Below the pieces are notes generated by a model that worked only from the letters and a program-made list of their open reading frames with translations, did no database searches and was not told the DNA's origin. From the NCBI GenBank assembly GCA_009778185.1, contig WRKG01000294.1, forward strand, positions 1 to 35,507: a DNA stretch of 35,507 nucleotides, written 5' to 3'. Positions 1 through 35,507 of this stretch are shown piece by piece (within the stretch, counting starts at the first letter, position 1; each line of letters starts with the position of its first letter). Position numbers and translations under genes: made by a program. The stretch is from Bacillota bacterium (GTDB lineage Bacteria; Bacillota; Clostridia; Lachnospirales; WQUN01).

Positions 1-85
1 AAACAGCAGGCGGCATATTTAGCTTATCGCAAGCCTCTTTTACCTGTTGTTGTGCCATTAAAAATGGATTTAGATTATCTGACAT
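1..85 (-). CDS. Glutamate dehydrogenase, N-terminal fragment (runs off window)
   Basis: The first 28 codons read MSDNLNPFLMAQQQVKEA, then CDKLNMPPAV, on the minus strand. This matches the N-terminal helix of Glu/Leu/Phe/Val dehydrogenases (the NPF..AQ..V..AC..L pattern followed by a PAVYE-type region), which interconvert glutamate and 2-oxoglutarate. The start is supported by GGAG eight bases upstream of the ATG. The catalytic domain lies outside the window, so cofactor preference cannot be judged. The gene is the last visible unit of its strand here and is separated from the acetyltransferase at 351 by an intergenic stretch with two palindromic repeats. The family call is based on a short stretch and is moderately sure. 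Confidence 0.6.
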   Translation of the reverse strand, partial: MSDNLNPFLMAQQQVKEACDKLNMPPAV

Positions 86-129
86 AATTTTTGCTCCAGT
101 CTATTTTATTTTGAATTGCCAATTTCAAA

Positions 130-186
130 ACCGTGGGGAGCGCTGCCCCCCACACCCCCCGCAAGGAGCTTCGCCCCTTGACCCGC
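130..186 (+). repeat. GC-rich two-hairpin intergenic repeat, copy R1 (short form)
   Basis: A GC-rich block in AT-rich surroundings. It starts ACCGTGGGGAG and ends with a small hairpin (CAAGGAG...CCCCTTG) and TTGACCCGC. The same ending recurs at 18330-18399, 21493-21562 (inverted) and 28713-28792. This copy lacks the 16-base palindrome CCTGCCGGCGGGCAGG (one mismatch in one copy) found inside the other three. Confidence 0.8.
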
Positions 187-305
187 TAAAATTGGTTTGG
201 TATAGTTTATTGTATCATTAATTTTGGGATTTTGCAATAAATTTTGCAATAAAAACATTCCGCTTTTTTGGGAATTTTAGCGGATTGGTAATTTTGGTAT
301 TTTCC

Positions 306-325
306 GTAGGGAGGACTGTCCCTAC
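306..325. repeat. Short palindrome, GTAGGGA...TCCCTAC
   Basis: A 7-bp inverted repeat (GTAGGGA / TCCCTAC) around a 6-base loop, just beyond the 3' end of the acetyltransferase gene. Its GTAGGG ends resemble those of the GTAGGGGCGGATA family elsewhere in the window, but the core differs. It could act as a weak transcript end for the minus-strand operon, although no strong T-run follows. Confidence 0.5.
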
Positions 326-350
326 ATTTTGCAACTGCTGAATCGTTTTA

Positions 351-935
351 CTATTTTGTATATCTCATGTATAAATATCCAACAATATATTTTTTCATAT
401 ACCACGGAACATCCACTTTAGTAAACACGACAAAACCGAGTTTTTCGTACAATCTAATTGCAGAAGTGTTGTCGCTGGCTACTTCCAGGACGTACTCTTC
501 GAATGGCGTTGTTGCGATAATGTGGTTTATTAGGGCAAAAGCTATTCCCTGCCCACGAAAAGCGGCGGCGGTTGCGACAATTTCTATTCTGCCCATGTTT
601 GGGGCAAATTCAAACGGAAATTTATGGTTGACCAAATATTTTGTAAGCCCAAAATAAGCAAGCCGTCCACGCAAGAAACCTAATTCTTTTTGGCAGGTTA
701 ATTTGTCAAATTTTAGTGGCGAAAAGTGGCTTGTGCAAGCTGTCATTGCGGAGATTGTTGTGTCATCGTGGGCAACATAAAAATGGGAAAGGTCAAAAAT
801 ATGGGAAAACGCCGTTGCAAGCCGATTTTTATCCTTGGAGAAAATTGTTAAATGTTGCCCAAATCCGTCCACGAAAATATCGCTCATTTGCGAGCGTGGG
901 TCAAACGGTAGATTGTCGGCTTTTGTTAGGTTCAT
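351..935 (-). CDS. GNAT-family N-acetyltransferase
   Basis: A 194-residue protein whose C-terminal half carries the GNAT acetyl-CoA fold: IEIVATAAAFRGQGIA (about residues 118-132) is motif A, with the R/Q-x-x-G-x-G/A pyrophosphate loop as R127-G-Q-G130. NTSAIRLYEKLGFV near the end is the usual motif B. Such enzymes transfer acetyl from acetyl-CoA to an amine; the substrate is not evident, and the N-terminal 80 residues are not recognisable. The start at 935 overlaps the stop of the preceding small gene in an ATGA junction and has AGGAGG five bases upstream, so it is probably translationally coupled to the Rpn-tail operon. Family sure, role unknown. Confidence 0.85.
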   Translation of the reverse strand: MNLTKADNLPFDPRSQMSDIFVDGFGQHLTIFSKDKNRLATAFSHIFDLSHFYVAHDDTTISAMTACTSHFSPLKFDKLTCQKELGFLRGRLAYFGLTKYLVNHKFPFEFAPNMGRIEIVATAAAFRGQGIAFALINHIIATTPFEEYVLEVASDNTSAIRLYEKLGFVVFTKVDVPWYMKKYIVGYLYMRYTK

Positions 936-1126
936 TTTGTCCTCCTGAAGACGGTTGCTGGATTGTATTTGTTCGTTGGATTTTTGCGTTGCATATGTTG
1001 TTGTAGAAGGGCTTTTTCTTTTATTTCACGGAAAGCCTCTGCTACTGATAAACCGCTTTCTAGTAATTTTTGGATTTCGTATTCTATGTTGTAGTTAAAC
1101 TGTTTTTGGTTGTTGTTTTGTAACAT
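932..1126 (-). CDS. Stand-alone Rpn C-terminal tail-like small protein (cassette D)
   Basis: A 64-residue protein. Residues around 14-40 (YEIQKLLESGLSVAEAFREI) align with the tail of the nuclease encoded at 1917-2774 (pattern I.EL...GLSLEDAFQKVREE). It is the most divergent tail copy: the N-terminal LSFRDR segment is replaced by an Asn/Gln-rich start, and a basic C-terminus is added. SD AAGGAGA lies eight bases before the ATG, the spacing of the other cassettes. The stop overlaps the acetyltransferase start. It is probably a small helical protein; inhibition of or partnering with the nuclease is an inference from known Rpn biology. Confidence 0.65.
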   Translation of the reverse strand: MLQNNNQKQFNYNIEYEIQKLLESGLSVAEAFREIKEKALLQQHMQRKNPTNKYNPATVFRRTK

Positions 1127-1145
1127 TTTTGTTGTCTCCTTAATT

Positions 1146-1385
1146 TTATGGCTGTGAGATTGTTTGGTTGTTTTCGACGGCTAGTTTGTTGAGATATAAT
1201 GGTTTTTCTTCTCGTATTTTTTGCAGAGCATCTTCTATCGATAAGCCACTTTTTAGCAAGTTTTTAATTTCGTTGATTGTATAGTTTACTCCTTCTTCAA
1301 AACCTTTTTTGAAACCTTCTTTGAAGCCTTCATTAAAACCTTCATTAAAACCTTCATTCCAACATCTATCTCTAAAAGATAACAC
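1146..1385 (-). CDS. Stand-alone Rpn C-terminal tail-like small protein (cassette C)
   Basis: A 79-residue protein beginning LSFRDRCWNEG, followed by GF(N/K)EGFKEG-type repeats and then NLLKSGLSIEDALQKIREE, the conserved tail motif of the upstream nuclease. The GTG start is preceded by AAGGAGG with an eight-base spacer. The bases before this SD still resemble nuclease coding sequence (FK.DKEATK), but CAG has become TAG, so fusion to anything upstream is impossible while the SD and start are intact. The Gly-Glu repeats are encoded by degenerate 12-bp units. It groups with cassette A (WNEG type). Confidence 0.7.
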   Translation of the reverse strand: MLSFRDRCWNEGFNEGFNEGFKEGFKKGFEEGVNYTINEIKNLLKSGLSIEDALQKIREEKPLYLNKLAVENNQTISQP

Positions 1386-1422
1386 CTTAGTCGCCTCCTT
1401 ATCCTATTTGAACACTGCACAT

Positions 1423-1599
1423 TTAGGTAACTGGATGATTAAGCCACAATGATTTTTCTTCTTGTAATTTTTGCAAAGCATCATCTAATGACAAGCCGTT
1501 TTTAATCAATTCGGCAAGTTTGCTGGCGGATTCGTCCCAACCTTCGTTTCGCCCTTCATATCTAGCCTCTTTTCGATTCCTATCCCTAAAAGATAACAC
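1423..1599 (-). CDS. Stand-alone Rpn C-terminal tail-like small protein (cassette B)
   Basis: A 58-residue product from GTG at 1599, with AAGGAGG (1608-1614) eight bases upstream. A longer reading from GTG at 1629 is open but has no SD. It reads LSFRDRNRKEARYEG, then LAELIKNGLSLDDALQKLQEE, matching the nuclease tail. The segment 1562-1626 is identical over 65 bases to 2041-2105 inside the nuclease gene, covering the SD, the GTG and the LSFRDRNRKEA codons. This suggests recent duplication or gene conversion. Groups with the nuclease's own tail (RKEA type). Confidence 0.7.
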   Translation of the reverse strand: MLSFRDRNRKEARYEGRNEGWDESASKLAELIKNGLSLDDALQKLQEEKSLWLNHPVT

Positions 1600-1665
1600 C
1601 TTAGTCGCCTCCTTATCCTGTTTGAACACTGCAAATTTGTTTAATTATTTTCGGCAACTAGATTT

Positions 1666-1875
1666 TTAAGTTGTTACTATTGTTTCTTCTCGTATTTTTT
1701 GAAAAGCATCTTCCAGTGATAAGCCGCTTTTGAGTAATTCTTCTATTTCGCTCACTGTGTTGTGTCGCCCTTTTTTCAAGCCCTTTTTCAAGCCCTTTTT
1801 CAAGCCTTTTTCCAAGCCCTCTTCCAAACCGTCATGTCGACCTTCATTCCAATATCTATCCCTAAAAGATAACAT
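1666..1875 (-). CDS. Stand-alone Rpn C-terminal tail-like small protein (cassette A)
   Basis: A 69-residue protein from ATG at 1875 with AAGGAGG at 1884-1890 (eight-base spacer). It reads LSFRDRYWNEGRHDG, a run of EEGLEKGLKKGLKKG repeats, then EIEELLKSGLSLEDAFQKIREE. The Gly/Lys repeats come from near-identical 12-bp units. Beyond the stop, the DNA still resembles the end of the nuclease gene (CTAGTTGCCGAAAATA) but in another frame, so this copy ends earlier than its parent. Probably a short helical or coiled tail module translated alone. Confidence 0.7.
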   Translation of the reverse strand: MLSFRDRYWNEGRHDGLEEGLEKGLKKGLKKGLKKGRHNTVSEIEELLKSGLSLEDAFQKIREETIVTT

Positions 1876-1916
1876 ATTATCTGCCTCCTTATCCTGTTTG
1901 AAAACTGCACACTTGT

Positions 1917-2078
1917 TTAGCTATTTTCGGCAACTAGACTATTAAACTGTAACGAAGTCTCTTCTCGTACTTTTTGAAAAGCATCCTCTAATGATAAGCC
2001 ATTGTTAACCAATTCTTCGATTTTATTGAGTGTATCATAACTAGCCTCTTTTCGATTCCTATCCCTAAAAGATAACAC
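1917..2078 (-). CDS. Predicted intragenic tail product of the Rpn gene (internal GTG start)
   Basis: Inside the nuclease gene, AAGGAGG (2087-2093) is followed after eight bases by GTG at 2078, in frame with the gene (codon 233), giving a 53-residue C-terminal product. The same SD, spacing and start are used by the tail genes at 1875, 1599 and 1385. Known biology: E. coli rpn genes produce a small C-terminal protein from an internal start, and it counteracts the full-length nuclease. That this happens here is inferred from the translation signals alone. Confidence 0.5.
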   Translation of the reverse strand: MLSFRDRNRKEASYDTLNKIEELVNNGLSLEDAFQKVREETSLQFNSLVAENS

Positions 2079-2774
2079 CTTAGTCGCCTCCTTATCCTGT
2101 TTGAAAACCCCAAAAGTTTTGCTGAACGCTCGTGCAATTTTTCGCACATCTTTATTTTTGGGATTAGTCGTTTTTCCTAGTAAAAACTCCGCCAATTCGC
2201 CAGCGGGGCTGTTTTCTTGTGCTAGCTTTGGCAGGTTTATATATAATATGCCCGAGTTTATCGGATGTTCGTTGCCCGTTTGCTCGTCGGCTAAAATGTA
2301 GCGGGCAAATTTGTTCTCTTGTGTTACGCTTTTGACATCTTCGGCTAATAGCCATATTTGATTGGTCAATTTGCCCTTTCCGTGGACAATCCCAAGCCCC
2401 AAATAGTCAACCGAACGTATTTCTACTGGCGGATCCACGTTTGCTCGGTTTTGAAATTCTATGTAGGTTGCCAAAAAATCCTCTTCGGATAGCTTTATAT
2501 CTTGCTCGCGCGTGTCTTTCCAGTTTGTGTCCAAAAAATATTTGAACTGCGTTTGCACCTTTATTTTGCCTGTTATCGGCTTTAGCTTGCTTGTAACGCA
2601 CACTTGCAAATACGCCGCTATTAAGATGTTTATTATTAGCCGCAAAATTTCCCATTGTTCTTTTTGGTCGAAACTGTAGGCTAGAAATATGTCGTTCATT
2701 GGGAAAATTGCCTTTGGCCCGTTGGGTAAATCTACGTAACCTAGCGGTTTGGGCTTTTGTTGGTTTGGTTTCAT
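1917..2774 (-). CDS. Rpn-family / PD-(D/E)XK nuclease family transposase-like protein
   Basis: A 285-residue protein of the Rpn (recombination-promoting nuclease, YhgA-like, PDDEXK) superfamily. The N-terminal NDIFLAYSFDQKEQWEILRLIINILI is a divergent form of the usual N-D-x-x-F-K..F....I..LN block. A likely active site is D92 followed by Y-I-E106-F-Q108, the D...E-x-Q variant of PD-(D/E)xK used by this family. The tail (residues 233-285) has the LSFRDR and GLSLEDAFQKVREE motifs repeated in four downstream genes. SD AAAAGGAGC and a TTGACA/TAAAAT promoter lie just upstream. Family members cleave DNA; in E. coli they are linked to recombination and phage defence. Catalytic residue assignment is by eye. 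Confidence 0.8.
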   Translation of the reverse strand: MKPNQQKPKPLGYVDLPNGPKAIFPMNDIFLAYSFDQKEQWEILRLIINILIAAYLQVCVTSKLKPITGKIKVQTQFKYFLDTNWKDTREQDIKLSEEDFLATYIEFQNRANVDPPVEIRSVDYLGLGIVHGKGKLTNQIWLLAEDVKSVTQENKFARYILADEQTGNEHPINSGILYINLPKLAQENSPAGELAEFLLGKTTNPKNKDVRKIARAFSKTFGVFKQDKEATKVLSFRDRNRKEASYDTLNKIEELVNNGLSLEDAFQKVREETSLQFNSLVAENS

Positions 2775-2797
2775 GGGATTGCTCCTTTTTATTGTTT

Positions 2798-2826
2798 ATT
2801 TTAGCTTGTTTTTTTGGGATTGTCAA
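2798..2826 (-). promoter_or_regulatory. SigA-type promoter for the Rpn operon
   Basis: On the minus strand, TTGACA (2826-2821), a 17-base spacer and TAAAAT (2803-2798) form a near-consensus vegetative promoter. The predicted transcript starts about 15-20 bases before the SD of the nuclease gene, leaving a very short leader. Confidence 0.7.
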
Positions 2827-2855
2827 GTTGATTTAGCAAGTTTTGCGAAATTTTT

Positions 2856-3781
2856 CTAAAAAGATTTTTCGCGGACGATGTAAATTGGTCGCCGCTTGCT
2901 TTCGGTGTAGGTTTTCGCTAGATATTGTCCCAAAATGCCGATGCACAGCAAGTTTAAGCCGCCGACAAACAAAATTGTTGTCATAATGGTTGCCCAGCCC
3001 TGCACGGGATCGCCGTATAGAAGCCACCGCACAACAATAAATACGGCGCTCGCAAACGCTATAAAACACAGTAAAATCCCAAGCAAAGATGACAGCACCA
3101 ACGGCTTTACCGAAAACCCAACAATGCCGTCTAAAGAGTACGCAAAAAGTCGCCAAAAGCTCCATTTTGTGTTGCCCGCAACTCGTGGCACGTTTTCGTA
3201 ATCGATGTATTTTGTGCGAAATCCAACCCAACTAAAAAGCCCTTTGGAAAAGCGGTTGTATTCGCCCAGCGACAGCACAGCATCTACCATTTGGCGGGAC
3301 ATTAGGCGGAAATCTCGTGCGCCGTCAGCTAGTTGCGTATCGGATATTGTGTTTATTAGCGAGTAAAATCGTTTTGCGAAGAATGAACGGATTGGCGGCT
3401 CGCCTTTGCGGGTTATTCTGCGAGTTGCCACGCAATCAAAATCGCCAGTTGCCAAAATCTCGTGCATTTTGGGCAATAGATTTGGCGGATCTTGCATATC
3501 GGCATCCATTAAGGCGACAAAATCGCCAGTTGCAGAGGAAAGCCCCGCAAAAATAGCCGCCTCTTTGCCAAAATTTCTTGAGAATGACAAATATTTTATG
3601 TTGTCGGTTTTGGATAAATCCCGTAAAATAGGCAAAGTGCCGTCCTGCGAGCCGTCATCTATGAAAATGTACTCGAAGGTTACGCAATCCATTTTTGCCT
3701 GTATTTTGGCGGTTTCTTCGTAAAATATCGGAGCGATTCCTCTTCGTTGTAGCACGGGATTATTATGCTGATTTTTTGCAT
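2856..3781 (-). CDS. GtrB-like (polyprenyl-phosphate) family 2 glycosyltransferase, frameshifted
   Basis: Most of a GT2 enzyme of the GtrB/DPM1 type, which loads a sugar from a nucleotide donor onto a polyprenyl phosphate at the membrane. Visible parts: IFIDDGSQDGT, ALMDADMQDPP (the DxD metal site), a QMVDAVLSLGEYNRF acceptor-side segment, and two C-terminal transmembrane helices. The expected first 17 residues, MQKISIIIPCYNEEESL, are encoded from ATG 3781 in one frame. The rest (PIFYEETAKI...) is in another, needing one extra base near 3733-3737. The intact-frame part alone would have to start at GTG 3755 and would lack the Rossmann strand. ATG 3781 overlaps the upstream gene's stop (TAATG), which supports it as the original start. 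A real mutation or a sequence error cannot be told apart. Confidence 0.8.
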
Positions 3782-5712
3782 TATTCCACCTCCCAAACGG
3801 CGCTCCAGTTGTTGATTATGTTTTGGGAATTGCTGTTGCCACGAAAACCCTCCGCAAATCTTAGCCAAACTCTAACTTGATATTCGCCAGGTTCGGCGGG
3901 ATTAAAATATACTTGTCCTGTGTTTTCGTGGGTGCGTAAATCGGTTATTTCTTGGGGGTTGCCGTTTTCTAGCCTGTAAAATCGCCATTCGTATTCGAAG
4001 GGTAAATCGGTGGATTTTCCTGTGTGGTTGTATGTTAGCGAAAAAGTTGTTTGGTCGATTTCTTCGATTTGTTCAATGTCAACCCTGCCGAAGAAGTTGT
4101 TCATAACTACTACAACGTTGTCTATTATTGCAACCGAGCCTTCTGTTGGGTAAACTGGCATTCCTTGGGTTATTGCGGATTGTAGTAGAGCGGTTCTTTC
4201 GTTATTAGATGGACTTCGCACTTCTAATCCTATGCGATTGCGTATTACTCCTACTAGAAAACCAGCACCCCAACCAGTGATATTGTCGTTGCCAAAAACT
4301 CGTGAATCTTGGATAGTTCTTGCGGTATATTCGGTAAAATTGTTGATTGCAGGATATAGCGGATTACCTCGAAAATTATTTCCAAAAATAAAAATTGTGT
4401 TGCGGTCGCTGTAGTGCAATAATGGCTCTATGTGCAATGTTAGCCTGTTTGCTAAATTCATTATTTGCATATGTCGAGCTTGCATTGATGTATATACAAA
4501 ATTAGCGAACGCCATGTAAAAGCCTATTATAAACACGCAGGCGAAAGTGGCGAGTTTTTTTGCTCCGTAAATATTTATCTTGAAATTTTCCCATAAAATT
4601 AGCGGGAAAAACAGCAAAAATACCAAAGCGTATGTTGTCATTGTTATAAATTGAATCTCCGATGGCGGACGCAACAAGCCCGATAAATGCCCTGCAAACG
4701 GCAACAACGCAACCAACAGCACGGCAATAATTATGTTGATTACGCTTATTTGCTTGGCTTTTATTTTGGATATTACAATCAACAGCAAAGTTACAGCTAA
4801 CACAAAAAATATGAACGCATACGCCGCAATTAAATATCTGCTGTAAATAATGAAACTGCGGAAATCCACATTTGGCATACTGCTAAAAAAATAGTAGAAA
4901 ACTTCTCGGTAAACACGGAGCAGTTCGCTTGGGAGGTTTTGCAAAATTTCCATTAACGGAACATCGCTTGTAACTCTTGCGGCATTCACTTCAAAAATAA
5001 TGAGAGATATGTAATAAGCCGAAAATCCGCCGACCGCCAAAAAAATGTATCTGCAAGCGTACTTGAAAGCCGCTATAAATGGCGGATTATTTTGTAGCAC
5101 GTACAAAATAAGGTGAATAACAATCATAATTAGTGCCACGCTTACTTTTGACTGATAAACCGCTAGCGAAAGCATTAAGCACAACGAACCTAAAATAAAG
5201 CCAAATTTATAAATTTTGGTTAGGTAAAATCCCAAAGTTGCAATGAATGCACCAAAAAAATACGGTGCGGCATCGTGAAAATATAGATTCGTCTCGGTAA
5301 TATTGGGAAAAGATACTAGCAAACCCGCAATTAACAGGGCGTATATTTTGTTGTGTACTTCAAAGGCTTTTATTACGACAAATGTCATAGCCGCCAAAAA
5401 TAACATTTGCAAAACGCCCGCCATCCAATTTGGAAAATGGAAATATAGATTGGTTATGCGAGGGTGCATCCACCTGCCAGCTACTGTGGGCGATCTAGCA
5501 AACGCAGGCAAATGGATTTCTAGCAACAAATTGGCGTATATTATGTAATGCGTGGCGAATGCAATAACAGCCGCCGCCCAAAATCCCAATTTTGCCGAAG
5601 ATGGCTGATTGTTGTACCAATTTATTAGGTAATTGTTTTCTTCGAAATTGTCTGCAAAATTTTTTATCTTTTGCTTGATTTCTTTCGTTTTGTTGGTTTT
5701 TAATTTTGTCAT
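3781..5712 (-). CDS. GtrII-like multi-pass membrane glycosyltransferase
   Basis: A 643-residue integral membrane protein with about ten or more hydrophobic segments between residues 40 and 410 and an extracytoplasmic C-terminal domain rich in Asn and Glu. The early AGRWMHPRITNLYFHFPNW loop and the SLAVYQSKVSV segment are typical of the GtrII / Glucos_trans_II family, which moves a sugar from a polyprenyl-phosphate carrier onto a cell-surface polymer. The next gene, overlapping by one base, is the matching GtrB-like carrier-loading enzyme, so the pair probably decorates a wall or surface glycan. No GtrA-type flippase is visible here. Basic N-terminus (KLKTNKTKEIKQKIK). SD AAGGAGAATTTTCCA precedes the ATG. 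The sugar and acceptor are unknown. Confidence 0.7.
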   Translation of the reverse strand: MTKLKTNKTKEIKQKIKNFADNFEENNYLINWYNNQPSSAKLGFWAAAVIAFATHYIIYANLLLEIHLPAFARSPTVAGRWMHPRITNLYFHFPNWMAGVLQMLFLAAMTFVVIKAFEVHNKIYALLIAGLLVSFPNITETNLYFHDAAPYFFGAFIATLGFYLTKIYKFGFILGSLCLMLSLAVYQSKVSVALIMIVIHLILYVLQNNPPFIAAFKYACRYIFLAVGGFSAYYISLIIFEVNAARVTSDVPLMEILQNLPSELLRVYREVFYYFFSSMPNVDFRSFIIYSRYLIAAYAFIFFVLAVTLLLIVISKIKAKQISVINIIIAVLLVALLPFAGHLSGLLRPPSEIQFITMTTYALVFLLFFPLILWENFKINIYGAKKLATFACVFIIGFYMAFANFVYTSMQARHMQIMNLANRLTLHIEPLLHYSDRNTIFIFGNNFRGNPLYPAINNFTEYTARTIQDSRVFGNDNITGWGAGFLVGVIRNRIGLEVRSPSNNERTALLQSAITQGMPVYPTEGSVAIIDNVVVVMNNFFGRVDIEQIEEIDQTTFSLTYNHTGKSTDLPFEYEWRFYRLENGNPQEITDLRTHENTGQVYFNPAEPGEYQVRVWLRFAEGFRGNSNSQNIINNWSAVWEVE

Positions 5713-5743
5713 TGGAAAATTCTCCTTTTTGGTTATTTACAAC

Positions 5744-5787
5744 AAAAAACAAGCCGATAATTTTCGCAATGGGGAAAATTTGGCTTG
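5744..5787 (-). terminator. Intrinsic terminator hairpin in the gtr leader (attenuator candidate)
   Basis: On the minus strand, CAAGCC (5787-5782) pairs with GGCTTG (5755-5750), an inner AATTTTC/GAAAATT pair extends the stem, and TTTTTT (5749-5744) follows. It lies about 30 bases before the ATG at 5712 and roughly 100 bases after the predicted start of transcription, so it would interrupt the leader of the glycosyltransferase operon. The mirror side (GGCTTGCTTTTTG) could also stop plus-strand transcription. Confidence 0.65.
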
Positions 5788-5870
5788 CTTTTTGTATGTT
5801 TTTGTTTTTTGGTTTTTGTGGTTGACAAAAAAGCGGAGATTAGGTTATTGCTCTGCGTATAGCAAAAAAC

Positions 5871-5890
5871 TCTGCTCTGCTCTGCTCTGC
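5871..5890. repeat. Pentanucleotide repeat (TCTGC)x4
   Basis: Four perfect copies of TCTGC, followed by a partial TC. On the minus strand this is GCAGA x4 and sits at the predicted transcription start of the gtr operon. Arrays like this can change copy number by slippage. Confidence 0.85.
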
Positions 5891-5896
5891 TCGTTA

Positions 5897-5925
5897 ATGG
5901 TAGCACAAATTTGCAAATTTGTCAA
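5897..5925 (-). promoter_or_regulatory. SigA-type promoter for the gtr operon
   Basis: Minus-strand TTGACA (5925-5920), 17-base spacer, TACCAT (5902-5897). Transcription would start near 5890, giving a leader of about 180 bases that includes the pentanucleotide repeat and the terminator hairpin. The rest of 5713-6092 holds only the pepF promoter and no gene that I can support. Confidence 0.6.
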
Positions 5926-6019
5926 CTCCTTGGAAAAAATTTTATTTTACCTATACTTCATTCTACAAAACATTTTGAAAATTGTCAAACCAATCCCAAA
6001 ATATTTTCAAATAAAATCA

Positions 6020-6048
6020 TTGACATTTCTCGAAAATAATGTTACAAT
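6020..6048 (+). promoter_or_regulatory. SigA-type promoter for pepF
   Basis: TTGACA (6020-6025), 17 bases, TACAAT (6043-6048). The pepF ATG follows 44 bases later with a CGGAGG SD. Confidence 0.75.
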
Positions 6049-6092
6049 ACTCATTAGATAGCTAAAATACAGGAAAATTACGGAGGAAAACC

Positions 6093-7886
6093 ATGGAAAT
6101 TAAACAAAAAACTAGAGAAGAAATTCCTAATGAGGCAAAATGGCGATTGAACGATTTAGTTGCTAGCGACGAAATTTGGCACAGTCGAATTGCCGCTTTA
6201 ACCGAACAAATTGAGCAATTTAGCCGTTTTAAGCAAAATGTATCGGATCATCTATTGGAATGTATATCCGAAAATATGCGGTTAAGCGAGGAACTTTCCA
6301 AGCTGTACGTGTACGCAAACATGAAATTACACGAAGATACAAACAACGCAACATATCAAGGGCTTGTAGATATTGTTTCGGGCGTAAACACAAAATTGAT
6401 GGCAGCTACTTCTTTTGTAGAACCCGAAATTTTGGCGATTCCCAACGATATTTTAATTAGAAAAATCCCCGCAAATTCGCTTTATAACCACTATTTGCAA
6501 AATATTATCCGCCAAAAAGAACACGTTAAATCGGCAGAAATAGAGGAAATTTTGGCAAAAGCCAACGAACTTGGCGAAATGCCGTCCAATATATTCGATA
6601 TGCTCGATGATGCTGACCTAAAATTCGGCACTGTACAGGACGAAAACGGCAATAATGTTGAGTTGACTCACGGCAGATACGGCTCAATGCTCGAACTTGA
6701 CAACCGCGAAATTCGCAAAACGGTTTGGCACAAATATTACGATAGTTACTGGTACTTAAAAAATACTTTAGCGGCAACATATTCTTCTAGCGTTAAAAAA
6801 GATGTGTTTTTCGCCAAAATTCGCAATTATCCGTCTGCATTAGATGCCGCACTTTTTTCGGATAATATCCCAAGCACGGTGTACACTCAGCTAATTGCAA
6901 CGGCTCACGAGTTTTTGCCAGCAATGCACCGCTACATGGAAATTCGCAAAAAAGCCCTAAATTTGCCAGAATTACAAGTTTACGACCTGTATACGCCAAT
7001 TATCAAACAAATTGACACAAAAATAGAGTACAACGATGCGATAACAACTGTCTTGAAAAGCCTTGCACCGTTGGGAAAAGATTACATAGAAGTTGCCGAA
7101 AATGGCTTGCGAAACGGCGGTTGGGTAGATGTTTACGAAAACGCGGGCAAACGCAGCGGTGCGTATTCTTGGGGTGCTTTTGGTGGACATCCCTATATTT
7201 TGCTAAATTACGAAAACAAAATTGACGATATGTTTACTTTGGCTCACGAATTGGGTCATGCGATGCACAGCTATTATTCCTGGAAAACGCAACGTTATAT
7301 TTATTCCGATTACACAATATTTTTGGCAGAAGTTGCCTCAACGGTAAACGAAGCGTTATTACTAGATTATTTGCTAAAGGAAACCGAGAAAACGGGCGAT
7401 ACTCAAATGAAAGCCTATCTCATTAACACGTGGCTAGAGCAGTTTAGGACAACCCTGTTTAGGCAAACTTTATTTGCAGAATTTGAGATGATAACTCACA
7501 AAATGGCAGAAAATGACGAACCGCTAACTTTGGATGCTCTTAATGCGGTGTATCGTGAATTAAACGCCAAATATTACGGCGAACACGTTATTTTAGACGA
7601 TAAACTGGATTTAGAATGGGCGAGGATTCCCCATTTTTACCGTGCATTTTATGTCTTTCAGTACGCAACAGGATATTCTGCCGCAATGGCGTTCTCTAGC
7701 CGAATTTTGCAGGATAACAGCCAAGCCGAAAAATATTTAACATTCCTAAAAAGCGGCTCGGCGGATTATTCCATAAATATTCTAAAAAAAGCTGGCGTTG
7801 ACATGAGCGGAGAAACCGAAAATCCCATAAAAGAGGCTCTGCAACGTTTCGAAAATTTGGTTGACGAAATGTCGAAAATTGTATAA
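6093..7886 (+). CDS. pepF: Oligoendopeptidase F (M3 family zinc metallopeptidase)
   Basis: A 597-residue cytoplasmic zinc peptidase of the M3B family, the usual length for PepF, which hydrolyses short peptides. The zinc motif is H385-E-L-G-H389 in TLAHELGHAMHSYYS, followed by EVASTVNEALL, which supplies the third zinc ligand (Glu) in this family. The N-terminal REEIPNEAKWRLNDL and central YSSSVKKDVFFAKIRNYPSALDAALF segments are also typical. The ATG has CGGAGG six bases upstream. It appears to be a single-gene unit, with its own promoter at 6020 and a terminator at 7894. In other Firmicutes PepF serves peptide recycling or processing of secreted peptides; the role here is not indicated by neighbours. 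Confidence 0.95.
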   Translation: MEIKQKTREEIPNEAKWRLNDLVASDEIWHSRIAALTEQIEQFSRFKQNVSDHLLECISENMRLSEELSKLYVYANMKLHEDTNNATYQGLVDIVSGVNTKLMAATSFVEPEILAIPNDILIRKIPANSLYNHYLQNIIRQKEHVKSAEIEEILAKANELGEMPSNIFDMLDDADLKFGTVQDENGNNVELTHGRYGSMLELDNREIRKTVWHKYYDSYWYLKNTLAATYSSSVKKDVFFAKIRNYPSALDAALFSDNIPSTVYTQLIATAHEFLPAMHRYMEIRKKALNLPELQVYDLYTPIIKQIDTKIEYNDAITTVLKSLAPLGKDYIEVAENGLRNGGWVDVYENAGKRSGAYSWGAFGGHPYILLNYENKIDDMFTLAHELGHAMHSYYSWKTQRYIYSDYTIFLAEVASTVNEALLLDYLLKETEKTGDTQMKAYLINTWLEQFRTTLFRQTLFAEFEMITHKMAENDEPLTLDALNAVYRELNAKYYGEHVILDDKLDLEWARIPHFYRAFYVFQYATGYSAAMAFSSRILQDNSQAEKYLTFLKSGSADYSINILKKAGVDMSGETENPIKEALQRFENLVDEMSKIV

Positions 7887-7893
7887 ATTATTC

Positions 7894-7920
7894 AAAAGGT
7901 GGAAATTTTCCGCCTTTTTT
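7894..7920 (+). terminator. Rho-independent terminator after pepF
   Basis: AAAAGGTGGAAA and TTTCCGCCTTTT pair (one G-T) and end in a T-run, eight bases after the pepF stop. Confidence 0.8.
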
Positions 7921-7922
7921 AT

Positions 7923-7951
7923 TTGCACATATTAAATTTTTGTGTTATTAT
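7923..7951 (+). promoter_or_regulatory. Predicted promoter for the ZIP-Mrp operon
   Basis: TTGCAC (7923-7928), 17 bases, TATTAT (7946-7951). The short leader that follows can fold into a hairpin, AACCG (7969-7973) with CGGTT (7999-8003) and TTTTGC (7977-7982) with GCAAAA (7989-7994). The hairpin ends three bases before the SD at 8006. Confidence 0.5.
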
Positions 7952-8019
7952 GTACAAAGTATTTAATAAACCGAACTTTTGCACACTCGCAAAATCCACG
8001 GTTTTAGGAGGCGATTACA

Positions 8020-8832
8020 ATTAACGAAGTTTTATATGCTTTTTTGCTTACTTTAGTGGCTGGAATATTTACGTCTATAGGCGGTTTAATTACGCTTTTT
8101 CAAAAAAAGAACAATGCTAATTTTTTGGCGTTGTCATTAAGTTTTTCGGCTGGCGTTATGGTTTACGTTTCTTTTGTTGAGATATTCAAAAAAGCCTTAT
8201 ATAATTTAGAGGGGCAATACGGCACAGAAATGGGCTTGATTGTTACCACCGTTGCATTTTTTGGCGGAATTATCTTTATTGCCCTAATAATGAAATTAGT
8301 TCCCGAGGGAGAAGATCACATCGAAAAGTTCAAAGATCCCGAAGGGCGCAAAAATTTAACCGACAAAGAACTCAAATCTTTGCGACGCATGGGAATTTTA
8401 ACTGCACTTGCTATAGCTATTCATAATTTCCCCGAAGGATTAGTTACTTTTGTCGGTGCTTTGCAAGATCCAACTTTGGGCGTTACAATAGCGGCAGCAA
8501 TAGCTATCCACAATATTCCCGAGGGAATCGCTGTAGCTGTGCCGATTCAATATGCAACTGGTAGCAAAGTTAAAGCCTTTTGGATAGCCACTCTTTCGGG
8601 ATTAACCGAACCTTTGGGCGCAATTATTGGCTATTTCTTGTTGCTACAATGGATGGGCGATAATATGTTGGGCATCGTTTTTGCCTCGATTGGCGGAATA
8701 ATGGTGTATATTTCCATTGCGGAACTTTTGCCGACGGCTCACAAATACGGCAACGATTTTAAGGTAACTATCGGATTTTTTGCTGGAATGTTCGTAATGG
8801 CGTTTAGCTTAATTTTGTTAGCTATAGTTTAA
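8020..8832 (+). CDS. ZIP-family divalent metal transporter, apparent ATT start
   Basis: About 270 residues with eight hydrophobic segments. The two ZIP metal-site motifs are HNFPEGL (residues about 135-141) and HNIPEGIA (164-171), as in ZupT/GufA-type zinc importers. No ATG, GTG or TTG lies between the in-frame stop at 8005-8007 and TTG 8044. A start at 8044 would have no SD and would remove part of the first helix. ATT at 8020 is exactly eight bases after AGGAGG (8006-8011) and gives INEVLYAFLLTLVAG, which aligns with family N-termini. It heads a tight gene series with the Mrp genes, so metal and cation transport are probably co-expressed. Confidence 0.85.
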   Translation: MNEVLYAFLLTLVAGIFTSIGGLITLFQKKNNANFLALSLSFSAGVMVYVSFVEIFKKALYNLEGQYGTEMGLIVTTVAFFGGIIFIALIMKLVPEGEDHIEKFKDPEGRKNLTDKELKSLRRMGILTALAIAIHNFPEGLVTFVGALQDPTLGVTIAAAIAIHNIPEGIAVAVPIQYATGSKVKAFWIATLSGLTEPLGAIIGYFLLLQWMGDNMLGIVFASIGGIMVYISIAELLPTAHKYGNDFKVTIGFFAGMFVMAFSLILLAIV

Positions 8833-8848
8833 TTTTGAGGTGTACATT

Positions 8849-9319
8849 TTGTCTAAAATAATAATGATTGTAATTTTGACTTTTGTTTGGGCTTTGTTAG
8901 CTGGCGAATTTAATTTGTTTAACTTGGCGGTCGGCTTGGTTTTGTCCGTTTTATCGCTGTATTTTGTGCGAACTTTGTTACCCGCCGAACCTATAACTGG
9001 CGTTAAACTGCTCCGTTTGGCGGTTTATCCTTTTTATATAATTGGTCAAATTTATTTGGCAAGTTTTGCCGTTATAAAAATGATTTTTACTAATGCAGAA
9101 ATGCAAATTGTTCAAACCGAAACAACGCTAAAAAACGACTTTTTGCGAACTTTGCTAGGAAACTCGATTACCCTAACTCCTGGAACTATCCTGCTAGATC
9201 GAACCGATACGCATTTAACCGTTTTGCGTTTACACGAAAAATCCGATACAACCGATTCCGCCGCCGCTGTAAAAGGTACTATCGAGCAAAAACTTACTAA
9301 AATAGAAAAGGTGTTATAA
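8849..9319 (+). CDS. mnhE: Mrp/Mnh cation:proton antiporter subunit E
   Basis: A 156-residue membrane protein. The N-terminus has two hydrophobic helices (ILTFVWALLAGEFNLFNLAVGLVLS split around FNLFN), and LLGNSITLTPGTILLD is the signature of MrpE/MnhE. The TTG start at 8849 has GAGGTG six bases upstream; a GTG at 8840 is open but lies within that SD. It is the first of six Mrp genes. MrpE is an accessory membrane subunit needed for assembly of the Na+(K+)/H+ antiporter complex. The stop shares one base with the next start. Confidence 0.88.
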   Translation: MSKIIMIVILTFVWALLAGEFNLFNLAVGLVLSVLSLYFVRTLLPAEPITGVKLLRLAVYPFYIIGQIYLASFAVIKMIFTNAEMQIVQTETTLKNDFLRTLLGNSITLTPGTILLDRTDTHLTVLRLHEKSDTTDSAAAVKGTIEQKLTKIEKVL

Positions 9320-9591
9320 TGCTGTATACTATTCTCATAGTGCTTGTTTTGCTATTTTTAAGCACTATAAAAAATCTTAAAGGCTCGTCCGTTTGGGATT
9401 ATTTGCTTGGAATAAATTTAATTTCCACCAAAATTATTATTATAATTGTCCTGTTTGCCACCGAAATGCAACTAGATTATATCATCGATTTTGCCATTAT
9501 TTACGCTTTAACTGGCTTTATTGGCACTATTTTTGTTGCTACTTTTTTGCTTAATCACGATAAATCTAACCAAAAGGAGGAAGAAACTTAA
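9319..9591 (+). CDS. mnhF: Mrp/Mnh cation:proton antiporter subunit F
   Basis: A 90-residue protein with three hydrophobic helices (YTILIVLVLLFL, STKIIIIIVLFAT, IIDFAIIYALTGFIGTIFVA). DFAIIYALTGFIGT near the C-terminus is the MrpF signature. Overlaps mnhE and mnhG by one base each (TAATG), showing tight translational coupling. Acts in the membrane as a small subunit of the antiporter. The C-terminal tail is charged (DKSNQKEEET). Confidence 0.85.
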   Translation: MLYTILIVLVLLFLSTIKNLKGSSVWDYLLGINLISTKIIIIIVLFATEMQLDYIIDFAIIYALTGFIGTIFVATFLLNHDKSNQKEEET

Positions 9592-9932
9592 TGTTGGAAA
9601 TAATTGGTTACATTATTGTTGCAATCGGCTTAATTTTTATGATAATCGGTGTTGTCGGAATTTACAAATTTAACGGATTTTACGAGAAAATTTTGGTATC
9701 TTCCAAAATTGATACAGTCGGCATTATAACAATAATTTTGGGGCTTGTGTTTATAAACGGCTTTAATATGTTTTCCCTAAGATTGCTACTTTTGTTGGCA
9801 ATAGTTTTGCTGTTGGGCCCTTTGTGTACGCACATAATTGCACGTTCGGCGTTTCTTGGTGAAAAAGGAGAAAAAGGCGAAAAAGGGGAAAAAAGTATAA
9901 AAAAAAGAAGAAAGGTTCGAAAGGTTGAGTAG
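9591..9932 (+). CDS. mnhG: Mrp/Mnh cation:proton antiporter subunit G
   Basis: A 113-residue protein with three helices. GVVGIYKFNGFYEKILVSSKIDTVG (about 20-44) matches the MrpG motif, where R-F/D-F-Y-.RLH is usual, here diverged. LLLGPLCTHIIARSAF is the conserved third helix. After it comes an unusual basic tail: GEK repeated four times (residues 90-101, encoded by 9-bp units at 9858-9893), then SIKKRRKVRKVE. Normal MrpG proteins stop soon after the third helix, so the tail is an added, repeat-derived extension. The stop lies one base before the next ATG. Confidence 0.85.
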   Translation: MLEIIGYIIVAIGLIFMIIGVVGIYKFNGFYEKILVSSKIDTVGIITIILGLVFINGFNMFSLRLLLLLAIVLLLGPLCTHIIARSAFLGEKGEKGEKGEKSIKKRRKVRKVE

Positions 9933-9933
9933 T

Positions 9934-10851
9934 ATGTCGCAAACTTTAATGGTACTTTGGATTTTAAGTGCTGTTCCAATATTATTTGAACAAAAAATAA
10001 TGAAAATGATACTTTATTTAGGTGCATATTCACTTATAACCTCGATTGTATTTTTAATTTTTGGTGCACCAGATGTCGCTTTGGCGGAAGCATCTATTAG
10101 CATTTTTTCTACAATATTTTTTATAATATGTTTCGAAAAATATTACGACTTAAAAGATACGTACATAAAAATTAAATGGCATAAATTTATTTTGCCTGCT
10201 TGTTTCACAATATTTTTGGCGGCTCTGTTTTTTTGGTTTGCGCCCACCGCAACGCCAAGCACATACAGCATGGAGCTTTACATTAACAATTTTATGAACG
10301 AAGTTGGCGGAACAAACGCTGTTACCGCAATATATTTGGGCTATCGGCTGTACGACACGGTTTTTGAGGCACTTATGTTGTTAATTACGGCTATAGCAAT
10401 ATCTCATTTATCGTGGCACAAGGAAAAAACTACCCTCGAAAAGCATCGCTACATAAAAATTAGCAAACAAGCCGCCGATATTGTCAATATAATAACGCCA
10501 ATTTTGCCCATTTTTGGAATATATTTAATTACATATGGACATCTATCTCCAGGCGGAGGATTTCAAGGTGGCGTAGTTTTGGCGGCATTTTTCGTTTGCC
10601 GATATATGATTCGCAGCATAAACGATTTGCCCGTTGTCCTGTTGGAGCGGTTCGAAAAATTGATATTTTCTAGTATAGTTTTATTGGCTGTATTTTTGGT
10701 ATTTTTGGGGATTCCTGAATATATTGCAATGGATGCTCCGCCTATATTCAAAAGCGTGTATCTTGTAACTATGAATATGCTTATCGGCTTGAAAGTCGCT
10801 TTAGGTTTTGTTATGCTATTTTACCGATTTATCACGATTGAGAGGGTTTAA
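9934..10851 (+). CDS. mnhB: Fusion of MrpA C-terminal (MbhD/MbhE-like) domains with MrpB
   Basis: A 305-residue membrane protein made of three parts known as separate proteins or as the MrpA tail elsewhere. Residues 20-70 carry LYLGAYSLITSIVFLIFGAPDVALAEA, the MbhD/DUF4040 motif. Residues 125-160 carry TNAVTAIYLGYRLYDTVFEA, the MbhE-type motif. Residues 180-305 are MrpB, with YGHLSPGGGFQGGVVLA. The large NuoL-like N-terminus of true MrpA is absent. ATG 9934 is preferred: an upstream TTG at 9925 overlaps mnhG and lacks an SD. The protein would form the structural link between the small subunits and the MrpC/MrpD pair. Domain calls are by motif; the boundaries are approximate. Confidence 0.85.
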   Translation: MSQTLMVLWILSAVPILFEQKIMKMILYLGAYSLITSIVFLIFGAPDVALAEASISIFSTIFFIICFEKYYDLKDTYIKIKWHKFILPACFTIFLAALFFWFAPTATPSTYSMELYINNFMNEVGGTNAVTAIYLGYRLYDTVFEALMLLITAIAISHLSWHKEKTTLEKHRYIKISKQAADIVNIITPILPIFGIYLITYGHLSPGGGFQGGVVLAAFFVCRYMIRSINDLPVVLLERFEKLIFSSIVLLAVFLVFLGIPEYIAMDAPPIFKSVYLVTMNMLIGLKVALGFVMLFYRFITIERV

Positions 10852-10853
10852 TT

Positions 10854-11225
10854 ATGACTTTTGCACAAACTGTTGCTATTTTAATGTTTTTTTTGGCTTT
10901 TTTTGGACTTATCACTAGCCGAAATATTGTAAAATCCATTGTTTGCCTTGTTATAAAAGAAACTTCTGCTATTGTTTTCTTTTTGGGATTGCGTTTTAGA
11001 GAGGGCATTTTACCGCCCATCGGCGAAAGCCTATCTCAACCGCTAGAATACATCGCCGATCCGCTGCCGCAAGCTCTAATGATTACCGCTATAATAATTG
11101 GGCTTGCTGTTACCGCCGTTGATATAATCATGCTAATTTACCTAACTCACGAAACAGGTTCCACCGATTGGGACGAAGTTAAGGCAAAAACCAAAGCCAG
11201 AGTTGCTAGTTTGGATTATGAATAA
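10854..11225 (+). CDS. mnhC: Mrp/Mnh cation:proton antiporter subunit C
   Basis: A 123-residue MrpC/NuoK-like subunit. Three helices are visible, with SRNIVKSIVCLVIKETSAIVFFLGL (about 22-46), and the family signature DPLPQALMITAIIIGLAVTAVDIIML (about 67-92). It begins two bases after the previous stop. After it, the operon is interrupted by 166 bases containing a palindromic repeat before mnhD. In the complex it sits next to the ion-translocating MrpD subunit. Confidence 0.92.
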   Translation: MTFAQTVAILMFFLAFFGLITSRNIVKSIVCLVIKETSAIVFFLGLRFREGILPPIGESLSQPLEYIADPLPQALMITAIIIGLAVTAVDIIMLIYLTHETGSTDWDEVKAKTKARVASLDYE

Positions 11226-11245
11226 AAATTGCGTTTTCTACAACC

Positions 11246-11340
11246 GTAGGGGCGGATATTATCCGCCCGAAAGCCATCACGGGCGGATAATATCCGCCCC
11301 TACAATACCGCCAACCAGACAGGCAGATATTATCCGCCCG
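11246..11340. repeat. GTAGGGGCGGATA-type palindromic element between mnhC and mnhD
   Basis: A 58-bp unit (11246-11303) has mirror-image ends, GTAGGGGCGGATA...TATCCGCCCCTAC, each half itself a small palindrome (GGGCGGATA/TATCCGCCC). A further half copy (GATATTATCCGCCCG) follows at 11326-11340. The same 58-bp organisation recurs at 16391-16448. It could fold into strong hairpins in the mRNA between mnhC and mnhD. Confidence 0.85.
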
Positions 11341-11391
11341 CATTTTTTATTAAATTGATTTAACAATCCCAAAACTGAAAGAGGAATTTTT

Positions 11392-12966
11392 ATGTTGACA
11401 TATTTTGTAATTGCACCAATATTGATTGCCGTATTTTTGTATTTATTGTCTTCGCATTATGTGGCAAAAATTTTGGCAATAGTTGTGCAAGCTATATTTT
11501 TAGGGTTTACATTTTTCTTATTTATGGAAAGCCGCGAACAGGCGATTATTACGGTGGTTGGCGGTTATGCTGATTCTATTGGAATTATTTTGCGTGCAGA
11601 TATGCTTTCTTCGGCGTTTGTTATGCTTACGGCGTTTATATTTTTGATTACGGCAATTTATGCTCTCAATGAATCGTGGTCGAAACTTTATTGGTTGCTT
11701 ATTTATATTTGGCAAGGGCTTATAATAGGCATATTTTTGGTACGAGATTTTTTCAACGTGTTTGTATTATTTGAGGTTGCAACCTTAATTGTTGCGGTGC
11801 TGATTTTGTTCTTGCGCGAGCGGCGTTCGGTATTTGACGGGCTTATTTACATAATGGTAAACACAGTGGCAATCCAATTTTATTTGTTTGGCGTTGCGTA
11901 CATTTATATGCTAACTGGAACGCTCAACATGGATATTGCCGCCGCCGTTATCTCTGAAACGGATAAATCCCAGTTAATTTTGCCGTACGTTCTTATAATG
12001 ACAGCGATTATTTTCAAATGTGCGTTGATTCCGTTGGCAAGTTGGTTGCCAAAAGTGCAAGGCATTCCGCGCGCGCCGTCGGCTGTAGCTGCGATATTAT
12101 CTGGTTTGCACGTGAAATGTGCCGTGTTTTTGTTTTTGCAATTTCAATTTATTTTTGAACCAGTTGCCAACCACGATTTCTTTTTGGGCTTGGGATTGCT
12201 AACTGCAATTTTGAGCATTATAATGGCTTTTTCGCAAGATGACATTCGCCTAATTTTGGCGTACAGTTCCACCGCACAAATTGGACTTATCATTGTCGGA
12301 TTAAGCACAAATAACGCAGATTACGGCAGTTTGTACCATATTATCAATCACGCAATTTTCAAAACTTCGCTATTTTTAACTTCTGGGATGCTTATGCAAA
12401 TATATAAAACTCGTGATATAAACAAAATTACTGGAATATTCAAACATTCGCCAATTTTGGGGATTTCAATTTTGCTTTCCATTTTGGCAATAATTGGCGC
12501 TCCTTTGTTTAACGGAAATATCTCAAAATATTTTATTATGGACGACATTGATATGTGGCTTTACGTTGTTTTGTCGGTTGTCAACTTTGGAACTATCGCC
12601 ATATTCGTAAGATACGCCTTTATGTTATTTGGCAACCCAAAAAATGCGTCCGCTGTTTTAATGCACAAAAATAAAGTTGTTTCGGTTTTGCTGTTGGGAA
12701 TTTTTTCGCTATTTACAGGAATTTTCGGCGTTTGGATAATGAATTTTTTGTTTGACAGTCAATTATCCGTTTCGGTCGGTTCGTATATCGAAAAAACGGC
12801 AATTTTTGCGGTTAGTGTAATTTTGGCGGTTGTGCTTTGCAAATATCGTTACAGGCTAACAAAACAGCTTAATTACGTGCAAGCACTAGATATTAACTTT
12901 CGAGGAATGTGCATTTCGATAGGTTTATTTTTTGCTATTATGCTGATTTTTGTGGGATTTTTGTAG
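11392..12966 (+). CDS. mnhD: Mrp/Mnh cation:proton antiporter subunit D (NuoN-like)
   Basis: A 524-residue antiporter-like subunit of the NuoL/M/N family with about 14 helices. Key charged residues of the proton path are present: E128 in FEVATLIV (fifth-helix Glu), K209 in FKCALIPLASWLP (seventh-helix Lys) and K242 in SAVAAILSGLHVKCAVFL (eighth-helix Lys). It is the only proton-pumping type subunit encoded here. AAGAGG precedes the ATG. It ends nine bases from a convergent unknown gene, so no hydrogenase or ferredoxin-oxidoreductase subunits follow. Confidence 0.92.
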   Translation: MLTYFVIAPILIAVFLYLLSSHYVAKILAIVVQAIFLGFTFFLFMESREQAIITVVGGYADSIGIILRADMLSSAFVMLTAFIFLITAIYALNESWSKLYWLLIYIWQGLIIGIFLVRDFFNVFVLFEVATLIVAVLILFLRERRSVFDGLIYIMVNTVAIQFYLFGVAYIYMLTGTLNMDIAAAVISETDKSQLILPYVLIMTAIIFKCALIPLASWLPKVQGIPRAPSAVAAILSGLHVKCAVFLFLQFQFIFEPVANHDFFLGLGLLTAILSIIMAFSQDDIRLILAYSSTAQIGLIIVGLSTNNADYGSLYHIINHAIFKTSLFLTSGMLMQIYKTRDINKITGIFKHSPILGISILLSILAIIGAPLFNGNISKYFIMDDIDMWLYVVLSVVNFGTIAIFVRYAFMLFGNPKNASAVLMHKNKVVSVLLLGIFSLFTGIFGVWIMNFLFDSQLSVSVGSYIEKTAIFAVSVILAVVLCKYRYRLTKQLNYVQALDINFRGMCISIGLFFAIMLIFVGFL

Positions 12967-12975
12967 ACTGCTTTT

Positions 12976-13539
12976 TCAGCCAATTTTATCCTGATATTTT
13001 TTTATAAGTTGCAACGCAAAAATATCTTTATTGTTAGATGCGTACATTGCCTTTAATTCGGACTTTTTTATGCGGTGTAATATTTTGGAATCTTGCGTAT
13101 AATTGCAAATTATTTTCAACATTTTTTGCGAATCAGAGCCTAAAAATTTGTCAAAAATGGCGGTAAAAAGCGTATTAAAAATTACCATGAAAATTCCCAT
13201 GCCAATAAAGCTGCCGACCAAAATTTCAAAGCCAGCAACGGCAATTTCTAGCAAAATCCATTCTGCGCCAAAATACCAACCAATAACGCCAAAAATAACC
13301 ATTAACCACGACATTAAAACGTTGCGAACAAATTGCAGTTTAGAAATGTTTCCTCGTTTGTAATCCCAAATATCGTAAAAAGATAGCGAAATAGCGGCGA
13401 TTGTTCTTGTTAGCAAATTGGCTCGAAAAATTGTGGTGGTCGATCGCAATAAAATTCTTGGGCCGCGAGTTGCAATGTTTATGGATAATTTTATCAATCG
13501 TGGCAAAATAAAATTTACAATAGTTTTGTAGGGTAACAT
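12976..13539 (-). CDS. Unknown membrane protein with Gly-rich hydrophobic region
   Basis: Not recognised. 187 residues: a basic amphipathic N-terminus (LPRLIKLSINIATRGPRILLR), a charged middle, two adjacent hydrophobic segments rich in Gly (VIFGVIGWYFGAEWILLEIAVAG and ILVGSFIGMGIFMVIF), and a Lys-rich soluble C-terminus (HRIKKSELKAMYASNN). ATG 13539 is chosen because AGGTGG lies five bases upstream; a GTG at 13548 overlaps that SD. Its extended -10 (TGATATAAT on the minus strand, 13591-13583) overlaps the -10 of the divergent nif3-like gene. Could be a small membrane regulator or pore; nothing more can be said. Confidence 0.65.
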   Translation of the reverse strand: MLPYKTIVNFILPRLIKLSINIATRGPRILLRSTTTIFRANLLTRTIAAISLSFYDIWDYKRGNISKLQFVRNVLMSWLMVIFGVIGWYFGAEWILLEIAVAGFEILVGSFIGMGIFMVIFNTLFTAIFDKFLGSDSQKMLKIICNYTQDSKILHRIKKSELKAMYASNNKDIFALQLIKKYQDKIG

Positions 13540-13563
13540 AAAATCCACCTAAATCTTTTTAGT

Positions 13564-13592
13564 TTGACAAAACAGCAAATTTATTATATCAT
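13564..13592 (+). promoter_or_regulatory. Overlapping divergent promoters (Nif3-family gene / unknown membrane protein)
   Basis: On the plus strand, TTGACA (13564-13569), 17 bases, TATCAT (13587-13592) serves the Nif3-family gene. On the minus strand, TATAAT (13588-13583) preceded by TGA forms an extended -10 for the gene at 13539. The two -10 boxes overlap, so polymerase can probably use only one at a time. Confidence 0.65.
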
Positions 13593-13614
13593 AAAGAAAA
13601 AAAGGAGTAAAAAA

Positions 13615-14520
13615 ATGGACACACAATGGTTAATTGATACAATGGAAAAATGGTCGCCGCAAAAATGGGCAATGGACGGAGATAATGTGGGGTTACATAT
13701 TGGCGACCGCACTCGCAAAATATCTCGTGTGCTGACTGCACTAGATTTAACCGAGCCAGTTTTGCGCGAAGCCGTACAAGAAAGATTTGACTTTATAATT
13801 ACGCATCATCCGCTAATTTCGCGGCACGTTCCGCCTGTCAATAGCATTACAACCGATAATCCCCTGGGCAAAAAAATAATGACGCTAATTGCCAACGGAA
13901 TAGGTCATTTTTGCGCTCACACAAACCTCGATGTAGCCGCAAAAGGCGTAAACGACCTGCTTTTTGACCTTTTGTTACTTCAAAATAAAATTCCTTTGGT
14001 GCCACCAACCGAGCAAAATTACCCAACTTTGGGGCTTGTTGGCGATTTTACAATGGGCGGAGATAACGCAAATTGGGTTGACAGCATAAATTGGCTCGAT
14101 CCCACAAATGCGGTTTATCCCGCAAGCGAAGTTGACCAAACAAGCGGAATTACTTTAGCAACTTTTGCCGAACACGTATCTAAAGCCTTAAAAGTGCCGA
14201 ACATTCGTTATGTAGGCAATCAAGATAAGCCCATTCAAAAAGTAGCAATATGCGGTGGCAGCGGAGCAAATGCCAAAATGTTGCAAGCGGCAATATCTCA
14301 CAAATGCGATGTTTACGTTACTGGAGACATTGGTCATCATTTTGCACTGGATGCTCTCGAAAACGGGATTGCCCTAATTGACGGCACACATCACGCAACC
14401 GAAGTGCAAATATCCGCCGCAATAGCCAATCACATAAACGAAACCGCTAAACAGCAATCAGTAGAAATTTTTGCAAAGGCGGCACAAGCACAAACCGCTG
14501 TTTTTAGCGTGTTGCAATGA
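13615..14520 (+). CDS. Nif3-like dinuclear metal centre protein (DUF34/YbgI family)
   Basis: A 301-residue Nif3 family protein. Metal-site motifs visible: THHPL (63-67), AHTNLD (101-106), and near the C-terminus YVTGDIGHHFALDA and DGTHHATE. These supply the His, Asp and Glu ligands of the two-metal site. These proteins form hexameric rings; they are often labelled GTP cyclohydrolase 1 type 2 homologues, but the cell function is unsettled. ATG 13615 is set by AAAGGAG. Often found next to a TrmK-type tRNA methyltransferase in Firmicutes, but not here. A palindromic repeat with a T-run follows as a probable terminator. Confidence 0.9.
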   Translation: MDTQWLIDTMEKWSPQKWAMDGDNVGLHIGDRTRKISRVLTALDLTEPVLREAVQERFDFIITHHPLISRHVPPVNSITTDNPLGKKIMTLIANGIGHFCAHTNLDVAAKGVNDLLFDLLLLQNKIPLVPPTEQNYPTLGLVGDFTMGGDNANWVDSINWLDPTNAVYPASEVDQTSGITLATFAEHVSKALKVPNIRYVGNQDKPIQKVAICGGSGANAKMLQAAISHKCDVYVTGDIGHHFALDALENGIALIDGTHHATEVQISAAIANHINETAKQQSVEIFAKAAQAQTAVFSVLQ

Positions 14521-14529
14521 TTAAAACAT

Positions 14530-14556
14530 CGGGCGGATAATATCCGCCCGTTTTTT
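14530..14556 (+). terminator. Repeat-derived terminator after the Nif3-family gene
   Basis: CGGGCGGATA pairs with TATCCGCCCG, followed by TTTTTT, ten bases after the stop codon. The hairpin is the core of the GTAGGGGCGGATA repeat family, apparently used as a terminator. Confidence 0.75.
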
Positions 14557-14630
14557 CTAAATCGGCTTTTTTTATAATCGGCTTTTGCTATATCTAAATC
14601 GACTTTTTCTATAATCGGCTTTTGCTATAT
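14557..14630. repeat. 37-bp tandem duplication
   Basis: Two head-to-tail 37-base units (14557-14593 and 14594-14630), each CTAAATCG(G/A)CTTTTT followed by ATAATCGGCTTTTGCTATAT, with a few mismatches. Part of the sequence (ATCGGCTTTT) also recurs within each unit. No coding potential seen. Confidence 0.85.
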
Positions 14631-14687
14631 CTGCTCGTCTATTTTCGTTCGCTTGCCTTTGTCCGTCTATATATCGATATTATTATT

Positions 14688-15827
14688 TCATTGTTGATAT
14701 AAATTTGTCAATATTGGTAAATATTCCTGCACAATTTCTAAAATTTCTTCGATTATCGGTGGACGGTCAATTTCGATTTGCAAATATTTCAAAACGTCCT
14801 CCACATTATCGGTTGACGATATTCCAAAATTGGAAATGCCCAAAAAGTCAAATATAATTTGTGCATCTTGTGGGTGCATTTCTATATCAAAAATGACGTT
14901 GGGATTGGCAAAAGTTACAGGTTCGACTACCGCATTTGGCGAAGAAAGTATTGCGTCGCCTGCAATTATGCCGCCTTGAAATGTGCCGTCAATTTCGATT
15001 TGGGCTGGTGCAATTATTAAGCCTGTGAAATTTCCAATTACCTCAAAATTGGCGGTTTCCGTGTAAATAATTATGCTGTTGTTAAGTTGAGAAACATCAA
15101 TTTGCGGATTGGATGTAACTAAAATTGCGGTGCTTTCGTGCCAATCGTGAGCCGCCATTTCGCTGAAATTGCCCAAAAAATCGGCAAATGGGATTTCTGC
15201 CGATTGCCACCATTCTGGCGGAGAATCTCGCCAATGGTAATTTTTAGGCGTAATTTCTATTTTGTCGTACGAAAAATTTGTCCACTCTAAACGAGCCGAT
15301 ACGGTTAATGGATTGGATATTCTTGCGGTATTTTCAACTTGGCTTGTGATGTTGTAATTGCCCGCTGTGGGCTGTATTCTCGTGATTACCGTGTATATTT
15401 CCTCGTTTGCGGCAAGCGAAAACGAAACAGAAAACAGCGGCGAACCTGTGGTTGACACTTCAGAAGTAAATGAGCTTGCCAAAAATGCCGATATTGCGGC
15501 GTTTTGTTCGGCTCTGAAAGCCAACATAAAATTATCTGACAAATAAAAATTGCCGTTCTCGTATAATAGAAATTGCTCCAACTGCTCAAAATCAAGCATT
15601 TGCTCTATTTGAGATTCGTCCAACTCAACTTTTTGTTGCAATAAAAAAGCCACCTGTTCCGCAGATCCCACAGCTAAATTGTGAAACCCCGAAAACTGCA
15701 TATATTGGGCACTAATTATGCGGCTGGTTGCTGTAATTCCCAAAATTGTTGCGATTGTCAAAAAGGCAACCATCATAATCATAAGCACGAAAATATATGC
15801 TCCGCCAGCCTGTTTTTTAGCTTTCAT
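14688..15827 (-). CDS. Type IV pilus-associated, PilX-like membrane-anchored protein
   Basis: A 379-residue protein with a short basic N-terminus (MKAKKQAGGAYIF) followed by one long hydrophobic helix (VLMIMMVAFLTIATILGITATS). This is the layout of PilX-type minor pilins and other type IV pilus assembly proteins. The rest is an acidic extracytoplasmic domain rich in beta-strand-like stretches (ISNPLTVSARLEW, NFEVIGNFTGLIIAPAQIEIDGTFQGGIIAGDAIL). That last part looks like the bactofilin/polymer-like pattern seen in PilX-like proteins of Clostridia. Its start overlaps the end of a PilN-like gene by 11 bases. Assigned by architecture rather than a diagnostic motif. Confidence 0.55.
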   Translation of the reverse strand: MKAKKQAGGAYIFVLMIMMVAFLTIATILGITATSRIISAQYMQFSGFHNLAVGSAEQVAFLLQQKVELDESQIEQMLDFEQLEQFLLYENGNFYLSDNFMLAFRAEQNAAISAFLASSFTSEVSTTGSPLFSVSFSLAANEEIYTVITRIQPTAGNYNITSQVENTARISNPLTVSARLEWTNFSYDKIEITPKNYHWRDSPPEWWQSAEIPFADFLGNFSEMAAHDWHESTAILVTSNPQIDVSQLNNSIIIYTETANFEVIGNFTGLIIAPAQIEIDGTFQGGIIAGDAILSSPNAVVEPVTFANPNVIFDIEMHPQDAQIIFDFLGISNFGISSTDNVEDVLKYLQIEIDRPPIIEEILEIVQEYLPILTNLYQQ

Positions 15828-16344
15828 TTTGCCAAACTACCGATAACACGTAACGTATTTGGGAATCCTCGGTTAAAGTTGCGGATGTCATTTGCACCCG
15901 AGATGTCAACCCTGTATTTACCCATGCGTCGCGGTGAACGTCCGCCAAAGCTAGATTGTCAGTATCCAAAAATAAAGTTGCGCCGATGTCGTCAACCGTG
16001 GCATTTAGCAAAATAACGCCGTCTGGGAGCGTTTGCTGTATCATTTGCAATTTGTCAATGTTAAAAACTGGCAAATTTAAGTGGCTTGCAATGGACTGTT
16101 CGTAATGGGTTTGCATTTGATAATCCTGTACAATTTGCTGCATTTCTTCCGAATGAGAAAAGCGGTCATGTTGCAGTTGTTGTCCCAAAATTTGTGCTTG
16201 CGTTTGCTGGAAATTTGCCGTCAAAGTAATCGCAAGCAAAGCCATTGCAAACACGCCAATTATAACAATTTGCACGGTTGCCAACTTTTTAATTTGTCCG
16301 CTGACTGTTCTTGTGCTGATTATTTTTGTTGGTAATAGGTTCAT
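15817..16344 (-). CDS. PilN-like type IV pilus assembly protein
   Basis: A 175-residue protein beginning MNLLPTKI, the hallmark start of PilN, followed by a basic stretch and one transmembrane helix (VQIVIIGVFAMALLAITLTANF). Next is a coiled-coil-prone Gln-rich segment (about 50-90), then a small domain with the pattern L..IQQTLPDGVILLNATVDDIGATLFLDTDNLALADVH, as in PilN/ComN ferredoxin-like domains. PilN links the inner membrane ring of the pilus machine to PilM and PilO. No pilM, pilO or pilB is visible nearby. AGGAAAG lies about 11 bases before the ATG. Confidence 0.6.
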   Translation of the reverse strand: MNLLPTKIISTRTVSGQIKKLATVQIVIIGVFAMALLAITLTANFQQTQAQILGQQLQHDRFSHSEEMQQIVQDYQMQTHYEQSIASHLNLPVFNIDKLQMIQQTLPDGVILLNATVDDIGATLFLDTDNLALADVHRDAWVNTGLTSRVQMTSATLTEDSQIRYVLSVVWQNES

Positions 16345-16390
16345 TTTTCATGCTCTTTCCTGTTAAAATTTTTTTATTTTTGATATTGCT

Positions 16391-16448
16391 GTAGGGGCGG
16401 ATATTATCCGCCCGTAAGCCACAACTGGCGGATATTATCCGCCCCTAC
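16391..16448. repeat. GTAGGGGCGGATA-type palindromic element, 58 bp
   Basis: Mirror-image ends GTAGGGGCGGATA...TATCCGCCCCTAC, with the same 58-bp length and centre (TAAGCCACAAC) style as 11246-11303 (AAAGCCATCAC). Lies between dnaB and the pilus-like genes and could separate their transcripts. Confidence 0.9.
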
Positions 16449-16479
16449 GGTTTAACAACGGTTTAACAAATGCAATTTT

Positions 16480-17835
16480 TTAATAGCTAGGAAATTCGCT
16501 ATCTTCGGCATCACGAAAGCGGGTAAATTGCTCTAAATATACTAAATTTACTGTACCCGTTGGACCGTTTCGTTGTTTTGCAATAATCAGTTCGGCTGCA
16601 CTGGGATTTTCTGTATCTGGATTATAATATTTATCTCGATATAAAAACGCTACAATGTCGGCATCTTGTTCTATTGCGCCCGATTCGCGTAAATCGGATA
16701 ACATTGGGCGTTTATTTGACCGAGATTCCACGCTACGGCTTAATTGAGCCGCTGTTAGCACAGGTACATCTAATTCCTTTGCCAAAGCCTTAAGTTCACG
16801 AGATATTTCCGAAATTTCCAGTTGCCGAGATTCCGTTCGTGAAGATGTGGTTGTCATAAGTTGCAAATAATCGATTACAATCAACCCTAAATCTTTTTCC
16901 AATTTAAGACGGCGACATTTTGACCGTAACGCAGAAACGCTTATGCTGGGCGTATCGTCAATAAAAAGTTGAGCTTTATTTATCTCGTCCATCGCAACAA
17001 CAATATCTTCGTAATCATCATCGTTGACATCGCCAACACGAAATTTTTGCAATTCGAGGTTGGCAGCTACGCACAACATACGGTTGACAAGTTGCGTTTT
17101 GGACATTTCCAAGCTAAAAATGGCGGTTGGCAGTTGATTTTTGGTTGATACGTGCTGTGCAATGTTCAGCAAAAAAGCCGTTTTTCCCATTGACGGTCTT
17201 GCGCCGATAATAATTAAATCGGATTTTTGAAAGCCCGCCGTCATGTGATTAAGGTCAGAAAACCCAGTATCAACGCCAGTTAGATTGCCCTTGTGCGCGC
17301 GACGTTTTTCCAGTTCGTTCAACGAAACATTCACAATAGCGGCAATCGATTCAAAATTGCCGCCTTTGCGAGTTGACGAAAGTTCAAAAATAGCCTTTTC
17401 CGCGCGGTTGACAATGTTGTCGGCTTCGTCTTCGGCGGTGTAACTTTCGGCGGAAATTTGCGTTGTTACCTTGATAAGTTGCCGCAACATAAATTTATCG
17501 GCAACAATTTTGCTGTAATGTTCGGCGTGAAACGTGGTATAAGCGGCATCGACCAAATTTTTTATGTAATCCAAACCGCCGACTTGCTCAAAAACGCCTT
17601 GCTCGGATAATTTACTACTGACCGTTACAGTGTCAACAGGTTTTCGCTCGTCAAACAATGAAACAATAGCCTCAAAAACGGCTTTATTTTCGGGCTTGTA
17701 AAAACTATCGGCTTGCAAATATTCTAGCACAACAGAAATAGCCTCGGTTTCGAACATCATACTGCTTAAAACAGCCTGTTCCGCCAAAATATCATTTGGC
17801 GGAATTTTTGGTACATATTCCGAAAAATCGTCCAT
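16480..17835 (-). CDS. dnaB: Replicative DNA helicase DnaB (DnaC in Bacillus naming)
   Basis: 451 residues, normal length. The N-terminal DnaB domain (PPNDILAEQAVLSSMM, 12-27) binds primase. The C-terminal RecA-like motor has Walker A GARPSMGKTA (211-220) and Walker B VIDYLQLM (320-327), and the late SDLRESGAIEQDADIVAFLYRDKYY contains the arginine-finger region. It forms the hexameric ring that unwinds DNA at the fork. It starts five bases after the rplI stop, the common rplI-dnaB arrangement, and both are probably on one mRNA. Confidence 0.97.
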   Translation of the reverse strand: MDDFSEYVPKIPPNDILAEQAVLSSMMFETEAISVVLEYLQADSFYKPENKAVFEAIVSLFDERKPVDTVTVSSKLSEQGVFEQVGGLDYIKNLVDAAYTTFHAEHYSKIVADKFMLRQLIKVTTQISAESYTAEDEADNIVNRAEKAIFELSSTRKGGNFESIAAIVNVSLNELEKRRAHKGNLTGVDTGFSDLNHMTAGFQKSDLIIIGARPSMGKTAFLLNIAQHVSTKNQLPTAIFSLEMSKTQLVNRMLCVAANLELQKFRVGDVNDDDYEDIVVAMDEINKAQLFIDDTPSISVSALRSKCRRLKLEKDLGLIVIDYLQLMTTTSSRTESRQLEISEISRELKALAKELDVPVLTAAQLSRSVESRSNKRPMLSDLRESGAIEQDADIVAFLYRDKYYNPDTENPSAAELIIAKQRNGPTGTVNLVYLEQFTRFRDAEDSEFPSY

Positions 17836-17840
17836 CGCTG

Positions 17841-18287
17841 TTATTCTGCTACAATTTCGAGGTTAAGTTTGGCTGTAATTTCCGAGTACAATCTTATTGG
17901 GATAATTTTTTCGCCAATCGTTTTAATTTGTTCGTCTAGCACAATTTTTTTGCGATCTATTTGTATGCCAAACTGGGAAGAAAGTGCCGCTGCAATTTCC
18001 TTGTTGCCAACCGAGCCAAACATTTTGCCGTTTTCGCCCACTTTCATTGTAATTTTAACGCTAGTTTTTTCGATACGAGCGGCTAATTCTTGGGCGGCAG
18101 TAACTTCATTTTGGCGTTTGTTTTCCTCGGTTTTTTTCTTTTTTTCCCAGTCGTTTAGCGTGGATTTGGTTGCTTCCGCCGCCAATTTTTTGGGTATCAA
18201 AAAATTCTTAGCATGACCGTCCGAAACATTTATAACTTGTCCCTTTTTGCCCGTTCCCTTTACATCTTCAAGCAATATAACTTGCAT
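17841..18287 (-). CDS. rplI: 50S ribosomal protein L9
   Basis: A 148-residue L9. The N-terminal rRNA-binding domain MQVILLEDVKGTGKKGQVINVSDGHAKNFLIP is split here by motif: V.LLEDV..LGKKG (1-16) and V.V.DG.A.NFLIP (18-32). A long Lys/Glu-rich linker helix and the C-terminal domain (GKMFGSVGNKEIAAAL) follow. AAGGAG lies eight bases before the ATG. It is first in the rplI-dnaB operon. The DHH/GGDEF gene (gdpP) often found upstream in Firmicutes is missing; a GC-rich repeat lies there instead. Confidence 0.97.
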   Translation of the reverse strand: MQVILLEDVKGTGKKGQVINVSDGHAKNFLIPKKLAAEATKSTLNDWEKKKKTEENKRQNEVTAAQELAARIEKTSVKITMKVGENGKMFGSVGNKEIAAALSSQFGIQIDRKKIVLDEQIKTIGEKIIPIRLYSEITAKLNLEIVAE

Positions 18288-18329
18288 ATCAACATCTCCT
18301 TAAATACTAAATCAAAACCTTACATCAAA

Positions 18330-18399
18330 ACCTTGAGGCTCTGCCCCCCGCCTGCCGGCGGGCAGGCAAACCCCGCAAGGAACGCGTCCCTTGACCCGC
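18330..18399 (+). repeat. GC-rich two-hairpin intergenic repeat, copy R2
   Basis: Ends in CGCAAGG...CCCTTGACCCGC as in the other copies and contains CCTGCCGGCGGGCAGG (18351-18366), a perfect 16-base palindrome. It fills the gap between rplI and the FecR-domain gene. Confidence 0.85.
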
Positions 18400-18406
18400 A
18401 AATTTT

Positions 18407-20605
18407 TTATTCGAAGGGCAAAATTATTGGGATTTCTGGGTGGATAACTTGCGGATTTCCCATTTCGTCAAAATCTATTGTCGGAGTTAGCGGCAATAAT
18501 TCGTAAATTGGGATTTCTTCGAATTTTTCTTCTTGTTTAATTTGCTCATTTGGCTCAATTATTGGCATTTCGAAAATTGTTGGGTCAAAAATTTGCAAAT
18601 TTTGGTGGATAATTATTTCAATGGATAGCGGATGAAAAAATATCGGATTTCCGTTATTATCCAGTAAAATTACCGCAAAATTTTGCTCCGTTGCACTTTG
18701 CGAAAGCCTGTAACCTGTGCCGAGATTGTCTAACATTGTATTTTGCAAAGTTGCCGAGTCAAAAAATAAAATATCCGAAGTTACGTTTAACGCTGGATTT
18801 TCAGTAACGGCGGAAACAGCGGCTTGTGCGGTCGCAAAATTGCCGTTTACAACCAGCGGTTCGCCCATTCCGTCAAAATCTTCGTTCAGCAGCAACGCAA
18901 TGTAATGCGGAAAATTGCCAAAATCCAGTTCGTCAAACGAAAGTGCTACCGAATCGTCATTTATTATGTTGACATGATTTTCCTCAACACGTGGCGGAAA
19001 TCCGCCAGTTTCTGCAAAAGCGAATACACCCGCTAGCAAAACTGCATTCACCGTTGGCACAGGAACTTCAACAGATACGGTTAATGTGCCAGTTTGCAAA
19101 ATGTTTCCTGCCGAGTTGCGTACAATAACGTTAAAATGCAACGTTTCCGTTTCAGTGATTGGAAAAGTGCCGTTTAACAGGATTTCCGTTACATCGTCGT
19201 TATTGTGCGTTATTGTAACGTTTTCCGTGTTTAGGGTTAATCCCAAAGTATTGTTTTGCAAGGTGGATTCAAGCAATGGAGCGGTTTGTTCGGTCGCCGA
19301 ACCTGTTGTGTTGTGCGTTTGTACTAAAGTTCCGTCCGAAAATAAACTTATGGTTGCCACAGGAACAACAACATCGGGAATTTCGGGAACTTCCTCGGAT
19401 TCGGCGGTTGTTAGGTTGACAGTTAAACTTTGGCTGCCAAATAATTCTCCTCGATGAAAAAATCGCAAGTCAAAAGTGCGAATAATATTTCCGCTGCCAG
19501 ACAACTGAAAACCGCGTCCTGGCAAGGATAAATTTTGACCAATAATTTGCTCGGTTATGTCATTTCCCTGGTGATGTACGGTTAGATGGTCAAATTCAAA
19601 ATCGTTAGCAGCAACGGCGATTCCTATAAAATGCGTGGCTGGCGGACTTGCGGTGGATGTAACGCTGACAATTTGCCCTGTAGATGCCGCAATTATTCCG
19701 CTACTTTGTACGGCACTTCGTGAACCGTTGGCATTTTCGGAGACAAAATCGACAATGCTTGCCACTGGCGAAAATTCTTGATTTACTGTATCGGAAGGAA
19801 TCGGCGGCAATGTTGTCAACCTTGGCGGTGGCTCTTCGGCTGGCGGACGCAATTCTTCCAACCTTTCGGGGATTCTTTCTAATATACTTTCGTCCACAAA
19901 AGAGCTGTTTTCTAGTAAATATTCGCTGTTGTTGTATATCGAGTTAAGCGTAAAATAATCTAAATCTTCTAAATAAATTTCGCTGATGGCTAAATTTAAG
20001 TTGCTTTCGGGATCAACCCATTCAGTGATTATTTCGCCAGATATTGGCACTTCCACTTCGGCATCCGCCGTCCAAGCAGTCAAAATTTGCCCCTCTTCCA
20101 AAGGAGCATCCAAAACATCGCCTGCGCCAGTTAGCATTGTTATAAAAACAAAATCTTCGCCATGACCAAGCGTAAACATTGTGCCGCGTACTGTCATTGC
20201 AACGCTGCCGATATTTAGGTGAAGTTGCCTGTTTGTTTGGCTTTGCGGGACATTTACTAATGCTCCGCCACGGTCAACCGTTAAAGAAAGAAATTCGTCA
20301 ACCAAACTTATCGAAACATCCGTGTTTGGGCTTAACTTAAAAACAGAACCCATATCCATTCGCAAGTACATTTCTGTGGCCGCTCCCGTGGAAAGCCGAA
20401 AGCCGTCCGCCAAACGCAAATTTCTGTGGGCGCGTATTTGCTGACCATTCGGTCGGTAAACGGCAGAATTTCGCCCATCAATCCGAAGTATAGAAATCGT
20501 CCGAGAACGTGGTAAAGTCGCCTGTACTATTTGGGTTGGCAATATTGAAATAAGCAACGCAAAAAATATTGCAAAAACAAACATATTTTTGTAACTTTTG
20601 AACAA
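18407..20605 (-). CDS. Secreted FecR-domain protein
   Basis: A 732-residue exported protein. Signal peptide: lysine, then FVFAIFFALLISILPTQIVQA (cleavage probable near residue 29). A FecR-like domain follows (about 45-150), with LRLADGFRLSTGAATEMYLRMD, SVFKLSPNTDVSI, VDRGGALVNV and SVAMTVRGTMFTLGHG. A Pro-rich stretch (PPAEEPPPRLTTLPPIP, near 260) leads into several beta-rich, Thr/Asn-rich segments without a recognisable domain, and a Pro/Glu-rich end. FecR domains otherwise relay signals to sigma factors, but no sigma factor gene is adjacent and there is no transmembrane helix besides the signal. A surface or structural role is more likely here. Confidence 0.75.
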   Translation of the reverse strand: MFKSYKNMFVFAIFFALLISILPTQIVQATLPRSRTISILRIDGRNSAVYRPNGQQIRAHRNLRLADGFRLSTGAATEMYLRMDMGSVFKLSPNTDVSISLVDEFLSLTVDRGGALVNVPQSQTNRQLHLNIGSVAMTVRGTMFTLGHGEDFVFITMLTGAGDVLDAPLEEGQILTAWTADAEVEVPISGEIITEWVDPESNLNLAISEIYLEDLDYFTLNSIYNNSEYLLENSSFVDESILERIPERLEELRPPAEEPPPRLTTLPPIPSDTVNQEFSPVASIVDFVSENANGSRSAVQSSGIIAASTGQIVSVTSTASPPATHFIGIAVAANDFEFDHLTVHHQGNDITEQIIGQNLSLPGRGFQLSGSGNIIRTFDLRFFHRGELFGSQSLTVNLTTAESEEVPEIPDVVVPVATISLFSDGTLVQTHNTTGSATEQTAPLLESTLQNNTLGLTLNTENVTITHNNDDVTEILLNGTFPITETETLHFNVIVRNSAGNILQTGTLTVSVEVPVPTVNAVLLAGVFAFAETGGFPPRVEENHVNIINDDSVALSFDELDFGNFPHYIALLLNEDFDGMGEPLVVNGNFATAQAAVSAVTENPALNVTSDILFFDSATLQNTMLDNLGTGYRLSQSATEQNFAVILLDNNGNPIFFHPLSIEIIIHQNLQIFDPTIFEMPIIEPNEQIKQEEKFEEIPIYELLPLTPTIDFDEMGNPQVIHPEIPIILPFE

Positions 20606-20654
20606 TTTAATCCCTTCTTTCGCAATTTAATTTGCAAGTAAATCTTACAATTTT

Positions 20655-20682
20655 ATTATACTACAACAAAAAAAATATGCAA
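20655..20682 (-). promoter_or_regulatory. Promoter for the FecR-domain gene
   Basis: Minus-strand TTGCAT (20682-20677), 16-base spacer, TATAAT (20660-20655), about 50 bases before the ATG. Confidence 0.6.
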
Positions 20683-20690
20683 GGTTTTAT

Positions 20691-20719
20691 TTGACAACCT
20701 GTTTTTTTTTTGATACACT
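20691..20719 (+). promoter_or_regulatory. Promoter for the GT2 gene at 20748
   Basis: TTGACA (20691-20696), 17 bases, TACACT (20714-20719), with TGA directly before the -10 (extended -10). It is back to back with the FecR-gene promoter. Confidence 0.7.
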
Positions 20720-20747
20720 ATAAAAAATATTTACAAAGGAAAAATCC

Positions 20748-21488
20748 ATGAAAATTAGTATAATAATGGCTGCATACAATGCAGAAAAAACCATTGCGGA
20801 ATCCGTAAATTCGGTAATATCCCAAACTTTTGAGGATTGGGAACTAATAATTGCAGACGATAAATCTTCGGATAACACAATAGCGGCTATTCCACAAGAT
20901 TATCGCATAAGAATAATAAAATCCGAGACAAACAGCGGAGCCGCTGCCGCAAGAAATTTAGCTGTAGCCGCCGCAACTGGCGATTGGCTAGCTTTTTTGG
21001 ATAGCGACGATTTGTGGCATCCGCAAAAGTTGCAAAAACAGGCAGAACACATAAAAAAAACAAACGCCAAAATTTGCTACACCGCAACCGCCTACATCAA
21101 CGAAACAGGCGAACCTTACAATTATACACTGGCGGCAAATCCCATTTTAACCTACAAAGAATTGCTAAAACGCAATTTAATGTCCTGTTCTTCTGTTGTG
21201 CTAAAAAAAGATTTATTTGTACCGTTTCCCGTGGGTTATATTCACGAAGATTATGCAATTTGGCTAAAAATACTGCAAAAAGAAAAGCAAGCACAAGGAA
21301 TAAACGAACCTTTGCTAATTTATCGTATGGTAAAAGGCTCTAAATCGGATAATCGCTTTTCTTCGGCTATTATGACATACAACGCATACAAATACGCCAA
21401 TTACAACAAACCAATCGCCCTTTTGCTGACTATTCGATACGCAATTCACAGCATAAAAAAACGGCTAAAAATAAAACTCAACATATAA
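20748..21488 (+). CDS. Family 2 glycosyltransferase (surface polysaccharide type)
   Basis: A 246-residue GT-A fold enzyme: MKISIIMAAYNAEKTI (nucleotide-binding strand), LIIADDKSSDNT, then AFLDSDDLWHPQKL (D-x-D-type metal site, about 82-95) and HEDYAIWLKIL (catalytic acidic region, about 166-176). Lacks transmembrane segments; the basic C-terminus (IKKRLKIKLNI) may touch the membrane. Such enzymes add one sugar to a surface glycan. AAAGGA precedes the ATG. It is a single-gene unit with its own promoter, not in a visible polysaccharide cluster, and a GC-rich repeat directly follows. Confidence 0.9.
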   Translation: MKISIIMAAYNAEKTIAESVNSVISQTFEDWELIIADDKSSDNTIAAIPQDYRIRIIKSETNSGAAAARNLAVAAATGDWLAFLDSDDLWHPQKLQKQAEHIKKTNAKICYTATAYINETGEPYNYTLAANPILTYKELLKRNLMSCSSVVLKKDLFVPFPVGYIHEDYAIWLKILQKEKQAQGINEPLLIYRMVKGSKSDNRFSSAIMTYNAYKYANYNKPIALLLTIRYAIHSIKKRLKIKLNI

Positions 21489-21492
21489 AATT

Positions 21493-21562
21493 CGCGGGTC
21501 AAGGGCGCGCGCGTCCTTGCGGGTTCGGGCAGCCTGTCCGCCGGCAGGCGGGCGCCCGAGGT
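21493..21562 (-). repeat. GC-rich two-hairpin intergenic repeat, copy R3 (inverted)
   Basis: Reverse-orientation copy lying exactly between two convergent genes (stops at 21488 and 21565). It contains a one-mismatch version of the 16-base nested palindrome (21533-21548) and the AAGG...CGCGCGCG...CCTT hairpin. Likely to act as a two-way transcription barrier, although T-runs are short. Confidence 0.85.
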
Positions 21563-21564
21563 TT

Positions 21565-22911
21565 TCAAACGATTGTAACAGCCCATTTTAGAGACAAAAC
21601 GCGCTTTAGTACGAGAATGGATTTTACAATTTCTTCGAGCATTGCCATTGAGAAGACTAGGTAAACAGGCAATCCTAGAGATGCACCTAAAAAGGCAAAC
21701 GGAACGCCGATTAGGTACACTGTGCCAGTTTCAACCCAAAAGCACCATTTTGTATCGCCGCCACTGCGGAGGATTCCGACAATCATAATAAAATTGGCAA
21801 CCCTAAATATCATTGTGGCAGAACCTATTAGTAAAATGTTGACAATATCGCTTGCAACTTGCGGAGTAACATTGTAAAAACCTGCAAGCAACGGCGAAAA
21901 TGCCGCTAAAACTAATCCTGTTGCAACGCAAATGGCTATTCCTGTGCGAATGCTCAATTTTGCGTACTTTATGGCAAGCTCCCGCTTTTGTTCGCCTAAT
22001 GTGTTCGATACGATTATTCCTGTGGATATTGCTAGGCTGTTCCCAAATACTTGAAACAACATCATCATTGTAACGGAGATTTGTATCGCGCCTTGTGCTT
22101 CTGTTCCGACGATTCCGTATGCAATGTTGTACATACTTACTCCAACCGCCCAAAAAATCTCGTTAAATATGATAAACAAGCCAATCTTTAGAAAATGTTT
22201 CAAAAAAGTTATGTCAAAATCAAAATATTTGCGTATCGATGTAATTATCGGAATTTTGTGCTTTCGGATAAGTATTTCTTGTGCAATCAATTCGATTAAA
22301 CGAGATGCAACTGTGCTGATTGCAACGCCAGTCAACCCAAAATCGAATATAAATATCGCCAAAAAATTTAGACCAACATTTGTTAGCAACGCAATCGCCG
22401 TTGTTATCATGGGAAACGTGGTTTTTCGCATACTTCGCATTGCGGCGTTGCGTGTTACCGTGATAAACGAAATGCAGTAGCTAATCGAAATAATTTGCAA
22501 AAAATTTGCACTCATTTCAATCACATAGGAATCCTGCGAATAGATAGAAATAATTTGCGGTGCAAAAAAAAATCCGCCCACAAAGAAAAGTGCCGCTGTA
22601 AACCCTGTTCCCAAAAAGCCGATTCCCATTATTTTGTGAATGCTGATTATATCGCCTTTTCCAAAATATTGCCCGCTAAATACTCCCGATGCACTTATTA
22701 TGCCAAAAACCATCAGCATATACAAAAAAGTTATTTGATTAGCAAGCCCAACCGCCGCAACTTGCGAAACGCCCATCGCACGACCAATCATAAGCGTGTC
22801 CACCATATTTACGCTTGCACTCAAAACCTCTTGCAATGCGACGGGCGGCGCAACCGCCAAAAGTAAGCTGAAAAATTTTTTCTGCTCGGTGGATAATTTT
22901 ATTTTTACCAT
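21565..22911 (-). CDS. MATE-family efflux transporter
   Basis: A 448-residue, 12-helix antiporter of the MATE family (two MatE halves). The N-terminal half has APPVALQEVLSASVNMVDTLMIGRAMGVSQVAAVGLANQ, with its key MVDTLMIGR motif at about 35-43. The second half repeats the pattern at LFIIFNEIFWAVGVSMYNIAYGIVG. Exports organic cations or drugs in exchange for Na+ or H+; the substrate is not predictable. ATG 22911 is chosen because AAGGAG lies eight bases upstream; a TTG six bases earlier is also open. Single-gene unit, divergent from the hydrolase gene. Confidence 0.92.
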   Translation of the reverse strand: MVKIKLSTEQKKFFSLLLAVAPPVALQEVLSASVNMVDTLMIGRAMGVSQVAAVGLANQITFLYMLMVFGIISASGVFSGQYFGKGDIISIHKIMGIGFLGTGFTAALFFVGGFFFAPQIISIYSQDSYVIEMSANFLQIISISYCISFITVTRNAAMRSMRKTTFPMITTAIALLTNVGLNFLAIFIFDFGLTGVAISTVASRLIELIAQEILIRKHKIPIITSIRKYFDFDITFLKHFLKIGLFIIFNEIFWAVGVSMYNIAYGIVGTEAQGAIQISVTMMMLFQVFGNSLAISTGIIVSNTLGEQKRELAIKYAKLSIRTGIAICVATGLVLAAFSPLLAGFYNVTPQVASDIVNILLIGSATMIFRVANFIMIVGILRSGGDTKWCFWVETGTVYLIGVPFAFLGASLGLPVYLVFSMAMLEEIVKSILVLKRVLSLKWAVTIV

Positions 22912-22943
22912 TGACAAAACTCCTTTTTTTATCCCAAACCAAA

Positions 22944-22952
22944 ATTATATCA
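22944..22952 (-). promoter_or_regulatory. Extended -10 promoter for the MATE gene
   Basis: TGATATAAT on the minus strand (TG at 22952-22951, TATAAT 22949-22944). No good -35 is seen at the right distance, so recognition would rest on the extended -10. Confidence 0.5.
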
Positions 22953-22958
22953 CATTTG

Positions 22959-22987
22959 TTGACTTTATACATATTTTTTGATAAACT
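22959..22987 (+). promoter_or_regulatory. Promoter for the GH88/GH105-like gene
   Basis: TTGACT (22959-22964), 17 bases, TAAACT (22982-22987) preceded by TGA (extended -10), 27 bases before the ATG. Confidence 0.6.
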
Positions 22988-23014
22988 AAAATAAAATACG
23001 AAAAGGGGTTTTTT

Positions 23015-24166
23015 ATGGATATACAAATATTTACAAAAATAAAGCAAATGTTGAACGATGCCGTTTTTGAAAATGATTACGATTTAGACGATATTCTTGA
23101 ATGGGATGAAGATTTTGAAGAGTCAACATCTTATTTGAATGATTCAAATAATTTAGCTGAAAATATAAATTTCAAAATCAATAAATCTGGCAATTCGACA
23201 AGATTAAATGCCGCTATTAGTGCGTTGTTGTCAATGGCGCGGTATTCCTGGGAGCAAGGTTTGGCGGCACAGGCAATATTGACTTTGGAAGAGGTTTACA
23301 ATCTTCAAAGTTGCAGAACAGCCTATATCGGAATGTGTTACGATGCAGTAAATCGGCAATCGCAAGACGGACGTTTGGGAAATATAGGACAACAAAATGG
23401 CGTTACCGATCCTGTTGTGATAGTTCCCGTGCTAATGAAAGCCCACGAATTAACCAAAGACGAAACCTTCAAAATTGCCATAGATAAAGCAAAAGATTGG
23501 GCTTTGAATAAAGCACCACGCAACCAAAACGGAATTGTATATCATATGGACAATAGCAAGCAATTTTGGGTTGACTCGCTTTATATGTTTCCGCCTACTT
23601 TGTTAGCTTTGGGCTATGCAGATGAGGCTGTTAAGCAAGCGGACGGCTACATAAATGCTTTGTGGGATTCTGAACGAAAATTATTTAGGCATATTTGGGA
23701 TGACGAACAGCAAAAATTTGCAGTTGCGGAATATTGGGGAGTTGGCAATGGTTGGGCAATAGCAGGGCTTTCTAAATTGATAAACGGATTGCCGTTGCAA
23801 TACGATCAAGTTCGCCGAAAATATATACAAATTGTAACCGAAACCATAAATGCGGCTTTACAGTTGGAAGAAAAAGGAATGTTCCACAATTTTTTGGATA
23901 AATCCGAAACATTCCTGGAGTTTAATTTTTCGCAAATGTTGGTGTACACCATTAAAATTGGGATAGAAAATGGTTGGTTGCTTGAAACTCTGCAAAATAA
24001 AGCGGACGAAATACGCCAAATAATTAGAGAAAATGTTGACGAATACGGATTTGTCAAGCCAGTTTGTGGCGCTCCATTTTTCGACCGCCCAGGAATCGCC
24101 CCAGAGGCACAGGCTTTTTATATTTTAATGGAAACAGCGGGTGTAAAGCCTGTGTTTAGTGAATGA
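23015..24166 (+). CDS. GH88/GH105-like unsaturated glucuronyl/rhamnogalacturonyl hydrolase
   Basis: A 383-residue (alpha/alpha)6-barrel protein. QFWVDSLYMFPPTLLALG (D187 as likely catalytic Asp) and EYWGVGNGWAIAGLSKL (about 245-262) are the typical signatures of GH88/GH105 enzymes, which hydrolyse the unsaturated uronic acid left by polysaccharide lyases. No signal peptide, so it is cytoplasmic and would act on imported oligosaccharides. An acidic N-terminal extension of about 60 residues (DYDLDDILEWDEDFEE) precedes the barrel and is not typical. No lyase, transporter or sugar-catabolic gene is adjacent, so the substrate is open. AAGGGG lies seven bases before the ATG. Confidence 0.8.
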   Translation: MDIQIFTKIKQMLNDAVFENDYDLDDILEWDEDFEESTSYLNDSNNLAENINFKINKSGNSTRLNAAISALLSMARYSWEQGLAAQAILTLEEVYNLQSCRTAYIGMCYDAVNRQSQDGRLGNIGQQNGVTDPVVIVPVLMKAHELTKDETFKIAIDKAKDWALNKAPRNQNGIVYHMDNSKQFWVDSLYMFPPTLLALGYADEAVKQADGYINALWDSERKLFRHIWDDEQQKFAVAEYWGVGNGWAIAGLSKLINGLPLQYDQVRRKYIQIVTETINAALQLEEKGMFHNFLDKSETFLEFNFSQMLVYTIKIGIENGWLLETLQNKADEIRQIIRENVDEYGFVKPVCGAPFFDRPGIAPEAQAFYILMETAGVKPVFSE

Positions 24167-24216
24167 TTTGGTAAATGTTGCGAATCGATGGTTGAAAGTT
24201 TGTATTTGTGTAAAAC

Positions 24217-24240
24217 GTAGGGGCGGATAGTATCCGCCCG
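24217..24240 (+). repeat. GTAGGGGCGGATA-type palindrome, 24-bp half form
   Basis: GTAGGGGCGGATA followed by GTATCCGCCCG, then TTTATT, 50 bases after the hydrolase stop. The stem (GGGCGGATA/TATCCGCCC) plus weak T-run could terminate that transcript. The remainder of 24167-24389 shows no gene. Confidence 0.8.
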
Positions 24241-24389
24241 TTTATTACAAATTTGCGATTCTATAAAATCTCAAAATATTTCAATGGCAAATATTGAAAT
24301 GCGACAAATATTGTAAATATTATAAAACAGCAACCACAAAAAATGTTGAAACATTGCAAATGCAACAAAACCAAAACAAAAACTCAAAC

Positions 24390-24929
24390 TCATTCTGGTC
24401 GTTCCATGGAAAACACATTATAAGAAACCCGTTGACTAAATGGCAATTTTTCGCGGCGCGAACCTTCGCCATCGGGTTTGCCGATTGGCATAACTGCCCA
24501 TAATTTATACTTTTCGGGAACTTGCAATACTTCTTTTGCCTGTTGCTCTTTTTGTGGGTCAAAATATGGGCTATCTAGCCAAACAGAAACATAACCCAAC
24601 GCAACCGCCGCTAACGACATATTTCCTAGTGCCGCAGAATAATCTTCTTTTTCGAAGTTGACTCTGTCGGTGGGCGTTATTGTTGTATCGGTTAAAATTG
24701 CGATTGCGGCTGGTGCGGTTTCTAGTCCGCTTGTGGGCGAAACTTTGCATAATAAATCGAGTACATCACGGTTGGGCAAAATTATAAGATGTATCAACTG
24801 CCTGTTTACGCCGTTCGGTGCAAGTAGACCAACTTCTGCAATTTTCTCTAAATCTTCCAACGGCACAAAATCTGCCAAAAATTTTTCCTTGTGCGAATAT
24901 CTCTGTTTTACTATCTCAAAAAAATCCAT
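24390..24929 (-). CDS. Nitroreductase-family flavoprotein
   Basis: A 179-residue FMN-dependent nitroreductase. The N-terminal DFFEIVKQRYSHKEKF is a variant of the R-R-S-R-x-F FMN-binding start (YSHKEKF). APNGVNRQLIHLIIL (38-52) is the next FMN-contact block. LAAVALGYVSVWL and the C-terminal LWAVMPIGKPDGEG are characteristic. Reduces nitro-aromatics or quinone-like compounds with NAD(P)H; physiological substrate unknown. It is last in the minus operon, nine bases after the TagO-like stop, with AGGAGG upstream. Confidence 0.9.
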   Translation of the reverse strand: MDFFEIVKQRYSHKEKFLADFVPLEDLEKIAEVGLLAPNGVNRQLIHLIILPNRDVLDLLCKVSPTSGLETAPAAIAILTDTTITPTDRVNFEKEDYSAALGNMSLAAVALGYVSVWLDSPYFDPQKEQQAKEVLQVPEKYKLWAVMPIGKPDGEGSRREKLPFSQRVSYNVFSMERPE

Positions 24930-24938
24930 TTTGTCCTC

Positions 24939-26048
24939 CTATTTTTCTGATGTTTCATTGGCTTGTTCGGTTTCTTCTAATTTTTCATCCTTTTTTGTGT
25001 ACGTCCGTTTGCGATATACGTACATTACGCTGATTAGTGCTAATAAAAATATAATTGTAATGAAAATTGCGCGTATATCTTGTACAGCTATTACGATTGC
25101 AATTACTGCCGTTAGCAAACTTGCTCCGTACAGCAAAACTACCGCTTGTATTTGCGAAAAGCCCGCATCGATTAGCCGATGGTGCATATGACCGCGATCG
25201 GCTTCCATCCAGGCGGTTGCGCTGCGCCCTTTGTAAAGTCGCCGAAAGAACGCAAAAACCGTGTCAAAAATGGGCAAACAAAGGGCAAAAAATACAACCA
25301 AAATTGCAAGCAAAGTATATCCCTTAAACACGCCCAAAACGGAAGATACAGCCAAAACATATCCGATAAACAGCGAGCCAGTATCTCCCATAAAAACCTC
25401 GGCAGGATTAAAATTTCGAGGTAAAAATCCTATGCAGCTACCAGCCAAAGTTGCCGAAAGCACAACAGCTAACGGACTTCCCGATAAAATGCACAGCACC
25501 ATAAGACACAACGCGCCAATCGAAGAAACGCCAGCCGCTAATCCGTCCAAGCCGTCGATTAAATTTACAGCGTTTGTCATGCCGACAATCCAAAATATTG
25601 TAACAGGAATGCTAATTTCATCCAAATAAGTTGTGAAAGGCCAAACCAAAATTTCAATGCGAATGCCAAAAGCAACTATGATAATTGCCACAATAATTTG
25701 TATAAATAACTTTGTGAGAGATTTTAATCCGATAATGTCGTCCAAAATGCCCATAATTACAATGATAATTCCGCCGATTGTTAAGCCGACAAATTCCATT
25801 GTACGAAAATAAGGAATAAGCGCCGCCATTATAGCAGTGGTCAAAATAAATCCCAAAACTATTGCAACGCCGCCCATTCGTGGCATTGGCTTATTGTGCA
25901 TATCTCTGTCGCGCGGATACTGCACGGCATCAAACTTAAACGCCAGTTTTTTGGCAAAAGGCGTTGTTACTAGAGTTATTCCAAAGGCAGACGCAAAAGC
26001 CGCTAAATACAATATCCAATCGTGTTCCATATATACAAGATACGCCAT
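24939..26048 (-). CDS. Undecaprenyl-phosphate GlcNAc-1-phosphate transferase (TagO/WecA-like)
   Basis: A 369-residue membrane enzyme of the MraY/WecA family with about 10 helices. Motifs: MGGVAIVLGF, MGILDDIIGLKSL (about 99-111, DDxxD-like), NAVNLIDGLDGLAAGV (about 160-175), GFLPRNFNPAEVFMGDTGSLF (about 203-223) and ADRGHMHHRLIDAG (about 293-306). The last is the WecA/TagO-type HIHH motif. It moves a sugar-1-phosphate onto undecaprenyl phosphate, starting wall teichoic acid or another surface polymer. Overlaps the upstream fusion gene by one base (TAATG); a second ATG six codons in is possible. The C-terminal 25 residues are charged and cytoplasmic. Confidence 0.92.
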   Translation of the reverse strand: MAYLVYMEHDWILYLAAFASAFGITLVTTPFAKKLAFKFDAVQYPRDRDMHNKPMPRMGGVAIVLGFILTTAIMAALIPYFRTMEFVGLTIGGIIIVIMGILDDIIGLKSLTKLFIQIIVAIIIVAFGIRIEILVWPFTTYLDEISIPVTIFWIVGMTNAVNLIDGLDGLAAGVSSIGALCLMVLCILSGSPLAVVLSATLAGSCIGFLPRNFNPAEVFMGDTGSLFIGYVLAVSSVLGVFKGYTLLAILVVFFALCLPIFDTVFAFFRRLYKGRSATAWMEADRGHMHHRLIDAGFSQIQAVVLLYGASLLTAVIAIVIAVQDIRAIFITIIFLLALISVMYVYRKRTYTKKDEKLEETEQANETSEK

Positions 26049-27199
26049 TATTTTGTACCAAACAGCCTGTCGCCTGCATCGCCTAATCCTGGCACAATGT
26101 AACCGTGATCGTTCAGCTGTTCGTCTTGTGCGGCGGCAAATATTTTTACTTTGGGATGTTGCTCTTTAAGGAAAGCAACGCCCTCGGGAGCCGCCAATAA
26201 AGCCAAAACTTTTATTTGGTAAATTCCGTGCTTTTTAAGATAGCTGATTGCGGCACTGGTTGTTCCGCCCGTTGCAATCATGGGATCAATCAGCAAAACT
26301 TCTCGGTCGATAACATCGTGCGGCAATTTGCAATAATATTCGACAGGTTGCAACGAAGTTGGATCGCGGTACATTCCAATATGACCAATTTTTGCGGTTG
26401 GCAATAAAGTTGTAACGCCGTCAACCATTCCAAGCCCAGCACGCAAAATGGGAACTATCGCATATTTGCGTTCGGTAATTCTTGCGGTTGTGTTGCAAAC
26501 AGGCGTTTCTATTTTTATTTCCACCAGAGGAGCATCGCGCGTGGCTTCCAAGCAAATAAAGGTTGCAATTTCGCTTACAAGTTCTCTAAATTCCTTGTTT
26601 CCTGTGCGAATATCACGCAACATTGTAAGTTTATTTTCCACCAACGGATGATCGATAACGTGCAAATTGCTGACATTTTCAGCCTTTTCGACTTTTTCAA
26701 CCTTTTCGACTTTCTCGACTTTTTCGACAAGTTTCAAAGTTTCCGATTTTACGTTGTTTTTGTCATCCGATTTTTTCAACTTTTTTGATATTACAACTAA
26801 TGCTTGATAAATTTCGTCGGCGCAAGTTCGATACGCTTCGATGTTAGCACCAAAAGGGTCGCGAATATCTGAAGAAAGCGCATTGCCAGCGTATTCCTTT
26901 AATGTGTGCGTTTTTTTGGGAGCAGTTTGGGAAATATTAGCTTTATGAGTGGAAGTCATGGTTAAAATTAGGTCGACCGAATCGATTAAATCTTGTGTTA
27001 CGGATTGTGCCTTGTGGTATTTTAAGTTTAATCCACGTTCTTCCATTACTTCGATAGCGTTATCGCTGGCGGGCGAATTTGGCGCAACCGCCAATCCAGC
27101 GGAGTACATAATAAATCCTTCGCCAAAAATTTCGGTTGCCATAACTTTTGCCATTGGACTACGGCAAGTATTGCCAGTACAAACAAATAAAATTTTCAT
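26048..27199 (-). CDS. Fusion: YwlE-type low-molecular-weight phosphatase + uracil phosphoribosyltransferase
   Basis: 383 residues in three parts. Residues 1-145 are a low-molecular-weight phosphatase: C7-TGNTC-R13-S14 catalytic loop and D114-P-F-G general acid. Thr11 in the loop is the residue that marks YwlE-type protein-arginine phosphatases in Bacillus. Residues 146-177 are a Lys/Glu-rich linker with VEK repeated five times (158-172). Residues 178-383 are a full UPRT, with IVPILRAGLGMVDG (248-261), PRPP loop D305-PMIATGG312 and uracil-site YIVPGLGDAGDRLFG. It would make UMP from uracil and PRPP and remove phosphate from protein arginine (or tyrosine). Both halves look catalytically complete. 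Starts in an ATGA overlap with sua5. No gene symbol fits a fusion. Confidence 0.93.
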   Translation of the reverse strand: MKILFVCTGNTCRSPMAKVMATEIFGEGFIMYSAGLAVAPNSPASDNAIEVMEERGLNLKYHKAQSVTQDLIDSVDLILTMTSTHKANISQTAPKKTHTLKEYAGNALSSDIRDPFGANIEAYRTCADEIYQALVVISKKLKKSDDKNNVKSETLKLVEKVEKVEKVEKVEKAENVSNLHVIDHPLVENKLTMLRDIRTGNKEFRELVSEIATFICLEATRDAPLVEIKIETPVCNTTARITERKYAIVPILRAGLGMVDGVTTLLPTAKIGHIGMYRDPTSLQPVEYYCKLPHDVIDREVLLIDPMIATGGTTSAAISYLKKHGIYQIKVLALLAAPEGVAFLKEQHPKVKIFAAAQDEQLNDHGYIVPGLGDAGDRLFGTK

Positions 27200-28203
27200 A
27201 ATATAATCACCTCTGTAGCGGCTTTTTTTAGCCTGTTCATTATTGCAAGACCAAGCCCAGTTTCGGGAACGCCCTCGACAACAATTTTTGCAAAATTTTG
27301 TTCGTCCAGTTCTCGTAAAGTGGAAAATAAGGTTTGTGCCACTTTTTCTAGTTTCAAATTGTTGGTTCTAAAAACTGCAATATTTTTTGGCATTGTATTT
27401 ATTTTTTCGGTTACGGCGGTTTGCGTGCCTATTAGCAAAATTAGTGGCGTATTTGGCGAATAATGGCGATATTTCATACCTGGTGCAAGCGGTTTTTTGG
27501 TTGTACTAAAATCGGTTAAGCTAATTGGATTTTGGTTTGTCAAGTGGAAAATATCGTTGATTGTCTCCAAAGTTGCGGCTCCTGGTCGCAATAATTGCGG
27601 CGTTTTCAGAACGGTTACTTTTTCGTTATCCAGTTGACAAAACGATATAACTGTGGATTCTAGCCCTTTTTGAGTTGCACCGCCGTCTAACAACATATCT
27701 ATTTTGTCGGATAAATCTTGTGCAACGTGATTTGCATTTGTTGGGCTTGGCTTGCCAGAAGTATTTGCACTAGGAGCGGCAATAATACAGGAAGATTCTG
27801 CAATTAGGGCTTTTGCGATAGCATTTTGCGGAACTCTTACTGCCAAAGTTTTCGGGTTTTCGGTTGACATTTTTTCCAAAACGGGCAAAACCAAAGTAAC
27901 CGACTTTTCGAACAGCCTTTCTATTAGTGTAAAAAAGTTTGGGAAAATTGTTTCGCAAGCGGCAAAATCAACATAAGGCAGTAAAGTTTTTGCATTGTCA
28001 ACGTGCCAAATAAGAGGATTATCTTTTGGGCGACCTTTTGCGGCGTAAATTTTGTCAACAGCAGTTTGATTGAGAGCATTTGCGCCTAAACCGTAAACCG
28101 TTTCGGTTGGAAAAGCGACTAATCCGCCATTTTTGATAATATTTGCGGCTTGTTTTACAGCAGATTCCTCTGGCTGACTGGGATTTATGCTAATGCGCAA
28201 CAT
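27196..28203 (-). CDS. L-threonylcarbamoyladenylate synthase (Sua5/YwlC)
   Basis: A 335-residue long-form enzyme. The YrdC domain (1-205) contains [27 protein letters not shown] (K-x-R substrate contacts) and [12 protein letters not shown] (S-x-N). The C-terminal Sua5 domain (about 240-335) follows the [10 protein letters not shown] linker motif that closes over the active site. Makes threonylcarbamoyl-AMP from threonine, bicarbonate and ATP for the t6A37 modification of tRNAs. Overlaps the SEC-C gene upstream by 19 bases and the fusion gene by four. This order (sua5 before a YwlE-type phosphatase and upp) recalls the Bacillus ywlC-ywlE-upp region. Confidence 0.95.
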
Positions 28204-28682
28204 TTTTTATATTTTTTTCCGCTACCGCACGGGCAAGGATCGTTGCGACCTATTTTTTCGGAGCGGACAATAGTATGGGCTTTTTTTTGTTCTTTGTAGT
28301 ATTGATTTTGCTCGTCTGGCGACAAAATGTCATCCCATTCTGGCAGTGAGTACAGAGGTTTTGCCTTATATTCGACCATTTGCTTATACAGTCGAACAAA
28401 GTCAATATTCAGCACAATACGAGAATCCTGTTCAAGTTCGGCGAGCGGTGGCAAGCCGTCGACAGCTTCGTGGATTCCCTCCGCAAAAGCCGCCATATAA
28501 ACATTGCTCAAACTCAGCTGTTCGCCTATTTCGGCAACAGTACCCTCAATATTTTGCAATTTTTGGGACAAAATCAAGCGATAAGCCTTTTTTTCCTGTG
28601 CCAAATAATCATCCCAAGTATGTTTCACGGGCTGCCCATTAGCATCAAAAGCAATTCGTTTCCAAGCATCATATAACAACAT
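28185..28682 (-). CDS. SEC-C zinc-binding motif protein
   Basis: A 165-residue protein with a C-terminal SEC-C zinc motif, [16 protein letters not shown] (about 147-162), the C-x-C-x8-C-C form also found at the end of SecA. The N-terminal 140 residues form an acidic, mostly helical domain ([32 protein letters not shown]) that is not recognisable further. Role unknown; SEC-C motifs mediate protein or ribosome contacts. First gene of the minus operon; the SD is AAAGGATG. The overlap with sua5 places the zinc motif codons on top of the sua5 start. Confidence 0.8.
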
Positions 28683-28712
28683 TTAATCATCCTTTATCGC
28701 CTAAAACCTAAA

Positions 28713-28792
28713 ACCGTGGGCGCCCGCCTGCCGGCGGGCAGGCTGCCCACACCCGCAAGGACGCGCGCGCCCTTGACCCGCGAATTTTATTT
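28713..28792 (+). repeat. GC-rich two-hairpin intergenic repeat, copy R4
   Basis: The best-preserved copy. An outer hairpin (GTGGGC...GCCCAC) encloses the palindrome CCTGCCGGCGGGCAGG (28727-28742). It is followed by AAGGACGCGCGCGCCCTT and GACCCGCGAA. The 323-base gap 28683-29005 holds this repeat, a second repeat at 28876 and no gene I can support. No clear promoter for the SEC-C operon was found in it. Confidence 0.9.
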
Positions 28793-28875
28793 TGCAATGG
28801 GTAGGTTGTTTTTTGGTTGGCGTTTTTAGTTTGTGTTTTGCGAATCAGTGGCTGAAAAATTGCGTTTGTTAAAAT

Positions 28876-28921
28876 GTAGGGGCGGATATGGAGGAAATCC
28901 AGTGAATTTCCGACACGCCCG
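28876..28921 (+). repeat. GTAGGGGCGGATA-type element, variant core
   Basis: Starts GTAGGGGCGGATA and ends CGCCCG like the family, but the core is replaced by about 25 bases with their own inverted repeat (GGAAAT...ATTTCC). Confidence 0.65.
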
Positions 28922-29005
28922 TTATGGCTTGCGGACAAATTTAACCACCGATTGGCATTTGTATTTATTATAACCAAAATTTTTCCAATAATCAATACTG
29001 ATTTT

Positions 29006-30562
29006 TTATCGGATTGTAACATTTGTATAAAAATGAGTTAAAATTTCGCGGAATGTGTAGCCTTGCCTTGCCATGCCTTCCGCGCCGCGCTGGCTTAATC
29101 CTACGCCATGCCCAAAACCTGCACCGTTTATTGTAATTGTATCGCCTGTTGTAAATATGCCGATATTTGGCGGTTGCACTGGAATTGTTGGCAAATTTGG
29201 AACATTCGGAACTGTTGGCGTTATTGGTTCTGCTGGAACATTTGGCGGTTCTTCAATGTTTTCGTTATTTGCGTTATTTTCAAAAATAACGATTCCGTCG
29301 TTTGTGATTATGGAAAAAACATTCGGCACGGTATCTAAAATGTCGGCAGTTACAGCATACAAGCCCGTTGCAGAGGTTTCTGTTTCGGTAAAGCCATCAA
29401 AAATTACTATGTTTTGTGTTTCGGAAAAATAATTTTGTTGGCTTGGTTGAGCTGTTTGGGTTTGTTGGGTTTGTTCAAATGTTTCGGTTTCTCCAGTTTG
29501 CACAAAAGTTACGGGTTCGAAAGTTGCGCTGGCTATCATGTGCGAAAAATCACGGTTGGGAATATTCCCAAAATTGCGGCTTTGCAAAGAGCCGCCCGCA
29601 GAAACACTGAAAAATGTACGTATTTCTTCTCGTTCCAGAATAACTTGTCCGCTTGTTCCGCTTATTATAAGCGAATCCACTCTGCCAGATGGCGAGGTAT
29701 TTCCTGCGATTATTCCTGTAGCCATTCCTATGTTTCTGCCGCGCGTGTTGAGAACGCTCGTAAGTTCCGAAAGGGTAAAAGTGCGTTCCCAAAAAACGGG
29801 ATCAAACTCGTATAAATCGGGAACAGCCCGCAAATATGGGCGTGTTTCAACCCAAACATTTTCGGAATTTTCGGTAAATCCACCGCTGGATGCAAAAAAT
29901 ACCGTTTCGGCTAATTGGTTTTGAAAATAAATTAGAAGTCCGCTTGTGGCAAGCACTGCCGCCGTCGAATTGGGATGTTCCCATTCAATGCCGTTGTAAA
30001 CTTGGCAATGCACCGTATCGCACAAATCGAAACCGTTGTGAGTATTATTGTAAATTGTGGTGTAAATTGCGTAGGTTCGTGCCGCAACGGATTGTGCTTT
30101 CAAAGCCTCAAAATGCCAACTTGCGGGCATTTCGGACGGCACAACGCTAAACAAATATTCGTCAACCAGCAAAACGTTGACTGGAGTTATTCCCGAACCT
30201 TGCCGCAAAAATTCTATTGTGCCGCGGTATTCTCTGCCGTGAATGCTGATAAATTCGCCGTTTGCCGCTGTTATTGCCGTTGTTTGGTCAAAGGTTGCAA
30301 CTTGCTCATTTCCGCTAAATAACGCAATTTGGGATTCTCCCTGCGGTTGTGCGGTAAATCCTGTTTCGGATTGCACTAGCGTTTGACCATAAAAAATTGC
30401 CGAGTTGTTTATCGTTATGCTTGCTCTGTTGGTTAAACCAATGCGTAAATGCGTGGGAATTTCGGGAATATCTCGTATAACTGTTGCATTTACTGCCGTT
30501 GTGAAACTTAATAAAATAATGGTTGTTAAAATTGTCGAAAAAGTCGAAAAAATTTTTTTCAT
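29006..30562 (-). CDS. Secreted SpoIID/LytB-domain protein with a large insertion
   Basis: A 518-residue exported protein: signal peptide (1-27, STILTTIILLSFTTAVNA), then a SpoIID domain. Key motifs are VDEYLFSVVPSEMPASW (133-149, with E144 in the position of the catalytic Glu), ALKAQSVAARTYA (153-165), SSGGFTEN (225-232) and a final GFGHGVGLSQRGAEGMA (482-498). SpoIID-type enzymes cut stripped peptidoglycan glycan strands (lytic transglycosylase). Between residues about 345 and 470 lies a Gln/Thr/Pro-rich stretch that splits the last motif from the main domain. No other spoII or wall-hydrolase gene is adjacent, so sporulation is not implied. SD AAAGGAT. Confidence 0.88.
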   Translation of the reverse strand: MKKIFSTFSTILTTIILLSFTTAVNATVIRDIPEIPTHLRIGLTNRASITINNSAIFYGQTLVQSETGFTAQPQGESQIALFSGNEQVATFDQTTAITAANGEFISIHGREYRGTIEFLRQGSGITPVNVLLVDEYLFSVVPSEMPASWHFEALKAQSVAARTYAIYTTIYNNTHNGFDLCDTVHCQVYNGIEWEHPNSTAAVLATSGLLIYFQNQLAETVFFASSGGFTENSENVWVETRPYLRAVPDLYEFDPVFWERTFTLSELTSVLNTRGRNIGMATGIIAGNTSPSGRVDSLIISGTSGQVILEREEIRTFFSVSAGGSLQSRNFGNIPNRDFSHMIASATFEPVTFVQTGETETFEQTQQTQTAQPSQQNYFSETQNIVIFDGFTETETSATGLYAVTADILDTVPNVFSIITNDGIVIFENNANNENIEEPPNVPAEPITPTVPNVPNLPTIPVQPPNIGIFTTGDTITINGAGFGHGVGLSQRGAEGMARQGYTFREILTHFYTNVTIR

Positions 30563-30667
30563 TATGTAAAAAATATCCTTTCTTTTTTTTGTGGTTGTGT
30601 TATACTTTTTTGAGTATATTTTATTTTAACATTTTTTCGACAGTTAAAAAAGGAGATGTAAAATTTT

Positions 30668-31831
30668 ATGGATACTTCAATATTTTTGTGGGTTGCACTA
30701 ATATTGTTGTCAACCAAAATAATGGCTCTTGTGTTTAAGCGGATACATATGCCGCAAGTTGTTGGTGCATTAGTAGCAGGAATTTTACTTGGTCCTGCGG
30801 TATTTGGTTGGATGCAGCCAAGCGAAACAATTCGCACATTAGCAGAATTTGGCGTTGTTTTACTGCTATTTTCGGCAGGAATGGAAACCGACTTAAAAGA
30901 GTTAAAAAACTCGATAAAAGCGTCCTCAATAATATCGATGTTGGGAATGATAGCTGCTTTAGGCGGCGGATTTTTAGTGGCGTTTTTATTGGGAATGCCG
31001 CCGTTTGAGGCGTTTTTTATAAGCATTGCAATAGCATCTTCGTCAACCAGTATAATCGTGGAATCGTTGCACGAGATGGGCAAACTTAAAAGTAAAACAG
31101 GCACAGTAATGGTAAATGCGTCCATTATTGACGATATTCTTACAATAATATTGCTGGCGGTTGTAATGGGAATGGGCGAAGCTGGCGAAGTATCTTTTAT
31201 GGCGATAATTATTGTGCTGTTGCAGATATTGGCGTTTTTCGTGTTTGCGTTTATTATGGGATATATTGTCAACAAGTTATTCGACATAATGTACGAAAGA
31301 ATGGGCAAACACAACAGATATTCCATTTTTGCGATTGCCTACTGTTTTTTAATGGCATTTTTGGCAGAGGAATTTGGAATAGCCAATATTACAGGTGCAT
31401 ACATTGCAGGAATCGCCTTTTGCACAACTCGTTGTGTAGAATCTCTTGAAACGAACACGCATACGATGTCTTATATGTTTTTTACGCCGATATTTTTGGC
31501 AAACATCGGCTTAAGCATGACATTTACTGGAATGACAGGCGAAATATTAGTGTTTACAATGTTGTTGGTGCTTGCGGCAATCTTCTCAAAAATAATCGGC
31601 TGCGGACTCGGCGCAAAAATATCCAAGTTTACCAACCGCGAAAGTATGCAAATTGGAATAGGAATGATTGCACGCGGCGAAGTTTCCTTTGTTGTAATTA
31701 ACAAGGGAATCGTTTTGGGATATATCGGCTCGTTGATTTTCCCAAGCATTATTGTGGTTGTGCTTATTGCTATTTTGGTAACTCCGATATTGCTAAAACC
31801 GCTTTATACTTACAAAATTAAACCTAGCTAA
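30668..31831 (+). CDS. Kef-type (CPA2) cation:proton antiporter
   Basis: A 387-residue membrane protein of about 12 helices. QVVGALVAGILLGPAVFG (about 35-52), FGVVLLLFSAGMETDLKEL (64-82), the ion-site VNASIIDDILTIILLA (149-164, adjacent Asp pair) and GMIARGEVSFVV near the C-terminus are all CPA2 hallmarks. It has no C-terminal TrkA-N domain, so it resembles NapA-type rather than full-length KefC. Exchanges Na+ or K+ for H+. AAGGAG lies some 12 bases before the ATG. Divergent from the SpoIID-domain gene; the gap holds a TATACT...AGTATA inverted repeat (30601-30618) that offers a -10 box to each strand. Confidence 0.9.
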   Translation: MDTSIFLWVALILLSTKIMALVFKRIHMPQVVGALVAGILLGPAVFGWMQPSETIRTLAEFGVVLLLFSAGMETDLKELKNSIKASSIISMLGMIAALGGGFLVAFLLGMPPFEAFFISIAIASSSTSIIVESLHEMGKLKSKTGTVMVNASIIDDILTIILLAVVMGMGEAGEVSFMAIIIVLLQILAFFVFAFIMGYIVNKLFDIMYERMGKHNRYSIFAIAYCFLMAFLAEEFGIANITGAYIAGIAFCTTRCVESLETNTHTMSYMFFTPIFLANIGLSMTFTGMTGEILVFTMLLVLAAIFSKIIGCGLGAKISKFTNRESMQIGIGMIARGEVSFVVINKGIVLGYIGSLIFPSIIVVVLIAILVTPILLKPLYTYKIKPS

Positions 31832-31849
31832 ATTATTTTTCAACTTGCG

Positions 31850-31878
31850 TTGCAAAAATCCCAAAATAGGTTTATCAT
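31850..31878 (+). promoter_or_regulatory. Predicted promoter for panB
   Basis: TTGCAA (31850-31855), 17 bases, TATCAT (31873-31878), then SD AAAAGGA and ATG 31907. Confidence 0.5.
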
Positions 31879-31906
31879 AAAATAAAAGCACAAAAGGATG
31901 TGTAAA

Positions 31907-32734
31907 ATGCAAGCGAAAAATACCGTACTTACGTTTCGGCAAGCAAAACAGGAAAACAAAAAGCTGACAATGCTGACAGCTTACGATTATTCCACGGCAA
32001 AATTGATTGACGAAAGCGGAATAAATAGCATTTTGGTGGGCGATTCGTTGGGAAACGTTATGTTGGGCTATTCTAGCACAATATCGGTTACAATGGACGA
32101 CATGATTCACCACGGAAAAGCCGTTACCAGAGCGGTAAAAAATGCTCTGGTTGTTGTTGATATGCCGTTTATGTCGTATCAAACTTCGGTTTACGATTCG
32201 GTTGTAAACGCTGGGCGTTTAATAAAGGAAACCAACGCAAACGCAGTAAAATTGGAAAGTGCATTTTTTGAAGAAATTGCGGCAATTACAAAAGCGTCGA
32301 TTCCTGTGGTTGCACATTTGGGGCTAACTCCGCAATCGGTGAACTCTTTGGGCGGCTATAAAGTTCAAGGAATAACCGAGGAAAGTGCCAAAAAAATTGC
32401 TAGCGATGCACAAGCTGTACAAGATGCAGGTGCGTTTGCCGTTGTTTTGGAATGCGTTCCCGCAAAATTGGCAAAATATATAACTCAACAATTAAAAATT
32501 CCGACAATCGGCATTGGCGCAGGTAGATATTGCGATGGTCAAGTGCTAGTTTATCACGATATGTTGGGAATGGTTTCCGACTTTAAGCCAAAATTTGTTA
32601 AACAATACGCAAATTTGGGCGAAACAATGAAATCGGCATTTAGCAATTTCTCGGAAGAAGTGCAAAACGGCACTTTTCCAACAAAAGAAAACGAATACAA
32701 TATCTCGGACGAAATCATCGAAAAATTGTACTAA
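31907..32734 (+). CDS. panB: 3-methyl-2-oxobutanoate hydroxymethyltransferase
   Basis: 275 residues, standard PanB length. Motifs: [11 protein letters not shown] and [14 protein letters not shown] (metal and ketoisovalerate site), [37 protein letters not shown] in pieces, ECVPAKLA, and [22 protein letters not shown]. Transfers a one-carbon unit from methylene-tetrahydrofolate to 2-oxoisovalerate, giving ketopantoate, the first step of pantothenate and CoA synthesis. ATG 31907 is preferred over ATG 31898, which overlaps the SD. The usual partners panC and panD are not adjacent; the next gene, 23 bases on, is a flavoprotein. Confidence 0.95.
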
Positions 32735-32757
32735 AAAATAAAAAGGAGTGTTTCAAA

Positions 32758-34077
32758 TTGGAAGATAAATATTTTAAGAACGTTATAATCGGGTTTGGAA
32801 AAGCAGGACGTGCTTTGGCAAAATTTTTATCTCAGCACGGCGAGGAATCCGTTATAATCGAAAGGGATAAAGCCATGTATGGCGGAACTTGTCCCAATAT
32901 TGGCTGTGCGCCGTCTAAAACGTTGATTTATGCGGGGCATACAAAAAAGCCGTTTGCCGAGGCGATGGCTACAAAATATAAAGTCCGCGAAATGCTCCAC
33001 AATGGAGCGTATCACGGTGCAGCAGACGAGCCTCTCGTTTCAGTTTTGGACGGCGTTGCAAGTTTTTTAAGCCCAACGGAAATTGCCGTAAACTTAAACA
33101 ACAAGTTTACCAAAGTTACAGGCGAGCGTTTCTTTATAAATACGGGCTCAACGCCGATTATCCCAGAAATTCCAGGAATAGATACAGCCAACAATATTTT
33201 AACCTCCGAATCGGCAATGGAACTTGACAAGCTACCGCAAAATTTGGTTGTTATCGGTGCAGGTTACATAGGATTAGAATTTGCAGGAATGTTCAACAGT
33301 TTTGGCGCAAACGTTACCGTACTAGAATCGAACCCAGTATTTTTGCCCAACGAAGACGATGATATTTCCGCCGCTATTTTAACCGATTTGACAAACAGCG
33401 GAATCGCCGTACATTTGTCAACCACTGTCGAGAAAATATCTGATACAGAAGTTATTGCAAACGGCAAAAGCTACAAAGCCGACAAAGTGCTAATTGCCGT
33501 GGGTCGCAAGCCAAACATTGACGATTTGCAACTGCAAAACGCAAACATAGAGTTATCCAACGGGTACATTAAGGTTGACGAAACTTTGCAAACGAATGTT
33601 CCCAATATTTGGGCAATGGGAGATGTTCGCGGTGGCCCGCAATTTTATTATTTGTCAACGGACGATTTTCGCATAATTAGCAACCAACTTTTCGGGGATA
33701 AATCTCGCAAATTATCCGATAGAAACCCTGTACCTTACAGTATTTTCACTAATCCAACGTTATCTCATATAGGATTAACCGAAAAATCGGCAAAGGAGCA
33801 GAATATAAAATATCGGCTGTTCAAAATGGCGGCAGCACCGATAGTTCGCACAAAAGTAACACAAGATATGCGAGGTATGTTAAAAGCATTGGTTGATCCC
33901 CAAACAGAGCAAATTTTGGGCGTTACGTTATATCATATTGACTCTCACGAAGTGATAAATCTTATTAGTTTAGCAATGGAATTAAAACTGCCGTATACCG
34001 CTCTTCGCGACCGCATTTATACGCATCCTACAGCAACCGAGGGGCTAAATGATTTGTTTAATAACGAGATAAAATAA
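32758..34077 (+). CDS. Class I pyridine nucleotide-disulfide oxidoreductase (RclA/mercuric reductase-like)
   Basis: A 439-residue FAD enzyme. FAD-binding VIIGFGKAGRALA (9-21), redox-active GGTC45PNIGC50APSKTL, the NAD(P)H-binding VVIGAGYIGLEFAGMF (about 163-178), FAD-closing IWAMGDVRGG, and C-terminal THPTATEGLNDLF with the catalytic His-Pro...Glu pair. The spacing and the C-P-N-I-G-C form place it nearer RclA/MerA-like oxidoreductases than lipoamide dehydrogenase, and no 2-oxo acid dehydrogenase genes are near. The TTG start has AAAGGAG upstream. It may protect against reactive chlorine or oxidants, by analogy with RclA. Substrate uncertain. Confidence 0.88.
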   Translation: MEDKYFKNVIIGFGKAGRALAKFLSQHGEESVIIERDKAMYGGTCPNIGCAPSKTLIYAGHTKKPFAEAMATKYKVREMLHNGAYHGAADEPLVSVLDGVASFLSPTEIAVNLNNKFTKVTGERFFINTGSTPIIPEIPGIDTANNILTSESAMELDKLPQNLVVIGAGYIGLEFAGMFNSFGANVTVLESNPVFLPNEDDDISAAILTDLTNSGIAVHLSTTVEKISDTEVIANGKSYKADKVLIAVGRKPNIDDLQLQNANIELSNGYIKVDETLQTNVPNIWAMGDVRGGPQFYYLSTDDFRIISNQLFGDKSRKLSDRNPVPYSIFTNPTLSHIGLTEKSAKEQNIKYRLFKMAAAPIVRTKVTQDMRGMLKALVDPQTEQILGVTLYHIDSHEVINLISLAMELKLPYTALRDRIYTHPTATEGLNDLFNNEIK

Positions 34078-34131
34078 TATTGAAAGTGTTTTGCAAATGG
34101 GCAACTTTTGTGGTTGTCTTTTTGCGTTGGG

Positions 34132-34618
34132 TTATTCCTCGTCTTCATTAGGAATATACACTTCTTGATAATTGTTTTCCGCATCAAAAAAATAATTGTA
34201 CTTATCGGAAACTTCATTAAAAATACATTTCATTTGTACCAGAATCTAAACAAAATTGCCAATTTTTCAGCACGCTTGCTCCTAATAGCAAATTTCGCTC
34301 TAAAACGCCCTGATATTCCGCCGCCATAACAGGCAAATTGCGAATGCACAAATCTCCAAAATGCACATAATTGATAGTGTAAAGAGTTGCATCGTATTTG
34401 TGGTTGCCAATTATAATTTCTTGCGTGTGGTTTTTTTCTTTTCCCCATTTTTCAGCCATTGTTGTAGTCCACAAAGTATTTTGGCTACCTGTGTCGATGA
34501 TTGTTGGCAAAGGTTTTGGCGTAACAAAAGGCAACTTAATTCCAATTCCTAAATCCGCCTTGTATCTGTGTTGGACAATTTGCAACGGAATTTTATACTT
34601 AAAAGTAATTTCTTTCAT
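34132..34618 (-). CDS. Retropepsin-like aspartyl protease, reading frame broken near the C-terminus
   Basis: A small single-domain aspartyl protease: PTIIDTGSQNTLW with D42-T-G44 as the catalytic loop and NLLLGASVLKNWQFCLD (109-125) as the flap-distal G-x-x-x-L motif of bacterial retropepsins. Such proteins must dimerise to be active. Zero-frame translation stops at 34217 (133 residues, 34217-34618). Immediately after, a +1 shift at a T5 run (34219-34223) opens 28 more codons (NEVSDKYNYFFDAENN..., ending PNEDEE) to a stop at 34132, so the protein was probably longer. Starts in an ATGA overlap with the small gene upstream. Not obviously membrane-bound or secreted. Confidence 0.75.
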
Positions 34619-34917
34619 TTATAATTCCACCTATCCGCTTTCGTTGAGGGATATGTTCCAGTTCTTAGATATTGATAAATATAGCCCTCTTCCTCTTCTC
34701 TTTTTTGAGTGTAATCTTCAATAATGCTGTAAGCACCTTTGCCTTCTGGGATAGCCGCCGCTAAAAACCCAACATATCCTGGATATTTCCTATCAAAATA
34801 TTGTTCCCAACGCAACATAACATAATGATGCTCAAACCTATCAAACATCTCGTCTTCGGTTAATAACTCTGTGCCTGGATAAATTAGCAAATCTTTCTCG
34901 GTTACTTTATTTTCCAT
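34615..34917 (-). CDS. Small protein of unknown family, tandem paralogue 2
   Basis: Not recognised. 100 residues, acidic: an N-terminal MENKVTEKDLLIYPGTELL, a TEDEMFDRFEHHYVMLR helix, a small hydrophobic patch (YVGFLAAAIPEGKG) and an aromatic C-terminus (TYPSTKADRWNYK). Very similar to the product of 34960-35265, with identical ends and a diverged middle (WEQYFDRK against TENFYKEY). Stop overlaps the retropepsin start (ATGA), so the two are probably made together. GGAGG lies eight bases before the ATG. Could be a partner, substrate or chaperone of the protease. Confidence 0.75.
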   Translation of the reverse strand: MENKVTEKDLLIYPGTELLTEDEMFDRFEHHYVMLRWEQYFDRKYPGYVGFLAAAIPEGKGAYSIIEDYTQKREEEEGYIYQYLRTGTYPSTKADRWNYK

Positions 34918-34963
34918 ATTGTGTTCCTCCTTTTATTTTATACTTAAAAATAATTTCTTTCAT
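34907..34963 (-). pseudogene. Truncated start of a second retropepsin gene
   Basis: After the first small-protein gene (stop at 34960), an ATG in the same ATGA position begins MKEIIFKYKI, nearly identical to the retropepsin N-terminus MKEITFKYKI. It then runs into the SD region of the next small gene (KGGTQYGK, stop). This is the cut-off 5' end of a duplicated protease gene and marks the edge of the tandem duplication. Confidence 0.75.
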
Positions 34964-35265
34964 TTATAATTCCACCTATCAGCCTTCGTTGAGGGATATG
35001 TTCCTGTGTGCAAATATTCATATGTGAACCCCTCTTCTGCATCCCTTTTAAGTGAATAATCAGCAAAAATACTATAAGCAACCTTTCCACCTACAGGAAT
35101 AGCCGCCGCAAGCCAACCCTCATATCCAGGATATTCTTTGTAAAAATTTTCAGTTTGCCTTAACAACACATGATGATGCTCAAACCTATCAAACATCTCG
35201 TCCTCGGTTAATAACTCTGTGCCTGGATAAATTAGCAAATCTTTCTCGGTTACTTTATTTTCCAT
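34960..35265 (-). CDS. Small protein of unknown family, tandem paralogue 1
   Basis: Not recognised. 101 residues with the same layout as its downstream paralogue: MENKVTEKDLLIYPGTELL, TEDEMFDRFEHHHVLLR, a middle that differs (TENFYKEYPGYEGWLAAAIP), and the same STKADRWNYK end. No signal peptide or transmembrane helix. AGGAGG lies seven to eight bases before the ATG. First gene of the small-protein/protease operon; the promoter is probably in 35270-35330. Confidence 0.75.
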   Translation of the reverse strand: MENKVTEKDLLIYPGTELLTEDEMFDRFEHHHVLLRQTENFYKEYPGYEGWLAAAIPVGGKVAYSIFADYSLKRDAEEGFTYEYLHTGTYPSTKADRWNYK

Positions 35266-35317
35266 ATTATGTTCCTCCTATGATTATATAATAAACTTCG
35301 TGCACTTTGCATATTTA

Positions 35318-35326
35318 ATTTTACCA
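35318..35326 (-). promoter_or_regulatory. Extended -10 for the small-protein/retropepsin operon
   Basis: TGGTAAAAT on the minus strand (TG at 35326-35325, TAAAAT 35323-35318), with only a weak -35-like TTGTTT upstream. Transcription would start about 45 bases before the ATG at 35265. Confidence 0.4.
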
Positions 35327-35374
35327 CAAACATCGACAAAAACAAAATTGCAAATAGATTTTTTCAAAATTTAT

Positions 35375-35404
35375 TTGCATGATACACCCATTTTTTATTA
35401 TAAT
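35375..35404 (+). promoter_or_regulatory. Promoter for the gene starting at 35488
   Basis: TTGCAT (35375-35380), 18 bases, TATAAT (35399-35404), about 80 bases before the ATG. Confidence 0.55.
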
Positions 35405-35487
35405 AACATTAAATAGGTAAACTAAAATATGCGTTTGAAATACTCGCCAAAAAATAAAAAATATTTATCTAAAAAGGAGGCAAAAAA

Positions 35488-35507
35488 ATGACCTGCAAAA
35501 AATGCAA
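35488..35507 (+). CDS. Start of a Cys-containing protein, possibly zinc ribbon (runs off window)
   Basis: AAAGGAGG (35473-35480) followed seven bases later by ATG and the codons MTCKKC. The C-x-x-C at the very start is typical of proteins with an N-terminal zinc ribbon, but only six codons are visible and nothing more can be said. Confidence 0.5.

Follow-up and report, generated by a model that had tools for sequence, protein, structure and literature searches.

Tandem arrays of RpnS-type tail genes downstream of Rpn-like nuclease genes in the Lachnospirales

Genes of the rpn type produce, from an internal start, the tail protein RpnS, which forms dimers and inhibits the nuclease (Zhong et al. 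2023, PMC10327210). The first helix of RpnS consists of four-residue repeats in variable number, and in RpnC one added tetrad abolished inhibition unless it was carried by both partners (PMC10327210). E. coli also has a second, separate rpnS downstream of two such genes, namely rpnES (= ypaA) and rpnCS, each present as one copy with no fusion or array reported, and tandem arrays of full-length rpn genes have been described (PMC10327210). An initial annotation of the DNA analysed here had stated that an arrayed form of such tails was not known. Our literature search, in which few subscription papers were covered, likewise found no report of RpnS-type tail arrays; the principle and the single spare downstream copy were already known, however, and it is the arrays, that is the copy number, that are new.

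The window (the whole stretch of DNA analysed, 35,507 nt of contig WRKG01000294.1, assembly GCA_009778185.1) derives from a genome whose nearest named relatives are Defluviitaleaceae MAGs, of termite-gut origin as read from the isolate names. On its reverse strand a gene for an Rpn-like nuclease is followed by four small genes, termed cassettes A to D, whose products repeat the nuclease tail (Table 1). The window shares with RpnL/RpnS of E. coli and C. difficile (PMC10327210) the C-terminal tail, the internal Shine-Dalgarno sequence (SD) with its start codon, the tetrads in the first helix and the hypervariable repeat number. Like rpnES and rpnCS, the cassettes are tail-only genes that follow on the nuclease gene, their beginning being marked by the SD that belongs to the internal start; in contrast to the single E. 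coli genes there are four of them, and their cores are far more diverged. Tandem duplication at an rpn locus is likewise common to the window and to the tandem rpn arrays, but there full-length genes were duplicated and here the tail unit without the nuclease domain.

Table 1. Features of the nuclease locus and the tail array; positions refer to the window.
Feature	Position	Strand	Remarks
Promoter-like TTGACA-17-TAAAAT	2798-2826	(-)	5' of the nuclease gene; 11/12 match
Rpn-like nuclease gene, 285 aa	1917-2774	(-)	D92, E106-x-Q108, R120 and Y124 align with the Rpn signature; no curated HMM match
Internal start within the nuclease gene	2076-2093	(-)	AAGGAGG, 8 nt, GTG; SD 2093-2087, in-frame GTG 2078; from sequence
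Nuclease tail (putative RpnS)	1917-2078	(-)	without EG tetrads
Cassette A, 69 aa	1666-1890	(-)	SD 1890-1884, ATG 1875; ORF 1875-1666; +6 tetrads relative to nuclease tail
Cassette B, 58 aa	1423-1614	(-)	SD 1614-1608, GTG 1599; ORF 1599-1423; +2 tetrads relative to nuclease tail
Cassette C, 79 aa	1146-1400	(-)	SD 1400-1394, GTG 1385; ORF 1385-1146; +5 tetrads relative to nuclease tail
Cassette D, 64 aa	932-1141	(-)	SD AAGGAG 1141-1136, ATG 1126; ORF 1126-932; no tetrads; start diverged, without LSFRDR
GNAT acetyltransferase gene	351-935	(-)	its ATG overlaps the cassette D stop (ATGA, 932-935)

Translation signals: All four cassettes had been credited with a near-perfect SD and an eight-base spacer. 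This applies to A, B and C (AAGGAGG, 8 nt); in D the SD is AAGGAG and the spacer 9 nt. ATG serves as start codon in A and D, GTG in B and C. AAGGAGG occurs at five sites on the reverse strand of the 35.5-kb window, and four of the five are the internal start of the nuclease gene and those of cassettes A, B and C. The internal SD and GTG of the nuclease gene, which had been overlooked, are the key link to the tail proteins made from internal starts in E. coli rpn genes, to which the annotation had rightly compared the locus; as judged from these signals, the nuclease gene probably encodes its own tail protein in the same manner. Upstream of cassette C the former reading frame has been closed by a stop codon (CAG to TAG) with SD and start intact, as had been noticed. 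The 5' 68 nt of cassette B are 99% identical to the nuclease gene, and cassette A has lost the final codons of the tail, the formerly coding DNA at this position now being non-coding.

Transcription: Sequences similar to the TTGACA...TAAAAT element are also found 5' of paralogues on contigs C290, C199 and C46 of the same genome. Terminator-like sites near the array, searched on the same strand in this part of the window, lie within the nuclease and GNAT genes in a number not above chance, and no such site was found between the cassettes. The GNAT gene stands outside the array proper and probably shares a transcript with it; the ATGA overlap suggests translational coupling from the array to this next gene. 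At window positions 100-190 there is a G-rich intergenic stretch (gcggggggtgtggggggcagcgctcccc) which resembles a dispersed repeat.

Identity of the nuclease: The window nuclease gave no Pfam or NCBIfam match and did not reach the cut-off of the curated Rpn models (COG5464 / TIGR01784). Seven of 17 aligned relatives match TIGR01784 somewhere in the protein (best E 8.5e-10). Alignment of tail-less profiles of the window subfamily and of bona fide Rpn domains with hhalign was co-linear over 177 columns with an E value of 6e-4, at a probability of only 29%, and paired D92/E106/Q108/R120/Y124 with the conserved D65/E79/Q81/R91/Y95 of Rpn; the window protein thus carries the PD-(D/E)XK-type signature D...E-x-Q...R...Y, with its residues arranged as in Rpn. 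The structure model was poor (mean pLDDT 47): comparison with the PDB yielded no significant match, Foldseek matches to so poor a model were meaningless, and a PDB sequence search with the nuclease profile returned nothing useful. Since no curated model was passed, the protein is called Rpn-like and not a member of Rpn. Unlike RpnL it appears to be a distant branch below the curated cut-offs, known here from sequence alone, and its putative nuclease function is assigned by distant profile similarity. It had also been taken for a defence nuclease, a reading which found no support: PADLOC gave no defence-system match among the 10 window proteins, so that a defence island was rejected, and no curated Rpn model was matched.

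Tail similarity: The cassettes' relationship to the nuclease tail was confirmed by tblastn with the nuclease, which recovered B, A and C at E values of 1e-18, 5e-12 and 8e-12, and by shuffling: not one of 2000 shuffled versions of A, B and C, or of 5000 of D, scored as high against the nuclease tail as the real sequence. LSFRDR is present in A, B and C, the three tails for which it had been reported, and absent from D. For cassette C a fold of one long and two short helices was predicted (residues 4-45, 50-60 and 62-74; pLDDT 61), as described for RpnAS, and the tails as a group have the RpnS-type architecture, a first helix with a variable number of four-residue repeats followed by short helices. 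Matches of the tails to FliH, Yae1 and T2SSF were rejected as helical-repeat look-alikes; PDB sequence searches with the tail profile and with rpnE gave nothing useful.

Tail length: From start codon to GLS, cassettes A, B and C exceed the nuclease tail by 24, 8 and 20 residues, each a multiple of four, and D has the tetrad-free spacing of the nuclease tail. The repeat number of A, B and C thus differs from that of the adjacent nuclease, a difference which concerns the target and not the kind of protein. The cassettes might simply raise the dosage of cognate antitoxin for the adjacent nuclease, as the single predicted transcript, the strong SDs, the RpnS precedent and the tetrad-free spacing shared by D and the nuclease tail would allow. 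We consider this very improbable, given the offsets of A, B and C, the loss of RpnC inhibition on addition of one tetrad, and the finding that across the loci surveyed below most copies do not have the length of their parent, the offset mostly being a multiple of four. Under the published rule of length matching, A to C are not expected to act simply as additional cognate antitoxin. The initial annotation rightly described tail-only modules that have signals of their own; the mismatch in length speaks against its simplest inhibitor version, in which A to C restrain the adjacent nuclease. E. coli K-12 ypaA itself (L040, 5817-6002) exceeds rpnE, its parent, by one tetrad and would count as mismatched under the same rule.

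Survey of rpn loci: The annotation had proposed a search of related rpn loci for tail-only downstream genes. A total of 196 genomes of the order were searched with TIGR01784, loci were collected together with their downstream DNA, the nucleases were clustered, and each tail was compared with the sequence 3' of its gene. This gave 143 distinct genes with a stop codon, 132 of them with at least 400 nt downstream; one of these was the E. coli control, which left 131 loci, and four loci with a second full-length rpn gene as the downstream match were excluded. The positive control, E. coli rpnE-ypaA, was recovered. Tail-only downstream copies were found at 20 of the 131 loci (15%), in 10 genomes. 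The number of independent duplication events is below 20, because some of the loci are related as paralogues or orthologues. At least two copies were present at seven loci, namely the window (four, the highest number), L023 (three), L014, L029, L094, L108 and L142. At L023 (G036:C176) three tail units, fused head to tail, form one 181-aa ORF 3' of the rpn gene that consists of tails only. A different Rpn subfamily is represented by L135 and L127 (G018), where the length offset between copy and parent is 14 or 28 residues; both values are multiples of seven, which would fit a heptad and not a tetrad as the unit of length.

Boundaries of the copies: A strong internal SD with an in-frame start was found in the tail region of 71 of 124 rpn genes, versus 2 of 124 in an equal in-frame stretch of the body and 6 in a shifted frame. 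Among 20 copies that could be anchored on this start, homology ended 6-50 nt upstream of it in 19, the nuclease body there usually comprising 324-807 nt (L123 lacks a start-codon anchor, and at L094, L099, L108 and L113 homology begins inside the tail). The duplicated unit is therefore the small antitoxin gene. That its boundary falls at the internal start supports the view that selection acts on the small protein as a unit. The array is real and not a peculiarity of a single contig: arrays of RpnS-type genes, in which the internal start delimits the unit of duplication, recur at rpn loci of this order.

Selection and decay: These boundaries bear on the possibility that the cassettes are neutral by-products, short-lived remnants of a gene 3' end which is prone to tandem duplication owing to repetitive DNA, perhaps aided by the nuclease. 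Decay does occur. Copies are decayed or frame-shifted at L112 and L014 (second copy), dN/dS is near neutral at L029 (0.82, copy 1 versus copy 2), L108 and L062 (about 0.6 each), tetrad numbers drift freely, and only 15% of the loci carry copies at all. Against neutrality stand, besides the location of the boundaries at the internal start, the four frames of the window, which have remained open with starts and SDs at a synonymous divergence of about 50-60% between cassettes; in a neutral simulation, from which only the open-frame probabilities were used, P for all four ORFs being open was about 0.002 at 5% and about 5.6e-6 at 10% divergence. Moreover, one copy has been retained in both species of the genus (C80, L014, and G036 C176, L023), with a dN/dS of 0.38 (P 0.02 against both being neutral), the tail T1 and its tail-only copy T2 on C221 differ by 9 synonymous versus 4 non-synonymous changes, and ratios indicative of purifying selection were also obtained at L123, L022, L094 and L147. 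We therefore regard a purely neutral origin as unlikely. A surplus of synonymous change, which had been named as support for function, was found for A-B, A-C and B-C (dN/dS 0.22-0.35); it was less marked for pairs with D (0.46-0.62), which is weakly conserved, and other copies elsewhere look neutral or are broken. Selection thus acts on some tail copies and not on all, and the low ratios and the tail divergence of the window cassettes could in part predate the cassette state, from a time when the tails belonged to nucleases.

Arms and cores: The arms around the starts span -30 to +21 and are in part non-coding in the cassettes; within the array, copies disagree at 1-8 of these 51 sites, whereas in the cores 40-54% of third positions are different (P 0.002 to 1e-6). 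Relative to other loci of the same genome, the arms show 7-8 differences over 30 upstream sites. The non-coding flank after cassette A shares 50 of 55 sites with the end of the nuclease coding sequence. Near-identical arms next to diverged cores suggest recombination between the arms. Mosaic copies, in which a recent 5' part is joined to a diverged 3' part, occur at L062, L142, L112 and L113 (synonymous P <= 0.011). On these grounds the array might serve as a reservoir for tail exchange, arm recombination moving different tails onto the nuclease; as the tail is also the antitoxin, assembly and immunity would change in one step. Over 27 copy-parent pairs, however, the 5' part showed no reduction in synonymous divergence (Wilcoxon P 0.34), and no strain pair with an observed exchange was found, so that we hold this reservoir to be quite unlikely. 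A bolder version, in which recombination at the SD/start arms swaps the nuclease tail and a phage-defence toxin-antitoxin pair re-keys itself without ever being unprotected, seems slightly less probable again; if true, one tail swap would change the assembly partners and the restraining small protein together. General tail exchange by homogenisation of the 5' arms was rejected on the 27 pairs, an earlier split with uncertain boundaries having agreed.

Polymorphic toxins of the CdiA/Rhs type offer a parallel: orphan C-terminal modules are displaced downstream with a conserved joining sequence, and the toxic tips are accompanied by immunity genes. The likeness is one of analogy only, the displaced part there being the toxic tip and here an inhibitory or oligomerisation tail.

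Proposed function: An expanded set of RpnS-type inhibitor or oligomerisation proteins of differing specificity is the best reading of the array, and one to which we give slightly better than even chances. The nuclease locus would be an Rpn-like toxin-antitoxin gene with two products, the full-length nuclease and a C-terminal tail of RpnS type from the internal start. Tandem duplication of the stretch of SD, tail and stop has produced four small genes, separate but on one predicted transcript, each encoding a predicted long helix of four-residue repeats (none in D) followed by two short helices. The analysis demonstrates the gene layout, the homology, the signals and the repeated occurrence of tail-only copies at other rpn loci. 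What lies beyond RpnS-type, length-keyed tail proteins we infer as follows: the cassette products would be made, would form dimers among themselves and with length-matched nuclease tails, and in this way would block nuclease assemblies or re-assort them. As A to C do not have the tetrad number of the adjacent nuclease, they are read as differently matched tails and not as extra doses of antidote; most likely they would act against other or changed Rpn nucleases or serve as partners in hetero-oligomers. For restraint of the adjacent nuclease, the candidates are cassette D and the product of the internal start.

Such loci touch on two open questions, the fast variation of Rpn tails and how an antitoxin encoded inside its own toxin can change. 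One nuclease tail next to several separate, length-diverged tails is natural test material for whether a mismatched RpnS is inert, acts on other nucleases or feeds tail exchange, and tail-only copies are recurrent in this order (arrays of two to four at seven loci).

Related loci: In the same genome, C290 carries a close paralogue that has a long tail of EG repeats and is not followed by a further tail copy, and C46 and C199 carry two more nuclease bodies, both truncated within the same arm by the contig edge. C221 begins in this arm and carries one tail together with a tail-only copy that has an SD and a GTG of its own; an ORF resembling tyrosine integrases (L012, G000:C221, 2704-3825) lies about 2 kb from this second tail array. 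A different rpn gene with two tail-only copies is found on C217, and another with two to three, partly decayed, on C80. The only same-genus orthologue of the array nuclease, in G036, breaks off at the contig end after 48 residues. No tail copy was present downstream of the nuclease on the prophage relatives L151-L153. The window nuclease subfamily is also encoded on viral contigs (L151-L154, IMG/VR; about 2980-3880), where it is preceded by a conserved ORF of about 100 aa in L151-L153 and followed by a serine-recombinase-like ORF in L152 and L153.
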